Shown here in pieces: positions 1 through 64,000 of a stretch of 64,000 bases of DNA (position 1 is its first letter; the number at the start of each line of letters is the position of its first letter). A model generated the notes under the pieces. It was not told where the DNA came from. It saw only the letters and a list, made by a program, of their open reading frames with translations, and searched no databases. This DNA is from a bacterium (GTDB taxonomy: Bacteria > Armatimonadota > Fimbriimonadia > Fimbriimonadales > Fimbriimonadaceae). The stretch is taken from NCBI GenBank assembly GCA_027485645.1, contig JAIXQR010000002.1, positions 62,001-126,000 on the forward strand. The letters are read 5' to 3'. A program made the position numbers and the translations under genes.

Positions 1-10
1 CTGTTCGGGT

Positions 11-58
11 CCTCATCCCCAACCCCTTCTCCATCGGAATGGAGAAGGGGCTCACGCG
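11..58. repeat. Hairpin dispersed repeat, copy 1
   Basis: A CCTCATCCCC head is followed by a perfect 12-bp stem (CCCCTTCTCCAT, 23-34; ATGGAGAAGGGG, 39-50) with a CGGA loop, then CTCACGCGG. The RHS homology of copy 1 starts about 8 nt beyond it. Confidence 0.8.
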
Positions 59-84
59 GTTTCTCGTGTACGATAGACAGGAAC

Positions 85-756
85 ATGACGGCATGTTTGT
101 TGCGTGATGGAGCGGGTGGGTTTACTTTGACTTCGCGCCGGGCGTATGACCCTTGGGGAGCGATGCGGCAGTGGGGGACTCATCCCAGCGGAGCTTCGGC
201 TTACCAGGGCGCGCCTTCTAACCGCTACGTGGGTTCGCTGGGGCACCAGCAGGATGACGACTCAGGCCTGTACTATATGCGTGCGCGGTACTACGAGCCG
301 GGGTCGGGACGGTTTATCAGTGAGGATCCGGCGATGGATGGTGGAAATTGGTACATCTATTGCGGCAATGATCCAGTAGCTCGGTACGATCCGTCCGGCA
401 AAGCTTCGGAAGACATCCTGACTTTCATAGCTGGTTCGCTGCTCATGGGCTTCGGCCTTCTCATTCTGGGCATCGCGCCGTGGTGCGCGGAAGCATGGGC
501 GGGAATCTCCAGCATGAAGGCTCAGTGCGCAAAGTTAACTGCATCTGGTTTAGACGGAGAGTACGTTAGGCACCTTGGCCGCCAAATCGATAAGTTTGAC
601 AAGCAGGTTAGAGTAGCTCGGACAGCAGGAGCTGGGATGGCTGGAATCGGTGCTGTGCTAATGATGTGCGCTGGGCGAGAAATGATTCGTTTGTCTCTTT
701 TGATGGATATTGAACTTGTCGGCACGGAGTATGACATTCTATGTACATTCTTCTGA
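85..756 (+). CDS. Orphan RHS C-terminal tip with membrane-spanning toxin-like end (partial)
   Basis: This is the end of an RHS/YD-repeat protein. The RHS core signature occupies about residues 48-104, with GLYYMRARYYEPGSGRFIS and a closing YDPSGK. RHS proteins encapsulate a variable C-terminal effector. Here about 118 residues follow the core and contain two hydrophobic stretches (about 109-135 and 184-205), so a membrane-acting tip is plausible, though no known toxin family is recognised. The frame is open back to base 1, through a hairpin repeat. RHS homology, judged against the second copy at 1095-1379, begins only near base 66 and carries a 2-nt deletion just before the ATG at 85. It is therefore a broken fragment, or the end of a gene starting outside the window. 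It overlaps the next small membrane gene by 16 nt, the usual effector-immunity arrangement. Confidence 0.7.
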   Translation: MTACLLRDGAGGFTLTSRRAYDPWGAMRQWGTHPSGASAYQGAPSNRYVGSLGHQQDDDSGLYYMRARYYEPGSGRFISEDPAMDGGNWYIYCGNDPVARYDPSGKASEDILTFIAGSLLMGFGLLILGIAPWCAEAWAGISSMKAQCAKLTASGLDGEYVRHLGRQIDKFDKQVRVARTAGAGMAGIGAVLMMCAGREMIRLSLLMDIELVGTEYDILCTFF

Positions 757-1094
757 CAGATTGGAAAATTGTAGGTCTTTGTGTAACGATTCTTGTTGGT
801 GTGTATCGTGTGTTTTTCCTTGCATCACTTCGTAACAGCTTGACGTTGTCGTTGCGCAAGAAAGTGCTCTTGGCACACGGGGCAGAAGTAGCAACAGGCG
901 CGGTACTCACGATCGTGTTCACTCACGTTTCAGCAGTGTCTACGGGCCTATCGGTAGTAGCATTTCTCCTAGATCTATCGAGCGCAATGCATGACTTCAC
1001 TTTTCGGAAGGGATTTAATTTTTGCCGACTTTTCTCGATGTTCATCTACTGGGTTGCAGCGGTCAGCGGCATAGTAGCGTTCAGAACTGGCTAA
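741..1094 (+). CDS. Small membrane protein, candidate immunity partner of the RHS tip
   Basis: I do not recognise the family. The 117-aa product is strongly hydrophobic with about three to four predicted membrane helices (roughly 9-28, 48-70, 72-84 and 98-114). Its start overlaps the end of the RHS tip by 16 nt, suggesting translational coupling. Base composition is more AT-rich than the surrounding housekeeping genes, as is common for transferred toxin-immunity cassettes. By position it may neutralise the membrane-associated RHS tip; this is inference from location and hydrophobicity only. Confidence 0.55.
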   Translation: MYILLTDWKIVGLCVTILVGVYRVFFLASLRNSLTLSLRKKVLLAHGAEVATGAVLTIVFTHVSAVSTGLSVVAFLLDLSSAMHDFTFRKGFNFCRLFSMFIYWVAAVSGIVAFRTG

Positions 1095-1379
1095 TATTTT
1101 CGTTACGACGGTCAGATGGGGGTTCAGGATGTGGAGACTTCGGGTCCAGTGGGGTCACAGGTGATTTCCGCAGTGAACCGGTATGCGCTCGGCGCTCGCG
1201 GGGTGGATATGATTTCTCGGACGACGTCTTCTAGTACGACCTTGAGCTATCCGGTGTACGATGATCACGGGAACATGACGGCGTGTTTGTTGCGTGATGG
1301 TGCGGGTGGGTTTACTTTGACCTCTCGCCGGGCCTATGACCCTTGGGGAGCGATGCGGCAGTGGAGGACTCATAGGTGA
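1095..1379 (+). pseudogene. Displaced second copy of an RHS segment
   Basis: Immediately after the TAA of the preceding gene the frame reads an RHS-like RYDGQMGVQDVE segment, then the same NMTACLLRDGAGGFTLTSRR block that starts the first RHS fragment. It stops at TAG shortly after the AMRQW sequence. Nucleotide identity to copy 1 is very high from about 1262 to 1372 and ends abruptly at CTCAT. There is no start codon at the homology boundary (first ATG 1116) and no RHS core or tip, so this is best read as a recombination remnant. Such displaced fragments typically carry homology for swapping C-terminal tips. Confidence 0.65.
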
Positions 1380-1413
1380 TTCTAGGTGAGTTCATTGCGA
1401 AGGACGCAAACCT

Positions 1414-1650
1414 ATGATTGAAAAGAATGCGGTTCGGCTGCGAATGCAGACATTGTTATATAACCTAGTCTCAATTTTTGCTTGGTCACTCTTTCTCTTT
1501 GTTGTTCATGTTAACGACAATAAGAAACTAACGGAACGGCCCTTGGGGATGATCGCCATTGGTGGCTTATCCCTATCGCTAATCTTCACCATAGTCCAGT
1601 TAATTCGGGTTATTAGAGCGCGCAATGTGAAAAAGTCTTCGGGTAACTGA
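1414..1650 (+). CDS. Small two-helix membrane protein, possible orphan immunity protein
   Basis: This 78-aa protein has two clear hydrophobic segments (about 13-28 and 43-62) and a basic C-terminal tail. No family is recognised. It starts 34 nt after the displaced RHS fragment, the same position the 741-1094 gene holds relative to the first RHS tip, and is AT-rich relative to neighbours. A role as an orphan immunity protein retained after loss of its effector is suggested by context only. Confidence 0.45.
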   Translation: MIEKNAVRLRMQTLLYNLVSIFAWSLFLFVVHVNDNKKLTERPLGMIAIGGLSLSLIFTIVQLIRVIRARNVKKSSGN

Positions 1651-1690
1651 AGCCGGGCGATACATTGGGATTGAGGCGAGGTTTTTGGTC

Positions 1691-1740
1691 GGCGGCTCAC
1701 CCCCCTCCACTCGCTCGGAAGCGAAAGCAGAGGGCTCGAG
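1691..1740. repeat. Hairpin dispersed repeat, diverged variant
   Basis: GGCGGCTCACCCCCCTCC then CTCGCT-CGGA-AGCGAA gives an imperfect hairpin related to the repeats at 1765 and 2771. It lies directly upstream of copy 2. Confidence 0.6.
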
Positions 1741-1764
1741 ATCGAAAGTTTCGGCTGTTCGTAT

Positions 1765-1815
1765 CCTCATCCCCCGACCCCTTCTCCATCGGAATGGAGA
1801 AGGGGCTCACGCGGG
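1765..1815. repeat. Hairpin dispersed repeat, copy 2
   Basis: Same structure as copy 1: CCTCAT head, perfect 12-bp stem (1778-1789 with 1794-1805), CGGA loop, CTCACGCGGG tail. It is preceded by GTTTCGGCTG, which also recurs near other copies. Confidence 0.8.
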
Positions 1816-1924
1816 TTTCGGCTGCGCTCGGGCTGGGAGTTTGAACTCCAAGTTGGTTGGTGAATCCGACCGCCAAAAGCGGCGGCAGAGCCGCCGCACT
1901 CCAAAGGGTTTCGGCTATGCGTTT

Positions 1925-1975
1925 CCTCATCCTCCGTCCCCTTGTCCATCGGAATGGAGAAGGGGCGCGCGCGGG
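1925..1975. repeat. Hairpin dispersed repeat, copy 3
   Basis: CCTCAT head and the same stem (1938-1949 with 1954-1965), with one mismatch created by CTTG in place of CTTC. The 463-nt interval 1651-2113 otherwise holds no gene I can support. Confidence 0.75.
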
Positions 1976-2113
1976 TTGCGGCTCGGCGCTTGGTCACGGA
2001 ATCCTCTCAGCATTTGTATTGCTTACGATTGCCGAACGGGATCTCATCCGATTTGACCGTCCCACTTTAACTGAAAGAGTCTCAGATACAATTGCTAACG
2101 GTTTCGTGGCAGG

Positions 2114-2485
2114 ATGGAAGTTCTTACCAAAATCAATATTGTTCTCGGGTCACTGGTTCTTTACTCTGCGCTTTTGTTCGCACTTCTTGGGGCAATGCTC
2201 GCGGCAATTGGATACGCTTTTTGGAGTGGTTGGCAAATGTTTAAGAAAGCCCGACTAGAATTTCAAAGCGCGGATGAGCAAGTGCGCGGAAGAATCTGTG
2301 ACCTGTTTGAATCAAGTGACGAAGCAATCTGGGTCCAGCCGCCATTTCTGGAAACCCGCTGTCGATGCAAGTTACCGCCAGACAGTCGCTATCTATTTGT
2401 TGCTGAGATAGATGGGGTTACTCGGTACGTTCCGATGAAAGATTTACTTCGAGCATTGAAGCAAAGGGAGCATACGAAAGCCTGA
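2114..2485 (+). CDS. Small membrane-anchored protein of unknown function
   Basis: This 123-aa protein has an N-terminal membrane segment (about 7-38) followed by a soluble region with several charged residues and a CRC pair. I do not recognise the domain. The start ATG follows GGCAGG at short distance. It sits alone between repeat clusters in the accessory patch and is moderately AT-rich, like the other small membrane proteins here, so it may belong to the same RHS-associated cargo. No partner toxin is visible. Confidence 0.5.
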   Translation: MEVLTKINIVLGSLVLYSALLFALLGAMLAAIGYAFWSGWQMFKKARLEFQSADEQVRGRICDLFESSDEAIWVQPPFLETRCRCKLPPDSRYLFVAEIDGVTRYVPMKDLLRALKQREHTKA

Positions 2486-2600
2486 TGCCGAAAAACTTGG
2501 CTGGAACAGTTATTGCGAACGGTTGGCGCAGTTGAACAATGCTGCGCGTCGGCTATTTGTAAGCGACGGGCTCGTTTTGAGACTCGGGCGGGGATTTCTG

Positions 2601-2640
2601 CTGGGCGGCTCTCCACCCTCAACCCCCTTCCTTTTTTGTT
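2601..2640. repeat. Truncated dispersed repeat arm
   Basis: GGGCGGCTCTCCACCCTCAA followed by CCCCCTTCC matches the left arm of the copy at 2771 but lacks the right arm. It lies in the gene-free interval 2486-2879, where I otherwise see only the repeat at 2771. Confidence 0.5.
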
Positions 2641-2770
2641 CGGGTTTGTTTGGATTTGTTCGGGGGTTCGGGTTTGTGAGCGCGGCGCTTTGGATGGTCT
2701 TGCCTTGCGTGGCGTTCTGTGGCTGGAGGAGCGATTAGACATTGCCGGAACGAAAACTTCGGCTGGTCGA

Positions 2771-2823
2771 CTCTCCACCCCCAACCCCCTCCTCTCGCTG
2801 GGAAAGCGAAAGGAGGGGGCTTT
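2771..2823. repeat. Hairpin dispersed repeat, long-stem variant upstream of nuoG
   Basis: A 15-bp stem with one C-A mismatch (2785-2799 with 2805-2819), loop GGGAA, then CTTTTCG. Same head (CTCTCCACCCCCAACC) as the other members. It may also act as a terminator for readthrough into nuoG. Confidence 0.75.
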
Positions 2824-2879
2824 TCGTTTCAGCGAACGCGAACGCTCGTCGGCGGGAGGCGATAGAAGCTAGAATAGGA

Positions 2880-4958
2880 ATGTCTCTTATGGCTGCGATC
2901 TCCGAGATTCCAATGGTCAACATCACCGTCAATGACGTGGCGATTCAGGTTCCGAAAGGGGAACTGGTTGTTGAAGCGGTGAAACGCTTGGGTTTGGAAA
3001 TCCCGATCTTTTGCTATCACCCCCGAATGAAGCCGGTGGGAATGTGCCGGATGTGCTTGGTGGAAGTGGGCACGAAGGGGCCGGATGGCAGCGTGCGCAT
3101 GATGCCGAAGCCGCAGGCGGCTTGTTCTTTGCCGGCCAGCGAGGGGCTGGTGATTCTCACCGACACCGAGCGGCTGCATACCGACCGACGCGGCGTGCTT
3201 GAATTTCTGCTGATCAACCATCCGCTGGACTGCCCGATCTGCGACCGCGGTGGCGAGTGTCCGCTTCAGAACAACACGCTTTTCTATGGCCCGTCGACCA
3301 GTCGCTTTGTGGAAATGAAGCGGCACGCGCCGAAGGCTTTTCCGCTGAGCAAGTACGTAACACTGGACCTTGAGCGGTGCATTCAGTGCGGCCGGTGCGT
3401 TCGGTTCACCGAAGAGATTAGCGGCGACGCGCAGCTTGGGTTCCGGTTCCGCGGCGCTTCGATGCAGCCTTCGACGTTCCAGATGACGGACTTTGAGAGC
3501 AAGTTCTCGGGGAACGTGATTGAGATTTGTCCGGTCGGCGCGCTGACGAGCACGAAGTACCGATTCCGCGCGCGGCCTTGGGACTTGCAGACGAAGCCGG
3601 GGATTTGTACGCTTTGCAGCAACGGCTGCAACATCCACGTCGATTACCGAAAGTCGGAGATTGTGCGCATCAACGGTCGCACGAACGAGGAAGTGAACGA
3701 GGAATGGACTTGCGACAAGGGCAAGTTTGGCCACTACGCCTTTAACACGGACAAGCGAATCGAGCGGCCGCTACTTCGGCGCGGCGACCAGTTGGCGCCG
3801 GTCGAATGGTCTTCGGCAACGGCGGCGGTGCTGGAAGTGTTCCGAAATGCAGGTTCGAAGGCGGCCGTGATTGCGGGTCCGGACTTGAGCAACGAGGATT
3901 ACGCTTCGCTGGTTTGGCTGTTTAAGGATCAGCTCGGCACGCCGAACGTGGATCACCGGTTTGAGAAGTACTTGCCCGAGGCAAGCAGCTCGATTGAGGC
4001 GAAGCTCGGAGTTTCGGCGGTGCAGAACCGGATTGCCGACTTTGCTACGGTTAGCAAGGTCTTCGTTTTCGGAACCTCGCTGGCGGATGAGGAGCCGATT
4101 CTTTACCTGCGAGTTCGAAAGGGCGCGACGAACAACGGAACGAAGGTTGGAGTTGCTTATTCGGAACTGACCGAAGTGACCCAGTTTGCTACGGATTCGG
4201 CGATCTATCGTCCAGGGTCCGAGGCGATTCTGGCGACGGCGTTGTTGAACGCGGTCAGCGGCGGCGGTGGCGGAGAGTTTGCGTCGACGGGACTTTCGGA
4301 AGCGGAGCTTGACGGCCTGGCAAAGGCGATCTCTGGAGCGGCGATTATTACGACCCGAGGGCTTTATGACCTGCCGGAGGGCGCGCAGATCGTGGAGGCG
4401 CTGGCGAAGATTGCGCAGGCAACGGGCGGTACGTTCAACTGCTACGCGCGGAAGTCGAACGAGGAAGGGGCGACTTTGGCAGGCGTGGTGCCTGGTCCGG
4501 ACGGACGAAACACGCACCAGATTCTGGCGGCCGCGGCAGCAGGAGAGATTTCGGCGCTGTGGCTTTCCGGAGTTGATCTGTTCAGCGTTGGACTAGATGC
4601 GCAAGTGGTTGAAAAGGCGCTGGAGAACGTTGAGTTCTTGGTGGTTCAGGACTGGATCGAGAGCGAGACCACGGCTTACGCTTCGGTCGTTCTGCCAATG
4701 ACGGCGACCCTGGAAGCGGACGGAAGTTACACGAACCTGGAGCGACGCGTTCAGTTCATGAAGGCGGTTATTCCGCTTCGAGGTGATGCGAAGTCGGCTT
4801 GGCGCGCGTTTAGCGACGTTTCGATGCGGCTGAAGGCGCGAACGCCGTTCTTCAACGCGGGCGAGATTTTGAACGAGATCGGAACCAAGATTCCGGCCTT
4901 TGCGGGTGCTTCCGAAGAATCGGCGCACGGCGAAGGATTCACGTTAGCGTTAGGTTAA
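2880..4958 (+). CDS. nuoG: NADH-quinone oxidoreductase subunit G (complex I iron-sulfur subunit)
   Basis: NuoG carries electrons through the peripheral arm of respiratory complex I. In order: a 2Fe-2S ferredoxin domain (CYHPRMKPVGMCRMC, later QAAC), the His-Cys3 cluster region (HPLDCPICDRGGEC), a 4Fe-4S region (CIQCGRC and CPVG), then a molybdopterin-oxidoreductase-like domain opening with CTLCSNGC. At 692 aa from the ATG at 2880 it is within the NuoG range. The open frame extends upstream to 2742 only through repeat sequence, so 2880 (or ATG 2889) is the likelier start; no strong Shine-Dalgarno sequence decides it. No other nuo gene lies in the window, which is unusual. A formate-dehydrogenase-like protein is less likely given the ferredoxin layout. 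Confidence 0.9.
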   Translation: MSLMAAISEIPMVNITVNDVAIQVPKGELVVEAVKRLGLEIPIFCYHPRMKPVGMCRMCLVEVGTKGPDGSVRMMPKPQAACSLPASEGLVILTDTERLHTDRRGVLEFLLINHPLDCPICDRGGECPLQNNTLFYGPSTSRFVEMKRHAPKAFPLSKYVTLDLERCIQCGRCVRFTEEISGDAQLGFRFRGASMQPSTFQMTDFESKFSGNVIEICPVGALTSTKYRFRARPWDLQTKPGICTLCSNGCNIHVDYRKSEIVRINGRTNEEVNEEWTCDKGKFGHYAFNTDKRIERPLLRRGDQLAPVEWSSATAAVLEVFRNAGSKAAVIAGPDLSNEDYASLVWLFKDQLGTPNVDHRFEKYLPEASSSIEAKLGVSAVQNRIADFATVSKVFVFGTSLADEEPILYLRVRKGATNNGTKVGVAYSELTEVTQFATDSAIYRPGSEAILATALLNAVSGGGGGEFASTGLSEAELDGLAKAISGAAIITTRGLYDLPEGAQIVEALAKIAQATGGTFNCYARKSNEEGATLAGVVPGPDGRNTHQILAAAAAGEISALWLSGVDLFSVGLDAQVVEKALENVEFLVVQDWIESETTAYASVVLPMTATLEADGSYTNLERRVQFMKAVIPLRGDAKSAWRAFSDVSMRLKARTPFFNAGEILNEIGTKIPAFAGASEESAHGEGFTLALG

Positions 4959-4987
4959 GAGTTCGATTTCGCTGGTAGCGTTGTAGG

Positions 4988-5974
4988 ATGTTTCTTACGG
5001 CGCTACTCGCTTCTGGTCCCATTGTGATCGCTCACCGAGGTGCTTCCTCGGAATTGCCCGAGCACACTTTGGCGGCTTATACGCGGGCGATTGACCTTGG
5101 CGCGGACTTCATTGAGCCGGACGTCGTGATTACCAAAGACGGCGTCTTGATCGCGCGGCACGAGAACGAGATTTCGGGCACGACGGACGTGGCGGCGCAC
5201 CCGGAATTTGCGGATCGAAAGGCGACGAAGGAGATCGACGGGGCCAAGATTACGGGTTGGTTCACGGAGGACTTCACGCTGGCCGAGCTGAAGACTTTGA
5301 AGAGCCGCGAGCGGTTGCCGCAGGTTCGTCCGGAGAGCGCGAAGTCGGACGGGAAGTTTGAGATCCCGACGCTGAAGGAGGTGCTGGAGCTGGTGCGGCA
5401 GAAGAACGAAAAGCGCCGAAATCCGGTGGGGATCTATCCTGAGACGAAGCATCCTTCTTACTTCCGAAAGATCAACTTGCCTTTGGAGGAGCCGCTGGTG
5501 AAGATTCTGGCCGAGTTTGCTTACGACGAAAAATCGCCAGCGTTTATCCAGTCGTTCGAAGTTGGGAACTTGAAGTGGCTGAAGGAGAAGACGAAGGTTC
5601 GGCTGATTCAGTTGATCACGAACGGCGGGAAGCCGGAGGATAGTTCGGTGAGCTATGCGCAGATGCTCAGCAACGATGGTCTGCGCGCGATTTCGACCTA
5701 TGCGGCGGGAATTGGGGTGGAGAAGTCGCTGGTGATTCCGGTGAAGGATGGCGCATTAGCACCGGCTACTGATTTGGTCAAGCGAGCGCATGAGGCGAAG
5801 CTGCTGGTCCACATTTGGACGCTTCGGCCGGAGAATCTGTTTTTGCCAAAGAGTTTGGCGGGTAAGCCAGAGGAAGAGCACCGGGCTTTCTTGAATGCCG
5901 GGATTGACGGCTTCTTTTCCGACGCACCCGGACTGAGCGTCCGGGTGCGGAATGAGTGGCTAGCCCAGCGGTGA
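4988..5974 (+). CDS. Glycerophosphodiester phosphodiesterase
   Basis: GlpQ/UgpQ-type TIM-barrel enzyme that hydrolyses glycerophosphodiesters to glycerol-3-phosphate and an alcohol. The family signature is plain: IAHRGASSELPEHTLAAY near residues 13-30, then DFIEPDVVITKDG and the RHE pair (substrate and metal ligands). The 328-aa length and long insertions resemble the periplasmic GlpQ group. The N-terminus has only a short hydrophobic stretch (MFLTALLASG), so export is uncertain. It follows nuoG by 29 nt and its 3' end overlaps the convergent beta-mannosidase by 15 nt; a perfect 11-bp hairpin sits inside its last codons. Confidence 0.9.
   Translation: MFLTALLASGPIVIAHRGASSELPEHTLAAYTRAIDLGADFIEPDVVITKDGVLIARHENEISGTTDVAAHPEFADRKATKEIDGAKITGWFTEDFTLAELKTLKSRERLPQVRPESAKSDGKFEIPTLKEVLELVRQKNEKRRNPVGIYPETKHPSYFRKINLPLEEPLVKILAEFAYDEKSPAFIQSFEVGNLKWLKEKTKVRLIQLITNGGKPEDSSVSYAQMLSNDGLRAISTYAAGIGVEKSLVIPVKDGALAPATDLVKRAHEAKLLVHIWTLRPENLFLPKSLAGKPEEEHRAFLNAGIDGFFSDAPGLSVRVRNEWLAQR
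5923..5949. other. Perfect 11-bp hairpin inside the 3' end of the phosphodiesterase gene
   Basis: CGCACCCGGAC, loop TGAGC, GTCCGGGTGCG. It lies where two convergent genes meet, without a U-tract. It may protect 3' ends or slow readthrough; this is inference. Confidence 0.5.
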
Positions 5975-8407
5975 TCGAGTGAAGATCACGGGGTGAACGC
6001 CAGCGAGGGATCTCGCTTCGATCTTGGTGAGGTCACCTTCGCACATGGTGTGGATGAACCCGGCATGGGGGATGGTGATGACGTTCATGTCGAACGGACG
6101 AGTGGCCCCGTTTAGGGTGAGCATCAGGTCTACGGTGGGCTGAGTCACCTGGATGGTGACGACATCGGCATCGTCGGCTCTTGAGACGGTGATGGGCGCG
6201 GGTTCGGGGAAACGCGCATTCTTCGGCTCGGCGAGGAGGCGGAAGGTGCTTGATCCGGTACCGGACTGGGCGTAGACGATGACATCGGGAACGCTGAGGC
6301 CGTGGACGGAGAACTCTCCGATCTTGGCGCGCTGGTTGACGCCGAGTTCGAACTCGAAGTCCTTGCTGGCCAGCACCTCGCCGGTTTGAAGGTTGTGCGC
6401 GGAGACGGTGACTTCGTCGGCGACTTCCTCTCGGCCATCGTTGCAAACGTAGACCTCGATGAGGTCGTTGTTGCGGACGAGGGAGATGAGGACATCGTCA
6501 TACAGTCGTTCTAGCTCGTAGGCAAGGGCCTTTGGATTAGCCGCGCTGTCGAAGTAGGCCCAGCTTTGGACGGGCCAGATGTCGTTCATCTGCCAGATGA
6601 GGGAGCCGCGGCAGAATTCGGCGCGTCGATAATGTTCGACTCCGTGCCGGAGGGCGTCTCGCTGGTTGAGCTGGCTGTAGTACACCCAGTCGCCGACGTT
6701 CTTGCTCACCGGATAATGGAGTTCGACGTAGCCGACGTAGGTTTCGTAGCCTTTGCCGGTTTTGTCGTGCCATCGGTAGACGGGGTTGCGATAGTTGTCC
6801 TTTTCGGCAGAGCGGCCCACGACTTCGTTCCAGACGGCAAGCGAGCAGGAGCTGGCAAAGCCGTATTCGCTGCTGAAGCGGCCGTTGGACTCGGAATAGA
6901 AGCGCCAGTCTCCGCGACCGTGCCACACGTCCCAGTTGTGCTGGTCCCCATAGCCGCCAGCGTTATCGCCGCTCCATCCGCCCTGGGCTTGTGGCTCGGG
7001 GCTGGTGCCGATCGGGCTAGACGAGATGTAGCCTCGGCCCGGATCGAACTGGTTTACGGCTTCGGGCAGGGTTTTGAAGTACAGGTTTTCGCCGTAGTAG
7101 CGCGGCGGGTGGTTTTCGGCCGGTCCCCACTTTTGCTCCCACATTTGGTGGTTTTCGTTGTTGCCACACCAGAGGGCGAGGCAGGGGTAGTTCCGAAGGC
7201 GCTTGATGTTGGCCTTCGCTTCTTCGGCGATTTTGGCTTGCCACTCTTCGTCGTCTGGGTAGTAGCCGCAGGCGAAGGGGAAGTCTTGCCAGACCATGAT
7301 TCCGGCGGCAGAGCAGGCTTCATAGAAGGCGTCGGCTTCGTAGAGTCCGCCACCCCAGATTCGGAGCATATTGCAGTTGAGACCCTTGGCATCCCAGACC
7401 TTGCTTTCGTATTGCCGAACGCTGATGGCGCTGGGGAAGGAGTAGTCGGGAATCCAGTTTGCGCCGCGCGCCCAGATCTTTTCGCCGTTGATTTCGAATT
7501 CGAACGACTCGCCCCATTGGTCCTTTTCGCGAAGCAGCTTTGGACTGCTGAAGCCGACGGTAAGGAGTTGGATATCGTGGACGGCGTCGCCCTCGGAGAG
7601 GACGGCGGTTAGGTCGTAGCAGGTTGGATCTTCGGGATGCCAGTAGGAAACCGAATCTTTCGGAACCCGAATGACTTCGGAGCCTTTCCAGCCAATTTCG
7701 TGCTCGGGACCTTCTAGAGTGAAGGCGAATTCTCCCGCACCTTCTTGCTCGGTTTCCGCCCAAATCTTGATGGTGTCGCCTTCATCTTCCCATCGGAACC
7801 AGACATCGGTAATACGGGAGTTGAACTCGAGGAGGGAGACGGGCTTCCAGATTCCGCAGGAAACGAGCCTCGGGCCCCAATCCCAGCCATACATGCACTG
7901 GGCTTTTCGGACGAAGGCGCGTTCGTCGAATCGCTCTTTCGGGTCGGATAGGCCGTCTTTGGCGAAGTAGGCATCGCGGAGTTCGTTGCCGACTTTGATA
8001 GCGGATTTGAATTCGATTCGGAGTTCGTTTTTCCCTTCGAGGAGGTGTCCGGTGACATCGACTTCGAGCGGGATGAACATGTTGTCGCTCTTGCCGATTT
8101 CGGTTCCGTTTAGGAGGACGGTGGCGATGGTGTCGAGGCCTTCGAAGCGGAGGACTTGTTGTTTGAAGTCAGAGGGGGACCAGTTGAAGGTGGTGCGATA
8201 GGTCCAGTCTTCTTGGTCTACCCATTGCACGCCGATTTCATGCATTTGCAGGTGTGGATCGGCAATGATTCCGTTCGACATGAGGTCGAGGTGAACGTGT
8301 CCCGGAACCACGGCCGGCAGCCATTCTGCCTTTGAGTATCCGATGTCTTTTCCTTCCGTGGATGATTGGATGAATTCCCAGCCAGCGTGCAGTATGGTCC
8401 TTTCCAT
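5960..8407 (-). CDS. Beta-mannosidase, glycoside hydrolase family 2
   Basis: An 815-aa GH2 enzyme that removes terminal beta-mannosyl residues from mannan or glycan oligosaccharides. It opens with the galactose-binding-like sugar-binding domain (WLPAVVPGHVHLDLM, typical of beta-mannosidases). Then come the immunoglobulin-like domain and the TIM barrel, with acid/base glutamate in WCGNNENHQMW and the nucleophile candidate in FSSEYGF. No signal peptide is seen, so it is probably cytoplasmic. Length and the WDWGPRL motif fit the family well. It converges with and overlaps the phosphodiesterase. It is separate from the other glycosidase (44464), so no polysaccharide utilisation cluster is evident. 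Confidence 0.93.
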   Translation of the reverse strand: MERTILHAGWEFIQSSTEGKDIGYSKAEWLPAVVPGHVHLDLMSNGIIADPHLQMHEIGVQWVDQEDWTYRTTFNWSPSDFKQQVLRFEGLDTIATVLLNGTEIGKSDNMFIPLEVDVTGHLLEGKNELRIEFKSAIKVGNELRDAYFAKDGLSDPKERFDERAFVRKAQCMYGWDWGPRLVSCGIWKPVSLLEFNSRITDVWFRWEDEGDTIKIWAETEQEGAGEFAFTLEGPEHEIGWKGSEVIRVPKDSVSYWHPEDPTCYDLTAVLSEGDAVHDIQLLTVGFSSPKLLREKDQWGESFEFEINGEKIWARGANWIPDYSFPSAISVRQYESKVWDAKGLNCNMLRIWGGGLYEADAFYEACSAAGIMVWQDFPFACGYYPDDEEWQAKIAEEAKANIKRLRNYPCLALWCGNNENHQMWEQKWGPAENHPPRYYGENLYFKTLPEAVNQFDPGRGYISSSPIGTSPEPQAQGGWSGDNAGGYGDQHNWDVWHGRGDWRFYSESNGRFSSEYGFASSCSLAVWNEVVGRSAEKDNYRNPVYRWHDKTGKGYETYVGYVELHYPVSKNVGDWVYYSQLNQRDALRHGVEHYRRAEFCRGSLIWQMNDIWPVQSWAYFDSAANPKALAYELERLYDDVLISLVRNNDLIEVYVCNDGREEVADEVTVSAHNLQTGEVLASKDFEFELGVNQRAKIGEFSVHGLSVPDVIVYAQSGTGSSTFRLLAEPKNARFPEPAPITVSRADDADVVTIQVTQPTVDLMLTLNGATRPFDMNVITIPHAGFIHTMCEGDLTKIEARSLAGVHPVIFTRSPLG

Positions 8408-8483
8408 GTCACTTCATTATGAAGCGGTACGACCGGTAAAGTCCCCGCGCATAAATGCGTATACAACCTAGATTTGTCGCCAG

Positions 8484-9650
8484 TTAGGCGTTTAGCGCGA
8501 GTTCGGTCATCAACTGGATTCCGGTTTCGAGGGCGTCGTCGTTGAAGTCAAAGCTGGGTGAATGTAGGTTTGGATAAGTCTCGGCATCGGGCGGGAGCAG
8601 GCCGAGGAAGAAGAAGCAGGCGGGGATTTGGTAGCCGTAGTAGCTGAAGTCTTCGCCGCCCATGCTCGGGTGGAGTTCGTGGCGGACTTTTTCGGCACCA
8701 ATGGCATCCGTGGCGATGCGGCGGAAGATGTCTGTGGCGTCGGGGTCGTTAAAGGTGACCGGGTACGGGTTGGCGGTCCAGGTGATGGTTGCTTCTCCGC
8801 CGAAGGCAAGGGCGGTGTTTTTGACGATGGACTCGATGGCCTTCACCGCAATTTGCTCGGTTGCCATGTTGAGGGTGCGGAGGGTTCCGTTAAGCTCGGC
8901 GGTTTCTGGGATGACGTTGTGCGCTACGCCGGCGATGAACTGACCGATGGTGACGACCACGGAATCGAGCGGGTCGACGTTTCGGCTGGCGACGGTTTGG
9001 AGGGCGGTGACGATGTGGCTACCGATAACGATGGGGTCGATGCCGTTATGGGGGTAAGCAGCGTGGGCACCTTTGCCTTTGATGAGCACTCGGAACTGGG
9101 CGGCGGAGGCCATGATCGGGCCAGGTCGGGTGGACACGTGGCCGATGTGGTGGTCGGGGTGGCCGTGGAGACCGAAGATGACGTTGGCGGGAGTTCCGAC
9201 GACTTCTCCGCGCAGGGCTCCCGCGTCTACGAGGGCTTTGCCGCCCGCGCCGCCTTCTTCGGCCGGCTGAAAGAGCAGGATGACGTTGTTCTTGCGGTGC
9301 GGGGTTTCGGTGAGGAGTTTAGCGGTTCCAAGGAGGATCGCGGTGTGGCCGTCGTGGCCGCAGGCGTGCATTTTGCCGGGAGTTTGCGAGGCGTATTCGA
9401 GCCCGGTTTGTTCGTGGATGGGCAGCGCATCCATGTCGGCACGAAGCGCGATGGTTCTCGTCGACTCTTCGGTGGCGGGAATGTAGGCGACGACGCCGGT
9501 TTTGCCGACTTCGGTTTTGTGTTCGATTCCGAGCTGGGTTAGCTGCTCGTGGATGAGCTGGGCCGTGCCGGTTTCCTCATAGCCAAGTTCCGGGTGCTGG
9601 TGCAGATGGCGGCGGATCTTGGTGACTTCTTGGAGGAGGCTCGGCGACAT
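8484..9650 (-). CDS. M20-family amidohydrolase (hippurate/N-acyl-amino-acid hydrolase type)
   Basis: Metal-dependent aminoacylase of the M20D group (carboxypeptidase Ss1 / HipO-like). Motifs are RRHLHQHPELGYEE at the N-terminus, ACGHDGHTA (metal ligands), FQPAEEGGAGGKALVDAGAL with the catalytic glutamate pair, LHGHPD, and HPSMGGEDFSYY near the C-terminus. ATG 9650 gives 388 aa and the typical family start; the in-frame TTG at 9689 would add 13 unconserved residues. Substrate is not predictable from sequence: family members deacylate N-acetyl or N-benzoyl amino acids, indole-acetyl conjugates or N-acetyl-diaminopimelate. It stands alone, 76 nt upstream of beta-mannosidase on the same strand. 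Confidence 0.9.
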   Translation of the reverse strand: MSPSLLQEVTKIRRHLHQHPELGYEETGTAQLIHEQLTQLGIEHKTEVGKTGVVAYIPATEESTRTIALRADMDALPIHEQTGLEYASQTPGKMHACGHDGHTAILLGTAKLLTETPHRKNNVILLFQPAEEGGAGGKALVDAGALRGEVVGTPANVIFGLHGHPDHHIGHVSTRPGPIMASAAQFRVLIKGKGAHAAYPHNGIDPIVIGSHIVTALQTVASRNVDPLDSVVVTIGQFIAGVAHNVIPETAELNGTLRTLNMATEQIAVKAIESIVKNTALAFGGEATITWTANPYPVTFNDPDATDIFRRIATDAIGAEKVRHELHPSMGGEDFSYYGYQIPACFFFLGLLPPDAETYPNLHSPSFDFNDDALETGIQLMTELALNA

Positions 9651-9738
9651 GAATTGATTGTACGACGCTGACTGGAGTTTCGGACGCAACTTGACTGACG
9701 CATTGAAGGAGTGGCGTTTCCGCCACTTGCTTCAGAAA

Positions 9739-10149
9739 TTACTTTGCGTTCAATCGGGCAGCGCGGAGGCGCTGGATGGCTCGTTCGACTTCCTGAACGG
9801 CGTCGGATTGAGTCATGGTGCCGGAATCGCTGCGGAGCTCTTTGCGAGCTCGCTCTAGCATTTGCTCGGCTTTCTCGACGCTGATGTCGGAAGCGAGGGA
9901 TGCTTCGTCGGCCAAAACGGTCATCTTATCGGGCCGGACTTCGGCGAATCCACCGCCGATGTAGATGTAGCCGGTTTGGTTGTTGGCTTTGTATTCCAAC
10001 AACCCGGGTTTAAGCGCGGCGACGAGGGAGATGTGGCCGGCTTGGATACCGAAGTAGCCTTCGGTACCCGGCGCGACCACGGACGTTACGAGTTGCTCGA
10101 CCACGGACTGGTCGGGCGACACCACGGCTAACGTGAACTCTCTCGCCAT
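9739..10149 (-). CDS. atpC: F-type ATP synthase epsilon subunit
   Basis: The 136-aa epsilon subunit of the F1 sector, part of the central stalk and an inhibitor of ATP hydrolysis. The N-terminal beta-sandwich is clear (FTLAVVSPDQSVVEQ, GTEGYFGIQAGHISLVAALKPG, IYIGGGFAEVRPDKMTVLADEA). The C-terminal helical hairpin begins around DISVEKAEQMLERARKEL. It follows atpD by 6 nt and is surely co-transcribed. The remaining ATP synthase subunits are not adjacent. Confidence 0.95.
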   Translation of the reverse strand: MAREFTLAVVSPDQSVVEQLVTSVVAPGTEGYFGIQAGHISLVAALKPGLLEYKANNQTGYIYIGGGFAEVRPDKMTVLADEASLASDISVEKAEQMLERARKELRSDSGTMTQSDAVQEVERAIQRLRAARLNAK

Positions 10150-10155
10150 GATTTG

Positions 10156-11619
<1,464 letters not shown>

Positions 11620-11659
11620 TTAATTCCTCTCTGGGCGTCGATGAGCGGACTCATCAGCG

Positions 11660-11697
11660 CAACCTGCGGGAGTATACCAATCGTGCCCCGCAGGTTG
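11660..11697 (-). promoter_or_regulatory. Inverted repeat flanking a -10-like hexamer upstream of atpD
   Basis: Perfect 11-bp arms (CAACCTGCGGG, 11660-11670; CCCGCAGGTTG, 11687-11697). On the minus strand the spacer contains TATACT (11671-11676), a fair -10 box, though no good -35 is seen. It could be an operator around the atpDC promoter or a terminator-like hairpin after the dienelactone hydrolase; no U-tract follows. A second perfect 6-bp hairpin (11640-11655) lies between it and the gene. Confidence 0.4.
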
Positions 11698-11720
11698 ACG
11701 CGTCTCTTGAATGCTTGCGA

Positions 11721-12482
11721 TTATTTCGCTGCGCCAAAGATCTCTTTCAAGAACTTTTGCAGCTCATCCCAGCTTCGTCGGTCTGCTTCCGGTCGATATC
11801 CGGGTCCGGGTGCGGTGAACGGGTGGCTGTCGACGTTGTAGGCCACGAGCTGATAGTCGACCTTCGCATCTCGCATTTCTCCCAGGAATCCGACGAGCTG
11901 CTCGTACGGCACGCTCGGGTCTTGGGAGGCGTGGCAAACGAGAACCTTCGCTTTCACTGATCCGACGGTCGCCGGGGTTTTGGTTGCTAGTCCGCCGTGG
12001 AAGCTGATGACGCCGCTAACATCCGCACCCGATCGGGCGAGTTCGAGGACTCCGCCGCCACCGAAGCAGTAGCCCATGGCCGCCACTTTGTCCTTTTGGA
12101 CTTCCGATCGTGACCGGAGCGTCGCGACGGCGGCGTTCATGCGGCTGATGAACAGCGGCATGTCGCTTCGGTACTTACCGGCCATCTGCCCGTTTTCGGC
12201 TTGGGTCTTTGGCTTGTTGCCTTTGCCGTAGATGTCGGCGGCAAAGCCAACGTAGCCGAGCTCGGCAAGCATGCGGGCTCGTCGCTCTTCGTACTCATCG
12301 GTGCCGTTCCAGTCGTGGACGATAACGACACCGGGGCGAGGGCCTTTGATGTTGGTGTCGTAGGCGATATAGCCTTCGAGCACCATGTCGCCATCCTTGT
12401 ACTCAACGCGTTCCGTCTTGATTTCGGCGGCCGAGAGCGAAGTCAGGGCGAGGAGGGTTCCGATGAGCGCAAGTTGCTTCAT
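11721..12482 (-). CDS. Exported dienelactone hydrolase family protein
   Basis: An alpha/beta hydrolase of the dienelactone hydrolase family. The nucleophile is the cysteine in AAMGYCFGGGG, with the acid in SQDPSVP and the histidine in VDSHPFTAPG, so the Cys-Asp-His triad is intact. ATG 12482 gives 253 aa with a classical signal peptide (MKQLALIGTLLALTSLSA), pointing to periplasmic or extracellular action; the longer frame upstream would bury that signal. The physiological ester substrate is unknown, and many secreted members act on diverse carboxylic esters. It lies 107 nt upstream of atpD on the same strand, but the intervening inverted repeat suggests separate transcription. Confidence 0.85.
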   Translation of the reverse strand: MKQLALIGTLLALTSLSAAEIKTERVEYKDGDMVLEGYIAYDTNIKGPRPGVVIVHDWNGTDEYEERRARMLAELGYVGFAADIYGKGNKPKTQAENGQMAGKYRSDMPLFISRMNAAVATLRSRSEVQKDKVAAMGYCFGGGGVLELARSGADVSGVISFHGGLATKTPATVGSVKAKVLVCHASQDPSVPYEQLVGFLGEMRDAKVDYQLVAYNVDSHPFTAPGPGYRPEADRRSWDELQKFLKEIFGAAK

Positions 12483-12559
12483 ACCTACATTCTTACGCTG
12501 ATTCGTCAACAGAAGCAACAAGGACGGCGCAGACGGTCGCCCGTACACGTTTTGTTCTG

Positions 12560-12762
12560 TTTCCGTCTATGCCGCGGACAAGGTCGCGAGGGCGTGAATC
12601 GATCTCAGCCAGATCCGTCAAAGCGAGGAACCACGGGCTGAAGCAATCTCAGGCGTCGGATTGATGCTCGGCCGTACTCGGACGGCAACGAAGGAGCTGC
12701 ACATGATGAGCATGTAATTCGGATTGTAAGTAGGTCCGCCTTTTCGGCGAACCTACTTTTTT
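12560..12762 (+). ncRNA. Candidate structured small RNA ending in a terminator
   Basis: This gap between two minus-strand genes has no convincing plus-strand ORF. It contains several local stems (CAGC/GCTG enclosing CCGT/ACGG near 12606-12640; CAATC/GATTG near 12644-12665; GCCGT/ACGGC near 12671-12686; CATG/CATG near 12702-12714). It ends in a hairpin with a T-run oriented for the plus strand. No known RNA family matched by eye. The 5' end is a guess. Confidence 0.35.
12728..12762 (+). terminator. Rho-independent terminator on the plus strand
   Basis: A 13-bp stem with one mismatch (12728-12740 with 12746-12758) and TTTT loop, followed by TTTTTT. No protein gene ends just upstream on this strand, which supports an RNA gene there. 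Confidence 0.7.
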
Positions 12763-12768
12763 GTTGCT

Positions 12769-13182
12769 CTACGGAGCAGGGACGAGAGTGGCGGTAAGGG
12801 TGGTTCCGTTGAAGGTCACGATCAGATTTTGAGATCCGTTCTTCACATTGAACGCGTCGGTCACAGTCATCCTGATGGTTGCGCGGCCCAGTTCGATACC
12901 TCCTGGTCGGTAGGCAGTAAAGACGATGTCTTGGGTGTCGGATTCACCGGCAAATGTCGGACTCACGATCGGCCCCACTTTAGTTTCGCCGGAAGCAAAC
13001 AGGCTCGCATCGGATTCGAGGATGCCAAGAGGGCGGATGTAGACCGGGGCGCCGGGCGCAGAGTTAGTGGCCGTGTACGGGAAGGCGATCATCTGGGAAG
13101 ATTCCCCACCGCCTGCTCCTCCGCAAGCTAGGATGGTCAGAAGGGCGAGGGCGCCAGTTGCGGATGTAAAGTTTAACTTCAT
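12769..13182 (-). CDS. Small lipoprotein of unknown function
   Basis: A 137-aa protein with a lipoprotein signal (hydrophobic stretch then LTILAC followed by a GGAGGG linker), so probably lipidated on the cysteine near residue 20 and anchored in the envelope. The remainder looks like one all-beta, Ig-like module with alternating hydrophobic strands. No domain family is recognised. It is flanked by the candidate small RNA and by homogentisate dioxygenase, with no clear functional link. Confidence 0.7.
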   Translation of the reverse strand: MKLNFTSATGALALLTILACGGAGGGESSQMIAFPYTATNSAPGAPVYIRPLGILESDASLFASGETKVGPIVSPTFAGESDTQDIVFTAYRPGGIELGRATIRMTVTDAFNVKNGSQNLIVTFNGTTLTATLVPAP

Positions 13183-13297
13183 CGTTAGAGCCCCACTCTA
13201 CAGATGGACTCTGTTGTTGTCAACTTCGGCCGTACAATTTCCGCTTCCTTTTGAGTTGCGTCTTGCCCCTTCGCGCGCGCCCCCAGGGGAAGGGAAT

Positions 13298-14464
13298 TTA
13301 CGGTTGAGGTGATTTGATCCAGCTCTTCCAATAGTTCGGGTCTTCGAGCTTCAGGGCATCCGCGGTTAGCTTGAGCGGGCGGTGGGTATCGACCATCACC
13401 GCCAACTCTTCCGTCTTGGTTGCGCCGATGGCGGCTTCGGTAGCTCCAGGCTGCGGGCCGTGCGGAATGCCGAGCGGGTGCAGGGTGATGGAGCCCTCCT
13501 TGATCCCTTTCCGAGAGCCGAACTTATCGTTGCAGTAGTAAAGAACCTCGTCTGAGTCGACGTTTGAGTGGTTGTAGGGCACGACGATCGCGTCCGGATG
13601 GTAATCCAGCATGCGCGGGCAGAAGCTGCAGATCACAAAGCCCTGGCCATAGAAGGTCTGATGGATCGGTGGGGGCATGTGAAGCTTGCCGGTGATCGGC
13701 GAGAAGTCGTTAATGTTGAAGGCGTAAGGGAAAACGTAGCCATCCCAGCCGATCACGTCGAGGGGGTGATAGGGATGGGTGTACATCGTGTGCCGGTTTC
13801 GGGCACGAATAAGAACTTTGGTTTCGACGCGCTCTCCGTGAACGGGGAGTTCTTCAGGAGCGCGAAGGTCTCGCTCGGTAAAGGGAGCATGTTCCAGCAA
13901 CTGTCCGTATTCGTTTCGGTACCGCTTTGGAATCTCGATGGGGCCATGGGAAAGCACAGCGATCATTCGGACCGGCAAGGTGTCGAAGGTGAGCTTGTAG
14001 ATCGTTCCGCGGGGAATAACGAGGTAATCGCCGGGGCGGAAGGTGATCGAGCCGAACATGGATTCCATCACCCCGCCAGCATCGTGAATGAAAAGACACT
14101 CGTCGCCGTCGGCATTCTTGTAGAAGTGCGGCATTTGTTCGGCGACCAGCGCCTGCGACCAAGAAAGATCCTGGTTCCCCATGAGGGTGATTCGTCCGGT
14201 GACGGCGTCGCCCATCGGAACCATGTTGCCGGTGAGGAGATGGCGATGCCGAAGCGGCTCCTCTTCTAAGTAAGTTGGCGCGACCGAGCCAAGGTCTTCC
14301 CACGCGATCACTTCGGTCGGGGCGTTGATGTGATACGTCGTAGACATCGGACCGCTAAATCCACGGGTTGAGATAAGTTGTTCCGTGTAGAGCGAGCCGT
14401 CTGGCTGTCGGAACTGCACGTGATGTTTTTGCGGGACTTTTCCTAAACGTATGTAACGTGGCAT
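13298..14464 (-). CDS. hmgA: Homogentisate 1,2-dioxygenase-like cupin enzyme
   Basis: HmgA opens the ring of homogentisate to maleylacetoacetate in tyrosine/phenylalanine breakdown, using Fe(II). The 388-aa protein carries the family's double-cupin layout. The C-terminal half has HPYHPLDVIGWDGYVFPYAF, PPIHQTFYG, then NHSNVDSDEVLYYC and HPLGIPHGPQPG as likely metal-binding region. The start ATG 14464 is fixed by a textbook GGAGG 6 nt upstream; the frame extends to 14530 without conservation. Neighbouring genes are not catabolic, so the pathway partners are elsewhere. Bacterial homologues in this branch are annotated both as homogentisate dioxygenase and as generic cupins, so the substrate is likely but not proven. 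Confidence 0.85.
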   Translation of the reverse strand: MPRYIRLGKVPQKHHVQFRQPDGSLYTEQLISTRGFSGPMSTTYHINAPTEVIAWEDLGSVAPTYLEEEPLRHRHLLTGNMVPMGDAVTGRITLMGNQDLSWSQALVAEQMPHFYKNADGDECLFIHDAGGVMESMFGSITFRPGDYLVIPRGTIYKLTFDTLPVRMIAVLSHGPIEIPKRYRNEYGQLLEHAPFTERDLRAPEELPVHGERVETKVLIRARNRHTMYTHPYHPLDVIGWDGYVFPYAFNINDFSPITGKLHMPPPIHQTFYGQGFVICSFCPRMLDYHPDAIVVPYNHSNVDSDEVLYYCNDKFGSRKGIKEGSITLHPLGIPHGPQPGATEAAIGATKTEELAVMVDTHRPLKLTADALKLEDPNYWKSWIKSPQP

Positions 14465-14524
14465 CTTTGCCTCCAATAATAGTTTACGACAGGACAGCGA
14501 GCGGCCTCGGCCTCGATTTTTGCC

Positions 14525-14554
14525 AAGCAAAATTGCTATGTACCGGAATTCCGG
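14525..14554. promoter_or_regulatory. Two adjacent palindromes between divergent genes
   Basis: AGCAA-AA-TTGCT (14525-14536) and the perfect CCGGAATTCCGG (14543-14554) lie in the intergenic space between hmgA and the FlgM-like gene. Possible operator sites; no regulator is assigned. Confidence 0.3.
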
Positions 14555-14617
14555 GACAAGAGAGAATCGTGGAGATCGCCTAAAACGTTAGTACCTGTGA
14601 AGGCGCAGGTGTAGGAA

Positions 14618-14833
14618 ATGATGAGCAACCAAAGATACATTGAGTCAACGAAGTCGGAAGTAGCAGTTGCTCCATTGACCGGCGTAGATCTCGTAGTCTC
14701 CGTTAGAGATTCGATCAAGCGGTCTGAGGATCGATCGGAACTCATCGCTGCGGCAAAAGCCAAGCTGGTAAATGGTGTCCACCCGGCATCTGGACTGCAG
14801 ATTGCAGACGCCATGATCGCAGACCTCAGCTAA
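14618..14833 (+). CDS. FlgM-like small protein (possible anti-sigma factor)
   Basis: A 71-aa protein whose C-terminal half (about 38-68: SELIAAAKAKLVNG, ASGLQIADAMI) resembles the C-terminal sigma-binding helices of FlgM, the anti-sigma-28 factor, with the usual pattern of helix, glycine turn, and IA-containing helix. The N-terminal part is polar and probably disordered, as in FlgM. Start ATG 14618 or 14621 follows GTAGGAA. It is a single-gene unit closed by a strong terminator. No flagellar gene is in the window, so it may act on another sigma factor or the resemblance may be superficial. Confidence 0.5.
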   Translation: MMSNQRYIESTKSEVAVAPLTGVDLVVSVRDSIKRSEDRSELIAAAKAKLVNGVHPASGLQIADAMIADLS

Positions 14834-14850
14834 GAATTCGTTCAAATAAC

Positions 14851-14891
14851 AGAGCGGGGAGTCAGGTCAACCTGACTCCCCGCTCTTTTTT
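14851..14891 (+). terminator. Strong rho-independent terminator
   Basis: A 17-bp perfect stem (14851-14867 with 14870-14886, loop CA) followed by TTTTTT. It lies between the FlgM-like gene and a convergent minus-strand gene and may serve both. The stem shares a GTCAGGT core with the terminator at 53671. Confidence 0.9.
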
Positions 14892-14908
14892 GTTTGTCGG
14901 GTCCGGTT

Positions 14909-15181
14909 TCAGGCAGTGACGCGCGCCTTTTCTACCACGCCTACGTACCATTCGCTTCGTCCATCCATCGGCGTTTCGTGCCAATCGTAGAGGAAGCGCT
15001 CGGTCGAAACCGAGTTAGCAAGGCTTCGACTCAGCCCGTAAATCGGCATATAAGTTTCGTAAAGAACGGGATAGCAGTCACCGGGCATTGGCGGTTGCAT
15101 CAGTTGGTAGTCGTCGGTTACGTCAACGACGACGATGCGCGCCAAGTTGTAATCCCACAAGTCACCTGCGAGCTTTGCCAT
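14909..15181 (-). CDS. Hypothetical protein
   Basis: A 90-aa protein starting at ATG 15181, just past the terminator of the upstream SPFH gene. The frame runs further upstream only through that terminator and antisense to the SPFH gene, so the short form is preferred. It contains a compact beta-rich stretch (DLWDYNLARIVVVDVTDDYQ) and a tryptophan/tyrosine-rich C-terminus ending SEWYVGVVEKARVTA. No family recognised; it looks like a small soluble domain. It converges on the FlgM-like gene with a shared terminator. Confidence 0.5.
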   Translation of the reverse strand: MAKLAGDLWDYNLARIVVVDVTDDYQLMQPPMPGDCYPVLYETYMPIYGLSRSLANSVSTERFLYDWHETPMDGRSEWYVGVVEKARVTA

Positions 15182-15203
15182 CGAGGACAAGACGGACCAG
15201 CAC

Positions 15204-15233
15204 AAAAAACTGCCGCGCATTTCTGCGCGGCAG
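15204..15233 (-). terminator. Rho-independent terminator of the SPFH gene
   Basis: A perfect 9-bp stem (15210-15218 with 15225-15233) followed on the minus strand by TTTTTT, 13 nt after the stop at 15246. Confidence 0.85.
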
Positions 15234-15245
15234 TCGCAAATGGCA

Positions 15246-16154
15246 TTACGGCTTTTCGGATTGCTTGGCTTCGGCGAGGAGGCTCTTGATGTCGATGATG
15301 GTGCCGCTGCCGCTGCTGACGGTTGGCAACTTGCCATCCCACTTTTCGATCCAAGCCTGGGCAACAACGAGCGAACCGCCGGCTACCTTTAGGGCTTGGG
15401 CGTTCAGCTTTGCCGACTCGGCTCGACCCTGGGCACGAGCGACTTCGGTTTGTCGCTGAAGCTGCGCCTGCATGAGGACGTACTTCTGCTTTTCCGCTTC
15501 CTGCTGGGCAACCTGCTTTGCTTCGATGGCTCGGTTGAATTCCTCCGAGAACGCGAAGTTCGTGATGCTCAAGCCGCTTGGTTCGACCAAGATGTTGTAC
15601 GGAGACAGTCGCGTCGTGATGTCCTGCTCGACTTGGCCCTTGACCTGGGCTCGGTTCTTGATGAGGTCCTCGGCGGTGTACTTAGCCGTGACCACCTTGA
15701 TGGACTCTTGTACGGCCGGATCAATGATTCGGCTCTTGTATTGGTCGCCGACCTGCTTGTAGAGCTCGTCAATCTTGTCCGGATCAACGCGAAAGTTGAG
15801 TGCGACTTTCGTCGTGACCGTCTGAAGGTCTCGCGAAGCGGCGGTTGCTTCGGATTCTTCCTTCTGCGTTCGAACTTCTAGCAGGACGACGGCATCCACG
15901 CCGGGCCGAATGAAGTGAATTCCTTCGGCAAGGTTGCCCTTCACCGCACCGAATTCAAGCCGAACACCTCGGTAACCAGCGGGGATTTGCACCACGGTAG
16001 TGCCAGCAAATCCTCCCACGATCATGAGGAGAGAGATGATGACCATGACTCCTGGAAGCGGTCCAAGTTTCTTGCCTTCAGGTGAGGCACCCTTGGCTGC
16101 ACCAAGGGCTAGACCCGCAATCAGCAAAATGACGCCTAGAACAGTAATTCCCAT
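15246..16154 (-). CDS. SPFH/prohibitin-family membrane protein
   Basis: A 302-aa band-7 protein. The N-terminus has two hydrophobic segments (about 2-19 and 35-57), then the SPFH domain starting with VVQIPAGYRGVRLEFG. Features are the prohibitin-like EGIHFIRP, LQTVTTKVALNFRVDP and YNILVEPSGLSITNFAFS, followed by a coiled coil with QQEAEKQKYVLMQAQLQRQ. SPFH proteins form large membrane ring or cage assemblies and often modulate membrane proteases. ATG 16154 precedes the first hydrophobic segment; the frame continues 14 codons further without support. It is a single-gene transcript with its own terminator. Confidence 0.9.
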   Translation of the reverse strand: MGITVLGVILLIAGLALGAAKGASPEGKKLGPLPGVMVIISLLMIVGGFAGTTVVQIPAGYRGVRLEFGAVKGNLAEGIHFIRPGVDAVVLLEVRTQKEESEATAASRDLQTVTTKVALNFRVDPDKIDELYKQVGDQYKSRIIDPAVQESIKVVTAKYTAEDLIKNRAQVKGQVEQDITTRLSPYNILVEPSGLSITNFAFSEEFNRAIEAKQVAQQEAEKQKYVLMQAQLQRQTEVARAQGRAESAKLNAQALKVAGGSLVVAQAWIEKWDGKLPTVSSGSGTIIDIKSLLAEAKQSEKP

Positions 16155-16237
16155 GTTTCGTCTTAGAGTAACGCAGTCCGTGGGAATAGGTTGCAATTCT
16201 GGTCACAGCGGACTAGAGGCGCGGGTAAAACAACGGA

Positions 16238-16816
16238 ATGTCGCGTGTGGAAGAACTCAACGCAATCGTTTCCTCTTTGGACCTGAACCAGCATCCTTTC
16301 TATCAGGCTTGGCGGGCAGGCACCCTCTCCAAGGAGATCCTTTCGGACTATGCCGTGGAGTACGGACGATTTGTTGGAACGATCGCTCAGGGCTGGGAAA
16401 CGTTGGGCGAGGCCCACTATGCTGAAGAAGAGCGAGAGCACGAAGTGCTTTGGGCTGATTTCAAGGGCGAACTCGGAGCAACCGGCGTCAGCTCGCGACC
16501 ACACACCGACGTTCTCGTAACGGCGGCCGAGCGATTCTTCTCCGTTAAGCCGGAAGCGATGGGAGCACTTTACGCTTTCGAAGCTCAGCAGCCGTACACC
16601 GCGCAGAGCAAGCTCGAAGGACTCGAGGAGCACTACACGATGTCGGACAAGGCGAAGGAGTACTTCCGCATTCATGCCCTCGACGTGAACGAAGTCGAAG
16701 ACCTGAAGAAGCACGTGGAAACCCTCAGCGATGCAGAGTTTGCCCGAGCTAAGACGGCTTGCCACGTTGTCTGCGCATCCATGTGGTCCGCGCTCGACGG
16801 CGTTTACTACGCCTAA
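16238..16816 (+). CDS. TenA/CADD-like heme-oxygenase-fold enzyme
   Basis: A 192-aa all-helical protein of the TENA/PqqC/CADD superfamily. The N-terminus (LNQHPFYQAWRAGTLSKEIL) is typical. Candidate metal ligands are spread as in CADD: EEEREHEVLW, FEAQQPYTAQSK and YFRIHALDVNEVED, an E..H..E..H..D pattern consistent with a dinuclear iron or manganese site. CADD itself makes p-aminobenzoate from tyrosine by self-sacrifice; whether this one does, or acts in thiamin or other cofactor chemistry, cannot be told. No thiamin or folate gene is adjacent. Confidence 0.8.
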   Translation: MSRVEELNAIVSSLDLNQHPFYQAWRAGTLSKEILSDYAVEYGRFVGTIAQGWETLGEAHYAEEEREHEVLWADFKGELGATGVSSRPHTDVLVTAAERFFSVKPEAMGALYAFEAQQPYTAQSKLEGLEEHYTMSDKAKEYFRIHALDVNEVEDLKKHVETLSDAEFARAKTACHVVCASMWSALDGVYYA

Positions 16817-17781
16817 TCTTTTTTCCAGCTTGCCAACGGCGACCAATCCTCTACTCGATAGAGGGTGGCCGCCGTTGGTTCTTTATCGCCCTCGTAGCCA
16901 ACGATAAACTGTCCCACGCGGCGAGCGAATGAGCTCTCTCGCAAAGTTCCGACGACCGCGGTTTCGGCATTGATGATTCGAGGAGAGGGGCCTTTCTCTA
17001 GGATGAACGCGGGAGTTTCATCGTCGAGGAACCGAATTGGGCGGCGCGATTCGAAGAGGAGCTGTCTCGCTCCGGTCGTGAGGTTCAGCCGCGACGCGGT
17101 GTACGTTCCACTTTCACTTTGTTCGATGGCATTGCCATTTGCGGTGAGGCTCACCAAGCGGGTGCCGAGCCGCTTGAAGTCCCACGCGCTTGCGCCAGAG
17201 TTCCACGAGGCAATTCCCCACTCGTTTGGCTTCTGGATTGGAACGGTCAGCTTTCCGCTGATGGTGAATAGCATCGAGTCAATCCCGAGGCTAGCGGGAG
17301 AGTTGCCGGGTAGCCGGGCAAGGAGCTTTGGCTTCGGGTTTGCCGAAGTCAGGTCAACTTCGACGAGGCATTCCAGCCACGCTTTCCCGGAGTCATCCAC
17401 CCATCGGGGAATGAAGTAGGTTCTGGTGCCGAGTCGCTTGGCTCCGGTGAGAAAGCGCGCTTGGCGGTCTCGCTTCGCGGCGATGGTCGCGCGGATTTCC
17501 TCTTTTGTAAAAATGCGGGGCGAGACGGAGATGTCTTCGAGTCGGCTGGATCGGACCAACTTTTTGGCCCGAACCGTCAGCCCTCGATCATCCCAAACCG
17601 CCCAATGATCGTCCCGCCGAAAAGCGATGCTCAGCGGTTCGGTATCAATGGCGTCTTTCACGGGCTGCCGGATGACTTTGCCGGCATCACGCACGATGAA
17701 CATATCACGGTAGTAAGATAGTTCTGGTTTCGGCGTGTTCTGAGAAGCGGTTAGGCAAAGGGCAAGCAGTACTCCGGGCAC
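16813..17781 (-). CDS. Secreted hypothetical protein, beta-propeller-like
   Basis: A 322-aa protein from the GTG at 17781, chosen because GGAGG sits 6 nt upstream and a signal peptide (PGVLLALCLTASQNT) follows at once. The body alternates short beta strands with DDG, TANGN and SGTYTAS-like turns, reminiscent of a degenerate propeller, and has no recognised catalytic motif. Probably periplasmic. It converges with the TenA-like gene (4-nt overlap) and is divergent from the small zinc-binding gene, whose frame begins at the adjacent base. Confidence 0.65.
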   Translation of the reverse strand: MPGVLLALCLTASQNTPKPELSYYRDMFIVRDAGKVIRQPVKDAIDTEPLSIAFRRDDHWAVWDDRGLTVRAKKLVRSSRLEDISVSPRIFTKEEIRATIAAKRDRQARFLTGAKRLGTRTYFIPRWVDDSGKAWLECLVEVDLTSANPKPKLLARLPGNSPASLGIDSMLFTISGKLTVPIQKPNEWGIASWNSGASAWDFKRLGTRLVSLTANGNAIEQSESGTYTASRLNLTTGARQLLFESRRPIRFLDDETPAFILEKGPSPRIINAETAVVGTLRESSFARRVGQFIVGYEGDKEPTAATLYRVEDWSPLASWKKD

Positions 17782-17799
17782 GTGGGACCTCCGAAAACA

Positions 17800-17985
17800 G
17801 TGTACTGCCGAGATTGCCACCGGTTTGATTTAGAAAAAGAACGATGCCTTGATCAGAAGGTGAACCCTCCATCTTGGTCGTCGGCGGTTGAGGTAGCCAA
17901 CGTGCTGGGCGTGCGCTGCATTTGCCCGTTTAACGACTTTCGTGAGCGGTTAATCCTTTCGAGGAAACCTCCAGAGCAAAAGTAG
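17800..17985 (+). CDS. Small cysteine-rich protein (possible zinc site)
   Basis: A 61-aa product starting at GTG 17800 (an upstream GTG at 17782 would add six residues). It has CRDCHRF near the start, a single Cys in KERCLDQ, then VRCICPF, so five cysteines in a spacing compatible with a small zinc ribbon. The end is basic (SRKPPEQK). I do not recognise the family. It lies 15 nt upstream of the C4 zinc-ribbon gene on the same strand and probably shares its transcript. No clear Shine-Dalgarno sequence. Confidence 0.5.
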   Translation: MYCRDCHRFDLEKERCLDQKVNPPSWSSAVEVANVLGVRCICPFNDFRERLILSRKPPEQK

Positions 17986-18000
17986 CGGTACATTCTGGGC

Positions 18001-18714
18001 ATGGCTTCGGCCGAACTCATGCGTCTTTGGAAGCTCCACGAAATAGATTCGGAGCTACTCGATATTCGGCGAAAAGCCGCCAACTTCAATCCGGGCAAAG
18101 ATATCCAAGCTCGAATTACCGAGTTGGAAGCCTTGGATGCGACGATTGGTGCCAAGTATCGCAACTTGCACACAGAGCAACTGGACTTGGAACTTAGCGT
18201 CAAAACCCTCCAGGACCGCCTTAAGAAGGTGGACAAAGAGATGTACGGCGGGTCGGTGACTTCCAGCAAAGAAGTCGCCAATCTTGAAAAGGAGATTTTT
18301 GCCACCAAGAAGCAGATCTCGGACACCGAGGAGCGGCTCCTGGTCATCATGGATGAGATCGGGCCAGCGAAGACTGAAGCGCAAAAGATTACGGATGAGC
18401 TCGAAGTCCGGAAGAAGCAGTATGCGGCGGCACGCAAAGAGGCAGTTGCCCTCAAGACCCAGCTCGAGACGCGATACGCGGAGCTGAACAAAGCGCGCCC
18501 CGACGCGGCACGAATTATTCCGGCAACGATGATGTCCAAATACGAGAACATCCGCGCCAAGCACGGAACGGCAATGGCGGCGCTAAAAGGACAGAACTGC
18601 GGCGGGTGCGGAACCGTCCAATCCGAGCGCATCATTCTGAGTGCGCGTGACGATAAGACGGTTGTATGCGAATCTTGCCATCGAATCCTGTACTTTTCCG
18701 AAGGCATTCTTTAG
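18001..18714 (+). CDS. Coiled-coil protein with C-terminal C4 zinc ribbon (CT398/DUF164 type)
   Basis: A 237-aa protein with a long helical coiled-coil hairpin (about 5-185, rich in E/K/L heptads such as NLEKEIFATKKQISDTEERL). A C-terminal zinc ribbon has CGGCG and CESCH about 25 residues apart. The family is widespread in bacteria, often near dinB-like or RNase H genes; Chlamydia CT398 (CdsZ) interacts with sigma-54 and type III secretion parts, but a general function is unsettled. Start ATG 18001. The next gene begins 49 nt before this one ends. Confidence 0.85.
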   Translation: MASAELMRLWKLHEIDSELLDIRRKAANFNPGKDIQARITELEALDATIGAKYRNLHTEQLDLELSVKTLQDRLKKVDKEMYGGSVTSSKEVANLEKEIFATKKQISDTEERLLVIMDEIGPAKTEAQKITDELEVRKKQYAAARKEAVALKTQLETRYAELNKARPDAARIIPATMMSKYENIRAKHGTAMAALKGQNCGGCGTVQSERIILSARDDKTVVCESCHRILYFSEGIL

Positions 18715-19466
18715 CCTTCGCTGGCATCTTGGCGGTCGGGCTCGGCCCGATGTCGGGTTGTGCACGGTTTCCGACGAACGGCGTTGGCGAGTTTTCGCGG
18801 ATCAGTTTTCGGCTTCGCGTCACCGGGAACATCAACGACGCTACCGATGACTCACCGCTGACGCAGTACATCTACATCATCGCGCTTCGCGTTCTGACCA
18901 CGGATACAACACCGCCAACGGGAGCGCCGATTCCGGTTCTGGGAGATAACTCCCCGAACGGATTTGTTGCAGGTTCGCCCACTCATTTTGTACTTTACGA
19001 TCCGACTCGCCCGAGTCAGCCGCTGGTGCTCAACAAGTTCAATCCTGGCCCGACGGCAGGTGATCCGACGAACGAAATTAACCTGGCTTCATGGTTTGAT
19101 ACTTCGGCGACGCGCGGTCGAATCGTGAACTACACGTTGCCGGGGGACGGCGATCGGCGAGAGTTGCGGTTTGATATCTTTGCAAACCAGCTTGCCGATT
19201 CAGACGCCGCGGCCGCAAACCTGCGACGAATTCAGGTGAATTTTCTAACTATGAACCGCTTGGCAACAACCTCGGGATCGCGAGTTTGGGATGCCCTCGG
19301 AAACTCGCTGAACCCCGGCGAAGTGAACACGTTTGTCACGGTTGACCTTCGATCGAACGTCACGGTGGACAACCGGCTCGGTGTCGAGCCGCAGAACGAC
19401 ACCGTCGGAGCGAACGATCCCGACGTGGATATATCTGATTTCAGTATTGAAGTCCAACGTCCGTAA
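18666..19466 (+). CDS. Putative lipoprotein, unknown function
   Basis: A 266-aa protein with a long signal sequence (hydrophobic SLAFAGILAVGLG then MSGC), so likely lipidated on the cysteine near residue 32. The mature part is rich in D/N/T/P and looks like a secreted beta-sandwich domain, without recognised motifs. The ATG at 18666 lies inside the 3' end of the zinc-ribbon gene (49-nt overlap in another frame). An alternative ATG at 18750 would remove the signal peptide, so the long form is preferred. The overlap suggests translational coupling. Confidence 0.65.
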   Translation: MRILPSNPVLFRRHSLAFAGILAVGLGPMSGCARFPTNGVGEFSRISFRLRVTGNINDATDDSPLTQYIYIIALRVLTTDTTPPTGAPIPVLGDNSPNGFVAGSPTHFVLYDPTRPSQPLVLNKFNPGPTAGDPTNEINLASWFDTSATRGRIVNYTLPGDGDRRELRFDIFANQLADSDAAAANLRRIQVNFLTMNRLATTSGSRVWDALGNSLNPGEVNTFVTVDLRSNVTVDNRLGVEPQNDTVGANDPDVDISDFSIEVQRP

Positions 19467-19474
19467 AGATTGGG

Positions 19475-20131
19475 ATGAAGTCGTTCGATGCTCCGGAAGC
19501 GGCGGCCTATGACGCGCGGATCCGCCGCGTTGTGCCCGGCTACGACGTTTTGCAACAGGCCGTTTCTCATTTCGCCCTAGAACTTGGGGCCAGCCGGCTG
19601 CTTTGTAGCGGCGCCGGGACCGGGGCGGAAGCAATCGAAATCGCGGCCAAGCTGCCAACGGCAGAGATCGAAGCCACGGAGCCGTCCGAGCACATGCGCG
19701 CGCTGGGGAAAGGAAGGACTTCTGGACTCGCCAATGTGACTTGGGTTGACGAGCCAACGGGAAAGTTTGAACTTGTCACCTCGGTACTGGTCGGGCATTT
19801 TGTTTCGGATCAACTCTTGCACAGCTATTTTTCTGAGCTGGGAGAGCGGACCAGGGACGGCGGCACACTTCTTTTCGCTGTCATGGCGGCTCCCACCTCG
19901 GAAGCAGAAGGCGCGGAGTGGACTCATCACCTTGCGACAAAGCTAAACCAACCGGCGGATTACGACGGTCGGCTTGAACGGGCAGAAGAGACCTACCGAA
20001 CACTGGGTGAGAACGTGATCCTGCGTCCGATTTCTGCCTATGAGGAAGCGGCAGATAAAGCCGGTTTCGAGTTCCAGCAAATCTTCTTTCGAAGACCGAT
20101 GATTCACGGCTTGGTTTATCGCAAGTCGTAG
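19475..20131 (+). CDS. Class I SAM-dependent methyltransferase
   Basis: A 218-aa Rossmann-fold methyltransferase. The SAM-binding loop appears as LLCSGAGTGAEAIEIA (motif I), then IEATEPSEHM (motif II acidic residue) and FELVTSVLVGHFV. The N-terminal FDAPEAAAYDARIRRVVPGYDVL resembles the CmoA/UbiE-like lead-in. The substrate is not evident. It follows the lipoprotein gene by 8 nt and precedes the TPR gene by 25 nt, so it may be part of the same transcript. Confidence 0.8.
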   Translation: MKSFDAPEAAAYDARIRRVVPGYDVLQQAVSHFALELGASRLLCSGAGTGAEAIEIAAKLPTAEIEATEPSEHMRALGKGRTSGLANVTWVDEPTGKFELVTSVLVGHFVSDQLLHSYFSELGERTRDGGTLLFAVMAAPTSEAEGAEWTHHLATKLNQPADYDGRLERAEETYRTLGENVILRPISAYEEAADKAGFEFQQIFFRRPMIHGLVYRKS

Positions 20132-20156
20132 CGGTCGGCGAGTACAATCGTGATCA

Positions 20157-21989
20157 ATGAAAATCGCCGTTCTGCCCTTCAATACCGCCGAAGGGACTAA
20201 GCCTGCGTACGGTCGCCAGTTTGCCCAATTCACGGCAGAGCAACTCCGAAATGTTGCCGAGGCCGAAATCAACTCGGTAAACCTGCTCACGCAGATCGAA
20301 CAAGACGGTGTTCAGAGAACCGCCTACGCCAACCTTGGCGATGTCCTTTTGCCATACGAACAGTTGAAAGAGCTGTTCGAGCAGGCACAGGTTGACTTTG
20401 TTCAAGACGGAACCCTGTCGCTGACCGACGAAACCTTCTCGCTGGTCCTGCGATACCACGCGAAGGGCACGATTGAGCCGGTTTTCCAGGAAGAAGTTTC
20501 GTTCCCGAAAGCCGAGCTTTTTGAGCGACTGCGCTGGATTCTGTCCAAGCAGGCCGAGTACTCGGAAGCAACGATGCCGGAAGGATTCTCCGCCGAGTCG
20601 CTGCAGTTCGGAACCGAAGATCCAGAAGTCTTCCTTGCGTTCCTCGAAGGCTTTGACGCGCTCAACTACGTTTCGCAGTCCGAAGGCGCAGTTGTTCAGG
20701 AGTTCAATCCACAGCTTCCGCTCGACGCGCTGGTTGAAGCGTTCGACAAGGACCGCAACTTCGTTGGCGTGTACCAACTTTTGGTCCAGTTCGCCCGAGC
20801 TTGTGCCAACTTCCGCATCGGCAACTTCGAGATGCTGGAAGAAGCTCTGAAGAAAGCAGTCGAACTGAACCCGAACGACTTCCTTGGCTACTTCGGACTT
20901 GGCGATCTGTACCAACAGGTCGGCATGATGGATCAGGCGGCGAACTCGTTCGAAAAGGCTATTCAGCGGAACGACACGGACCCTGGTCTTTACAACCGCC
21001 TCGGTGTGACGCAGATGCAAATGAACATGCCGGTGAACGCCGAGCGGAACTTTGCAAAGGCGCTTGAGCTTGAAGGTCCAGACAAGCCATCGGCCGACTA
21101 CCTTGCGGCGGTACTACAGCAGTCCGGACGGGACCACGAGATTCCGGCAATTTGGAAGGGCATCATCGACGGAGATGCTCAGAACGGTCAGGCGCACGCG
21201 AAGTATGCGGTCAGCTTGATCAACGCGGGCAAGAAGGAAGACGGCGAGCGAGCGTTCGAGACCGGACTTGAGGTTGTTGAAGACAACACGGTTATCAAGC
21301 GCTATTACGCGCCGTACCTTGCCGGTAACGATGATCTCGACCGAGCAATGGATTTCTACGAGGACGTTCTCGACGTCGCTCCGAACGACGTTCCAACGCT
21401 GGTCGAATACGCACAGACGCTTGAGAAGGCAGACCGAGCCTTCGAAGTTCCGCGAGTTCTGAAGGACATTCTTTCCAGCAATCCAGACCCGAACACCCGG
21501 GCGGAAGTGCTGGCTAAGTTGATCGAACTCGAACAGCCAAAGCGAGCCGAGAACGTGGAAGCTGCCCGAGCCAAGCTAGAGCAGGAAGATTATCAGGGCG
21601 CGATCCGAGACCTCAAGCCACTTCGAAACTGGCTGGCGGATTACTGGAAGCTTTGGGCTCTGTTGAGCACTGCCTACAACCGAGTTGGCCAGTTCTCGGA
21701 CGCCGAGGATTCGGCCGTTCGACTCATCGAGTTGTATCCAGGATGCGAGCCAGCTTATGGCGAACTTGTTCAGGCGCTAAACGGTCAAGATCGCAGCGAG
21801 GAAGCGTATAACATCATGCGACAGGTCGCGGCGGCAAATCCGTCGTCTTTGCCGATTCACCTAAACTTTGGTTTGGCGGCGGCGGCGGCCGGACACAACG
21901 ATGAAGCACGAGCCCTCGCGAAATCAATCCGTGATGCCATCGGACCGAATGAAGAGCTCGAACCCATCCTTGCCGAAATCGAGCGCTAA
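20157..21989 (+). CDS. Large TPR-repeat protein
   Basis: A 610-aa protein. The first about 130 residues are a distinct alpha/beta domain opening with KIAVLPFNTAEGTKPAYGRQ, similar to the N-terminal module of adenylate-cyclase-like TPR proteins. The rest consists of tetratricopeptide repeats, e.g. NPNDFLGYFGLGDLYQQVG, DPGLYNRLGVTQMQMN and DYWKLWALLSTAYNRVGQ. No signal peptide or membrane helix, so cytoplasmic and probably a protein-protein scaffold. Its end overlaps the following membrane-protein gene, which suggests a functional unit with the HTTM operon downstream. Confidence 0.8.
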   Translation: MKIAVLPFNTAEGTKPAYGRQFAQFTAEQLRNVAEAEINSVNLLTQIEQDGVQRTAYANLGDVLLPYEQLKELFEQAQVDFVQDGTLSLTDETFSLVLRYHAKGTIEPVFQEEVSFPKAELFERLRWILSKQAEYSEATMPEGFSAESLQFGTEDPEVFLAFLEGFDALNYVSQSEGAVVQEFNPQLPLDALVEAFDKDRNFVGVYQLLVQFARACANFRIGNFEMLEEALKKAVELNPNDFLGYFGLGDLYQQVGMMDQAANSFEKAIQRNDTDPGLYNRLGVTQMQMNMPVNAERNFAKALELEGPDKPSADYLAAVLQQSGRDHEIPAIWKGIIDGDAQNGQAHAKYAVSLINAGKKEDGERAFETGLEVVEDNTVIKRYYAPYLAGNDDLDRAMDFYEDVLDVAPNDVPTLVEYAQTLEKADRAFEVPRVLKDILSSNPDPNTRAEVLAKLIELEQPKRAENVEAARAKLEQEDYQGAIRDLKPLRNWLADYWKLWALLSTAYNRVGQFSDAEDSAVRLIELYPGCEPAYGELVQALNGQDRSEEAYNIMRQVAAANPSSLPIHLNFGLAAAAAGHNDEARALAKSIRDAIGPNEELEPILAEIER

Positions 21990-22593
21990 GACTGGCGTCG
22001 TTGCTGAGGCCCCAAAAACTGCCGGGTGGATCAAGATTTTTGTCTTGTTCCACCTGCTTTGCATCACGGCTTGGTCACTGCCTAATCGCTTGGATTCCTT
22101 AGGTGCCACGGCGCGCCCGACGGGAACCGATATCTTGCTCGTGGAGAACCAGCGGCGGATCAAGCCGCTACTCCCGGTGCGGGCCTATTTGTTCACCACG
22201 GGCTTTTGGCAGTACTGGGACATGTTTGCGCCGAACCCTTCGCAACGCGACTTTTATGGCGATGCGATTGTGGAGTACGCAAACGGGAAGAAGGAAACGT
22301 ACCAATATCCGCGGATGTACCTTTTGCCCATCATGGAGAAGTATCCGGCCGAGCGGTACCGAAAGTTCTACGAGCGGGCCCACCTCGAGCAGAACCCGTT
22401 TATCTGGTCTGTCTTTGCTCAGCGCATTGCTCGGGTGATGGACAAGTACCAGGGTAACCCACCGAAACTCGTTCGCTTGCGTCGAAACTGGCGAGACGTT
22501 GCGGCGCCGGGTAAGCCGCAGATTAAGGAGTATTCGAGCTACGAGTACTTCCGGTATCAGGTGCGTCGAGAAGACTTGGAGCAACCGAAGTGA
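21901..22593 (+). CDS. Membrane protein, probable HTTM partner
   Basis: A protein of up to 230 aa with one N-terminal membrane segment (about 43-60, IKIFVLFHLLCITAWSLP) and a soluble C-terminal region containing YWDMFAPNPSQRDFYGDA and several basic residues. Such short proteins commonly precede HTTM-domain genes. The start is ambiguous (ATG 21901, 21934 or 21949), all inside the TPR gene in another frame. The stop TGA overlaps the ATG of the HTTM gene. Confidence 0.65.
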   Translation: MKHEPSRNQSVMPSDRMKSSNPSLPKSSAKTGVVAEAPKTAGWIKIFVLFHLLCITAWSLPNRLDSLGATARPTGTDILLVENQRRIKPLLPVRAYLFTTGFWQYWDMFAPNPSQRDFYGDAIVEYANGKKETYQYPRMYLLPIMEKYPAERYRKFYERAHLEQNPFIWSVFAQRIARVMDKYQGNPPKLVRLRRNWRDVAAPGKPQIKEYSSYEYFRYQVRREDLEQPK

Positions 22594-23732
22594 TGCCATT
22601 TGTGAAATCGATAGACAGATGGTTTTTCGGTCATGGTTCGCCCACCGCCCTCGGCCTGATCCGAATTGCGCTCGGACTTGTATGCGTTCTCAACCTAGCG
22701 ATGATGTTTGGGCAATGGCGAGACTGGTTCAGCGAGTCTGGCTTTCATCCCGCTTGGTTTTCGGAAGCGTTCTTGGGGCACGCAGATCAGGCCGGGGAAC
22801 TTGTCTTTGCGCGGCCAAACCTCTATGCGCTTTCGAACTCGGACGCTTGGAGTTTGATCCTGTTTGGGACGACTTTTGTGCTGGCGGTGCTGTTGACGAT
22901 CGGCTTGTGGACCAAGCCAGTGAGCATCGCGTTTGCCATCCTCGTGGTCTCGATGCACCATCGGTCGCCGGTGATCTTGCACGGTGGCGACACGATCCTT
23001 CGTTGCTTAGTGCTGTACCTGGCGATGTCGCCTTGTGGTCAAGCGTGCTCGGTTGATCGCTTGCGAGATATCTGGGCCGGGCGGATTTCGCGGGAGCCGG
23101 CGGTCGCTCCCTTGTGGAGTCAGCGCTTGATCAGTTACAACGTGTCGCTGGTTTACTTCACCACGGTTTGGCTAAAGACCGGAGGGAATTTGTGGCGAGA
23201 CGGGTTAGCGACCTGGTATCCGAATCGACTGCAGGAGTTTGAGAGGTTCCCGCTTCCACCGTTCTTGCTCGAAGTGCCAATGGTCAAGCTTACGACTTAC
23301 GGAACGTTGTTTGTCGAGTTTGCGATGGTGACGCTGGTTTATCACAAGCCGTTTCGAAAGTACATTTTATCGGCGGCGGTTTTGATGCACCTCTTCATTG
23401 AGTACAGCATGAACATTCCGCTGTTCGCGTTCATCATGATCCTCAGCTACCTCAGCTTCTTTGAAGGGGAGGAGATTGACGCTTGGGCGAAGCAGGTGGG
23501 CGAAAAGTTTTCTAAGCTGCGGGTCACACTTCCGATTGGTAAATCGGTCGCACAGACGACGGTTGACACGCTAGGCGCGATGGATCCATTTCACTTGGTG
23601 ACCTACGTGGAATCAGACGAAGAGCCAACGAAGGGGATGCTCAGGGCCAGTGCGGTTCGGAGCGTTGGTGCCTGGGGATTCGCCTGGTTACCCGGGCTCT
23701 GGAAGCGCGTGATTACGGGAGGGGGACGATGA
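22593..23732 (+). CDS. HTTM-domain membrane protein (gamma-carboxylase-like)
   Basis: A 379-aa polytopic protein of the HTTM (horizontally transferred transmembrane) family, which shares its fold with vitamin-K-dependent gamma-glutamyl carboxylase. Visible features are the N-terminal GLIRIALG, SILH-like SPVILHGGDTILR, several helices and a histidine-containing VLMHLFIEYSMNIP near the end of the membrane domain. Bacterial members are largely uncharacterised; carboxylation has been proposed but not shown generally. ATG 22593 overlaps the upstream stop codon, and the 3' end overlaps the next gene by 4 nt, so all are coupled. Confidence 0.8.
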   Translation: MPFVKSIDRWFFGHGSPTALGLIRIALGLVCVLNLAMMFGQWRDWFSESGFHPAWFSEAFLGHADQAGELVFARPNLYALSNSDAWSLILFGTTFVLAVLLTIGLWTKPVSIAFAILVVSMHHRSPVILHGGDTILRCLVLYLAMSPCGQACSVDRLRDIWAGRISREPAVAPLWSQRLISYNVSLVYFTTVWLKTGGNLWRDGLATWYPNRLQEFERFPLPPFLLEVPMVKLTTYGTLFVEFAMVTLVYHKPFRKYILSAAVLMHLFIEYSMNIPLFAFIMILSYLSFFEGEEIDAWAKQVGEKFSKLRVTLPIGKSVAQTTVDTLGAMDPFHLVTYVESDEEPTKGMLRASAVRSVGAWGFAWLPGLWKRVITGGGR

Positions 23733-24598
23733 GAGCTTGGAGATTCAAGAAGCCGGTTACTCCGGGATTTGGTATCGCGAAGAACTATTACCTCTCGGTG
23801 CTTGCCTCAAGCGCCACGTTGCCCTCAATGCTTCAGATTCTGAATCCGAAAGGCGATGGCGGGGCAGTTGTTGGCTTCGGTGCGCCGCTAGCTTCGGGTG
23901 CAAGTAAGGATGATCTTGCTTTGCCGCTGCGGCACGGCGCGTACGCTTTGGCAAGTAAGGACCAGAAGACGGTTCTGAAGATGTTGATCATGCCGCCGCG
24001 GGAAGCGGGGTTCGATACGGAAGCGTTTTCGCGGAGCTTAGTTGCGCTTGACTACGGAGTCGATATTTCCGAACGAGTGCGTTCCTCTTGGCACTTGGCG
24101 CAGTTCACGTTTGAGTCGCACGACCCGGCGGTTTATCCGTCGCTGGACTTTCTGCTCGATGTCGCGTCGACGTTTGGCGCTCGCGCCGATGGCGTGGTGG
24201 CCGATCCGATTAGCCGCAGGTACCTGCTTCCTCAGCAAGTGCGACTATTCCCGCGAGCGGACGAGCGCGTGGATGCTCGCGAGCATGTGTCGGTCCAGTT
24301 CCGATTGCTGTCGACCGGATTGCACGCCTACACGCTCGGAATGCAAAAGTTTGCTCAGCCCGAGTTCGAAATCACCGGGCTGCTTGAGTCAGATCAAGTT
24401 GCGGCGGCGACGTACTTGATGGCGCTTTGTCAGACGGTTTTGGTCACGGGGCCGGCGAAACTTGGGTTGGCCTACGGCCCGTTCCAGTTGAGCGAAGGTG
24501 GCTTTGACATGCAACTGTGGCAAGGCATTCCGGTGTACGAAATGTTGCCAGACCGGACGATGTTGTCGTCGGAAGCCCTAATGTCCTGGAACCCGTAA
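23729..24598 (+). CDS. Conserved-looking hypothetical protein in the HTTM operon
   Basis: A 289-aa soluble protein; I do not recognise a family. It has an alpha/beta composition, with a motif-like DYGVDISERVRSSWHLAQF and an ISRRYLLPQ segment, and no membrane helix or signal peptide. ATG 23729 overlaps the HTTM stop (ATGA type), so it is co-translated with the HTTM protein and may work with it. No strong terminator follows before dxs. Confidence 0.6.
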   Translation: MRAWRFKKPVTPGFGIAKNYYLSVLASSATLPSMLQILNPKGDGGAVVGFGAPLASGASKDDLALPLRHGAYALASKDQKTVLKMLIMPPREAGFDTEAFSRSLVALDYGVDISERVRSSWHLAQFTFESHDPAVYPSLDFLLDVASTFGARADGVVADPISRRYLLPQQVRLFPRADERVDAREHVSVQFRLLSTGLHAYTLGMQKFAQPEFEITGLLESDQVAAATYLMALCQTVLVTGPAKLGLAYGPFQLSEGGFDMQLWQGIPVYEMLPDRTMLSSEALMSWNP

Positions 24599-24639
24599 AC
24601 CTGTAGGGCTGTTGCTCCGTACTAGAAGCAAGGGCCTCT

Positions 24640-26553
24640 ATGGATTCCGCGACTCAGTATTTGCATCAAATCGTTTGTCCCGCCGACCTTAAGAAGTTCA
24701 CCGACAAGGAACTGGTCGAAGTCGCGAAAGAGGTTCGTCAAGCCATTCTTGACAACGTTTCGAAGACTGGCGGACACTTCAGTTCAAACCTCGGCACGGT
24801 TGAGTTGACGGTGGCGATGTACGCCGCTTACGACATGCCGCCGGACAAGGTGATCTGGGATACCGGCCATCAGGCGTATGCCCACAAAATTCTCACCGGT
24901 CGACTTGATCGATTTCCGACCCTGCGAAAGCATGGAGGGATGAGCGGATTCCTTAAGCGGGACGAGCACGAGCTAGATTTCTTCGGTGCCGGCCATGCGG
25001 GGACGGCGGTTTCGGCGGCGCTTGGATTCGCCGCGGCACGCGATGCGCTCGGAACGAAGGAGAAGATCGTTGCGGTGGTTGGCGACGCGAGCATTGCGAC
25101 GGGAATGAGCTGGGAAGCTCTGAACCACGCTGGCGAACTTGGGGCGGATTTGGCGGTCGTGCTGAACGATAATCGAATGTCGATTGCGCCAAACGTCGGA
25201 GCGCTGACGAACTATTTGAGTCGGCTACGCAGCCGGCCAATGTTGCAGTCGCTCGCGCGAAAGGCGAAGTCGGCCGTGGAACAGATGCCAAGTCCGATCC
25301 ATAAGGTTGCCGCCGGATTGCGACACGGAATTACCCACTACTTAGCTCCCCACGAGACGGGCACGATCTTTGAAGAGATCGGCTGGGAGTACATCGGCCC
25401 GGTTGATGGGCACGACGTGCTCACGCTGGTCGACGTTTTCCGGAACATCCGAGAGCTCGATTTCCCCGTTTTCGTTCATGCCATCACGGTGAAGGGCAAG
25501 GGGTACGAGGTCGCGGAAGGCGACTCGCGAAAGTGGCATGGCGTCGTGCCGTTCGATTTGGAAGTTGGCGAGATGGTGAAGGCAGCCGGGCCCATTTCGT
25601 TTACGCAAGCGTTTGGAAACGCCGCGGTTCAGGCGGCGGAGGCCGATCCGACGGTGGTGGCGATTACCGCCGCGATGCCGGACGGAACGGGACTGAGCGA
25701 GTTTGCCGCGAAGTTTCCGAAGCGGTACTTCGACGTTGGCATTGCAGAACCACACGCGGTGACGTTTGCGGCAGGAATGGCGGCGGGCGGCCTCAAGCCG
25801 ATGTGCGCGATCTATTCGACCTTCTTGCAGCGCGGCTTTGACCAGATTTTGCATGACGTTTGTCTGCAGCATTTGCCGGTTCGGTTCTTCCTGGACCGTG
25901 CGGGTTTGGTTGGCGACGACGGCCCAACTCACCACGGAGCCTTTGATGTTTCGTATCTGAATCTCATGCCAAACATGGTCGTATTGGCGCCGCGCGACAC
26001 CACGGAACTCGGGGAGATGACGCGTTGGATGATGCAATTTAACGATGGTCCAACCTCGATTCGCTACCCTCGAGGCACGAGTGATGACCGGTTGCCAGAA
26101 TCGAGAACCCCGATTGAGCTTGGAAAAGCTGAAGTGCTTTTGGGCGAAGGCGAGGGAAGTGAGGACAGCTTTGACTTGGTGATCTACGCTCTGGGAAGCA
26201 TGGTAAGCACGGCATGGTCAGCAAAGGCAGAACTGAAGGCTCGGGGAGTGAACGCGCTGGCGGTCAACCTTCGCTACGCAAAGCCCCTGGATTCAGAACT
26301 GGTGCGCTCGCTAGCCGCGCGAATCCCGCTGGCGGTCTCGATTGAAGAGAACGTCGGCTCCGGTGGAATTGGCGAACTGATTCGGGAAGTGCTTTCGGCG
26401 GACGATCTGCCCGAAGTCAATTTCAAGGCATTCCACCTTCCGGACGACTTTGTCGAGCATGGTCCTCAGAATGTGATTCGCAACGAGTCCGGTCTCTCTG
26501 TCGAAGACATCACCGGCTGGGTTTTCAAGCAAAATCTAAGATATAGCAACTAG
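24640..26553 (+). CDS. dxs: 1-deoxy-D-xylulose-5-phosphate synthase
   Basis: First enzyme of the MEP isoprenoid pathway: pyruvate plus glyceraldehyde-3-phosphate to DXP, thiamin-diphosphate dependent. The 637-aa protein has the N-terminal GGHFSSNLGTVELTVAMY, the GHQAYAHKILTGR region, the TPP motif VVGDASIATGMSWEALNHAG with VLNDNRMSI, the DIGIAE-like FDVGIAEPHAVTFAAGMA, and DRAGLVGDDGPTHHGAFD. Length matches the family. It is the last gene of its direction before a hairpin terminator and stands alone from other MEP genes. Confidence 0.97.
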   Translation: MDSATQYLHQIVCPADLKKFTDKELVEVAKEVRQAILDNVSKTGGHFSSNLGTVELTVAMYAAYDMPPDKVIWDTGHQAYAHKILTGRLDRFPTLRKHGGMSGFLKRDEHELDFFGAGHAGTAVSAALGFAAARDALGTKEKIVAVVGDASIATGMSWEALNHAGELGADLAVVLNDNRMSIAPNVGALTNYLSRLRSRPMLQSLARKAKSAVEQMPSPIHKVAAGLRHGITHYLAPHETGTIFEEIGWEYIGPVDGHDVLTLVDVFRNIRELDFPVFVHAITVKGKGYEVAEGDSRKWHGVVPFDLEVGEMVKAAGPISFTQAFGNAAVQAAEADPTVVAITAAMPDGTGLSEFAAKFPKRYFDVGIAEPHAVTFAAGMAAGGLKPMCAIYSTFLQRGFDQILHDVCLQHLPVRFFLDRAGLVGDDGPTHHGAFDVSYLNLMPNMVVLAPRDTTELGEMTRWMMQFNDGPTSIRYPRGTSDDRLPESRTPIELGKAEVLLGEGEGSEDSFDLVIYALGSMVSTAWSAKAELKARGVNALAVNLRYAKPLDSELVRSLAARIPLAVSIEENVGSGGIGELIREVLSADDLPEVNFKAFHLPDDFVEHGPQNVIRNESGLSVEDITGWVFKQNLRYSN

Positions 26554-26570
26554 CCATCCAGCAAATCGTA

Positions 26571-26630
26571 GGCATTCTTCCTCTTTTCCGAATGATTATT
26601 TGTGAAAAGAGGGGAAGTGCCTCATTTTTT
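26571..26630 (+). terminator. Terminator after dxs
   Basis: A long imperfect stem (about 26577-26588 with 26604-26617, two-G bulge) extended by GGCA/TGCC, followed by CATTTTTT. Confidence 0.75.
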
Positions 26631-26794
26631 GCTGAAAATTCGGACCTGTTATTTTTACTGAACGAAATACCAAGATAATCCCGTATTAATACATTCAACC
26701 GGCGCTGATCGGTGTACTCGTGAATTTACTTGGCCACATTGCGGTTCCGCAGTCGATGCTTTGAAGACTGCCCTGTCCATGTGGAGATTATCGT

Positions 26795-27646
26795 TTGCGC
26801 TCAAGAGCATTTACACTTATCGAACTTCTCGTCGTGATTGCGATCATTGCAATCCTCGCAGCCATCCTATTCCCGGTCTTTGCGCAGGCAAAGCAAGCGG
26901 CAAAGTCCGCCGCCAGCATTAGCAACAACAAGCAGATCGTGCTCGGCCATCTGCTGTACATGGGTGACACCGAAGACACCTTCGTGCCAGCAAACCGCTG
27001 GGACAACTCCGGCAACTTCATCGGCTATTCCAGCTGGGTTTGGAACATCCTTCCGTACATCAAGTCGGCTGACCTTTTCGAGGATCCTCTGGCTCCACGC
27101 GTTCCACGAAACTCTGCATTCGGGTTCGTGAACCAGGTCACGTTGACGGCTACTTTTGGTTACAACTACTCCACCCTCGCACCGTACGAAGGTCCGACGC
27201 CGTTGGTTGTGCCTTCGACTCGATCGCAGAGCGCTCTGGGTTCGCCATCGAACACGGTGATGCTCACCGGACGGTTTGAGCAGACCAGCGAAAGCCGCTT
27301 GACCGGCGGTCAGTACTACAGCTACGGCGCGATCGGGCCCGACACGAGCGTGATCGTGGACCCACCCGACTGCCGAACCCGAGCAGATTGGTGCTTCGAC
27401 GGTTGGGGAGTTGGTAGCTTCTGGGGCGACCCCGCGCTCATGGGAATCAAATCCTATGAAGCGGGCGCACTGACCGGTGGAACGAGCTTCCGCTCGGCCG
27501 AGAAGGCCACCGTTGGCTTTGCCGATGGTAGCGTTCGAAAGCTGAGCCCAGGTGCTCTCGCCATTGGAACGAACTGGAACCGAACCATTGATGTCAGCGC
27601 CGTTCAGCTGATCGATCGAACGCAGTATCTATGGGACAACGAATAA
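26795..27646 (+). CDS. Prepilin-like secreted protein (DUF1559 type)
   Basis: A 283-aa protein with a class III (type IV prepilin) signal, RAFTLIELLVVIAIIAILAA, where the peptidase would cut between A and F with glutamate at +5. It then has the FPVFAQAKQAAKSAA helix and a large C-terminal domain ending in GFADGSVRKL, the FADG motif of the abundant prepilin-like families of Planctomycetota and Armatimonadota. The start is TTG 26795 behind GGAG. These proteins are processed by the pilus peptidase but their function is largely unknown. It overlaps the next lipoprotein gene by 16 nt. Confidence 0.85.
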   Translation: MRSRAFTLIELLVVIAIIAILAAILFPVFAQAKQAAKSAASISNNKQIVLGHLLYMGDTEDTFVPANRWDNSGNFIGYSSWVWNILPYIKSADLFEDPLAPRVPRNSAFGFVNQVTLTATFGYNYSTLAPYEGPTPLVVPSTRSQSALGSPSNTVMLTGRFEQTSESRLTGGQYYSYGAIGPDTSVIVDPPDCRTRADWCFDGWGVGSFWGDPALMGIKSYEAGALTGGTSFRSAEKATVGFADGSVRKLSPGALAIGTNWNRTIDVSAVQLIDRTQYLWDNE

Positions 27647-27837
27647 AGCTCGCTCTGCTCATTGCGGTGGGAATCTTCGTAGTTGGTTGCAACTCCGAAG
27701 CCCCAACGGCAACGACGGACCCGAATGCGGCGCCCGAAGCAGGACAGACCGCGAAGGGCGGCGTCGAAATGCAGTCCCGCGGACTCTCGGAAGCCGGTAA
27801 AGGCGCGGAAGCTCGCGTCGGCTCCGGCATGAAGTAA
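27631..27837 (+). CDS. Tiny lipoprotein paired with the prepilin-like protein
   Basis: A 68-aa product with a clear lipobox (LALLIAVGIFVVGCNS) and a low-complexity polar tail ending RVGSGMK. Start ATG 27631 lies inside the end of the prepilin-like gene, so the two are translationally coupled. No domain recognised. The pairing of a DUF1559-type prepilin with a very small lipoprotein is suggestive of a joint surface role, which is inference. Confidence 0.7.
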   Translation: MGQRIKLALLIAVGIFVVGCNSEAPTATTDPNAAPEAGQTAKGGVEMQSRGLSEAGKGAEARVGSGMK

Positions 27838-27850
27838 CCCGTCACGATCT

Positions 27851-27874
27851 CTATGGGCCAGAAATGGCCCATAG
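27851..27874. other. Perfect hairpin ahead of the KOW-like gene
   Basis: CTATGGGCC, loop AGAAAT, GGCCCATAG, 13 nt after the lipoprotein stop and 13 nt before ATG 27888. No U-tract, so either 3'-end protection or a leader structure. Confidence 0.45.
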
Positions 27875-27887
27875 GTACACTTACTAT

Positions 27888-28220
27888 ATGCCCGCATGGA
27901 AAGAGGGAGATCGCGTTCGCATCGTCTCCCGACCGGTCACCAAAGAAGACCGAGAGAAACACCGCTACTTTGGCCATATGGCTGGCCTAGTCGGCGTTGT
28001 TGCCAATGTTTATGACACCGCGGAGGTTTCCGTGAAAGTCGACCTTGACTCGTTGCCGAAGGTCAGCTCCGAGGTTCACACCACCGCGACCTCGCGCATT
28101 CAGGCGAAGTTCGCCGACAGCAGCACCGAAGAACAGCGAAAGTTGCTGAACGCCGAGCAGATGAAGTTTCCGGTTAACTTCGTGTTGTTAGTCCAGAACC
28201 AGGACTTGGAGGCAGCGTAA
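27888..28220 (+). CDS. Small protein with an SH3/KOW-like N-terminal region
   Basis: A 110-aa protein. The first half (WKEGDRVRIVSRPVTKEDRE, then MAGLVGVVANVYDTAEVSVKVDL) has the pattern of a KOW/SH3-like small beta barrel, seen in ribosomal and transcription-elongation proteins. The rest is helical. Function unknown. ATG 27888 is preferred; the open frame to 27864 runs through the hairpin. Its stop overlaps the yajQ start (TAATG), so it is probably translationally coupled to yajQ. Confidence 0.65.
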   Translation: MPAWKEGDRVRIVSRPVTKEDREKHRYFGHMAGLVGVVANVYDTAEVSVKVDLDSLPKVSSEVHTTATSRIQAKFADSSTEEQRKLLNAEQMKFPVNFVLLVQNQDLEAA

Positions 28221-28714
28221 TGGCAGCAGCAGATTATAGTTTTGACATCGTGAGTCGCGTCGACCAGATGGAGGTTAAGAACGCGATTGGACAAGCGGAC
28301 AAGGAGCTTTCCAACCGCTATGACCTCAAGGGCTCGAAGTGCGAAATCTTGACCGACAAGGAAGACATCACCGTCATCGCGGATGACGAGTTCCGCTTGG
28401 ATCAGGTCAAGGACATCATCTTCAGCAAGTTGCTGAAGCGCGGAATTGACCACCGACAGATCGAGTGGGGAACGCCAGAGCCAGCGACTGGCCTGTCGCT
28501 GCGCTGCAAGCTCACGTTCAAGAGCGGGATTGCTCAGGACAAGGCAAAGCCTTTGATCAAGCAGATTAAGGATGCTGGTCTGAAGGTTAATGCTCAGATC
28601 CAAGGTGAGGAAGTCCGAGTCTCCTCCAAGAGTAAGGATGATCTTCAGAAGACCATCACTTTCTTGAAGGGACTGGACCTAGACTTCCCAATCGATTTCG
28701 TTAACTTCCGCTAA
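28220..28714 (+). CDS. yajQ: YajQ-family nucleotide/c-di-GMP-binding protein
   Basis: A 164-aa protein with the complete family layout: the N-terminal SFDIVSRVDQMEVKNAIGQA, NRYDLKGSKCEI, DEFRLDQVKDI and a C-terminal QKTITFLKGLDLDFPIDFVNFR. YajQ proteins bind nucleotides; some bind cyclic di-GMP and influence transcription or virulence in proteobacteria. The exact role here is unknown. It starts at the stop of the KOW-like gene and converges on msrA. Confidence 0.93.
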   Translation: MAAADYSFDIVSRVDQMEVKNAIGQADKELSNRYDLKGSKCEILTDKEDITVIADDEFRLDQVKDIIFSKLLKRGIDHRQIEWGTPEPATGLSLRCKLTFKSGIAQDKAKPLIKQIKDAGLKVNAQIQGEEVRVSSKSKDDLQKTITFLKGLDLDFPIDFVNFR

Positions 28715-28720
28715 CGAAAC

Positions 28721-29209
28721 TTAGATGTGACACGAGCCGAGGCCGCGCTTCAGAAGGTACTTCTGGTGGTACTCCTCGGCTGACCAATACTGTTCCGCTG
28801 ATTCCAACTTAGTCGCGATGGGTCGAGGGAATCTCCCAGAGGCATTGAGCATCGCAATTCGCTCTGCGGCAGCCTGTCGCTGTTCTTCGCTGTGATAGAA
28901 CACGGCGGTTCGATACTGATCGCCGTAGTCGGGACCCTGGCGGTCGACCTGAGTCGGGTCGTGCATTTCGAAAAAGTGGGCGAGCAAAACGTCGTAGCTG
29001 ATCACGGTCGGATCGAAGTCGAGTTGAACCACTTCGGCATGGCCCGTTCGTCCGTTGCAAACGTCCTTGTAGGATGGGTTAGCGAGGGTTCCGCCTGCAT
29101 AACCGACCTCGGTGCGAACGACGCCAGGCAGGGTTCGGAAGCTTTCTTCCACGCCCCAGAAGCATCCGGCGGCGAAAGTTGCGGTTTCGAGTCTTGGTGA
29201 ATCGCTCAT
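28721..29209 (-). CDS. msrA: Peptide methionine-S-sulfoxide reductase
   Basis: MsrA repairs oxidised methionine by reducing the S-sulfoxide. The catalytic motif AAGCFWG is at residue 13 onward, followed by VGYAGG, the NPSYKDVCNGRTGHAE region and FFEMHDPTQVDRQGPDYGDQYRT. A C-terminal resolving cysteine sits in GLGSCH. The 162-aa length from ATG 29209 is normal; the open frame beyond it covers the divergent gene's promoter region. A stand-alone gene with cytoplasmic location. Confidence 0.95.
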   Translation of the reverse strand: MSDSPRLETATFAAGCFWGVEESFRTLPGVVRTEVGYAGGTLANPSYKDVCNGRTGHAEVVQLDFDPTVISYDVLLAHFFEMHDPTQVDRQGPDYGDQYRTAVFYHSEEQRQAAAERIAMLNASGRFPRPIATKLESAEQYWSAEEYHQKYLLKRGLGSCHI

Positions 29210-29301
29210 GCTGTTCTCTATACGTTCGGGCCAGAGAGAGTTCCCGCCCGTGGGACCATCCCGGGCGGAAGGTATCTTGATATTGCGGGAAACCGCACAG
29301 T

Positions 29302-30402
29302 ATGTCAAACCACCGGTACGCAATTATCATGGCAGGTGGATCAGGCGAGAGATTCTGGCCTCTTTCTCGCCGAAATCGCCCCAAACAACTCGTGATTTTG
29401 CCGGGGCAAACCGAATCCCTCTTAACCCAGAGCCTTAACCGGCTAAACGGGCTTTTCGACCCAGAAAAGGTGCTGATTATTACCAGCGAGCACCTAAAGC
29501 CAGCGATTTTGGAAAGTTGCCCAGACTTCCCCGCAGACCAGATTTTGGTGGAGCCGGCCAAGCGGAACACGGCCGGGTGTTTGCTTTGGGTGGCGGCCAT
29601 TTTGTCGAGCCGACACGAAGACCCGAGCGAAGTTAGCATGGCGGTCGTGACGGCTGACCACCTGATCGAAACGCCCGAACAGTTTCAACGGGATGTTGAT
29701 GCGGCGCTTACGATTGCGGAGCGACAGAGGATGATCACAACGCTCGGCATTCTGCCGACCCGCCCCGAAACCGGTTACGGATACCTAGAAGCAGACCTCG
29801 GCGCCGAGCTTGTGGTTGACCAGGTGAACCGTGGTTTCCGGGTCGTTCGATTCTACGAAAAGCCGAGCTTTGATCTAGCCGCTCGTTATGCCCAAACTCC
29901 CGGGTTTTACTGGAATAGCGGCATGTTCTTCTGGACCGTTGAGACGTTTCGCTCTGAGCTGAAGCACGGCGCACCAAAACTGTTCGAACTCCTGGACGGC
30001 ATCACCGAGCAGCTTTCCAAAAATGACGTTGAAAAAGCGAAAGCACTTTTCTTAGAAGTGCCTGATATCTCTATTGACTACGCACTGATGGAACGGAGCG
30101 GAAATATTGCCGTTGTAGGCTCGCAGTTTTCATGGGATGATGTCGGATCTTGGGACGCGGTCAGCCGATTTTTGCCTTCAGATTCGAGGGATAATGCAAC
30201 CTACGGAGACAACGTTCTTACCCAAACGGCGGACTGTCTGGTCTACAACGAGTCTTCTCACATCACGGTTGCGATGACCGGCGTATATGATTTATTGGTG
30301 GTTGTTACCGACGACGCGGTGCTGATTTGCAACAAGCAAAAAGCCCAGGAAGTACGTTCGGTTGTGCAAGCGTTAAAAGAAGCCGGGAACTCCAAGCTCT
30401 GA
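29302..30402 (+). CDS. Mannose-1-phosphate guanylyltransferase
   Basis: A 366-aa nucleotidyltransferase that makes GDP-mannose from mannose-1-phosphate and GTP. The N-terminal IIMAGGSGERFWPLSRRNRPKQ is the signature, followed by DQILVEPAKRNTAG, TADHLI and GYGYLEA. The C-terminal FSWDDVGSWDAV is typical of the group lacking the phosphomannose isomerase extension. GDP-mannose feeds surface polysaccharide and glycosylation; proximity to the pilus locus could reflect pilin glycosylation but nothing proves it. Confidence 0.93.
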   Translation: MSNHRYAIIMAGGSGERFWPLSRRNRPKQLVILPGQTESLLTQSLNRLNGLFDPEKVLIITSEHLKPAILESCPDFPADQILVEPAKRNTAGCLLWVAAILSSRHEDPSEVSMAVVTADHLIETPEQFQRDVDAALTIAERQRMITTLGILPTRPETGYGYLEADLGAELVVDQVNRGFRVVRFYEKPSFDLAARYAQTPGFYWNSGMFFWTVETFRSELKHGAPKLFELLDGITEQLSKNDVEKAKALFLEVPDISIDYALMERSGNIAVVGSQFSWDDVGSWDAVSRFLPSDSRDNATYGDNVLTQTADCLVYNESSHITVAMTGVYDLLVVVTDDAVLICNKQKAQEVRSVVQALKEAGNSKL

Positions 30403-30465
30403 TTGGGCTGTAACCCATTTCTGAGGGGTAATTTCCGATAGAAACGCCTACCATTAGGAGAGTAA

Positions 30466-32160
30466 ATGATGGACGGCCGAACGATCGATCGACTCGCAAA
30501 GGTTCTGGCGAAGAACGAGGTCCTTCCTTCGGATCAGCTGGAGCAGGCCGTGCAGCGCCATTTGCAGAGCGGCGAGTCTTTGGCCGAAGTTCTGATTACG
30601 GCAGGAACTCTTTCGGTTTCTGAACTCGCGCCGTTCATTGAACAGGCATCCGGTTTCCCATTCATCGACGTCGGCGACCAAGAAATCGATGTTGAAGTGG
30701 CCATGATGGTCAGTGAGCATTTTGCGCTGACGAACTTGGCGCTGCCGATCCGCGAAGAAGACGAGCGGTTGCTCATCGCGATGAACGACCCACTCAACTT
30801 TGAGGTCGTTGACGAGCTGCGCGCGATCACCGGACGGCGAATCGTTCCGTGCTATGCGCTGAAGCGCGACATCGAGGCAGGTATTCGACGCGTCTTCGAT
30901 GTTCGCAGCAAAGCCCGTGCAATCATCGACGCGATCGTCACCGATGAAAATGAGCACCAAGAAGAGGAGATCCCTCAGGCCGCTGACACCGCGCCGATTG
31001 TAAAGCTCGTGAATGAGATGGTGACCGGTGCTGTTTCCGCCGGCGCCTCGGATATTCACATTGAGCCGCAAGAAGCAACGGTTCGCGTGCGCTACCGCAT
31101 TGACGGAATTTTGTATGACCACATCCAGGTGCCGCGTCAGCACATGCTGGCGATGATGTCGCGACTCAAGGTCATGTCTGGCCTCGATATCGCCGAGCGT
31201 CGGCGCCCCCAGGATGGTCGCTTCACGATCCGAGACGATAACAGCCGAGAGTTTGACGTTCGACTGAGCATCATGCCGACCGTTCACGGCGAAAAGGCTT
31301 GTATGCGAATGTTGGAAAAGAACAACACGTTCGCGCGAATCGATCGAATCGGTTTGTTGTCCGAACAGCAGGTTGTTTTCGAGCGCATGATCAAGCGTCC
31401 ACACGGCCTGTTGCTGGTTACCGGCCCAACGGGTTCTGGAAAGTCCACCACGCTTTACGCTGGACTTCAGTACATCAACGAGCCGTCGATCAACATCAAC
31501 ACGGTTGAAGACCCGGTTGAGTACCAGCTCAACGGCGTTAACCAGATGCAGGTCAACCCGAAAATCGGGGTGACGTTCACTTCTGGTCTGCGAACCCTGG
31601 TTCGTCAAGACCCTGACGTCATTCTCGTTGGTGAAATTCGAGACAAGGACACGGCGGAGATCGCCGTTCAGGCTGCACTTACGGGCCACCTTGTTCTGAG
31701 CACCCTGCACACCAACGACGCTCCCGGTGCGCTCGTGCGTCTTCAGAATATGGGCGTTGAGCCCTTCTTGATCGCTTCGGCGGTTACCGGAATTCTCGGC
31801 CAACGACTTCTGCGAACCGTTTGCATGTCTTGCCGCCAAATGGTTGAGATCGACAAGGATTACTGCATGGCGGTTGGCATTCCTTTGGTGGACGGAAAGC
31901 CGCCATTGGTAGGTAAGGGAACAGGCTGTAAACGGTGCAACGGCCGCGGCACAAGGGGCCGAACGGCGGCGGTTGAGATCGTGACGATGAACGAAAAGCT
32001 GCGCGAACTCGTGCTCTCGGGAGCATCTGGTGCGGAGCTATTCGAGTGCGCACTTGCAACGGGAATGAAGACGATGCGACAAAGTGCGATTGAAAAAGTG
32101 TTGGCGGGTCAGGTACCTGCTAGTGAGATCATGCGCGTATTTGCGATGGAAGAGGATTAA
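30466..32160 (+). CDS. pilB: Type IV pilus extension ATPase (PilB/GspE family)
   Basis: The motor that powers pilus assembly. The 564-aa protein has an N-terminal MshEN-like (GspE_N) domain (about 1-150) and a linker. The RecA-like domain carries Walker A GPTGSGKST (about 320-328), Asp box, Walker B-like ILVGEIRDKDT and His box GHLVLSTLHTNDAP. A C-terminal zinc site follows (CMSCRQ and CKRCNGRG), typical of PilB/GspE and not PilT. Start ATG 30466 (or 30469) follows AGGAG. It opens the pilus gene cluster and is separated from pilC by only 5 nt. A type II secretion ATPase is the alternative, but the pilMNOQ genes favour the pilus. Confidence 0.93.
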   Translation: MMDGRTIDRLAKVLAKNEVLPSDQLEQAVQRHLQSGESLAEVLITAGTLSVSELAPFIEQASGFPFIDVGDQEIDVEVAMMVSEHFALTNLALPIREEDERLLIAMNDPLNFEVVDELRAITGRRIVPCYALKRDIEAGIRRVFDVRSKARAIIDAIVTDENEHQEEEIPQAADTAPIVKLVNEMVTGAVSAGASDIHIEPQEATVRVRYRIDGILYDHIQVPRQHMLAMMSRLKVMSGLDIAERRRPQDGRFTIRDDNSREFDVRLSIMPTVHGEKACMRMLEKNNTFARIDRIGLLSEQQVVFERMIKRPHGLLLVTGPTGSGKSTTLYAGLQYINEPSININTVEDPVEYQLNGVNQMQVNPKIGVTFTSGLRTLVRQDPDVILVGEIRDKDTAEIAVQAALTGHLVLSTLHTNDAPGALVRLQNMGVEPFLIASAVTGILGQRLLRTVCMSCRQMVEIDKDYCMAVGIPLVDGKPPLVGKGTGCKRCNGRGTRGRTAAVEIVTMNEKLRELVLSGASGAELFECALATGMKTMRQSAIEKVLAGQVPASEIMRVFAMEED

Positions 32161-32165
32161 GAAAG

Positions 32166-33395
32166 ATGACCGTTTATGAATATGAATGTCGGGACCGGGC
32201 GGGTGCAGTTGTCAAGGGACTGCTGCAAGCGAACAATCCGGAAGAGTTGCGGTCGTTGTTGCGCCAGAACGGCCTCTATCTGACCCAGTTTGAGCAGCGC
32301 GACAGCAAGCCCGAAACGGGACAGGGCGGCGGACTTATGGGTCCGAAGATGCCAAAGTCTTCCGAAGTCGTGGTTATTGCGCGACAGCTTGCTACGCTAG
32401 TTCGTTGCGGTATGCCGCTGACTCAAGGCATCGAAATCCTTTATGAACAGACCCAGAACGCGGTCATGAAGGAGATCCTTTCCGAAATTCAGGCGGGCAT
32501 TGTTTCGGGCGACAGTCTTTCTAACCAGTTCCGACGGTATCCGAAGGTGTTTCCGGAACTGCTCGTTTCGATGCTCGAAGCCGGCGAAGCGGCTGGAAAC
32601 CTCGACTTCTGTTTGGACATTGCCGCCGACCAGCTCGACCGGATGGAAGAGCTGAAGCGAAAGGTCAACGGAGCGATGGTTTATCCGAAGATCGTTGTTG
32701 CCGCCGCTTGTATTACGGTTGCGATCATGCTTTTGGTGGTTGTTCCGACCTTTGCTCAGGTTTATAAGGACCTTCGAGCCGAGTTGCCAACCGTCACCCA
32801 AACGCTCATCAACATCTCCAACGCGGTCATCAAGTACTGGTGGGTCGGCCTGATTCTCATGGGGCTTGCGTACTACGGATACAAGCGGTACGCCGAAACG
32901 CCAAATGGGAAGCGACGCCTTGACGAACTTTCGCTCAAGTTGCCACTGGTCGGCCCGATCATGCGAAAGGTTGCGATCGCTCGCTTTGTTCAGACCCTTG
33001 CGGGTTCGACCCGCGCAGGTGTTCCGGTTCTTCGAGCGCTTGCCGTGTCGGCCGGTGCTTCGGCAAACTCGGTGATTAAGGACGCTGTTATGACGGCGGC
33101 GAGCGCGGTTCGGGATGGAGCGGCTCTCGGGCCAGAGCTCGAAAAGACCAACGAGTTCCCTCCGATGGTTACTAAGATGGTTGCCGCCGGTGAGGCAAGT
33201 GGCGATCTTGACGCGATGCTGGACGAGGTCAACAAGTTCTACGAGCGAGACGTGGAGTACGCGGTTGAGAAGATGACGAAGATGATCGAGCCGATCATGA
33301 CTGGCGTCGTTGGTGCGATCGTTCTATTCGTCTTGCTTGCGTTGTATATGCCGATCTTTAGCCTCGGTAAGGCGTTCGAGAAGTCCGGCAAGTAA
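32166..33395 (+). CDS. pilC: Type IV pilus inner-membrane platform protein PilC
   Basis: A 409-aa GspF/PilC protein. It begins with YEYECRDRAGAVVKG, typical of the family, then two homologous cytoplasmic GspF domains. The first is around RQLATLVRCGMPLTQGIEIL, the second around RFVQTLAGSTRAGVPVLRAL. Three membrane helices lie at about 170-195, 222-240 and 375-400. It anchors the pilus motor and helps extract pilins from the membrane. It is translationally close to pilB (5-nt gap), and a weak hairpin follows before the pilin genes. Confidence 0.93.
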   Translation: MTVYEYECRDRAGAVVKGLLQANNPEELRSLLRQNGLYLTQFEQRDSKPETGQGGGLMGPKMPKSSEVVVIARQLATLVRCGMPLTQGIEILYEQTQNAVMKEILSEIQAGIVSGDSLSNQFRRYPKVFPELLVSMLEAGEAAGNLDFCLDIAADQLDRMEELKRKVNGAMVYPKIVVAAACITVAIMLLVVVPTFAQVYKDLRAELPTVTQTLINISNAVIKYWWVGLILMGLAYYGYKRYAETPNGKRRLDELSLKLPLVGPIMRKVAIARFVQTLAGSTRAGVPVLRALAVSAGASANSVIKDAVMTAASAVRDGAALGPELEKTNEFPPMVTKMVAAGEASGDLDAMLDEVNKFYERDVEYAVEKMTKMIEPIMTGVVGAIVLFVLLALYMPIFSLGKAFEKSGK

Positions 33396-33413
33396 CGCTG
33401 AAGGACCGTATCT

Positions 33414-33442
33414 GAAAAAAGGCGAAAGAAATTTCGCCTTCC
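33414..33442 (+). terminator. Weak terminator-like hairpin after pilC
   Basis: 9-bp stem (33419-33427 with 33432-33440), loop GAAA, no real U-tract. It may attenuate readthrough into the pilin genes. Confidence 0.45.
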
Positions 33443-33500
33443 AGCCTATATTCCAATTGCAGGGCAAACGTCTTTGCCTTACAATTTGACCAAGGTTGGT

Positions 33501-33902
33501 ATGAATTGCATTAAAAAGTGTTCCAGGGCTTTCACCTTGATTGAACTGCTCGTCGTGATCCTCGTCATGGGCATTCTCTTTTCAATTGCGCTACCTTCCT
33601 ATTTGTCCTCGGTGAAAGACGCACGCGAGAGAACGGCCAATTCTAATGCGCAAACGATTGCGATTACCGTTCAGGCGCTGTATGTTCGCACGGGAGGTTT
33701 GGCCTATAACCACTCCAGTATCACGGAAGCCGCCATCATCGGCGAGCTAGGGGGCAAGGTTCCGATCAATCCATGCACGGCCGGGCAGTCCTTATCCGTC
33801 GACTACAAGCTAGTTTTGAACGCAAGCACCGCCACAATGGCTCCGTTGCCGGGATCTCTGTGTGATTCGGCCGAGATGCGCTCTATCGTACTCACGCAAT
33901 AA
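33501..33902 (+). CDS. Type IV pilin-like protein 1 (divergent)
   Basis: A 133-aa prepilin starting at ATG 33501 (the frame extends to 33474). The signal is SRAFTLIELLVVILVMGILF, cut between A and F, followed by the N-terminal alpha helix SYLSSVKDARERTANSNA that is shared by all seven pilins in this stretch. The C-terminal half is divergent and has two cysteines (INPCTAG and GSLCDS) that likely form the terminal disulfide loop. It is the most distant member of the array. It follows pilC and its hairpin, and pilin 2 follows 50 nt after its stop. Confidence 0.85.
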   Translation: MNCIKKCSRAFTLIELLVVILVMGILFSIALPSYLSSVKDARERTANSNAQTIAITVQALYVRTGGLAYNHSSITEAAIIGELGGKVPINPCTAGQSLSVDYKLVLNASTATMAPLPGSLCDSAEMRSIVLTQ

Positions 33903-33922
33903 ACGTTCACCAATAAAATGCG

Positions 33923-33960
33923 ACACCCATTACCCTCGATTTGAGGGACACTATGGGTGT
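33923..33960 (+). promoter_or_regulatory. Hairpin able to hide the ribosome site and start codon of pilin 2
   Basis: ACACCCAT (33923-33930) and CCCTC (33933-33937) are complementary to GAGGG (33943-33947) and ATGGGTGT (33953-33960). GAGGG is the Shine-Dalgarno sequence, 5 nt before ATG 33953, and ATGGGTGT includes that ATG. So one nested stem could sequester both. No U-tract follows, arguing against a terminator. Confidence 0.6.
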
Positions 33961-34354
33961 GATGACGAAGTTTAGGCGCGCTTTTACCTTGATCGAACTC
34001 TTGGTCGTGGTGCTTATTCTTGGCATTTTGGTTGCGGTTGCCCTGCCGTCCTACCTTTCATCGGTCAAGGATTCCCGCCACAAGACGGCGAACGCGAACG
34101 CAAGGGCCGTTGCGACGGCGATTCAGGCGCTCTTCGTGAAAGTCGGCGGTACGGCATACAATGCGCCAGCCATCACGGACGCTAACATCACCTCCGAGCT
34201 GGGCGGTTCTATTCCGAGAAATCCATGCACCGGTGGATCATCTCTCACGACGGACTATGCCTTGACGCTGACAACGAACACCGCCACGTTGCGTCCAGCT
34301 GCTGGTTCAACCTGCGATGCATCGTCGCTTCCGGCGATCACCCTATCGAAGTAA
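33953..34354 (+). CDS. Type IV pilin-like protein 2 (divergent)
   Basis: A 133-aa prepilin. ATG 33953 has GAGGG 5 nt upstream; ATG 33962 is the alternative. The prepilin signal is RRAFTLIELLVVVLILGILV, then ALPSYLSSVKDSRHKTANAN, almost the same as pilins 3-7. The C-terminal region is more divergent and carries the two conserved cysteines (RNPCTGG and GSTCDA). It is intermediate between pilin 1 and the near-identical pilins 3-7. Translation may be controlled by the hairpin over its start. Confidence 0.88.
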   Translation: MGVMTKFRRAFTLIELLVVVLILGILVAVALPSYLSSVKDSRHKTANANARAVATAIQALFVKVGGTAYNAPAITDANITSELGGSIPRNPCTGGSSLTTDYALTLTTNTATLRPAAGSTCDASSLPAITLSK

Positions 34355-34458
34355 AGCAAGGCAGTTGCAAGCCTTTGGTTTCGAATCTGTAGGCGCAAAT
34401 GATGCAAGTAAAAATGCTGGCATTTTGTCGGGAATCCTTGGATTTTTTTCGTGAGTTT

Positions 34459-34479
34459 CCAACAAATGAAGTGTTCTTC
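34459..34479 (+). promoter_or_regulatory. Class A leader element, pilin 3
   Basis: CCAACAAATGAAGTGTTCTTC, 41 nt before the start codon; matches elements at 35130 and 35722 in sequence and distance. Promoter or regulator site; which is not known. Confidence 0.55.
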
Positions 34480-34520
34480 TTCGCAGCGCGAAAGGGTGAG
34501 GGAGCAACAGGAAACAGATC

Positions 34521-34913
34521 ATGAATAAGTCCAACAAGGCATTCACGCTCATCGAGCTTCTCGTCGTCGTTCTCATCCTCGGCATCTTGGTTGCCGTCGC
34601 TCTTCCTAGCTACCTTTCCTCGGTGAAAGATGCTCGACACAAGACCGCCAACGCAAACGCTAAGGCCATCGCAACTGCAGTCCAGGCTCTCTACACAAAG
34701 AGCAACGGAAAGTCTTACAGCGCGACCGACATCACCGCCTCGGCTATCACGGCTGAACTCGGCGGCACGGTTCCAACCAACCCTTGCACCGGCACGGCTA
34801 CGCTGACGGGCGATTACCAGTTGACTCAGTCCGCTTCTCAAGCCACGATTCAGCCTGCGGCTGGCTCGAACTGCACTGCCGGCGACCTCCCAACGATCAC
34901 TCTTTCGCAGTAG
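34521..34913 (+). CDS. Type IV pilin 3 of the tandem array
   Basis: A 130-aa prepilin: NKSNKAF then TLIELLVVVLILGILVAVAL, cleavage expected after Ala-6. The N-terminal helix carries SYLSSVKDARHKTANANAKA. The C-terminal domain is about 85 aa with cysteines at NPC and SNC forming a probable disulfide loop. It is closest to pilin 6: 164 of 165 nt match between 34629-34793 and 36482-36646. It has its own leader (class A) and terminator, so each pilin is a separate transcription unit. GAGCAACAGGAA lies just ahead of the start. Confidence 0.93.
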   Translation: MNKSNKAFTLIELLVVVLILGILVAVALPSYLSSVKDARHKTANANAKAIATAVQALYTKSNGKSYSATDITASAITAELGGTVPTNPCTGTATLTGDYQLTQSASQATIQPAAGSNCTAGDLPTITLSQ

Positions 34914-34937
34914 TCTCGAATAACTGCTCGTTGGCTT

Positions 34938-34967
34938 AAAGCCACCCCAGGAATCTGGGGTGGCTTT
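34938..34967 (+). terminator. Terminator after pilin 3
   Basis: Perfect 13-bp stem (34938-34950 with 34955-34967), loop GAAT. It ends in TTT. Confidence 0.8.
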
Positions 34968-35129
34968 AACTTTGGTTCAGGACGCAAATGTCGGTACGTT
35001 GGCGATGGAATGATAAAGGCCGCCTATCTAAATCGGCGACCGTGGACAGGCAACGAGGGATCGAAGGTCACCCGACGGGTTGCGGACATCGATGTTTTTT
35101 GAAAATGACTGAAATTTATTGCGAACGGG

Positions 35130-35150
35130 CCAATAACATCAACGTTCTTC
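35130..35150 (+). promoter_or_regulatory. Class A leader element, pilin 4
   Basis: CCAATAACATCAACGTTCTTC, 41 nt before ATG 35192. Confidence 0.55.
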
Positions 35151-35191
35151 ATTGAAAAGTTTGGTCTTCGGTGAGCAACAGGAATTCAGTC

Positions 35192-35584
35192 ATGAATAAG
35201 TCCAACAAGGCATTTACGCTCATCGAGCTTCTCGTCGTCGTTCTCATCCTCGGTATCTTGGTTGCGGTCGCTCTTCCTAGCTATCTCTCCTCCGTGAAGG
35301 ACGCTCGACACAAGACGGCCAACGCAAACGCTAAGGCCATCGCAACCGCAGTTCAGGCACTTTACGTGAAGAGCAACGGTAAGTCGTACAGCACCACCGA
35401 TATTCCGGCGTCCGACATCACCACCGAACTTGGTGGAACGATTCCAAACAACCCTTGTACGGGAGCAGCTTCGCTCACCACTGACTACACTTTGACGCAG
35501 TCCGCAAGCTCCGCAACGATCAAGCCAGCTGCTGGCAGCAACTGCACTGCAGGCGATCTTCCAACGATCACCTTAACTCAGTAA
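35192..35584 (+). CDS. Type IV pilin 4 of the tandem array
   Basis: A 130-aa prepilin with the same N-terminal signal and helix as pilin 3. ATG 35192 is preferred over the frame start at 35171 because it matches its siblings and follows CAACAGGAATTCAGTC. Variable residues lie in the C-terminal half (e.g. SYSTTDIPASDITTELGG, PNNPC), with the same two-cysteine loop. Coding sequence groups with pilins 5 and 7 (YVKSNGK), leader with 3 and 5. Confidence 0.93.
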   Translation: MNKSNKAFTLIELLVVVLILGILVAVALPSYLSSVKDARHKTANANAKAIATAVQALYVKSNGKSYSTTDIPASDITTELGGTIPNNPCTGAASLTTDYTLTQSASSATIKPAAGSNCTAGDLPTITLTQ

Positions 35585-35611
35585 GGTTTCCGTTTCCAAG
35601 GCTCGTACTTC

Positions 35612-35643
35612 GGCCACCCCAGGCTCCCTGGGGTGGCCTTTTA
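35612..35643 (+). terminator. Terminator after pilin 4
   Basis: Perfect 12-bp stem (35612-35623 with 35627-35638), loop CTC, then TTTT. Confidence 0.88.
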
Positions 35644-35721
35644 TTGTTTGTATAGGTCATTGCAATTCACTCGCAGGATTACTGGCATTTAGTTTTAGGT
35701 ATGGAATTGTTATGAAAATGA

Positions 35722-35742
35722 CCAATAACGTTAGTGTTCTTC
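35722..35742 (+). promoter_or_regulatory. Class A leader element, pilin 5
   Basis: CCAATAACGTTAGTGTTCTTC, 40 nt before ATG 35783. Confidence 0.55.
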
Positions 35743-35782
35743 AGTGCGATACACGCGGCTGAGGGAGCAACTGGAATCAGCC

Positions 35783-36175
35783 ATGAACAAGTCTAATAAA
35801 GCATTTACGCTCATCGAACTTCTCGTCGTCGTTCTCATCCTCGGCATCTTGGTTGCCGTTGCTCTTCCTAGCTACCTTTCTTCGGTAAAGGATGCTCGAC
35901 ACAAGACCGCCAACGCAAACGCTAAGGCGATCGCGACTGCAGTCCAGGCTCTCTACGTGAAGAGCAACGGAAAGTCGTACAGCTCGACCGACATCACCGC
36001 ATCGGCTATCACGGCTGAACTTGGTGGAACGATTCCGGTCAACCCTTGCACCGGCGCTGCTTCGCTCACCACGGATTACACGCTCACCCAAGCTGCCGCT
36101 ACCGCAACGATCAAGCCAGCGGCTGGCAGCAACTGCACCGCAGGCGATCTTCCAACGATCACCCTCTCGCAGTAG
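35783..36175 (+). CDS. Type IV pilin 5 of the tandem array
   Basis: A 130-aa prepilin with the shared signal and N-terminal helix; start ATG 35783 by comparison with siblings (the frame runs to 35744). C-terminal half: SYSSTDITASAITAELGG, IPVNPC and the second Cys in GSNCTAG. It follows a class A leader with GAGCAACTGGAATCAGCC before the start, and ends in its own terminator. Confidence 0.93.
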   Translation: MNKSNKAFTLIELLVVVLILGILVAVALPSYLSSVKDARHKTANANAKAIATAVQALYVKSNGKSYSSTDITASAITAELGGTIPVNPCTGAASLTTDYTLTQAAATATIKPAAGSNCTAGDLPTITLSQ

Positions 36176-36189
36176 GATCTCTTAGGCTT

Positions 36190-36223
36190 CGGCCCGGATG
36201 GCGATTGCCATCCGGGCCGTTTT
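36190..36223 (+). terminator. Terminator after pilin 5
   Basis: Perfect 13-bp stem (36190-36202 with 36207-36219), loop GATT, then TTTT. Confidence 0.9.
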
Positions 36224-36260
36224 GCGTTTGTCCCGTGGAAGCGTTGTAACACGATTCGAT

Positions 36261-36301
36261 TACCCAAAAGGTGTCATTGCGCGTAAAGAGATTCTGATAA
36301 A
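36261..36301 (+). promoter_or_regulatory. Class B leader block, pilin 6
   Basis: TACCCAAAAGGTGTCATTGCG (21 nt, 36261-36281, of which I cite the start only as TACCC and the end as TTGCG) then GATTCTGATAAA from 36290. The same two parts, 29 nt apart, precede pilin 7. It ends 72 nt before the start codon. Confidence 0.55.
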
Positions 36302-36373
36302 AAATACATCTCGTAGTCCGGTTCAGCATTTGGATTAATTGCCAAATAGGAACCAAGAATTTCGAGCAAAAAC

Positions 36374-36766
36374 ATGAACAAGTCTAACAAAGCTTTCACG
36401 CTCATCGAACTCCTCGTCGTCGTTCTCATCCTCGGCATCTTGGTTGCCGTCGCTCTTCCTAGCTACCTCTCCTCGGTAAAGGATGCTCGACACAAGACCG
36501 CCAACGCAAACGCTAAGGCCATCGCAACTGCAGTCCAGGCTCTCTACACAAAGAGCAACGGAAAGTCTTACAGCGCGACGGACATCACCGCCTCGGCTAT
36601 CACGGCTGAACTCGGCGGCACGGTTCCAACCAACCCTTGCACCGGCGCAGCTTCGCTCACGACCGACTACAACTTGACTCAGACCGCTTCTCAAGCCACG
36701 ATTCAGCCTGCGGCTGGCTCGAACTGCACGGCCGGCGATCTGCCTGTCATCACCCTCGCTCAGTAA
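36374..36766 (+). CDS. Type IV pilin 6 of the tandem array
   Basis: A 130-aa prepilin with the shared signal and helix. Its middle region is almost the same as pilin 3 at DNA level (one mismatch in 165 nt, including the YTKSNGK block that other members lack), while its leader is the other class. After NPCTG the two diverge again (AASLTTDYNLTQ against TATLTGDYQLTQ). This mosaic pattern is the clearest sign of recombination in the array. Its own terminator follows. Confidence 0.93.
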   Translation: MNKSNKAFTLIELLVVVLILGILVAVALPSYLSSVKDARHKTANANAKAIATAVQALYTKSNGKSYSATDITASAITAELGGTVPTNPCTGAASLTTDYNLTQTASQATIQPAAGSNCTAGDLPVITLAQ

Positions 36767-36785
36767 GAGCGGAACACGCTCTCCG

Positions 36786-36818
36786 CGCCCGTCCAGCACC
36801 AGCTGGGCGGGCGTTTTT
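36786..36818 (+). terminator. Terminator after pilin 6
   Basis: 12-bp stem with one T-G wobble (36786-36797 with 36802-36813), loop ACCA, then TTTTT. Confidence 0.9.
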
Positions 36819-36849
36819 CTTGCCTCAATCTGGCGTCACACAAACCGAG

Positions 36850-36890
36850 TACCCGGAAGGTGTCCTTGCGATTATTCGGATTCTGATAAA
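36850..36890 (+). promoter_or_regulatory. Class B leader block, pilin 7
   Basis: TACCCGGAAGG...TTGCG then GATTCTGATAAA, with the same internal spacing as at 36261 and 71 nt from the start codon. Possibly a promoter plus regulator site. Confidence 0.55.
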
Positions 36891-36961
36891 CACTAATGAA
36901 TGAAAACGGGCGCACTAAAGGAAACTCATTCTGAGTAAGTCCGCTGGTTTAGGATCATAAA

Positions 36962-37354
36962 ATGAACAAGTCAAACAAAGCCTTCACTCTTATTGAGCTC
37001 CTCGTCGTCGTTCTCATCCTCGGCATCTTGGTTGCCGTCGCTCTTCCTAGCTACCTTTCTTCGGTGAAGGACGCTCGACACAAGACCGCCAATGCAAACG
37101 CCAAGGCCATCGCAACTGCAGTTCAGGCTCTTTACGTGAAGAGCAACGGAAAGTCGTACAGCTCGACCGACATCACGACCGCAGCGATCACGACTGAACT
37201 CGGCGGCACGATTCCAACCAACCCTTGCACCGGCGCGGCTTCGCTCGCTACGGATTACACCTTCACCCAGTCTGCAGCTACCGCAACGATCAAGCCAGCT
37301 GCTGGCAGCAACTGCACCGCAGGCGACCTGCCAACCATCACTCTTCAGCAGTAA
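36962..37354 (+). CDS. Type IV pilin 7 of the tandem array
   Basis: A 130-aa prepilin with the shared signal and helix; variable C-terminal half with SYSSTDITTAAITTELGG and the two cysteines. It groups with pilins 4 and 5 in coding sequence and with pilin 6 in leader. It is the last pilin before the assembly genes, with a strong terminator between, so pilM expression is separate. Confidence 0.93.
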   Translation: MNKSNKAFTLIELLVVVLILGILVAVALPSYLSSVKDARHKTANANAKAIATAVQALYVKSNGKSYSSTDITTAAITTELGGTIPTNPCTGAASLATDYTFTQSAATATIKPAAGSNCTAGDLPTITLQQ

Positions 37355-37382
37355 GCGTAAGGCTGACGACGATTCACGATCC

Positions 37383-37417
37383 GGCGGCGAGGCAATGCCT
37401 CGCCGCCCATTTTTTTG
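37383..37417 (+). terminator. Terminator after pilin 7
   Basis: Perfect 11-bp stem (37383-37393 with 37397-37407), loop AAT, followed by CAT and seven T. Confidence 0.92.
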
Positions 37418-37418
37418 T

Positions 37419-37646
37419 CTAAGGATGCCAGTGACGTCCTTCGACGGGTTGAAAGTTCTGATAATTTGCCCTTCGGGCGGCGCGTGGCCCTACCGAAATT
37501 GGATCCGACAGCCAATAACCTCTGTGTAGACAATGCGTGTCTGCCTGAATCGGTCTGGCGTGCCTCGGCAGCTTGATTGACCGGGAGCTAAGGATGGCTT
37601 TTGGGATGGCAGACCGACGGGTCAGAAACACGGACGTACCAAGAAT
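37419..37646 (+). promoter_or_regulatory. Long leader of the pilMNOQ operon with several hairpins
   Basis: A 228-nt non-coding stretch between the last pilin terminator and pilM. It contains GCCC-TTC-GGGC (37468-37478), AGACA-ATGCG-TGTCT (37528-37542) and a long-range perfect 8-bp pairing TCGGTCTG (37550-37557) with CAGACCGA (37610-37617). Riboswitch-like or promoter-containing leader; no known class recognised. Confidence 0.35.
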
Positions 37647-39320
37647 ATGGCCTTTAATCGCGGACGTAATCGCAATTACGTAGGAATTGAAATCACGGAT
37701 TCTGAGATCCGTGGTGTAAACGTCCGTCATACCGGCAACCGATCCCAGGTCACGGCTCACGCCATTCTCCAAATCGAGCCTGGACTCGTTAGCGGTGGGT
37801 TCATTCAAGACCCCGGCTTGATCGGTCAAGCCCTTAAAAAGCTTTCTGAACGCTTGAAAGTCGACAACAGCACGCGGGTCAGCATTGCTGTCCCCGACGC
37901 ACGCGTTTCGACTTACCGAATCTCCGTTCCTGCGGTTGCCGGCACCGACCTGAAGACGATCGTCGACGGGGAAGTTGCCCACTACCACCTCGTTGAAGAC
38001 CAGGGCACTTACGGCTTCTTCAAGCTTCGGTCGCCGAACAGTCAGGCGGTTGACGAAGTTCCGGTCTTGATCGCAGCGACCCACAGCAGTACGGTGCTTC
38101 ACCTTCAGGAAGCATGCGAATCGCAGAATCTGTATCTGGTTTCGCTGGAACCTGCCCAGTTTGCTCGCCTCCGCGCCCTCGTTCCGTTCCTCGCCCACGA
38201 AGAGTCGGTGGTTGTGCTCAACTTCCACGAAACGTCGGCGGACTTAACGCTGCTGGTTAAGGGAGAACTGTGGTTCTACCGATCGCTGAACGTTGGTGCA
38301 AACTTGCTCGTCTCGGACACCGAGGACGGCCGCCTAGATTTAAACGATGCGAGAATTGATGAACTCGCGATTGATATTCGGCGCTCGGTGGACTACTTCG
38401 AGCGAGAATTTGATGTTTCTGCCCTGCCACGCCGCATGCTCGTCACCAGTGTGACGGAACGGATGGCTACTTTCTTGGAGCCGATTGCAACCCGGCTTGA
38501 TATTGAATTACGTTGGACTGACGCGTTCTCGACTTGGCTCGGTGACAAGTCGAATAACTACGACCCGGACGAGACCGTCGTGCGGGCATTCGTGCCGAAC
38601 TCTCCCGTAGAAAGCGTCCCACAAGGCGCGCTGTCTTATAACACGGCCTACGGAATCGCCCTGATGGATCGGGCAGACCTCGCGATTGGTGCGCCGCGGG
38701 TCGAAATCTATAAGCGTGATTTTGCGCTTGAGCAGAAGAAAGACACCCAGCGCAACCTTTTGGGAAGCGTGCTGGTTTCTATCGGCGCCCTCGCGGTTGG
38801 TCTCGGAGGTTGGCTCTTTGGTAGCTACCAGGTTAACGAGCTTCAGCGGCAAACCGAAGACACCAAGAAGCGGGCGCAAAATATCCGTGAGCAAGCCGAA
38901 CTCGCTGACCGAACCGTTCGGCGCTTGGTTCAGCAGGCAGACCTGCTAAGGAAGGATGGCCTTCCCGCGGTATCCGTGATCGACGAAATTTCTCGAAGCG
39001 CTCCGCTCGGCATCGGACTGAAGTCGATCGATGTAAGCCAAGAACAGAATGTGACCATTGAAGGGATCACGAACGAAGAAAGCTACATCGTGGATATGGT
39101 CCGCCGCCTCCAGCTCGGCAAGGCAGTGGTCAATCCGACCATCGCCGGAATCGAACGAAAGAAGGACGAGAACACGAGCTTTATTGAGTTCAAGATCAGC
39201 GCCCGAACTTACAATCTTTCGGAAGTTGAGTATGCCGGAAAGCCCCAGCCAGTTGTGCCGGCGGTTGACCCTACGATAGACCCGAAGACGCAAGTGCCAA
39301 CCCCAGTAGGAGGACAATAA
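37647..39320 (+). CDS. pilM: PilM-PilN fusion protein
   Basis: A 557-aa protein in which an actin-like PilM domain is joined to PilN. Residues 1 to about 345 show the PilM pattern: NYVGIEITDSEIRGV, GFIQDPGLIGQALKKL, VSIAVPDARVSTYRI, then VVVLNFHETSADLTLL, and SVDYFEREFD. Residues about 370-393 form a membrane helix (NLLGSVLVSIGALAVGLGGW), followed by a coiled coil and a ferredoxin-like PilN domain. In most type IV pilus systems these are separate proteins, with PilM binding the N-terminal tail of PilN, so fusion would hold the complex in fixed 1:1 ratio. The short normal PilN tail (about 350-370) is visible between the domains. Confidence 0.85.
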   Translation: MAFNRGRNRNYVGIEITDSEIRGVNVRHTGNRSQVTAHAILQIEPGLVSGGFIQDPGLIGQALKKLSERLKVDNSTRVSIAVPDARVSTYRISVPAVAGTDLKTIVDGEVAHYHLVEDQGTYGFFKLRSPNSQAVDEVPVLIAATHSSTVLHLQEACESQNLYLVSLEPAQFARLRALVPFLAHEESVVVLNFHETSADLTLLVKGELWFYRSLNVGANLLVSDTEDGRLDLNDARIDELAIDIRRSVDYFEREFDVSALPRRMLVTSVTERMATFLEPIATRLDIELRWTDAFSTWLGDKSNNYDPDETVVRAFVPNSPVESVPQGALSYNTAYGIALMDRADLAIGAPRVEIYKRDFALEQKKDTQRNLLGSVLVSIGALAVGLGGWLFGSYQVNELQRQTEDTKKRAQNIREQAELADRTVRRLVQQADLLRKDGLPAVSVIDEISRSAPLGIGLKSIDVSQEQNVTIEGITNEESYIVDMVRRLQLGKAVVNPTIAGIERKKDENTSFIEFKISARTYNLSEVEYAGKPQPVVPAVDPTIDPKTQVPTPVGGQ

Positions 39321-39321
39321 A

Positions 39322-39906
39322 ATGCAATCCAGAATCTTAGGTTGGTTGCTGCCAGTCATCTGCATCGTCGCCGCGACCGTTGCTCTGATCATTCAATTTG
39401 GTCGGGTTATTGGCGCGCAGCTGAACTTTGCCAAGGCAGATGAAGAGGTTAAGAAGGCCATCGCGCTTAACAGCAAATCGAAGGACATCACGCAATACCA
39501 GCGCCGGATTGGACCGATGGATGGCCCGACGGAAGAGACTCGATTTGTTTCAGATTTGAACACGATCGCAAAGATTCACAACGTGACTTTGCTCAAGTTG
39601 AGTTCACGAGCTCAGGCATTTGGGGCGGGAGTCCTGGATAGTCGAGGGTACCGGTATACGCTGGACGATGATAAGACTTTGACCGGCGTGAAGAAGATTT
39701 ATGCGGAACTTAGCGTTGGCGGAAGCTATGCTAATATTCGCGCGTTTTTGCGAGACTTTGAAAATTCGCAAAGAATGTACACAATAAGTAATGTCAAGTG
39801 GAGCCGAACGGATTCGGCTACTGAGCTTGGCGTAGTTCTGGCGCGATACGTTCTGATGAACGTGCCGCTTGCAGAAGAGTCAGCGGAACAAACCAAGGAA
39901 GGGTAA
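39322..39906 (+). CDS. pilO: PilO-like alignment subcomplex protein
   Basis: A 194-aa inner-membrane protein with one N-terminal helix (about 5-26, GWLLPVICIVAATVALII), a coiled coil, and a small alpha/beta domain including VGGSYANIRAFLRDFENSQRMYTISNVKW, which is the PilO/GspM-type ferredoxin-like fold. It pairs with PilN in the periplasm. AGGAGG 6 nt before ATG and a 1-nt gap after pilM-N show tight coupling. Sequence similarity to PilO is structural rather than by motif, so the assignment rests on order and topology. Confidence 0.85.
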   Translation: MQSRILGWLLPVICIVAATVALIIQFGRVIGAQLNFAKADEEVKKAIALNSKSKDITQYQRRIGPMDGPTEETRFVSDLNTIAKIHNVTLLKLSSRAQAFGAGVLDSRGYRYTLDDDKTLTGVKKIYAELSVGGSYANIRAFLRDFENSQRMYTISNVKWSRTDSATELGVVLARYVLMNVPLAEESAEQTKEG

Positions 39907-39908
39907 TC

Positions 39909-41762
39909 ATGAGTCACAGTGCAATTGCGTTAGGAATCTCTCTGCTGGGAGGAACCCCGGTTCCATCTCCAGCGGCCGTCGAACCACAAGTTGCAGACGT
40001 TACGTCTGCAGCGGCGTCGAATAGAACCGGCGCAGTGTCCGGCGTAGGTCAACTGCCTGTCCGACTTTCGTTCACGGATACGACCGTTCCGTCCGTCTTC
40101 CGCGCATTGGCGGCCAGACTTGGCGTGAACATCGTTTACGCGGGCAAAGATCGAACTCCGATTACGCTAACAATCATCGCTAACTCTGCTGACGAAGCTG
40201 TCCGCGCTGCCGTTTCTGCTGCTGGTCTCACCTTCCGCCGCACGCAGAACACGTTCGTGGTCGCTGGACTCGACGAGATGAAGCGCGCCCTCGAGCCATT
40301 TTCCTTCCGGGCTCGATTCCAGGTCGATCCGGCCAAGGCTACCGAAATTTCCAAAGCGCTTGAAACCGCATTTCCGCAGGCAAGCGTAACCGCGATCGGT
40401 GACAAGATCGTCTTCTACGGAATTCAGGAAGACCTGAAGGAAGCGAAGCAGTACATCGACGACTTCTCGGGAGAGACACAAACGACCGCCGCTCGAGCCG
40501 TTGAGGTTTATTCGGTCCGAGGTGACGTGAGCCGAATCGTCGCTCAGATGGGAACGCTGTTCCCAGATGTCATCGTGACGGCGAATGGATCGATCGTGAC
40601 GCTCACGGGGACCACGGAACGAGTAACTGCGGCAAAGGCGGCCATCGAAAAGCTGGATAAGGCGGTTGACCCGATGGATTCGGGCATCGTTACCGAGGTT
40701 TACGAGTCGAAGTACATCACGAGTGGTCCCCTCCAGCGATTCCTGAAGGAGTCCATGAAGGACGTCGACGTCTTCGTGGCGCCGCGAGCCTACTCGCCAG
40801 AGCGCGGACTCTTCTCGCCAATCAGCTCGCGAATCTCGCAGCAAGATCAAGGCGGCGGTGGCGGAGGACAGCAGCAGCAACAGGCTGCTCCGGCTTTGGG
40901 CGGTCAGCAAGCCGGTGGTCAGGATCTTGAGCAGCTACAGCGCGCTTCGACCGAACAGGGACGTCGGCTCGTCGTCCGTGGTCCGAAAGCCCGCGTGATG
41001 GAAGCGATTCGATTGCTGGAAGCCATCGACGTTCGCCCGCCACAGGTCACGGTAGACGTGAACGTGGTCGAGACCACGCCAAACTTCAGCTCGAATCTCG
41101 GCAATACGTTTAACTGGCAGCCGCTTCAGTTCTTGGAAGTGCCAAACGGCACCGTTGCAGACCTTACGACTTTCAACAACCTGAACACCACTAAACCCGC
41201 AGGTCTTGGCCAGATTTCGCGAATGCCTGGCTCGCTCACTGCGACCCTTTCGGCACAGATCACCCAAGGAAACGCGAAGATCCTCGCGAACCCACGAGTT
41301 CAGGTGATGGACAACGACAGCGCAAGCGTCTTCATCGGCGACACGCTACGAGTTCGAATCGCGACGGCGGGCGCGTTGGGTGCGCAGACGATTGAAGTTC
41401 TTGAGTTCCCGGTAGGCATCATCTTGCTGCTGAGACCAAGAATCAATCCAGACGGCACGATCACGATGCACGTTAATCCGGCGGTCAGCACGATTCGAAG
41501 CATCGACTCCAACGGTCTGCCTCAGACCAGCACGCGAGAAGCGGAGACCACCGTGGTTGTGAACGATGGCGAAACCGTGGTGCTCGGTGGCTTGATCCGA
41601 GACGAGCAGTCGGAGACCCTGACGAAGTTCCCCATCCTGGGCGATCTGCCTTTGATCGGAGAATTGTTCAAAAACCGTACGAAATCCAAGCGAAGGACCG
41701 ATATTGTAGTAACGATTACGCCTCGCATCATGAATGATGCGAAGCCCGGGACTCCAAGATGA
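39909..41762 (+). CDS. pilQ: Type IV pilus secretin
   Basis: The outer-membrane pore for the pilus, 617 aa. N-terminal secretin/TonB-like short domain (LSFTDTTVPSVFRALAARLG), then two N-domains with the VYSVRGDVSRIVAQM and VYESKYITSG patterns. A glycine/glutamine-rich linker lies at about 315-340, then the secretin core with VDVNVVETTPNFSSNLGN, ILANPRVQVMDN and a C-terminal VVVNDGETVVLGGLIRDEQ and IPILGDLP-like FPILGDLPLIGELF. A conventional N-terminal signal is weak (ALGISLLGG). Its presence shows a diderm envelope. It overlaps the next gene by 4 nt. Confidence 0.92.
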   Translation: MSHSAIALGISLLGGTPVPSPAAVEPQVADVTSAAASNRTGAVSGVGQLPVRLSFTDTTVPSVFRALAARLGVNIVYAGKDRTPITLTIIANSADEAVRAAVSAAGLTFRRTQNTFVVAGLDEMKRALEPFSFRARFQVDPAKATEISKALETAFPQASVTAIGDKIVFYGIQEDLKEAKQYIDDFSGETQTTAARAVEVYSVRGDVSRIVAQMGTLFPDVIVTANGSIVTLTGTTERVTAAKAAIEKLDKAVDPMDSGIVTEVYESKYITSGPLQRFLKESMKDVDVFVAPRAYSPERGLFSPISSRISQQDQGGGGGGQQQQQAAPALGGQQAGGQDLEQLQRASTEQGRRLVVRGPKARVMEAIRLLEAIDVRPPQVTVDVNVVETTPNFSSNLGNTFNWQPLQFLEVPNGTVADLTTFNNLNTTKPAGLGQISRMPGSLTATLSAQITQGNAKILANPRVQVMDNDSASVFIGDTLRVRIATAGALGAQTIEVLEFPVGIILLLRPRINPDGTITMHVNPAVSTIRSIDSNGLPQTSTREAETTVVVNDGETVVLGGLIRDEQSETLTKFPILGDLPLIGELFKNRTKSKRRTDIVVTITPRIMNDAKPGTPR

Positions 41763-42385
41763 AGCCTGCAGCAAAAGAAGATCAGAAGAAAATGTACGCC
41801 CTGGTGGGCGGTGTAGTCATTGTCTTTGGATTCGTAGGATTCCAACTTCTGTCTTCAATGGGCATTCTGGGAGGGGCTCCGGCCCCGGCTCAAGAGGCTG
41901 CGCCGATCGTGATGTCATCGGGCTTGGACACTCCTAGCCCAACCACGGGAACGGCAGGTTTGGTTGCTACCGGTTTAACTCCGGGTGGAAAAGTGGCGCT
42001 CATGGACCCGCCGGCTGTTGCGCCAGCCACCCCCTTCCGACAAATCGCTAAGAAGGTCGTTAAGCAAGCGCCCGAGCCGATTGAGCCCGTTGAGCCTTTG
42101 CCAGAAGTAACTCGAATGCCAGCCCAGGGGCCGATCACGCCTTTACCAGTGACCGCTCCCGGGCAAAACGGTGAGCCAATCGCCGAAGGGCCCAAGGTTG
42201 ACCCGCCGAAGTTGATCGGCTTGATCGATGGCTACCACCCGATCGCGATTGTTCTACTCAACGGCACGGAATGGATTGGTCGCAAGGGAAGCAAGGGCCC
42301 CCTTGGTTGGGAAATCGAAGCTGTAAACGAGCGAAGCGTGGTCTTACGACGCGGCGAAACGAAGCTGACTCTCAAAGAGTCTTAA
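41759..42385 (+). CDS. PilP/GspC-like inner-membrane adaptor
   Basis: A 208-aa protein with an N-terminal membrane helix (about 14-33), a proline-rich linker (about 40-145), and a small beta domain from PPKLIGLIDGYHPIAIVLLNGTEWI to RSVVLRRGETKLTL. This is the topology of PilP or the homology region of GspC, which link the inner-membrane complex to the secretin. No lipobox is present, unlike PilP, so the anchor is a helix. ATGA overlap with pilQ makes it part of the operon. Its identity comes from order and topology. Confidence 0.75.
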   Translation: MKPAAKEDQKKMYALVGGVVIVFGFVGFQLLSSMGILGGAPAPAQEAAPIVMSSGLDTPSPTTGTAGLVATGLTPGGKVALMDPPAVAPATPFRQIAKKVVKQAPEPIEPVEPLPEVTRMPAQGPITPLPVTAPGQNGEPIAEGPKVDPPKLIGLIDGYHPIAIVLLNGTEWIGRKGSKGPLGWEIEAVNERSVVLRRGETKLTLKES

Positions 42386-43593
42386 GCAATTCGTTCAATC
42401 TGAAACACGCTGACGTCAAAGACGTTTTCGTTCATCTTGATCGCGAGCAGACCTTCTGGGCGTGGCTCGCGATCAACCGAAATCTGAGCGATTGCCGAGC
42501 GAGCGCCGCCCAAGACGATGTTCTCCATCTCCTGAACATTGAGCCCCTCGTCCTTCAAAACCGAGAGCACGTGGGCAAGAACGCCGACCCGGTCTAGGTG
42601 TCGAACCACGACGACGTGAGTTGCGACTTCGGCACGCTTCACGTTGACCACGTTTGGAACGCCGCCCTTACTACGGTACTCGCGCACGATCTGAACGACT
42701 TCATGGGCAATCGCCTCCTGGGCTTGCTCCGTACTGGCTCCAATATGGTGGGTGCAGTAGACGCCCGGCAAGTTTTGCAGCGCACCCGAATAGCTGCCCG
42801 TTCCCCCGCTCGGCTCACCTTCAAACACATCAAGCCCGGCGCGGACGCCTCGCTCGGTAACCGCTTTGAGAAGAGCGTCTTGGACGACGACTTCGGCACG
42901 GCTGGTGTTGATGAAGATCGCGCCTCGGCGAAGTTTGTCGAAGAATGCGTGGTCCAGCGAGCCCCGCGTTTCTGGCGTAAGGGCAACGTGAACAGAAATG
43001 ACGTCGGCCATGAGCGCGACCTCGGTCGCGTTGCTGGCTCGACCAATTTGGAGTCCGGCGGCAAGATCAGGAGTCATCCAGCGGCTGTAAGCCACGACGT
43101 TCATTCCGAATGCCTTAGCCCGAACCACCATTTCCTGGGCGATTTTTCCAATGCCGATCACGCCGAAGGTTCGGCCATGAAGTCCACGAGCTTTGGAGTA
43201 TTCGGTCTTGTTCCAAACGCCTTGATTCAGGTCAGAAACGTTCTCCGGAATTCGGCGGTCGCAGGCTAAGATCAGTCCCCAAGCAAGTTCAGCGACGGCT
43301 TGAGAGTTCTTTCCGGGACAGTTCGTAACCAGGATGCCAAGTTCGCTTGCGGCATCGATATCGATGGTGTTGTAACCGGCTCCGGCTCGGATCACGAGCC
43401 CAAGCTTGGTGTTTCGCATCGCTTCGCCCGGAACCTCCGTGCTGCGAACGACCAAAACTGCCGCCTCGCTCTCTCGCAGACGATCGGCAAGGGCCGCTCC
43501 AGCGAGCGAAGGTTCGTAGATGACCTCCACGCCGAGACGGCGCAAACCGTCTAGCCCGATTTCTTCGAACCGATCCGCAACAAGAACCTTCAC
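42382..43593 (-). CDS. serA: D-3-phosphoglycerate dehydrogenase-like enzyme with ACT domain
   Basis: A 403-aa D-2-hydroxyacid dehydrogenase. Features: AGAGYNTIDIDAASELGILV, the NAD loop GVIGIGKIAQ, the catalytic set (arginine in INTSRAEVV, glutamate in VFEGEP, histidine in CTHHIGAST), and a C-terminal ACT domain (about 330-403). It lacks the intervening domain of long SerA. 3-phosphoglycerate dehydrogenase for serine synthesis is most likely; other hydroxyacids cannot be excluded. It converges with the pilus operon with a 4-nt overlap. Confidence 0.85.
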   Translation of the reverse strand: MKVLVADRFEEIGLDGLRRLGVEVIYEPSLAGAALADRLRESEAAVLVVRSTEVPGEAMRNTKLGLVIRAGAGYNTIDIDAASELGILVTNCPGKNSQAVAELAWGLILACDRRIPENVSDLNQGVWNKTEYSKARGLHGRTFGVIGIGKIAQEMVVRAKAFGMNVVAYSRWMTPDLAAGLQIGRASNATEVALMADVISVHVALTPETRGSLDHAFFDKLRRGAIFINTSRAEVVVQDALLKAVTERGVRAGLDVFEGEPSGGTGSYSGALQNLPGVYCTHHIGASTEQAQEAIAHEVVQIVREYRSKGGVPNVVNVKRAEVATHVVVVRHLDRVGVLAHVLSVLKDEGLNVQEMENIVLGGARSAIAQISVDREPRPEGLLAIKMNENVFDVSVFQIERIA

Positions 43594-43652
43594 GCCTTAA
43601 GATTAGCAGTTAAGGGGGTACGAGATTGAACGCGGTACACTCTTCTTCCCAA

Positions 43653-43737
43653 GCCGGGGTGGCGGAATGGTAGACGCGGCGGTCTCAAAAACCGTTGACC
43701 ACAAATCGTGCGGGTTCGAGTCCCGCCCCCGGCACCA
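43653..43737 (+). tRNA. tRNA-Leu (anticodon CAA)
   Basis: The acceptor stem GCCGGGG pairs with CCCCGGC, followed by discriminator A and encoded CCA (43735-43737). The anticodon loop CTCAAAA gives CAA. A long class II variable arm (around TGACCACAAATCGTG) and TTCGAGTC in the T arm are as expected for leucine tRNA. TACACT at 43636 is a plausible -10. Confidence 0.95.
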
Positions 43738-43743
43738 CTCTTC

Positions 43744-44376
43744 CTATTTCGCCAAGACGCCCTTGGCAGATCCCCACGGCAGAACGATTGCTTTCCCGTA
43801 TCCGCCGACCACTGCGGGATGCTTCTCCGCGAGTGCCGCGACCTTCGCCTTGTCGTTTCCAGGAACGATAAACGCGTCGATGTATTTGAAATCTCCGGCA
43901 ATCGGGCCCGAAACAAGCGTTGTGCCGACCCCCTTCATGTAAAGCGAGCGCTGGGAAGAGAAGCTCTTCGGCGTGAAGTTCACGCGCTCAATGAGCACCA
44001 TCGTGTTTGTCACAAGCTCCATCGGCTCTGCGGGCTTGCCGTACTTGACTGGATCGATCGCCCAAGGATAGACCTCGGCGGCGAGTCGGCCCGCCATCAC
44101 GGCCGGGTCTGCCATCGGAGCCATCTTGGCTAGCTCCATGTTTTTGGCTTCGATCAGCACGATGCCGCGGATGCGCTGGTCTTCCATAAACGGTCCCGCG
44201 ACTTTGGCCGTGCCGGCATTGTAAAGCTTGGTGAGGTGGGCCATGTGCCCGTCCTGAATCTCCTTTGACCGCTCAGCGGAGTACGTCGGTGCGTTGTCGG
44301 GTCGGACCAACAGGATGAGGAACGTTGATTTTTCTTGCGTCATGCTGAGCGCCGCCACGAGAACTGGAAGAAACAT
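43744..44376 (-). CDS. Secreted protein with two YCII-like domains
   Basis: A 210-aa protein. After a short hydrophobic N-terminus (MFLPVLVAALS) comes a YCII-like domain with the family pattern FLILLVRPDNAP...HMAHLTKLYNAGTAKVAGPF, then a second, weaker copy from VLIERVNFTPKS. YCII proteins have a ferredoxin-like fold and unknown or minor enzyme roles. The possible signal peptide suggests export, which is unusual for YCII. Its stop is 7 nt from the tRNA end on the other strand. Confidence 0.65.
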   Translation of the reverse strand: MFLPVLVAALSMTQEKSTFLILLVRPDNAPTYSAERSKEIQDGHMAHLTKLYNAGTAKVAGPFMEDQRIRGIVLIEAKNMELAKMAPMADPAVMAGRLAAEVYPWAIDPVKYGKPAEPMELVTNTMVLIERVNFTPKSFSSQRSLYMKGVGTTLVSGPIAGDFKYIDAFIVPGNDKAKVAALAEKHPAVVGGYGKAIVLPWGSAKGVLAK

Positions 44377-44431
44377 ATCACCAGTGTGCGACTTTTTCTG
44401 GCAAAGCGCAAATTCCTTAGGTCGTTGGATT

Positions 44432-44449
44432 TTGAGAAACGTTTCTCAA
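44432..44449. promoter_or_regulatory. Perfect 18-bp palindrome, LacI-family-like operator
   Basis: TTGAGAAACGTTTCTCAA, with a central CG and 9-bp arms as in LacI/GalR/CcpA-type operators, 14 nt before ATG 44464. Likely the repressor site for the glycosidase gene. The regulator gene is not in the window. Confidence 0.7.
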
Positions 44450-44463
44450 CGTAGAATGTATCC

Positions 44464-45717
44464 ATGTTAACGTCGTTGTTAGCCCTTACGATCTTGGGTG
44501 CGCCGGTAATGCAAGGAAGCAAAGTTGAACTCCGCACGACCGCAAACGGAACCGTTCTGTACCGGAATGGGCAACCGTATTGGATCAAGGGTGCAGGCTG
44601 CAGCTCATCCGACGACCTGAATCTCAAACGGCTCGCCGACGCGGGCGGGAACTCGATTCGGACCTGGGGCACCGGCGACGACACACCTGGGCTGCTCGAC
44701 CGAGCGCATAAAAATGGGCTCAGCGTCACCGTGGGCTACTGGCTCGGTCACGTTGCTCACGGGTTCAAGTGGAACGATCAGAAGCAGCTAGACGACCAGT
44801 TCGAAAAGGTCCGGGAGATGGTGCGGAAATACAAGAACCATCCTGCCGTTCTGATGTGGGCGCTTGGAAACGAGATGGAGACCGGGGGCAACGATAATCC
44901 GGTGCTTTGGAAGGAGATCGGTCGCCTCGCGAAGATGGTGAAAGAGGAAGACCCCAACCATCCGATCACAACCGTTGTGGCAGAAGTGAGTGCGGAGAAG
45001 GCGAAAATGATCGCCGAGTATGCGCCGGACGTACAGTTGCTCGGAGTGAATTCGTACGGTGGACTGCCGACGCTCCCTAAGCGATTGAAGGAGTTCGGCT
45101 GGAAGAAGCCGTTCATGGTCACCGAGTTTGGTCCGATGGGGCAGTGGGAAGTCGCGAAGACGGACTGGAACGTCGCCCTGGAGCCGACAAGCACCCAGAA
45201 AGCCGATCTGTATAAGAAAAACTACGAAGAGCGGATCAAATCGAACGCCGGCTGGTGCTTGGGTTCCTATGCATTCATTTGGGGATTCAAGCAAGAAGAA
45301 ACCGCAACTTGGTTTGGAATGCAGTTGCCGACGGGCGAGTCGCTTCAGTCCGCGGAGGAAATGCAGAAGCAGTGGAGCGGAAAGGCGCCGAAGAACCTCG
45401 CGCCGAGGATTGAAACGCCTGCCTTGCTGCCCGCGATGAAAGCGAAGATTGGCGACAAGCTGACCTTCAGCGTTCCGGCGATGGACCTTGACGGCGACAC
45501 GTTGGAGTACGAGTTCATCGTGATGTTGGAATCCAAGGACAAGAAGCCGGGTGGCTACCCACAGGCTGCGCCGCCAACGATTTCAACCGTCAAGCAGAAG
45601 GCCAGTAAGTACATCTTCACCGTTCCGCCGTATGTCGGTGAGTACCGGGTCTATGCGTTTGTGCGGGACGGAAAAGGGAACGCGGCGACGGCAAACTTGC
45701 CGTTCCTCGTTCACTGA
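44464..45717 (+). CDS. Exported glycoside hydrolase-like protein (GH2/GH5 TIM barrel)
   Basis: A 417-aa protein with a signal peptide (MLTSLLALTILGAPVMQG). A TIM barrel follows with the LYRNGQPYWIKGAG lead-in, an acid/base glutamate in WALGNEMETGG and a nucleophile candidate in MVTEFGPMG, which fits GH2/GH5 clan A retaining enzymes. The last about 90 residues form an immunoglobulin-like domain (LTFSVPAMDLDGDTLEYEF). Substrate unknown. It is expressed as a single gene, and the palindrome just upstream suggests sugar-responsive repression. Confidence 0.82.
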   Translation: MLTSLLALTILGAPVMQGSKVELRTTANGTVLYRNGQPYWIKGAGCSSSDDLNLKRLADAGGNSIRTWGTGDDTPGLLDRAHKNGLSVTVGYWLGHVAHGFKWNDQKQLDDQFEKVREMVRKYKNHPAVLMWALGNEMETGGNDNPVLWKEIGRLAKMVKEEDPNHPITTVVAEVSAEKAKMIAEYAPDVQLLGVNSYGGLPTLPKRLKEFGWKKPFMVTEFGPMGQWEVAKTDWNVALEPTSTQKADLYKKNYEERIKSNAGWCLGSYAFIWGFKQEETATWFGMQLPTGESLQSAEEMQKQWSGKAPKNLAPRIETPALLPAMKAKIGDKLTFSVPAMDLDGDTLEYEFIVMLESKDKKPGGYPQAAPPTISTVKQKASKYIFTVPPYVGEYRVYAFVRDGKGNAATANLPFLVH

Positions 45718-45721
45718 CTTT

Positions 45722-46300
45722 TCAGTTTTCAGCTTCTGATGGAGCATCCGGGTTGCCGCCAAGGCCCCGGATGCCATCAACCAAAGCTTCACCCGCATTC
45801 GTAAAGTGGTTTTGAACCTCGCCCGGCTGCGGGCTCGTTTCGTCGGGGAGAAGGCTTCGCAATTCGTTGATCACGCCGTCCGCGTCTCCAAGGTCGAGTT
45901 GCGCTTCTTCGAAGGCCCGAATTCCTGCTAGCCGATGTTCATCCTGCACGGCGAACTCCTTTTCGATCTCTGACTTCTCTGGCACGACGGTGAAGTCGCC
46001 AAGGGTTCGGGCGACGCTGTCGATGATGTCCAAGAGGTCGATCACCGCTTCCTGAATATCCTTCTTTGGGTTTGCTTTGAGAGCCTGGAGGATGTCCCGC
46101 GCCTGTTCTAGCTCGGTGATCGTGATGTCAGCTTGCACGGAGCCCACGCGCAGTTGCTCATAGAGCTTTTGCGGCGGTTCGACCGTCGGCTCGGTACTGA
46201 CCTTCTTTGGCTCAGGTTTTGGCTGGCAACTGGATGTGCCTAGCCCGAGCGTTGCAGCGACGAGCAGAAGGGCAATCGGAGTGGCAAAGCGCAGTCGCAT
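45722..46300 (-). CDS. Putative lipoprotein with helical domain
   Basis: A 192-aa protein with a lipobox (LGTSSC) after a hydrophobic signal, a proline/lysine/glutamate-rich linker, and a mainly helical domain (ELEQARDILQALKANPKK..., VIDLLDIIDSVARTL). No family recognised. ATG 46300 chosen; the GTG one codon earlier is possible. It converges with the glycosidase gene. Confidence 0.65.
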   Translation of the reverse strand: MRLRFATPIALLLVAATLGLGTSSCQPKPEPKKVSTEPTVEPPQKLYEQLRVGSVQADITITELEQARDILQALKANPKKDIQEAVIDLLDIIDSVARTLGDFTVVPEKSEIEKEFAVQDEHRLAGIRAFEEAQLDLGDADGVINELRSLLPDETSPQPGEVQNHFTNAGEALVDGIRGLGGNPDAPSEAEN

Positions 46301-46333
46301 CACGTTAGGCTACCAAAGCGTATAACTGTAAAC

Positions 46334-47203
46334 ATGCTTGCTGCCCTTTTTGTTCTTGCCCAGGCGGAAACACCTTACGTTTTGAACATCGGTCGCCCGG
46401 GACAAATGAAGTTTGCGCCGGGAGCAATTTACAGCACCGAGACCGGGCAGGAGGCGACGGTTTCCGAGATTGCGGCCGAGGCGGCGAAGCGCGGATTCCT
46501 CTACTTAGGCGAGCAGCACGCGACGGCACCGCATCAGCAGCTTCAAGCTGATCTCGTCAAGGCACTCGTCGACGCGAAGCAGCCCACCATGGTCGGCGTC
46601 GAAATGCTCACGCGACCTACCCAGCCCGGACTTACCGATTTCATCGCCGGGAAAGGGGACGAAGCGAGCTTTCTAACTGCCGTCGATTGGAAGACCACCT
46701 GGGGATTTGACTACAAGTTTTATCGCCCGCTGTTCCAAACCTGCCGAGACAACCGCGTTCCAATGGTCGCGCTCAACGTTCCGCGCACCTGGGTTCGTGC
46801 GGTTGGCCGTCTGGGCTATGCCGGCCTCGCGCCCACCGAAAGGAAAGATCTTCCTACCGAGCTGTACCTTGGGAACAAGCAACACCGGCAAGTTTTTGAC
46901 GCCCTCATGGGCGGTCACACCATGCCGAACGGCAATGAGAACGTCTATGCCGCGCAAGTTTTGTGGGACGAGGGAATGGCGGACACTGCGCTCAAAGCGC
47001 TTCAGGGACAGGTTCCGACCACTACAACGGTAATCGTCGCCGGGGCCGGGCACATCATGTACGGCCAGGGGATTAACTACCGAATCACTCGGCGAACCGG
47101 CAAGCGCGGAGTCAACGTGGTGATGATTAGCTCGGATAAACCGGTCACCTGCGCACGCGGGATTGCGGACTATGTGTACGTCAGCGAGCAGCCTGGGCAA
47201 TAG
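46334..47203 (+). CDS. ChaN-like protein (DUF399 family)
   Basis: A 289-aa protein of the ChaN/heme-binding uptake family. Recognisable features are LYLGEQHATAPHQQLQADLVKAL (the G-E-x-H motif), VGVEMLTRPTQPGLTDF and a late IVAGAGHIMYGQGI with a conserved histidine. Campylobacter ChaN binds heme and is a lipoprotein; this one has a short hydrophobic N-terminus (MLAALFVLAQA) and no lipobox. A role in iron or heme handling is possible but not shown. Confidence 0.8.
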   Translation: MLAALFVLAQAETPYVLNIGRPGQMKFAPGAIYSTETGQEATVSEIAAEAAKRGFLYLGEQHATAPHQQLQADLVKALVDAKQPTMVGVEMLTRPTQPGLTDFIAGKGDEASFLTAVDWKTTWGFDYKFYRPLFQTCRDNRVPMVALNVPRTWVRAVGRLGYAGLAPTERKDLPTELYLGNKQHRQVFDALMGGHTMPNGNENVYAAQVLWDEGMADTALKALQGQVPTTTTVIVAGAGHIMYGQGINYRITRRTGKRGVNVVMISSDKPVTCARGIADYVYVSEQPGQ

Positions 47204-47206
47204 AAC

Positions 47207-47235
47207 TTGCCTTTCAGAGTGAGTTGTGTCATACT
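47207..47235 (+). promoter_or_regulatory. Sigma-70-like promoter for rpsU
   Basis: TTGCCT (47207-47212), 17-nt spacer, CATACT (47230-47235), followed by GGAGG at 47247. Confidence 0.6.
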
Positions 47236-47264
47236 CTTTGGGTCCCGGAGGCAGTTAAAAACCG

Positions 47265-47435
47265 TTGGTATTTGTAAACGTACAACCGAATGAGTCCATT
47301 GACTCCGCTCTCAAGCGCTTCAACATGAAGCTCCAGCAGAGCGGCGTTCTGCGAACGCTCAAAGAGCACGCACACTACGAGAAGCCAAGTGAAAAGCGAC
47401 GACGACAAGCTCGACGTCAGCGATCACGTCAGTAA
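47265..47435 (+). CDS. rpsU: Small ribosomal subunit protein bS21
   Basis: A 56-aa basic protein with the S21 pattern: VNVQPNESIDSALKRFNMKL then SGVLRTLKEHAHYEKPSEKR and an RRRQARRQ tail. bS21 sits at the platform of the 30S subunit near the anti-Shine-Dalgarno sequence. The start is TTG at 47265, the only possible one after an in-frame TAA at 47256. GGAGG is 13 nt upstream, a long spacing. It has its own promoter and precedes ybeY. Confidence 0.93.
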   Translation: MVFVNVQPNESIDSALKRFNMKLQQSGVLRTLKEHAHYEKPSEKRRRQARRQRSRQ

Positions 47436-47495
47436 TTGAGTCCTGCGGCAAGAAAGTAGCCTCGCCTTGGGCGGGAGGACGCGCTTGCCACAAAT

Positions 47496-47975
47496 ATGGA
47501 ACCCCCCAGTTACCGCAACGTAGTCATCCTGAATTCTTCTGGCGAGAATATTGATTCTCGCCTTTTAGAACGTGCCGTGCATGAAACGCTCTCGCGGCAC
47601 GAAGCGGCATCTGGCGATGTTTCTATTCTTCTAACCTCAGACGATGAGGTGCGCGATCTCAACGCGCGTTTCCGTGGCATCGACGAAGCCACCGATGTTC
47701 TCACTTTTCCATCGGGCACCGACCTGTTTGGGTCGCTCGGAGAAATCGCGATTGCCACGAGCTACGCGGCCCGGCAAGCGGCCTTGCGCAACTGGTCAGC
47801 CCAGGAAGAAATTGCCCACCTCGTGATTCACGGCAGTTTGCACCTGGCCGGTCTTGATGACATCGAGGATGATCAGCGAGCAGCAATGCTGCGGGAACAG
47901 AATCTCATCGCAGGGAAGTTAGGCCTCCCTCAAGACCCTGAATGGAGTTCGCTCCTGCACGAGGTGCATTCGTGA
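47496..47975 (+). CDS. ybeY: Endoribonuclease YbeY (rRNA maturation factor)
   Basis: A 159-aa member of the UPF0054 family, a single-strand RNase needed for rRNA processing and ribosome quality control. Features include DVSILLTSDDEVRDLNARFRGID, TDVLTFPSG and the metal-binding motif. The motif reads HGSLHLAGLDD, so the third histidine of H-x3-H-x5-H is aspartate. Aspartate can bind zinc, so activity may be retained. Genomic context (rpsU upstream, dgkA and the CNNM/CBS gene downstream) is the usual one for ybeY. Confidence 0.93.
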   Translation: MEPPSYRNVVILNSSGENIDSRLLERAVHETLSRHEAASGDVSILLTSDDEVRDLNARFRGIDEATDVLTFPSGTDLFGSLGEIAIATSYAARQAALRNWSAQEEIAHLVIHGSLHLAGLDDIEDDQRAAMLREQNLIAGKLGLPQDPEWSSLLHEVHS

Positions 47976-48694
47976 GCAAGTGGAGCGGGGTTAGTAACCT
48001 CATTCAGCCGTTCAAAGTCGCGCTGAATGGCATCGTTTTCACGTTCAAGACCCAGCGGCACATGCGGTTCCACCTCTTTGTGGTTCTCATCGTGGTCCTC
48101 TTGGGCATCTTGGTAGACCTTCAGCTCCGCGAAATGTTGGTGCTGCTCTTCACCATTTCGCTGGTCGTGGTCGCGGAAATGTTTAACTCGGCGATCGAAG
48201 CGACGGTGGACCTTGTCAGTCCGAACTACCACCCGCTGGCGAAGTTTGCGAAAGATATCGCCGCCGGCGCCGTGCTCATCACAACTCTGATTGCGCTCGT
48301 TGTCGGTTCGCTCCTCATTTTTGGCGAAGACCGATGGGAAGCCATCAAGGTCAATTTGACCTCCGAGGGCCTTGGCTTAGCTCTCGTTCCGCGCTTGATT
48401 CTTGGTGCTTTTCTCGTTTTGATCACGGTGATCGTCGGGAAGGGACTTGGCAAGCGCGGGACCGTATTTAAGGGCGGGCTCGTTAGCGGACACGCGGCGT
48501 ACGCGTTCTTCTTTGCCTTTGCCGTGCCTTTTGTGACGGACAACGCGCTGGCTTCTGCTCTGGCGATCCTGCTGGCTTGCATCGTGGCGCAGAGTCGGTA
48601 CGAGGCAAAAATTCACTCGATGTTTGAACTGGTGCTCGGAGCCGGAGTGGGCACGGTGCTGGCTTTAGTGGTCTTTGGATTGGTGCCGAGATGA
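47972..48694 (+). CDS. dgkA: Fused undecaprenol/diacylglycerol kinase and PAP2-type phosphatase
   Basis: A 240-aa membrane protein. The first about 110 residues match the DgkA family (QPFKVALNGIVFTFKTQRHMRFH, then EMFNSAIEATVDLVS). The second half carries PAP2 motifs (GLVSGHAAYAFF and the SRYEAKIHSMFELVLGAGVG with conserved R and H). Such a fusion suits recycling of undecaprenol to its phosphate for cell-wall lipid carrier. GTG 47972 overlaps the ybeY stop with GAGG upstream; ATG 47942 is less likely. Confidence 0.87.
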   Translation: MSKWSGVSNLIQPFKVALNGIVFTFKTQRHMRFHLFVVLIVVLLGILVDLQLREMLVLLFTISLVVVAEMFNSAIEATVDLVSPNYHPLAKFAKDIAAGAVLITTLIALVVGSLLIFGEDRWEAIKVNLTSEGLGLALVPRLILGAFLVLITVIVGKGLGKRGTVFKGGLVSGHAAYAFFFAFAVPFVTDNALASALAILLACIVAQSRYEAKIHSMFELVLGAGVGTVLALVVFGLVPR

Positions 48695-50181
48695 AGCGTG
48701 CTGCACCGAAAACTGCAGATCCGGTGAAAGGCGGCCTCAACGTTGTCATCGGGGTGATGATCATGTTGCTCATCGCGCTTCTTGCGCTGGGGCAACGCGC
48801 ACAGCTTGGGATGAATCAGGCGGCGGCCATTGCGATCGGGGAGCCCGTCTTTAGCGGCACCACGGTCAGCGTGCTGCTCTTGCTGATCCTAATTCTCGCG
48901 GGAGCATTTGTCGCGGGAGAAACCGCGATGGATGTTTTGCGACCAATCCACGCTCGGCACGGCAAAGAGTTTGGCGATGGCCTGTCCCGAATCTTGTTGG
49001 ACCTGCACGAGAACAAGGCGCGCTACATGTCGGCGTGTATTTTCGGCCGGCAGTTAACGCATCTGGGCTTGATCTTTGGCAGCTTCATCCTGGGGCAGGG
49101 GCTGGCCGGATCGTTCGTTGAGCAGTTTGGTTGGCCGGCTGACTTCCGATCCATTCTCCTTGCGAGTCTCGTAGTCGTCGTTCCAGTTGAACTGGTGAAC
49201 TTGATCGTCGGCCAGTTGGTGCCGAAGAGTTTTGCCTCGGTGCGGCCTCATCGGGTTGCGCAAGCTTTGTATCCGTTCATTCGGCTTTCTGCCGGAGTGT
49301 TCGGGCTGTTCACTTGGCTTCTCTCGACCTTAGCAAATTTGATCACGGCTCACTTCGGAGCCAAGGCAAGCTTCAGCAGCCCGACGCAGGCCGAAGATGA
49401 GATTCGAAACTTGGTGGAAAGCGCGGAAGAAACCGGCGAAATTGAGCGCGACGAGAAAGAACTGATTCACAGCGTCTTCGAGTTTTCCGACACCATCGCG
49501 CGAGAGATCATGACCCCGCGTGTCGATCTGGATGCGCTGAGCGTAACGGCAGATGCCATCACCGCAGTGAAGATGATCGAAACCACCGGTCACTCCCGAA
49601 TTCCGCTGTTCGAAGAAACCGACGACCAGATTGTCGGCATCGTCCACGCGAAGGACCTGCTCATGGCCATTGCGGCCGGAAAAAAGGTGACCCTGCGCGG
49701 GATCATGCGCCAGCCACTCTTTGTCCCTGAAAATAAGAACCTGCACGAACTTCTGGGCGAGATGCGCAACTCACGCAGCCAGTTCGCCATCGTGCAAGAC
49801 GAGTTCGGCGGAACCGCAGGCATCGTCACCATCGAGGACATCGTGGAAGAACTCGTCGGCGATATCGTTGATGAATACGACAACGAAGAGCCTTCGTTCC
49901 AGAAGGTAGAAGACGGCTGGCTCGTTGACGGAAAGACGCACTGGAACGACGTCAACCACGAGATCGGTAGCGAGTTCGACAGCGAAGAGTTCGACACCAT
50001 CGGTGGCTACGTTTTTGGCCTATTTGGTCGACAGCCGGTTCTTGCCGAGACGATCGAGGAAGCAGAGCACCGGTTCACGGTGACGAAGACTGATGGTCGG
50101 CGAATCTTGCAACTGCGGATTGAGAAGGTTTCAGCTGAATCCGCGGACGATAGCCTGGAGCTTTCGAGAGAAGGGTCTTAG
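48691..50181 (+). CDS. CNNM/CBS-domain membrane protein (CorC/HlyC family)
   Basis: A 496-aa protein with an N-terminal hydrophobic extension, a CNNM transmembrane domain (about 65-240), a CBS pair (IMTPRVDLDAL, then IMRQPLFVPENKNLHELL with DEFGGTAGIVTIEDIVEELVG) and a C-terminal transporter-associated domain (DTIGGYVFGLFGRQP). CNNM/CorC proteins are linked to magnesium efflux; the hemolysin name is historical. ATGA overlap with the kinase gene completes the ybeY operon. Confidence 0.9.
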   Translation: MKRAAPKTADPVKGGLNVVIGVMIMLLIALLALGQRAQLGMNQAAAIAIGEPVFSGTTVSVLLLLILILAGAFVAGETAMDVLRPIHARHGKEFGDGLSRILLDLHENKARYMSACIFGRQLTHLGLIFGSFILGQGLAGSFVEQFGWPADFRSILLASLVVVVPVELVNLIVGQLVPKSFASVRPHRVAQALYPFIRLSAGVFGLFTWLLSTLANLITAHFGAKASFSSPTQAEDEIRNLVESAEETGEIERDEKELIHSVFEFSDTIAREIMTPRVDLDALSVTADAITAVKMIETTGHSRIPLFEETDDQIVGIVHAKDLLMAIAAGKKVTLRGIMRQPLFVPENKNLHELLGEMRNSRSQFAIVQDEFGGTAGIVTIEDIVEELVGDIVDEYDNEEPSFQKVEDGWLVDGKTHWNDVNHEIGSEFDSEEFDTIGGYVFGLFGRQPVLAETIEEAEHRFTVTKTDGRRILQLRIEKVSAESADDSLELSREGS

Positions 50182-50202
50182 GACGCGTTTAGCATCCTAA
50201 GA
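50176..50202. terminator. Hairpin between convergent genes
   Basis: Perfect 8-bp stem TCTTAGGA/TCCTAAGA with an 11-nt loop overlapping the stop of the CNNM gene. No U-tract; perhaps a bidirectional 3'-end element. Confidence 0.4.
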
Positions 50203-50213
50203 CGTTGATCAGC

Positions 50214-50939
50214 TCAGCGACCCTTGGCGAGTCGAGCGTTGACGGCGTCCCAATCGATCAGCTCGAAATAGGCGTCGATGTACTTGGCTCGGGCGATTTG
50301 GTAGTCGAGGAAGTAGGCGTGCTCGTAGACGTCCATCGCCAGAACGAGGGTGTTGTTCCAGGCAGGGAAGGTGTCTTGGGCGTCGCCGGCGTAGTTGAAG
50401 ACGCGCTGCTCATCCTGGTCGTAGCCGAGGTATGCCCAGCCGCGGGAGGAAAGGCCAGTGATCTTCCAATCGGCTTTCCACTTTTCGACGGAGCCGTAAG
50501 CTTCCTTGATCAGGGCTTCGATGTCGCCGCCGATCTTTCCTTCTCCACCAATGGTGTCGAAGTAAACGTTGTGGTTAATGAATCCGCCGTAAGCGAAGGC
50601 GTAGTTGACCTTGAGGGATCGGGTGACGCTGTAGATCTGGTTGCCCTTGGCCGGGTCGGTGTCCAGTTCAGCGAGGGCCTTTCGGATCTCGTTGGTCTTG
50701 TTCGCGTAGCCTTGCCAGAGGGTGAGGTGCGCCTTGTGGGTTGCTGCGCTGATGCCGCGACCGTCGGTTTTCAGAGCCTTGGCGATATCTGCTTCGGTGG
50801 GTACTGTAACGAGCTTCGGTTCCATGCGTTTTGTTCCTTGACTTTGGATGAGCGAGACGGGGAGTCCGGCGGTGGCCATTTGCACTCCCGCCGCACCGGC
50901 GGTGATCAACAAACCTCTGCGTGTGAACTCCATTTCCAT
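50214..50939 (-). CDS. Exported Fe/Mn superoxide dismutase
   Basis: A 241-aa protein of the Fe/Mn-SOD family. The N-terminus reads FTRRGLLITAGAAGVQMATAG, a twin-arginine-like signal, so it is probably exported folded with metal. Ligands are visible: a histidine in HKAHLTLWQGYANKTN, one in GGFINHNVYF, and D and H in MDVYEHAYFLDYQ. The length after signal removal is normal. ATG 50939 (or 50933) is chosen; the frame beyond covers no conserved sequence. It is divergent from the DinB gene. Confidence 0.87.
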   Translation of the reverse strand: MEMEFTRRGLLITAGAAGVQMATAGLPVSLIQSQGTKRMEPKLVTVPTEADIAKALKTDGRGISAATHKAHLTLWQGYANKTNEIRKALAELDTDPAKGNQIYSVTRSLKVNYAFAYGGFINHNVYFDTIGGEGKIGGDIEALIKEAYGSVEKWKADWKITGLSSRGWAYLGYDQDEQRVFNYAGDAQDTFPAWNNTLVLAMDVYEHAYFLDYQIARAKYIDAYFELIDWDAVNARLAKGR

Positions 50940-51008
50940 CGTTGCCCTACCTTTTGAGCCTACCTGTCCTTTACGAAATGTCATGAGTATTGGTAGGCTG
51001 AACTTGAC

Positions 51009-51479
51009 ATGAATCCGTACGTGCTTTCAATTCGGCACACGCCTGCCATTCTTGTTCGAATGCTTGATCAGATCTCTCCGGAAAGGTACACGGATGTTCT
51101 GCAAGCTGATCGTTTTAACCTCGTCGAGGTTATTGCGCACATCACCGACTGGGAGGACATTGTGTTGGACCGACTTCGCCAGACCGTAGAGCACCCAGGC
51201 TCCACGTTAGTTCCGTTCGACGAAGGTCAGCGAGCCATCGACAAGAACTACATGTCGAAAGAACCTCACCACGAGCTTGAGGTGTTTGCCAATCGTCGCC
51301 GTGATACGGTCAGCTTTTTGGAGGAGTTGCCGGTAGAAAAGTGGAGCCTATCGGCGGTCCACCCCGAGCGAGGCGTGCTGACGGTCGAAGATCAGGCGAA
51401 TCTGATTCTTGGCCACGACGTGTATCACATCGAGCAACTTAGCGAGTACTTCACGGTTCTACACGCGTTAGTGCCTTAA
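51009..51479 (+). CDS. DinB-family protein
   Basis: A 156-aa four-helix-bundle protein of the DinB/YfiT superfamily, with three conserved histidines that bind a metal: VIAHITDWED, and HDVYHIEQL near the C-terminus. Members act as thiol-dependent transferases or unknown enzymes. Single-gene unit, not in an SOS context. Confidence 0.82.
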   Translation: MNPYVLSIRHTPAILVRMLDQISPERYTDVLQADRFNLVEVIAHITDWEDIVLDRLRQTVEHPGSTLVPFDEGQRAIDKNYMSKEPHHELEVFANRRRDTVSFLEELPVEKWSLSAVHPERGVLTVEDQANLILGHDVYHIEQLSEYFTVLHALVP

Positions 51480-51509
51480 AGCGTGCTCATGTGTCGCTTA
51501 GCATTGTGA

Positions 51510-51556
51510 GCGTGGCTTTGAACTGCTGTTGAGTCAACAGCAGTTCATCGCCACGC
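51510..51556. terminator. Long two-part stem-loop between dinB and eno
   Basis: Outer stem GCGTGGC/GCCACGC (7 bp) and inner GAACTGCTGTTG/CAACAGCAGTTC (12 bp) separated by 3-nt internal loops, apex AGT. It lies between convergent genes; no U-tract on either strand, so a bidirectional 3'-end barrier is a guess. Confidence 0.55.
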
Positions 51557-51570
51557 AAAGCTATTCGGCC

Positions 51571-52941
<1,371 letters not shown>

Positions 52942-52950
52942 CTATACGAA

Positions 52951-53661
52951 ATGGCACTGGCGCTCAACAAAGAAAATTACGTGTTACACCGGTTACATTC
53001 GTTGACCGGCATCGTTCCGGTTGGCTACTACATGGCTCAGCACTTGACGCTGAACACGTTCTCGGTGGCCGGACCAGCAGCTTTTGACAACCTGATTGGA
53101 TTCTTCGAGGGCATGCCGAAGCACATTCTTCTGGCTCTCGAGGTCGTAGCGATCTGGCTCCCGCTGCTCTTCCATGCGGTCTACGGATTGTTCATTGCCG
53201 GTCGCGCTCAGAGCAACTTCATCGGCACCAAGTACGGATTCTCGGAGAACCGAATGTACTGGCTGCAGCGCATGAGCGGCGTCTATCTCTTCTTCGCGCT
53301 GATCATCCATGTTTCGATGACGACGGTGCGAAAGTACGCGACGGGTGACCCGGAAATCATCAAGTACGCGGCTTGGCAGGAAAAGCTGACCTCGTACGGC
53401 GGCGTTTGGATGATTTTCTACCTGGTGCTTGTCCTAACCGCGAGCTACCACCTCGCTTACGGAATCTGGAACTTCTGCGTCCGATGGGGCATCACGATTT
53501 CGGACAAGGCGCAGGTCCGAGTCCAAAAATTCTCGCTCGGCGCGTTCGTTCTTTTGACTCTGATGGGCTGGTCCGCACTGGCAGGATTCTTGATCCACAA
53601 GCCAGAAGCTAAGAAGGCAGAAAGCGTCCAAGCAATGGTCGTCCGACCACAGTCGTTCTAA
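52951..53661 (+). CDS. sdhC: Succinate dehydrogenase cytochrome b558-type subunit
   Basis: A 236-aa membrane anchor of a type B succinate:quinone oxidoreductase. Five hydrophobic segments and histidines at HRLHSLTG, LFHAVYG, IIHVSM and SYHLAYGIWNF match the diheme b-type anchor pattern. It donates or accepts electrons from quinone. SdhA and SdhB are not in the window: the gene ends in a terminator, so it is an isolated unit. Confidence 0.88.
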   Translation: MALALNKENYVLHRLHSLTGIVPVGYYMAQHLTLNTFSVAGPAAFDNLIGFFEGMPKHILLALEVVAIWLPLLFHAVYGLFIAGRAQSNFIGTKYGFSENRMYWLQRMSGVYLFFALIIHVSMTTVRKYATGDPEIIKYAAWQEKLTSYGGVWMIFYLVLVLTASYHLAYGIWNFCVRWGITISDKAQVRVQKFSLGAFVLLTLMGWSALAGFLIHKPEAKKAESVQAMVVRPQSF

Positions 53662-53670
53662 GGACTCGCT

Positions 53671-53708
53671 AAAACGGGGTCAGGTCTACGGACCTGACCC
53701 CGTTTTTT
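53671..53708. terminator. Strong bidirectional terminator
   Basis: Perfect 16-bp stem (53671-53686 with 53691-53706), loop TACG, T-run on plus and A-run giving T on minus. It serves sdhC and the convergent E1 gene. Confidence 0.93.
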
Positions 53709-53709
53709 G

Positions 53710-55671
53710 TCACTCCATCACGGTAGCGATGGCTTCTAGAACGTTGCCCAAGTCGGGCAGGGCGGCGTACTCAAAGATCGGGTTGTAGCCGATGTGTACG
53801 TCTGGTCGAGCAACCAGTTGTGGAGGCGACAGGAATAGGTTCCATCGCTCCGGAATTCGGGTCATCTCCGCGATAACGGCTTGGCCGACTCCGCAAGTGA
53901 GGTTGTCCTCGTGGAGAACGACAAGGCGACCGGTTTTCTCCAGCGACTTGGTGATCGTGTCGTAGTCGATCGGCTGCAGGCTTCGCAGATCGATCACTTC
54001 GATGCTTGCCGAGGACTTGGCCGCAGCTTCTTCGGCGAGTTCAACGCAGTTACCGAAGGTCACTAGCGTTACGTCGGCCCCTTCCCGCACGATGCGTGCA
54101 GAACCGAATGGAACGGCTTCGACGCTGCTGATGGCGACGGGCTTTCGGAAGACGTGCTTTGGAATCAGAACGAAGTGCGGATCGTCGCCGTGAATCGCGG
54201 ACCAGATGAGTCCAGCGGCGTCTTGTGGCGTGCTTGGCACGGCGACCTTGAGGCCAGGCGTGTGCAACAGGTAGCTCTCGTTCGCTTGGCTGTGCCAGAG
54301 CGAGCCGCCAGGGAGGTACGCGCCATAGGGCGTGTAGATCACCATTGGGCACTTCCAGTCACCGTTGGAGCGCCACCGAAGTGTGCTCATGTTGGTGGTG
54401 ATCTGGTTCCAACCGGGAGCCATGAAGTCGACAAACTGGAGTTCGAATACCGGCAACCAGCCGTAGGCTGACATTCCGACCGCGACGCCCATGATGGTCG
54501 CTTCGGCCAGCGGAGAGTTGAAAACTTGGTGCGGGAACGACTCGCTCAGGCCCTTGGTCAAGCCGAAGACGCCACCCTTTGGATCTTCGATGTCTTGGCC
54601 GAAGAAGACGACTTTCCGGTTTGCCTCTAGGGCAGCGCGGAAGGTGGTGTTCATGGCCTGGACCATTGTGGTTCGTTCGGTCGGCTCGATGGGCGGAACC
54701 ACGCTTGGCGTCACTTCGCCGTAGCTGTGGTCGAGAACGGTTGCCGCGCTTGGATCCGGCTGCTTCTCCGCAAGGAGATAGTCCTGGTCGACGCTGGCGA
54801 CCACTTCGTCCTGAATGGCTTGCCAGGTCACCTGGTCGAGCTCACCGGCTTGAATGAGTTCTTCGGCAAGGAGCCGAATCGGGTCGCGGAGCGCCATTTC
54901 CTCGATCTCGGCAAGATCGCGGTAAATGCGATGATCGTCGGAAGACGTGTGGGAAGAGAGTCGGTCGAGGTCGGCCCAAATGATGGTTGGCCCTTCGCCT
55001 CGTCGAGCGCGCTCAATGGCTGGACCAAACGCGCCGAGAACGCGGTCTGGATGGCGGGCGTCCACTTTCACAACATGCTCGTCGCTGAGCATTTCCAGGT
55101 GGAACGGAAGAAACTTCTCGGTCGGGGTTGAGATGCCGTACTTGTTGTCTTCAACCACGAAGACCACTGGAAGCTTCTCTTGCAAGGCGAACGCGACGGC
55201 TTCGAAGAACTCACCCTGGCGAGCGGCAGCATCGCCGACGGAGGCGACACAGACGCTATCTTTGCCATCCATCTTCATGGCCCAAGCGGTGCCGCAAGCG
55301 GGGAGCAGACTTCCGCCGGTTGGGGTGCAGACGCTAAAGACGTTATGCGCGCGGCTCGAATAGTGGCCCGGCATTTGGCGACCGCCGGAGCTACTTTCGC
55401 TCTTGGCGAGATAGGCCAGGGCTAACTCGTAGTTGGTGAGTCCGCGGGCGAGCATCAGGGCGCGATCGCGGTAGTAAGGGAAGATGTAATCGTCCTCGCG
55501 CAGCAGGTAGGCGACGGAGCCTAAGGCTTCGTGACCCATGCCACTGACTTGGAACCAGCCTTTACTTTGACGGAGAAGGATGCCTTCCCGGCGATCACCT
55601 TCGCGGCTCAGGAGCATCAAGCGGAGGAAATCTAGCTTCGAGTAGTCGCGATTAGCTGATGGTTCAGTCAT
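53710..55671 (-). CDS. Fused alpha-beta E1 of a 2-oxoacid dehydrogenase
   Basis: A 653-aa thiamin-diphosphate enzyme. The first half is E1 alpha (GMGHEALGSVAYLL, PFYRDR-like FPYYRDRALML, SVGDAAARQGEFFEAVAFAL with VVEDNKYGISTPT). From about residue 330 comes E1 beta (MNTTFRAALEANRKVVFFGQDIEDPKGGVFG, then SPLAEATIMGVAVGMSAYG, and LVVLHEDNLTCGVG). The alpha-beta fusion and the SSHTSSDD region resemble the branched-chain/acetoin-type E1 rather than the pyruvate-type homodimer. The natural oxoacid is uncertain. No E2 or E3 lies alongside. Confidence 0.9.
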   Translation of the reverse strand: MTEPSANRDYSKLDFLRLMLLSREGDRREGILLRQSKGWFQVSGMGHEALGSVAYLLREDDYIFPYYRDRALMLARGLTNYELALAYLAKSESSSGGRQMPGHYSSRAHNVFSVCTPTGGSLLPACGTAWAMKMDGKDSVCVASVGDAAARQGEFFEAVAFALQEKLPVVFVVEDNKYGISTPTEKFLPFHLEMLSDEHVVKVDARHPDRVLGAFGPAIERARRGEGPTIIWADLDRLSSHTSSDDHRIYRDLAEIEEMALRDPIRLLAEELIQAGELDQVTWQAIQDEVVASVDQDYLLAEKQPDPSAATVLDHSYGEVTPSVVPPIEPTERTTMVQAMNTTFRAALEANRKVVFFGQDIEDPKGGVFGLTKGLSESFPHQVFNSPLAEATIMGVAVGMSAYGWLPVFELQFVDFMAPGWNQITTNMSTLRWRSNGDWKCPMVIYTPYGAYLPGGSLWHSQANESYLLHTPGLKVAVPSTPQDAAGLIWSAIHGDDPHFVLIPKHVFRKPVAISSVEAVPFGSARIVREGADVTLVTFGNCVELAEEAAAKSSASIEVIDLRSLQPIDYDTITKSLEKTGRLVVLHEDNLTCGVGQAVIAEMTRIPERWNLFLSPPQLVARPDVHIGYNPIFEYAALPDLGNVLEAIATVME

Positions 55672-55752
55672 GCGTTTTGTCCTGGGTCAATCTTCGTTGA
55701 CAGCCCAAACTCAAGGCTTCCGCCCGGAGCAGCAAGTATACCGACGGGACAT

Positions 55753-55789
55753 AAAAAGAGACGCCCGAGCCAAAGCTGGCTCGGGCGTC
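55753..55789 (-). terminator. Terminator of the subtilase gene
   Basis: Perfect 13-bp stem (55760-55772 with 55777-55789), loop AAGC, followed on the minus strand by TTTTT. Confidence 0.93.
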
Positions 55790-55803
55790 TGCGGTGACTT
55801 ACC

Positions 55804-58746
55804 TTAGTTCGTTACGACGATCGGAATGTTGGTGCTGGTTGCGCCAAACACGCCGCCCGAGTACATCTGCCACTGGAAGTTGTAAGTTCCAGGCGTGTTC
55901 GGAGCCGTGATGTTGAACGTGAAGGTCTTCTCGGCATCTGGAGCAATCGTTTCTCCGCCGCCGAGAGGGATGCTCTTGACTCCCCATCGGGTGTTTCCGA
56001 GCGGGCTCTGGGAGATCAGCGAGTAGCCGCTTCCCCAAGTGAACGCACCGGTGTTTCGCATTCGAACCGTGACGGACTGGGTCGTGCCCTTAACCATCGT
56101 GCTTGGTGCCGTTTGCGATACAAACGAGCTGTTGCGAGGAGTGCGGACCACGACGGCAACGTTTGGAGTCAGGTCTCCAAAGTCTTCGACGCCGAGTCGT
56201 CGCATTCGCCACTGCATGTTATAGGTTCCTGGCGTGCTTGGAGCCTGGACCTTGAAGTACCACTGCTTAAGTCCGCCTGGATTGATCGTTTCCGTCGTAC
56301 CCATCTGAACGCTGGAGAGGCCCCAAGTTGTGTTGTTGTATGGGTTCTGCGAGATCAGGCGATACAGGTCAAAGGTCCAAGGCCGGGAGCCGGTGTTGTA
56401 GTACCGAATCAAGACTTCGTACTTCGTTCCCGCGCCCATCATGGTTGGGATCGACTGCTCGAAGAATCCGGCATTGTTGCCGTCGATGACGTTGACCGGA
56501 ACGTTGGTCGTGAAATCGCCGAAGCTAGCGACCGGGGCCGATCGGCGTCGCATTCGCCATTGGAAGTTGTACACACCAGCTGTGGCAGGTGCCGTGGCGG
56601 TGAAGGTGAAGGTTCGAGACGCTCCAGGAGGAACGGTCTCACCCGTGCTCAGGTCTCGTCGATTGGTGCCGAAGTTTGAGTTGCTGTACGGATTCTCGGA
56701 AACGAGGGAGAAGAGATCTGCCTGTGACCAAGTCGTGGTTCCGGTGTTCTTGACGGTAACCGAAACCGAGTATGGTCGGCCAAGGTACATCGTGGTTGGA
56801 ACGCTCTGGCTGATGAACTGAGCGTTGTTTACCGGGGTCGAAGCGACCAACTCGCCCTGTCGCATCGTGACGTTGTAGCTAGCCAGGGTGCCGGTGTCGC
56901 CAACAAAGTAGTCGCGAATCTCAAGTGTCCAGGTACCGGCTGGGTTCTCTCCCCAGAAGGCGTTTGTAGTGAACGTCCAGTTGAGATTGTCGGCTCCGTC
57001 AGAACCAACGCGAGAAATCAAGCGGGATTTGAGTCCGCTTGGCGAGGTGATGTACGCCTCGAGGTCCCCGCGGAAGGTGTGGGTGATATTGAGCGCAACC
57101 TGCACTTCCTCGAGCTTTGCGGTCGAGTTGATGCTGAAGGTTCGGGAGACGATTCCTGGAGATGTCACGTCGACCGTTGCGTCCGGAATCGCGGCGTTGA
57201 CCGTCGTGAGGCCAGTCGTGGTGGTCGTGAGAGCGGTCACTCCAGAGTACAGCGGCGCGTTCGTGATCAGCTTCTGAACGTTGATGTTGCCGAAGCCGTA
57301 GTTCGGGTTGAACTTGAGGCCGGCGCCATTGGTTTTCCAGCCGCCGTCGCTGCTGAAGGTAGCGTCAGCTACGTCAACCTGGTCGCTAAATCGAGCGAGA
57401 AGGTGCTTAGCAAAGCGAGTGTTCAGCGCAGGCTGAATCTGCTTTACGAGGCCGAGGACACCGGCAACCAGTGGGCTCGACGAGGAAGTTCCTCCGAAGA
57501 CGCTGGTGTAGTTGGTGTTTGGGAGAGTATCGAACGACGGGTTGTAACCTGGTGCACCCGTTCGGTCGACCGTCATGATTCCGGTCGAGTCCGAGCTTGG
57601 CGCGGTGATGAACACCGACGAACCGAAGCTGCTGTAGCCCGTGAACTTGCCGGCGTCGTTCAATGCCGCAACGGTGATGGAGTTAGGATCCGTCTGCAAC
57701 TGAGCGCGCGCCGTATCCTGACCGACGGCTCCGCGCGAGTTGCCTGCAGAGAAGCAGTGGATGGTTCCAGCGGTGGTCGATGTACCAAGAGCCGTGGCTT
57801 CAGCCGTCGCGTTTACGAAGCTGGCGTTGTAACCGTAGGAGTGGTTCTTGATCTTGATCTGGGTGTTCGCACCGCTAGAACGGTGAGTCGTTGCGTTCGC
57901 GAACATCGTGGTTGTTCCAGAAACAAAGTCGCAACGAAGACCAGCCACGGTCGCGAACGGCGCAATGCCAGTCACGCCGAGTCCGTTTCCGCCTCGGGCG
58001 CCAATGACACCAGTAACCGCGGTGCCGTGGTCGTCATCCGAGTAAACCGGGGTTGGGTCGCCATCGTTCTGGCCAAAGTCAAATGAATCGGCGGCCGAAT
58101 AGTTGGTCACGAGGTCTTCGTGAGTTCGCTCTAGGCCATCGTCAACAATTCCGATCACCACGCCCAGGCCGGTGATATCGATGTTCCAAGCGGCAGAGGC
58201 CTTGACATCAATGTTTGCGCCGCCGTGGTTATTCGTATTGTTTAGGTGCCACTGGCCTTTGAAGCCAGCAGGGTTATTGAAAGCGTACTGTGGGTCGTTC
58301 GGTACGAAGGCGTGCTTTTGGCGTGGAATCTTCGTTTCCTGCACCGCGTTCTCAACCGCGGAGTCCTTTGCCATCGCCTTCAGAATGTTTGGGATGGCGC
58401 TTGGTGGGGCGTTCAGCACGACCTGGTTCGACGGGTAGACCCGGCTGACCGTGAGGCCGTAGTACGCAGCGAAAAGGTCTGGGTTGATGCCTGGCTTCAG
58501 CTTCGCCGAAATTTGCGGCAGAAACTGAACGGATTCTTCCTGCAAGATCGCGTTCGGATACTTCTTCAGGGCGATCTTGCGGGCGATATCCGCCCGACCG
58601 TCCCCGGCATATTTGCCCGCGGTGATGATTTGACCTTGGCCGGCGAACGCCGAACCGCTTGCTCCGATCAACGAACCTACAACCGCAAGCGCAAGCGCCC
58701 CAGTTCGGCTCATTGATGTGAGTTTGAAACGAATGCTCGATTTCAT
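55804..58746 (-). CDS. Secreted subtilisin-like protease with P domain and three C-terminal Ig-like repeats
   Basis: A 980-aa exported protease. Signal peptide near residues 13-35 (SRTGALALAVVGSLIGASG), a propeptide-like region, then the S8 domain: Asp-202 in GIVDDGLE, His-240 in DDHGTAVTG, oxyanion Asn-336 in FSAGNS and Ser-421 in GGTSSSSPL. A P/homoB domain follows (VSRTFSINSTAKLEEVQV to LEIRDYFVGDTGTLASYNV), the arrangement of kexin/furin-type proteases. Three repeats of about 105 aa close the protein, each with W-x-x-G/N patterns (NTGTTTWSQADLFSLVSENP, and two alike), resembling NBR1-type Ig-like domains. ATG 58746 places the signal at the start. Confidence 0.88.
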   Translation of the reverse strand: MKSSIRFKLTSMSRTGALALAVVGSLIGASGSAFAGQGQIITAGKYAGDGRADIARKIALKKYPNAILQEESVQFLPQISAKLKPGINPDLFAAYYGLTVSRVYPSNQVVLNAPPSAIPNILKAMAKDSAVENAVQETKIPRQKHAFVPNDPQYAFNNPAGFKGQWHLNNTNNHGGANIDVKASAAWNIDITGLGVVIGIVDDGLERTHEDLVTNYSAADSFDFGQNDGDPTPVYSDDDHGTAVTGVIGARGGNGLGVTGIAPFATVAGLRCDFVSGTTTMFANATTHRSSGANTQIKIKNHSYGYNASFVNATAEATALGTSTTAGTIHCFSAGNSRGAVGQDTARAQLQTDPNSITVAALNDAGKFTGYSSFGSSVFITAPSSDSTGIMTVDRTGAPGYNPSFDTLPNTNYTSVFGGTSSSSPLVAGVLGLVKQIQPALNTRFAKHLLARFSDQVDVADATFSSDGGWKTNGAGLKFNPNYGFGNINVQKLITNAPLYSGVTALTTTTTGLTTVNAAIPDATVDVTSPGIVSRTFSINSTAKLEEVQVALNITHTFRGDLEAYITSPSGLKSRLISRVGSDGADNLNWTFTTNAFWGENPAGTWTLEIRDYFVGDTGTLASYNVTMRQGELVASTPVNNAQFISQSVPTTMYLGRPYSVSVTVKNTGTTTWSQADLFSLVSENPYSNSNFGTNRRDLSTGETVPPGASRTFTFTATAPATAGVYNFQWRMRRRSAPVASFGDFTTNVPVNVIDGNNAGFFEQSIPTMMGAGTKYEVLIRYYNTGSRPWTFDLYRLISQNPYNNTTWGLSSVQMGTTETINPGGLKQWYFKVQAPSTPGTYNMQWRMRRLGVEDFGDLTPNVAVVVRTPRNSSFVSQTAPSTMVKGTTQSVTVRMRNTGAFTWGSGYSLISQSPLGNTRWGVKSIPLGGGETIAPDAEKTFTFNITAPNTPGTYNFQWQMYSGGVFGATSTNIPIVVTN

Positions 58747-58920
58747 AATTAACTCTAAAGGGTCCAGACGTAGGAACCCCACAACCTCCAACAGGATAGC
58801 GGACTTCTTCCAACCCAATAACGTTCCCAAAACTTTCGGCCAGGATTTTTGACTTTTTCTTCCGAGTCTGTCCCAGCTTTAATCGGTTTAGGTTCGATGC
58901 CGGCTTCCGAGCCAACTCAT

Positions 58921-60375
58921 CTAATTGTTGGAACCCATGTCCGCGTTGCGATAGCCCTTTGTGGCGGGTTCTCGCTTGGCGGCGGATGCTAGGAGGGCGA
59001 TGGCTTGCTTTTTTTGGGTCGCGTGGTCGACGATGGGGCGGGGGTAGGTTTCGCTTAGCTCGATCCCGGCGGATTTCAGGTCAAAGAGCGGAGCGGTTGC
59101 CGGCGCGTGGATGTATTTGGTGGGAAGGGCGCGGAGTTCGGGGATCCATTCACGAATGAAAGTGCCATCGGCATCGAACCGTTCGCTCTGCAGGGCTGGG
59201 TTGAAGATGCGGAAGTACGGCTGGGCGTCAGCGCCGGTGCTGGCGGCCCATTGCCAGCCGCCGTTGTTCGAGGCGAGCTCGAAGTCGAGCAACTTTTCCG
59301 CGAAGTACGACTCGCCCAGCTTCCAATCGATCAGCAAATCCTTCGTGAGGAACGAGGCGACGATCATGCGGAGGCGGTTGTGCATCCAGCCGGTGGCGTT
59401 GAGGCAGCGCATGGCCGCATCCACGATTGGGTACCCAGTTTGACCTTTACACCAAGCCTCGAAATGCTCGGGCTTGCCGGGCCAGATGAGTCCATCAAAC
59501 TGTGGTTGGAAGGTGCCTTTCACCACGTGCGGGTTGTTCCAAAGCAAGTCCTGATAGAACTCCCGCCAGATGAGTTCGTTCAGCCACTTTTCGCCTTCGT
59601 CGCCCACTTCATAGGCCCGACGCACCATCTCGCGAACGCTGACGGTGCCGAACCGAAGATGGACGCTCATGCTGCTAGTTCCGGGTTTGCTGGGGAAGTT
59701 TCGGGCTTCTTCGTATTCGCGAATCTTCGGCTGGAACTCATTCAGTCGGCTCATCGCGCCATTTTGTCCGGGCTCCAACCAAAGCTCGGCTTCGGCAAAG
59801 CCAAGATTTGTGAGGCTCCAGGTCGGCACGCGGCGCGGGTCGAGTTGAAGAAGTTTCGACAGGTCAGGAGTCAGCACGGGCGCGTTTCGGCGAACGTCGG
59901 TCAGCTTCTTCCATGCTCGGCTGAACGGAGTGAAGACGCGAAACGGCGTTCCGCTCTGCGAGAGCACCACGCCGGGTTCATGAATCACGGTGTCTTGGAC
60001 CGTGCGGAACCGATCGCCAAGCGCCTTCTTTACGGCAACGTCTCTGGACCGAGCGTAAGGTTCGTAGTCTCGTGCGGTCACCACGAGGTCAGCTGCGAAC
60101 TCTTCGACCAACTCCGGGATAAGGGTGAGAGGATCACCGTGCCGAACCCAAAGCGCAGCATCATGCTCGCGCAAAACGTCGTCTACCTGTTGCAACGATT
60201 GGTGAATGAACGTCACTCGGCGGTCGTCATGGGGCAGCGAGGCGAGGATGTTCGAATCGAAGATGAACACGACCTGCACCTCTTCAGCGTGTTCGCAGGC
60301 GTAGTGCAACGCGGCGTGGTCCGACGTGCGCAGGTCGCGACGAATCCAACACAAAGCACGCTTCACCCGGGACAT
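58921..60375 (-). CDS. phrB: Deoxyribodipyrimidine photolyase
   Basis: A 484-aa FAD enzyme that splits cyclobutane pyrimidine dimers with light. The N-terminal antenna-binding Rossmann domain (ALCWIRRDLRTSDHAAL) is followed by the FAD domain with the LNELIWREFYQDLL, WCKGQTGYPIVDAAMRCLNATGWMHNR and ASTGADAQPYFRIFNP motifs; tryptophans for electron transfer are in place. ATG 60375 preferred over TTG 60381. It is followed on the same strand by no repair gene. It sits 17 nt downstream of the RibD-C gene, so they are possibly co-transcribed. Confidence 0.95.
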   Translation of the reverse strand: MSRVKRALCWIRRDLRTSDHAALHYACEHAEEVQVVFIFDSNILASLPHDDRRVTFIHQSLQQVDDVLREHDAALWVRHGDPLTLIPELVEEFAADLVVTARDYEPYARSRDVAVKKALGDRFRTVQDTVIHEPGVVLSQSGTPFRVFTPFSRAWKKLTDVRRNAPVLTPDLSKLLQLDPRRVPTWSLTNLGFAEAELWLEPGQNGAMSRLNEFQPKIREYEEARNFPSKPGTSSMSVHLRFGTVSVREMVRRAYEVGDEGEKWLNELIWREFYQDLLWNNPHVVKGTFQPQFDGLIWPGKPEHFEAWCKGQTGYPIVDAAMRCLNATGWMHNRLRMIVASFLTKDLLIDWKLGESYFAEKLLDFELASNNGGWQWAASTGADAQPYFRIFNPALQSERFDADGTFIREWIPELRALPTKYIHAPATAPLFDLKSAGIELSETYPRPIVDHATQKKQAIALLASAAKREPATKGYRNADMGSNN

Positions 60376-60392
60376 TCCCAAGAACTACGTGC

Positions 60393-61142
60393 CTAGGCCG
60401 CGGGTCGTCGCCGGTACCGCAGGAACAACTCGTCTTCCACCTGGTGGGTTTCGACGAGTTGGAACTTCTGGATCTCGGCCCGCCCTAGGGGATGGCCGTC
60501 CGCAATGGTCGGCACGTCGCGCCCGAGTTTGATCTTTGGCGCGAGGGTGAGGAAAATCTCGTCGACTAGTCCAGCACCAAAGAACTGGGCATTGATCTCG
60601 CTACCGCCGAGCACTAACAAGTGCCGCACGCCGTCAGCGTGGAGCTTAGAAAGCAGCGCAGAGAAGTCCACCGAATCCTCCCCAAATGAAACTTTCTCAA
60701 TGGGTTGTGGATAATCCACCGAGCAAGATTGCGGGACCACAACCATCGGTTCTCCATTGCCCAAGTAGCCCGAGTCGAGCGGAACATTGCCCGTTTTCGA
60801 AACGACGATCCGCTTTGCGGTGTTAGGGTTCCAACTCTTCTGGGCGGCGCGCAAAGTTTCCGCGCCAAGAAGGACGGCATCGGCCGCCGCCTCGATCCGC
60901 TTCATCAGGATCTTGTCGGTCTTCGACCCGAGGTCGTGCACGCTCTCGTTCCGCTCGCCGGTGATGATCTTGCCATCGATGGTGCTCACCATGTTAATGA
61001 ATACATAGGGCCGACCCTCTTGGCCGGCCGAGAACGAGAGCGATTCGTAGATGTGGATGTTTAGGCTCCAGATTGGGCGGCCTGAATCGCTTTGCGCAAA
61101 ACAAGCGTCGGCTGTTCGGCATAGCGCTCGTCGCCAATCCAA
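60393..61142 (-). CDS. RibD C-terminal/dihydrofolate-reductase-like reductase
   Basis: A RibD_C-type NADPH reductase: GRPYVFINMVSTIDGKIIT, ADAVLLGAETLRA and a late HLLVLGGSEINAQFFGAGLVDEIFLTLAPK. These enzymes reduce pyrimidine or related substrates; without a deaminase domain the role is open. The start is problematic. The first beta strand has no ATG/GTG/TTG; upstream TTG 61142 overlaps the DsbA-like gene by 82 nt and lacks a Shine-Dalgarno sequence. An ATC at 61058 follows GGAG at a fair distance, right after the DsbA stop. ATG 60992 would delete the first strand. The longest frame is given. Confidence 0.75.
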   Translation of the reverse strand: MDWRRALCRTADACFAQSDSGRPIWSLNIHIYESLSFSAGQEGRPYVFINMVSTIDGKIITGERNESVHDLGSKTDKILMKRIEAAADAVLLGAETLRAAQKSWNPNTAKRIVVSKTGNVPLDSGYLGNGEPMVVVPQSCSVDYPQPIEKVSFGEDSVDFSALLSKLHADGVRHLLVLGGSEINAQFFGAGLVDEIFLTLAPKIKLGRDVPTIADGHPLGRAEIQKFQLVETHQVEDELFLRYRRRPAA

Positions 61143-61666
61143 TAGGTTGGTACGTTGTAAACGCCCTTTTCATACGCGGGATCGTCGAAGCCGACGAGGT
61201 TTTCGAAGTAGCGCCGCTCCTCAATCGACGCTCGCAGTTCGGAGACGTCGCCCAAGATCGGCTTCGCGATCTCAAGAATGACATCCAACTCGCCGATGTG
61301 CTCACCGCGAAGCCAAAACGCTTCGTACAAAGCCGCATTAATCTCTTCTGCTTTACCAATCGTCTTGGCGAACTCGACCGCGAGGTGAGCTTTTGTCGTT
61401 CGGATGCGCTTCGGCCGTTCGATCACGGGGATTTCCATCTCTTCCAAGTGCAAGAGAAACTCGAGTCGACTTGGAATTTTCGGCTTGTTTGGGATTGCGG
61501 GAGTCGGCGAGTTTGGTTCCGGAAACTCCAGCACTTCCGGCCAAAGTTCGTAGCCGATCCAATCGAACGTCACATCGAATTCTGCCGTGAGTTTGCGGGT
61601 CTGAATCAGAGCGACCCAGCACCAAGGGCAAACGAAGTCGTGAGCGACCGGTATTGTTAGAGGCAT
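61061..61666 (-). CDS. DsbA-family thiol oxidoreductase (FrnE-like)
   Basis: A 201-aa thioredoxin-fold protein with an inserted helical domain. The active site CPWCW is near residue 13 (FVCPWCWVALIQ), and the cis-proline loop region is VPTYWIGDERY. No signal peptide, so it is probably cytoplasmic like FrnE-type proteins, which act in disulfide chemistry or polyketide pathways. ATG 61666 is fixed by homology; its start codon overlaps the start codon of the divergent lipoprotein gene. Confidence 0.88.
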   Translation of the reverse strand: MPLTIPVAHDFVCPWCWVALIQTRKLTAEFDVTFDWIGYELWPEVLEFPEPNSPTPAIPNKPKIPSRLEFLLHLEEMEIPVIERPKRIRTTKAHLAVEFAKTIGKAEEINAALYEAFWLRGEHIGELDVILEIAKPILGDVSELRASIEERRYFENLVGFDDPAYEKGVYNVPTYWIGDERYAEQPTLVLRKAIQAAQSGA

Positions 61667-62057
61667 GGATCGATTCTGGCGCACCGCCCTAGCCGGAATC
61701 GTCGCAGGCCTAGGATTGTTTGGCTGCACCGGCCAAACCACTACGGGTGCATGGTACGGGCCGCTTCCTCTGAAAGATGCAAAGGAGTGCCGAATCCGGA
61801 TCTTTGAGAACCGAACCTTCGATTTCAGCTGTCAGCAAGATCGCTGGCTTGGAGCAGGGCAGGTGACCGTGTCAGATAGTAAGTTCGTGTTCAAGTGCCT
61901 GGCGATCAGCGAAAAAGGAAAGGTCCGAAAAACCGATCTGCCCAAGTTGGAGATTGGTTTCGTCGGAAACGGGAACGTGCTTACCGTCGAGTTTCCGGAC
62001 GGAACGCAGCATAAGTGGGAACGTGCATATCGCCCTCCGCCGCAGCCCACTTTCTAG
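61665..62057 (+). CDS. Small lipoprotein of unknown function
   Basis: A 130-aa protein with a lipobox (AGLGLFGCTG), then one small beta domain with repeating charged strands (AWYGPLPLKDAKECRIRIF, FDFSCQQDRW, GVGNGNVLTVEF-like strands). It resembles extracytoplasmic lipocalin-like barrels in pattern only. Start ATG 61665 is on the opposite strand and shares two bases with the DsbA-like start. No Shine-Dalgarno sequence is seen. Confidence 0.7.
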   Translation: MDRFWRTALAGIVAGLGLFGCTGQTTTGAWYGPLPLKDAKECRIRIFENRTFDFSCQQDRWLGAGQVTVSDSKFVFKCLAISEKGKVRKTDLPKLEIGFVGNGNVLTVEFPDGTQHKWERAYRPPPQPTF

Positions 62058-62095
62058 GCTGTACAACTTAGTAAGCAATCCGTTATGATTGCACC

Positions 62096-64000
62096 ATGCG
62101 TATTGATTTTCGGCCACTGAGCCTTCTTGGGCTTGTGGCGTTGTTTGGCTGTGGTGGCTCGGGCGGCGGCGGGGGGAGCGCGCTTCCAATAGATCCCGTT
62201 CCTTCGACAGAAAAGGGGACAGCGAAGTTCTCGGTCGACGTTGCCACCGGAAAGGTTGCAATCACTCCACTGGAAATTGGCTCTACGAAGTCGGCCGTGC
62301 TGGGCGGATCGGCTGTAACTTTTGAAACGACAACTCTGCTCTCGGAGGGTGGCGAGGTTGGTCGTCGTGCGGTTCGGGTTCGGCTGAAAAACAACTTACA
62401 AGAAGCGCTTGGTGTCGGCCGACCGATTCGAATTCAGTTTGGAGCTTTTGGACCTGCAACCACCTATCCAACCGACCTGCGGTCGATGGCGACGGTGAGT
62501 ACGCCACTTCGAGATTCCACGGCCGGTGGCTACCTGGATGGCCCGGCGGGTTCGGCATTGCTCACCAATCCAAGCGCGGTTGCCGTCGGGAAAGACGGCT
62601 CGATTTACTTCAACGGAACCGATAACCGGATTCGAAAGCTCTCCGATGGGTACGTTTCGACGGTTGCCCAGAACGTTCCGGCCACCGGTTTGGTTTATCT
62701 CACCGATGCGGTCAGCGGGCGCGAATATCTGGTTGCCTCGTGCGCGAGCCTGAACAGCATCAAACTGGTCCCGATTGCGAGCGGCAGCGTCACCACGTGG
62801 GCTGGTGCAGATAATGTTGCCGGAAACATCAATGGCGCCGCGACAACCGCGCGGTTTTCATCGCCCTTAGGAGTTGGAATTGACGCCAGCCAAAGCCAAG
62901 TTCTGGTCGCGGATACGACGAACGGTGCGATCCGCGCGATTCCATTCAGCTTCGTCGGTGGAAACCTCGTCGCAGGCACGGTCAGTAGCCGCTACTCCGG
63001 CCTCACAAACCCAACCAACGTCCACGTCTCTGAAAATCGCAGCGTTGCGGTGACCGAAACGAGTTCGAACCGTGTTCGAATTTACAACGCCGGCTCGAGT
63101 CGAGAGGCGATTTTTGGGGGCACCCTCGGAAACGTGAACGGCGACGGAAACGTCGCTCGTTTTGCCGGACCACGGGGCATCACTTCTTTAGGCAACACCT
63201 TCTACGTTTCGGATGGCGACAACAACCAGATCCGGCGAATTGAGCTTAAGGACGGCGCCGCTCCGCTATTAGCGGCTAACTGGACGGTCAGTGTCCTAGC
63301 CGGCTCGGGCAGTTCTGGCTTTGCAGACGGCCCTGGCACCACCGCAATCTTTGGCAACGTAGTGGGAATAACGACGGATGGTCAAGGACGTTTGTTGGTC
63401 GCGGATAACTCTGCGAACGCCATTCGCCGAATCGTTTCCGAGGGTGCTTTCGACTTCGGAAGCCCAACGGGGTCGTCCGCCGGCCAAGCCAGCCTTGCAA
63501 ACCCAACAGGGTTTGCGGACCTCAACGGGCTACAGCGACCGTACATCGATATTTCTCAAAGGGTTGAACCCGGACAATCCATTGATGTTGGCGAGTGGCA
63601 GTTCTCGATTCCATCGACCGTCACGTCCTTCCGATTCGCGGTAACCGTCGAAGCGGGAACGAGCGTTTACGCAGGACTTGAGGCAGTTTTGAATCAATCT
63701 GGCGGGCCCGGATCGCCGAACGTAGTGGCACAGTATCTGTCTCGAAATACGGCATCCGGAGGTCTCGTTGGGCGGATTGACAATGTTGCCTTTGACTCCA
63801 CGACTACTTATATGACCACCGATGCTGCCGGAAACATGTATCTTTCCGAGGGTGCACTTCGGGTTATTCGTCGCCTTGACACGGCCGGAAATGTCACCTT
63901 GGTCGCTGGAAAGTCGTTGACCGTTGGGTCGACGGATGGAGTCGGCAGCGATGCACGGTTTGGGTACCCAAATGCGATTCAGGTAAACGCAGCCGGGACA
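62096..64000 (+). CDS. Lipoprotein with NHL-type beta-propeller repeats (3' end beyond window)
   Basis: An open frame of 635 codons from ATG 62096 to the window edge, without stop. The N-terminus is a lipoprotein signal (LLGLVALFGCGGSGGGG). Repeats with the NHL pattern follow: NPSAVAVGKDGSIYFNGTDNRIRKL, LGVGIDASQSQVLVADTTNGAIRAI, GPRGITSLGNTFYVSDGDNNQIRRI and VVGITTDGQGRLLVADNSANAIRRI, each about 40-60 aa apart, typical of a six-bladed propeller. An additional beta domain appears at about 475-560. Surface-exposed binding protein of unknown ligand; the C-terminus is unseen. Confidence 0.85.
   Translation, partial: MRIDFRPLSLLGLVALFGCGGSGGGGGSALPIDPVPSTEKGTAKFSVDVATGKVAITPLEIGSTKSAVLGGSAVTFETTTLLSEGGEVGRRAVRVRLKNNLQEALGVGRPIRIQFGAFGPATTYPTDLRSMATVSTPLRDSTAGGYLDGPAGSALLTNPSAVAVGKDGSIYFNGTDNRIRKLSDGYVSTVAQNVPATGLVYLTDAVSGREYLVASCASLNSIKLVPIASGSVTTWAGADNVAGNINGAATTARFSSPLGVGIDASQSQVLVADTTNGAIRAIPFSFVGGNLVAGTVSSRYSGLTNPTNVHVSENRSVAVTETSSNRVRIYNAGSSREAIFGGTLGNVNGDGNVARFAGPRGITSLGNTFYVSDGDNNQIRRIELKDGAAPLLAANWTVSVLAGSGSSGFADGPGTTAIFGNVVGITTDGQGRLLVADNSANAIRRIVSEGAFDFGSPTGSSAGQASLANPTGFADLNGLQRPYIDISQRVEPGQSIDVGEWQFSIPSTVTSFRFAVTVEAGTSVYAGLEAVLNQSGGPGSPNVVAQYLSRNTASGGLVGRIDNVAFDSTTTYMTTDAAGNMYLSEGALRVIRRLDTAGNVTLVAGKSLTVGSTDGVGSDARFGYPNAIQVNAAGT

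Follow-up and report, generated by a model that had tools for sequence, protein, structure and literature searches.

A probable orphan RHS module with an exchangeable, putatively membrane-acting tip in an Armatimonadota genome

The stretch of DNA analysed here (64,000 nucleotides; the window) spans bases 62001–126000 of contig C4 in a 3.19-Mb Armatimonadota genome, G000, which is 98% complete in 7 contigs. Two fragments of RHS genes lie at its start, the first of them running into a variable tip whose gene overlaps the next one, which encodes a small, predicted membrane protein. Relatives of this RHS sequence were found mostly in Armatimonadota MAGs, many of them labelled Fimbriimonadaceae or Chthonomonas. 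In window coordinates, the locus comprises:

1–55 (core 23–50), no strand assigned: intergenic palindromic repeat element that borders the RHS fragment on its 5′ side, from a repeat search.
56–84, plus strand: first RHS homology, frame-broken, from alignment with the sister-species copy.
85–399, plus strand: RHS-associated core fragment (TIGR03696) that ends in the NDPVARYDPSG segment, from a profile match of 71.8 bits.
379–1249, plus strand: interval exchanged as a single cassette in comparison with the sister species, whose counterpart is L043:9740-10575.
400–756, plus strand: variable C-terminal tip of 118 aa, a presumed membrane-acting toxin domain, from profiles, hydropathy and a structure model.
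741–1094, plus strand: 117-aa protein with three predicted helices, the presumed cognate immunity protein, from the ORF list, hydropathy and a structure model.
1155–1379, plus strand: second RHS segment, a tip-less remnant that stops short of the core end, from alignment.
1414–1650, plus strand: 78-aa protein, predicted to form two helices and possibly the product of an orphan immunity gene kept after tip loss, from hydropathy and a sister homologue.
2114–2485, plus strand: 123-aa ORF with a single membrane helix at its N terminus, from the sister comparison and a search for relatives.

In the initial annotation, the first RHS copy had been read as the last part of a full rhs gene that the window edge truncates. 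This was contradicted by the sequence upstream, where no rhs gene was present in the 18 kb examined (ORFs were listed in the nearest 10 kb). The RHS homology at 56–84 lacks 2 nt relative to the sister-species copy and therefore lies out of the RHS frame, with no translation in that frame; the earliest ATG within the frame is at 85, from which the frame is open to 756. Because no rhs gene lies upstream and the 5′ end is frame-broken beside a palindromic repeat, the first RHS copy is a displaced fragment, and the export signal and N-terminal part of a full rhs gene are missing from it. What it retains is the core directly before a variable tip, scored by TIGR03696 at more than twice the cut-off (71.8 versus 32.5 bits). 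The palindromic repeat, CCCCTTCTCCATCGGAATGGAGAAGGGG, has three copies in the window (23–50, 1778–1805 and 1938–1965) with none expected from shuffled sequence, and all three fall inside the first 2 kb. It is a REP-like intergenic element near RHS fragment junctions, and related copies flank the sister-species locus too.

The tip had been described as carrying two membrane helices, of which one is strong (tip residues 6–24, Kyte–Doolittle score 2.24), whereas the second, C-terminal helix is marginal (at most 1.43). Searches with the tip gave no match at the curated cut-offs of Pfam, NCBIfam and PADLOC and no significant sequence match in PDB, and a fold search with its all-helical, low-confidence model (mean pLDDT 61) returned no match below E 1; by neither sequence nor fold did it match a known toxin. 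The glycine zipper GxxxGxxxG is likewise not found in the window tip. Its C-terminal motif, LLMDIE...DIL, recurs, as LL[IM]D[IE]...DIL or with slight variation, in five other tips and in no further tip of those surveyed, and a profile built from these five detects the window tip at E=5e-5; in a related search, the best shuffled decoys reached about 0.005 in round one. On the basis of profiles and this motif, the six tips form one subfamily, which is new to Pfam; among 291 Armatimonadota genomes, a profile search located it in eight, each of them from the same taxonomic family. Whole-ORF matches that reached into the tips of other genomes were not counted as tip homology in their own right, as tblastn with the tip alone gave none.

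The 117-aa ORF overlaps the tip gene by 16 nt and encodes three Kyte–Doolittle helices, just as the initial annotation of a multi-helix small protein had it. Its model is all-helical and of low confidence (mean pLDDT 61), and both models were used for helix content only. No match was found at curated cut-off in Pfam, NCBIfam or PADLOC and none of significance in PDB, with DUF2955 discarded as a weak match under its cut-off. Since profile searches of both the tip and the 117-aa protein all stayed below cut-off or significance, the earlier view that they represent unrecognised families was upheld. The 117-aa protein had no relatives among 291 Armatimonadota genomes, and its pairing with the window tip is therefore not replicated elsewhere.

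The exchangeable nature of the tip became apparent from a comparison with G009, a sister species of the same genus (CAMCWC01). At the orthologous locus, the nearby flanks are syntenic at about 91–92% nucleotide identity, and the first RHS core is 89% identical as far as the GNDPV codons (window 378). From 379 to 1249, the two species have nothing in common; homology is back at 1250, inside the second RHS copy, and past this point the second copy and the 78-aa ORF are common to both. In G009, the counterpart of the replaced interval codes for another tip, which looks soluble, and for a soluble 109-aa protein; these are unrelated to the window tip and the 117-aa gene. Thus, tip and next gene have been exchanged as a unit between conserved RHS flanks, which is direct evidence of cassette exchange and lends strong support to the polymorphic toxin tip replacement proposed from the window alone. 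The direct RHS repeats would offer a homologous recombination route for such a swap. Differences between the two first cores are nearly all silent (dN 0.014, dS 0.60, dN/dS approximately 0.02), indicating strong purifying selection; the downstream nuoG-like gene gave a dN of 0.017 and a dS of 0.30.

A second RHS segment does exist, but the 111 nt said to be nearly identical to the first copy were measured as 107 nt at 93% identity (77–183 versus 1267–1373), and RHS homology begins further upstream in the second copy (approximately 1155) than in the first. It carries no tip, and the 78-aa ORF begins 34 nt past its stop codon, so that neither the same relative position of the second small protein nor a second complete tip–immunity pair survived closer inspection. 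The first unit consists of a tip and its neighbour, the second of a tip-less RHS remnant and a possible orphan immunity gene, and the two are therefore not equivalent. The sister-species homologue of the 78-aa ORF aligns ungapped at 60% protein identity, with dN 0.24, dS 0.53 and dN/dS of approximately 0.45 indicating weak constraint; BrnT and PRK07668 were discarded as weak matches under curated cut-offs. Further downstream, the 123-aa ORF lies within several hundred bases that are missing in the sister species. A search for its relatives gave nothing convincing, and it is possibly, if uncertainly, another cassette remnant.

Whole-ORF searches detected RHS relatives in 74 of the 85 genomes of the taxonomic family, often as several fragments 1–2 kb apart. 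We extracted 103 distinct tips from the window, the sister locus and 80 further regions; 97% of them are 100–145 aa long, and approximately 80% of surveyed tips have at least one predicted membrane helix. For the pairing counts, 101 tips of 90–150 aa were used, with the next gene overlapping the tip in 56 cases and lying within 30 nt in 26. A membrane protein was the next gene of 63 out of 77 membrane tips compared with 7 out of 19 non-membrane tips (Fisher p=0.0002), where helices were called at a 19-residue Kyte–Doolittle average of at least 1.6 and the next gene was the longest same-strand ORF near the tip stop, either of which may be wrong in single cases. Similar next genes accompanied 3 of 35 similar-tip pairs versus 7 of 4621 other pairs (p=5e-5), and six of those seven are artefacts in which RHS fragments were picked up as neighbours. 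The neighbours diverge faster still than the tips, and two of the five other members of the window tip subfamily have a next gene predicted to be soluble by Kyte–Doolittle hydropathy. Co-occurrence in other genomes had been set earlier as a test, and the combination of an RHS tip with a tightly linked small, mostly membrane protein indeed recurs across the family.

These counts bear on two other explanations of the locus. If the small downstream ORFs were chance hydrophobic frames in AT-richer intergenic DNA rather than genes, the 117-aa ORF would be expected to lack database relatives, as it does, and the lower G+C content (0.47 versus 0.57 for the window) would fit; however, the way such ORFs consistently overlap or abut the stop codon of the tip, the dependence of neighbour type on tip type and the ungapped 78-aa frame in two species make this highly improbable. 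Somewhat less far-fetched, and still improbable, is the idea that the tip serves an RHS surface protein as a harmless membrane extension, with a neighbour that aids assembly or anchoring instead of conferring immunity. Such an extension would agree with the uniform tip sizes, and no toxin domain was recognised in any of the tips tested. Yet tip and neighbour were replaced as a unit while the core was kept, and their extreme divergence is the behaviour of polymorphic toxins, whereas conservation would be expected of an anchor.

A single homologous superfamily for all tips was rejected because iterated profiles hit shuffled decoys at similar E-values, and only subfamilies are claimed. Enrichment of glycine zippers across the family was unconvincing (17 of 80 observed, 12.5 expected).

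Several other loci came to light during the survey. One 20-kb stretch of genome G004 (L057) is a large natural array of tip cassettes: seven or more displaced RHS tip modules stand in tandem there, and every one of them is followed by a small gene of its own. The genome of the window has another displaced RHS fragment (L008:7395-8399) with an unrelated soluble tip which, by eye, resembles a caspase-like cysteine peptidase (WGHGSPGAF, LRSCNT). Two records are likely to be mislabelled or contaminated: a contig filed as a Methanoregulaceae archaeon that carries a Fimbriimonadaceae-type RHS module (L173), and the sister species, filed as Chthonomonas calidirosea (L144).

Five of the 20 genomes of the genus contain full-length relatives of the window core type, and most of the complete ones start with a signal-peptide-like sequence. 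This is a likeness to WapA-type toxins, the Sec-secreted RHS/YD-repeat toxins of Gram-positive bacteria; unlike these, the window module is a fragment without a parent. Neither G000 nor G009 yielded a secreted full-length parent of the window core type, an absence that for G000 is not absolute, given an assembly 98% complete in 7 contigs. G000 has two full-length rhs genes of another core type; a full-length rhs gene with matching core, the recombination partner that is typical, although not strictly defining, of orphan modules, is missing in G000, and no match to the T6SS sheath gene VipB (PF05943) was found there. Because the full-length G000 rhs genes are of another core type and both a secreted parent and a sheath gene are lacking, the window module appears, from the genome sequence, to be without an obvious vehicle at present.

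In the main rival explanation, the fragments at the locus are a decaying graveyard left by a lost rhs gene and its tips, now neither expressed nor functional. Such decay would account for the missing full-length parent in G000, the frame-broken 5′ end beside a repeat, the tip-less second RHS copy and the weakly constrained 78-aa ORF. By contrast, the frames of the tip, the 117-aa and the 78-aa ORFs are all open, and the dN/dS of approximately 0.02 in the first core argues against decay, although this constraint may predate truncation or reflect exchange with functional genes. The structure models are too weak to decide between the module and decay readings. Overall, we regard decay as unlikely, while giving it more weight than the other two alternatives.

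As an arrangement of genes, the locus resembles the orphan rhs-CT/rhsI modules that were demonstrated experimentally in Salmonella and are also present in other Enterobacteriaceae (Koskiniemi et al. 2014, PMC3967940): a short RHS core fragment with a C-terminal tip, an immunity-like gene linked to it, the absence of any export signal in the module itself, and core repeats that permit recombination. A Salmonella orphan prior to recombination has no vehicle either (PMC3967940), whereas in G000 the vehicle itself seems to be absent, with neither a full-length parent of matching core nor a T6SS sheath gene. The window module differs further in that the parents in window-type relatives carry signal peptides, that tip and neighbour are new families, and that the phylum is Armatimonadota.

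In Pseudomonas aeruginosa, Tse5/Tsi5 combines a pore-forming RHS tip with a two-helix membrane immunity protein (PMC9637101, PMC10684867), and membrane chemistry was shown for this pair (PMC9637101) as well as for CDI ionophores (PMC11630599). With Tse5/Tsi5 the window shares an RHS-borne hydrophobic helical tip beside a small membrane protein, here judged by the hydropathy of the tip and the 117-aa protein, and by this analogy the tip is probably membrane-depolarising. Unlike Tse5-CT, it has no PDB sequence match and no significant fold match (low-confidence model). Tse5 moreover acts as an effector of a T6SS and has its RHS protein intact, and toxicity of the window module is a prediction from the analogy. 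The polymorphic ionophore toxins of CDI systems are very diverse helical membrane toxins whose small hydrophobic CdiI proteins diverge rapidly (PMC11630599). The diverse helical membrane tips surveyed here, with small hydrophobic neighbours that diverge faster than the tips, are similar in this respect (PMC11630599), but CDI ionophores are carried by CdiA with an entry domain and a glycine zipper, a motif that is not clearly enriched in the window family.

We favour, with a probability of roughly two in three, an orphan RHS module in which an exchangeable, membrane-inserting toxin tip is accompanied by an overlapping small membrane immunity gene. The 3′ end of the RHS core would bear the tip, and the small membrane protein encoded by the overlapping gene would neutralise it. 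Core direct repeats on either side (56–378 and 1250–1379) would allow homologous recombination to swap or excise the tip-plus-immunity unit. Once joined to a full-length secreted RHS protein such as that of the relatives, the tip could be passed on to neighbouring bacterial cells, where it would depolarise the membrane, with kin shielded by the small protein. As the secreted parent is missing in G000, the module there may today be a silent reservoir or an immunity-only locus. Several findings speak against this reading: the tip matches no known toxin, its pairing with the 117-aa protein occurs at this locus alone, some neighbours in the tip subfamily are predicted to be soluble, the second tip helix is marginal, zippers are not clearly enriched, and G000 has no parent gene for delivery.

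Modules of this architecture are already known. What appears to be undescribed, in the libraries and papers searched, are the families of tip and neighbour and the phylum's large repertoire of membrane tips; a literature search on Armatimonadota, Rhs and toxin gave no account of such arrays. We tentatively propose that Fimbriimonadaceae-type Armatimonadota keep large, rapidly shuffled RHS tip arrays, mostly of approximately 125-aa membrane-depolarising toxins with fast-evolving membrane immunity proteins and Sec-exported RHS delivery, which would amount to a radiation of pore-forming polymorphic toxins that has gone largely undescribed. The swap relative to G009 provides a clean, testable example of cassette exchange. 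RHS tips that form pores and come with membrane immunity are known from few examples, and the approximately 80 membrane-type tips of a single bacterial family that has been little studied suggest that a lineage can have a repertoire dominated by this type.

Follow-up and report, generated by a model that had tools for sequence, protein, structure and literature searches.

The present analysis points to a local LacI-family repressor that would govern beta-1,3-glucan use in this bacterium, a member of the Fimbriimonas group (Armatimonadota). The perfect 18-bp palindrome TTGAGAAACGTTTCTCAA is, with a probability of roughly 0.8, the operator of this repressor, which is most likely encoded on contig C5 and would control the GH158-family gene directly behind the palindrome, a gene for a GH81 enzyme with CBM6, and the repressor's own operon of lacI and a prepilin-like gene. 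The same switch seems to control a pilus-like protein. The site, its copies, its targets and its conservation come from sequence comparison across the window (the whole 64,000-nucleotide stretch analyzed, C4:62001-126000), the genome that contains it (G000; 3,187,320 bases, 7 contigs) and related genomes.

The palindrome and the gene behind it

The original prediction described a flawless 18-bp palindrome with a central CG, 14 nt before a start codon, and both its self-complementarity and its coordinates were confirmed, the spacer at 44450-44463 separating it by 14 nt from the ATG at 44464 (Table 1). Operators of local LacI-family regulons are defined as even palindromes of 16-22 bp with a central CG (PMC4052901), a form that TTGAGAAACGTTTCTCAA shares and that has been reported for 1173 of 1303 LacI-family regulators (Ravcheev et al., 2014; PMC4052901). 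No other perfect palindrome of at least 18 bp occurs in the window. Its perfection by itself is little proof, since 0.44 such palindromes are expected per window by chance (100 Markov simulations with the window's dinucleotide make-up). However, none of 100 dinucleotide shuffles of the window contained the motif at up to three mismatches, and it is the recurrence and placement of TTGAGAAACGTTTCTCAA, genome-wide and before a LacI-family gene, that raise it above chance.

Table 1. Features surrounding the putative operator (window positions)
Feature	Position	Strand	Basis
YCII-domain protein, divergent neighbor; left bound of the regulatory region	43744..44376	-	PF03795, E 2.7e-7
Putative operator TTGAGAAACGTTTCTCAA, perfect 18-bp palindrome, central CG	44432-44449	.	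Recurs in G000; 18/18 in G014
Candidate -10 element TAGAAT, 6 nt before ATG	44452..44457	+	By eye; CGTAGAATG identical in G014
GH158-family endo-beta-1,3-glucanase-like protein, 417 aa, hydrophobic N-terminus	44464..45717	+	PDB matches, catalytic residues

The window enzyme matched two PDB entries over nearly its full length, namely 9oro (GH158; E 4.4e-89, residues 17-416) and 6pal (E 6.6e-57, residues 24-416), the latter being BuGH158, an endo-beta-1,3-glucanase with catalytic residues N136, E137, and E220 (PMC7157763). N136/E137 and E221 of the window enzyme align with these residues. Judged by this full-length homology to characterized members and by its catalytic N-E and E residues, the enzyme is a member of GH158, an endo-beta-1,3-glucanase family; Pfam recognized a GH2-type barrel piece alone. 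The protein is putatively secreted, as its N-terminus is hydrophobic by eye. The GH158 gene has a type II secretion or type IV pilus-like locus a few kb away, at 32166-41762 of the window; this comprises a PilC/GspF-like gene (judged by eye), a tandem series of short prepilins at about 33516-37045, and a secretin at 39909-41762. On the same side, a tRNA gene at 43653-43734 (+) separates a 2-hydroxyacid dehydrogenase from the YCII gene, and it was the only match to RNA families at 43500-46500.

Copies of the site and its likely targets

A genome-wide search for the palindrome had been proposed as a check, and it returned further copies at a LacI-family gene and at a second beta-1,3-glucanase-type gene. 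At up to three mismatches, TTGAGAAACGTTTCTCAA occurs four times in G000, twice perfectly, against one occurrence of the reversed control. The second perfect copy, at C6:166740 (L106 9740), falls within codons 4 to 10 of a gene whose 1296-aa product carries a GH81 C-terminal domain and CBM6. The variant TTGAGAAACGTTTCGCGA is found on C5, 18 nt ahead of the start of G000:C5:7918-8946(-), which encodes LacI and Peripla_BP domains, so that this regulator has the target half-site upstream of its own gene. The remaining copy, at C2:15991 (L003 1501) with two mismatches, sits inside an unrelated coding region and has no counterpart in the sister genome G014. The 10-bp core GAAACGTTTC occurs six times in G000; beyond the four copies above, it is found at C6:193874 (L107 7870), with no evident glycan gene, and within AATCGAAACGTTTCGATT before a related lacI on C6. 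With 11 LacI-family genes in addition to these copies, the genome is the reverse of one with neither LacI-family genes nor other copies, the outcome that was to count against an operator. The GH81 site lies inside the first codons both in G000 (C6:166740) and in G014 (L109 8325); sites within coding regions make up under 1% of LacI-family sites (PMC4052901).

The targets identify the probable glycan. A regulon for glycan use had been envisaged, and this can now be narrowed to beta-1,3-glucan, because the sites are found at GH158 and GH81 in G000 and at GH16 in relatives (G024, G010, G002, and G008), several targets of one pathway. The core site is absent at the only GH1 gene of G000 and at its nearest ABC transporter gene; therefore uptake would not be co-controlled here.

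Conservation across genomes

In G014, whose GH158 is 93% identical, the palindrome is kept at 18 of 18 positions together with CGTAGAATG behind it, whereas the left-hand sequence has diverged. The GH81 and lacI sites of G014 are kept with one and two mismatches, respectively, and beyond these three that genome has no site at up to two mismatches. The 41 genomes compared (our own and 40 relatives) contain 22 full-length GH158 genes, 10 of them preceded by a site that scores >15 on a matrix trained on sites from the very genomes scored; the other 12, including the 60%-identical GH158 of G011, have none. Such retention in the sister genome and at these ten genes is consistent with the conservation of local LacI regulons. 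An exact search of 113 genomes of the class placed the 18-mer at four loci (reversed control, 0): at GH158 and GH81 in G000, at GH158 in G014, and before the GH158 of G101, a genome from a different genus of the same family.

Searching 20 genomes of the genus for the pattern GMGAAACGTTTCKC turned up 26 sites, spread over 10 of them; the reversed control had 3. Twenty of the 26 lie at lacI, GH158, GH81, or GH16 genes, counting a prepilin of G006 that precedes GH158. Of the others, one is at a stand-alone prepilin (G009), one at a GntR-type regulator with a prepilin next in line (G006), and one within the coding sequence of a GH1 gene (G009); three are unexplained, at a chemotaxis receptor (G012), an FAD enzyme (G008), and a contig edge (G016).

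Sites were also found at the repressor genes themselves. Upstream sites scoring >15 precede 13 of 24 LacI relatives, 10 of which also have another, strong or weak site that overlaps the first at a 12-bp offset, as exemplified by TTGAGAAACGTTTCGCGAAACGTTTCTCAA in G012. Such pairs are the autoregulatory sites before lacI at L038 and L039, and in G012 and G002 they form perfect 30-bp palindromes. The overlapping double site was considered as a novelty and dropped, as sites about 13 bp apart have already been described upstream of 110 operons (PMC4052901). In a second collection, the 15 best matches, mostly labeled Fimbriimonadaceae or Armatimonadetes, all have a site, of which 13 score >16 and the other two 14.1 and 10.9, vs. 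2 of 64 unrelated LacI loci scoring >15; the same set of short peptide patterns had retrieved these unrelated loci, and L187, an Armatimonadetes locus that has a prepilin but lacks the operator, was removed from this outgroup before the count of 64. The two collections overlap, such that L125 is the G011 contig and the L132 repressor is that of G010, and those rows are not independent; L130, labeled Accumulibacter, is probably mis-binned. The lacI and GH158 genes are divergent in seven loci (L113, L114, L115, L127, L128, L129, and L133), and in these related genera the operators lie between the two genes, in a locus that also has ABC transporter and GH1 genes. In L113, L114, L127, L128, L129, and L133, the later genes of the repressor operon encode a fused binding-protein/permease, another permease, and a GH1 enzyme; the L133 operon has no prepilin.

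A prepilin-like partner of the repressor

The C5 lacI overlaps the next gene, which encodes a 288-aa prepilin-like protein with an N-terminal cleavage/methylation motif (PF07963, TIGR02532). At E 0.001 this protein matched PF07963 alone and not the Pfam family DUF1559 (PF07596), which does match the G009 prepilin under the operator. G000 encodes 73 prepilin-type N-termini, and a survey of the neighbors of 71 of them found a prepilin-like gene directly after lacI, on the same strand, at 7 of the 11 lacI genes (L013, L005, L008, L010, L011, L012, and L014, on C5, C6, C1, and C3), for which the hypergeometric chance is 1.5e-9 on an assumed, uncounted total of 2900 genes. Two further prepilins follow GntR-type regulators, recognized by eye from the N-terminus (C6:615264 and C3:230476). 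Other lacI genes of G000 have distinct candidate operators, with a repeated GGTCAAATGTTTGAGCA before the L015 gene and ATATAACC[GT]TATAT before the lacI of L010 and L012.

This association extends to the relatives. A prepilin lies within 400 nt downstream in 20 of 30 LacI relatives and in 12 of the 13 that bear the operator, the exception being G009; in the second collection it accompanies 14 of 15 lacI loci vs. 0 of 64 unrelated ones. The regulon-associated prepilins form one clade (13 of 70 tree rows, support 100), the group having been named before tree building from identity and context, and the only G000 member among the tree prepilins is the one adjoining the C5 lacI. In G006, a prepilin of this clade stands away from lacI, preceded at about 150 nt by TCGCGAAACGTTTCGCAA and followed by GH158, and in G009, where lacI has no prepilin, TTGCGAAACGTTTCGCAA immediately precedes a stand-alone prepilin that falls in another clade. 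Because of these two cases, the comparison suggests that the prepilin is linked to the operator as well as to lacI.

The structural model of the C5 prepilin (pLDDT 86, 69 sequences) shows weak likeness to type IV pilins, with a best Z of 5.0. All seven rows listed by VIA-align were type IV pilins, Foldseek gave no match at E 0.001, and the matches listed by the two programs included no carbohydrate-binding fold. The protein may serve in glucan capture, in surface sensing, or in enzyme delivery by a pilus-like fiber. More broadly, we tentatively propose, at a little short of even odds, that a glycan-specific LacI repressor and its own prepilin-like protein constitute a standard two-gene module of the Fimbriimonadales, in which the prepilin would be core to the glycan response and its subfamilies would mark glycan specificity, as SusD-like proteins do in Bacteroidetes. 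This proposal derives from the frequency of the pair within G000 and among its operator-bearing relatives, the contrast between the second collection and the unrelated loci, the single prepilin clade, and the G006 case.

Identity of the repressor

Two paralogs in G000 are candidates for binding the palindrome. An alternative to C5 is that the C6 paralog (G000:C6:612705-613712) is the repressor, or that both paralogs share the site; this is unlikely, perhaps one chance in a handful, and would leave operator and regulon unchanged. A tree of 33 LacI proteins places the C6 paralog together with GH158-linked repressors from other genera (97/95), and the paralog's own site, AATCGAAACGTTTCGATT, has the identical 10-bp core. 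However, the outer bases are unlike (AATC vs. TTGA), the C6 half-site being AATCGAAACG, whereas the half-site TTGAGAAACG is common to the window palindrome and to the sites at GH81 and the C5 lacI. Further, of the two partner prepilins, that of C5 falls in the 13-row clade (support 100) seen with GH158-linked repressors, and that of C6 falls outside it. The C5 repressor had also been considered as a direct ortholog of the GH158-linked repressors, which the tree does not bear out. The C5 gene is thus favored as the probable repressor on account of its site and prepilin partner, against the LacI tree.

The other readings have far less in their favor. A global CcpA-type catabolite regulator in place of a local one would also recognize a LacI-family core with a central CG, and the C5 protein does score with the ccpA model; however, this score is far below the cut-off, only four sites at up to three mismatches exist in the genome, and their recognizable targets belong to one pathway, which makes this reading very improbable. 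Slightly less credible still is an RNA hairpin or transcription terminator. In G099 (L259, about 1489-1530), a copy of the palindrome with one mismatch does sit in a longer hairpin followed by six T and looks like a terminator, for which reason it was left out of the operator support, but no terminator-like site was found at 44300-44600, no T run stands behind the window palindrome, the left neighbor is transcribed away from it, and the palindrome recurs ahead of genes. That the palindrome is a functionless product of chance, as the simulated expectation might allow, is equally hard to credit given an identical copy at a second glucanase gene, a G014 site kept amid diverged flanks, and a GH158 site in another genus. 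The original prediction of a LacI-type operator is accordingly upheld as a putative assignment by the copies, the site before a LacI-family gene, and the conservation.

Promoter and proposed mechanism

TAGAAT, 2 nt behind the palindrome, may act as the -10 element, in which case the mRNA would start at or next to the ATG and be leaderless or nearly so; a scan of 44300-44600 for consensus sigma-70 promoters returned none. At most other targets a -10-like hexamer, again judged by eye, directly precedes the operator, which would therefore cover the transcription start. The resulting model, in which binding, repression, and inducer are deduced, as is the choice of C5 over C6, proposes that without inducer a repressor dimer would sit on the palindrome, overlap the promoter upstream of GH158, and block transcription. 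The inducer, judging from the targets, would be beta-1,3-gluco-oligosaccharides, upon whose binding the repressor would be released. Release would then lead to joint induction of GH158, the GH81+CBM6 enzyme, and the repressor's own operon of lacI and the prepilin-like gene.

Comparison with known systems

No report of a LacI-prepilin pair or of LacI regulation in Fimbriimonas was found in open-access literature listings, nor was a description of a glycan circuit in Fimbriimonas found in the open-access literature; operator and regulon provide a concrete, testable one. In its even central-CG palindrome, autoregulation (reported for more than three-fourths of local LacI-family regulators), confinement to one pathway, and overlapping double sites, the system resembles local LacI regulons (PMC4052901). 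It differs in the spacing of its double sites (12 bp and not about 13), in having the GH81 site within the opening codons of the gene, and in the overlap between the repressor gene and that for a prepilin-like protein; the main text of that study makes no mention of glucan, laminarin, Armatimonadota, or pilin. The 1,3GUL of Bacteroides uniformis similarly co-regulates GH158 and GH16 enzymes for beta-1,3-glucan, but through a hybrid two-component system and with SusC/D-type outer-membrane uptake (PMC7157763), whereas here a LacI repressor, scattered genes, and a prepilin-like protein would be involved, and an ABC transporter and GH1 are linked in other genera only.

With its operator and regulon, the system adds one more instance to the well-known local LacI regulation; the new part is the dedicated prepilin. 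In Planctomycetes, DUF1559 or prepilin-type H-X9-DG proteins form very many paralogs per genome with no known role (PMC10632474, PMC2754498, PMC5352709), and G000 likewise encodes very many prepilin-type paralogs, the G009 prepilin even matching DUF1559. Unlike these families, the C5 prepilin falls below the DUF1559 model and is tied to one glycan regulon. Because families of this type are large and lack a known role (PMC10632474, PMC2754498), the prepilin partner matters more than the operator itself: with one clade tied to one sugar regulon, the function of such a protein becomes directly testable.
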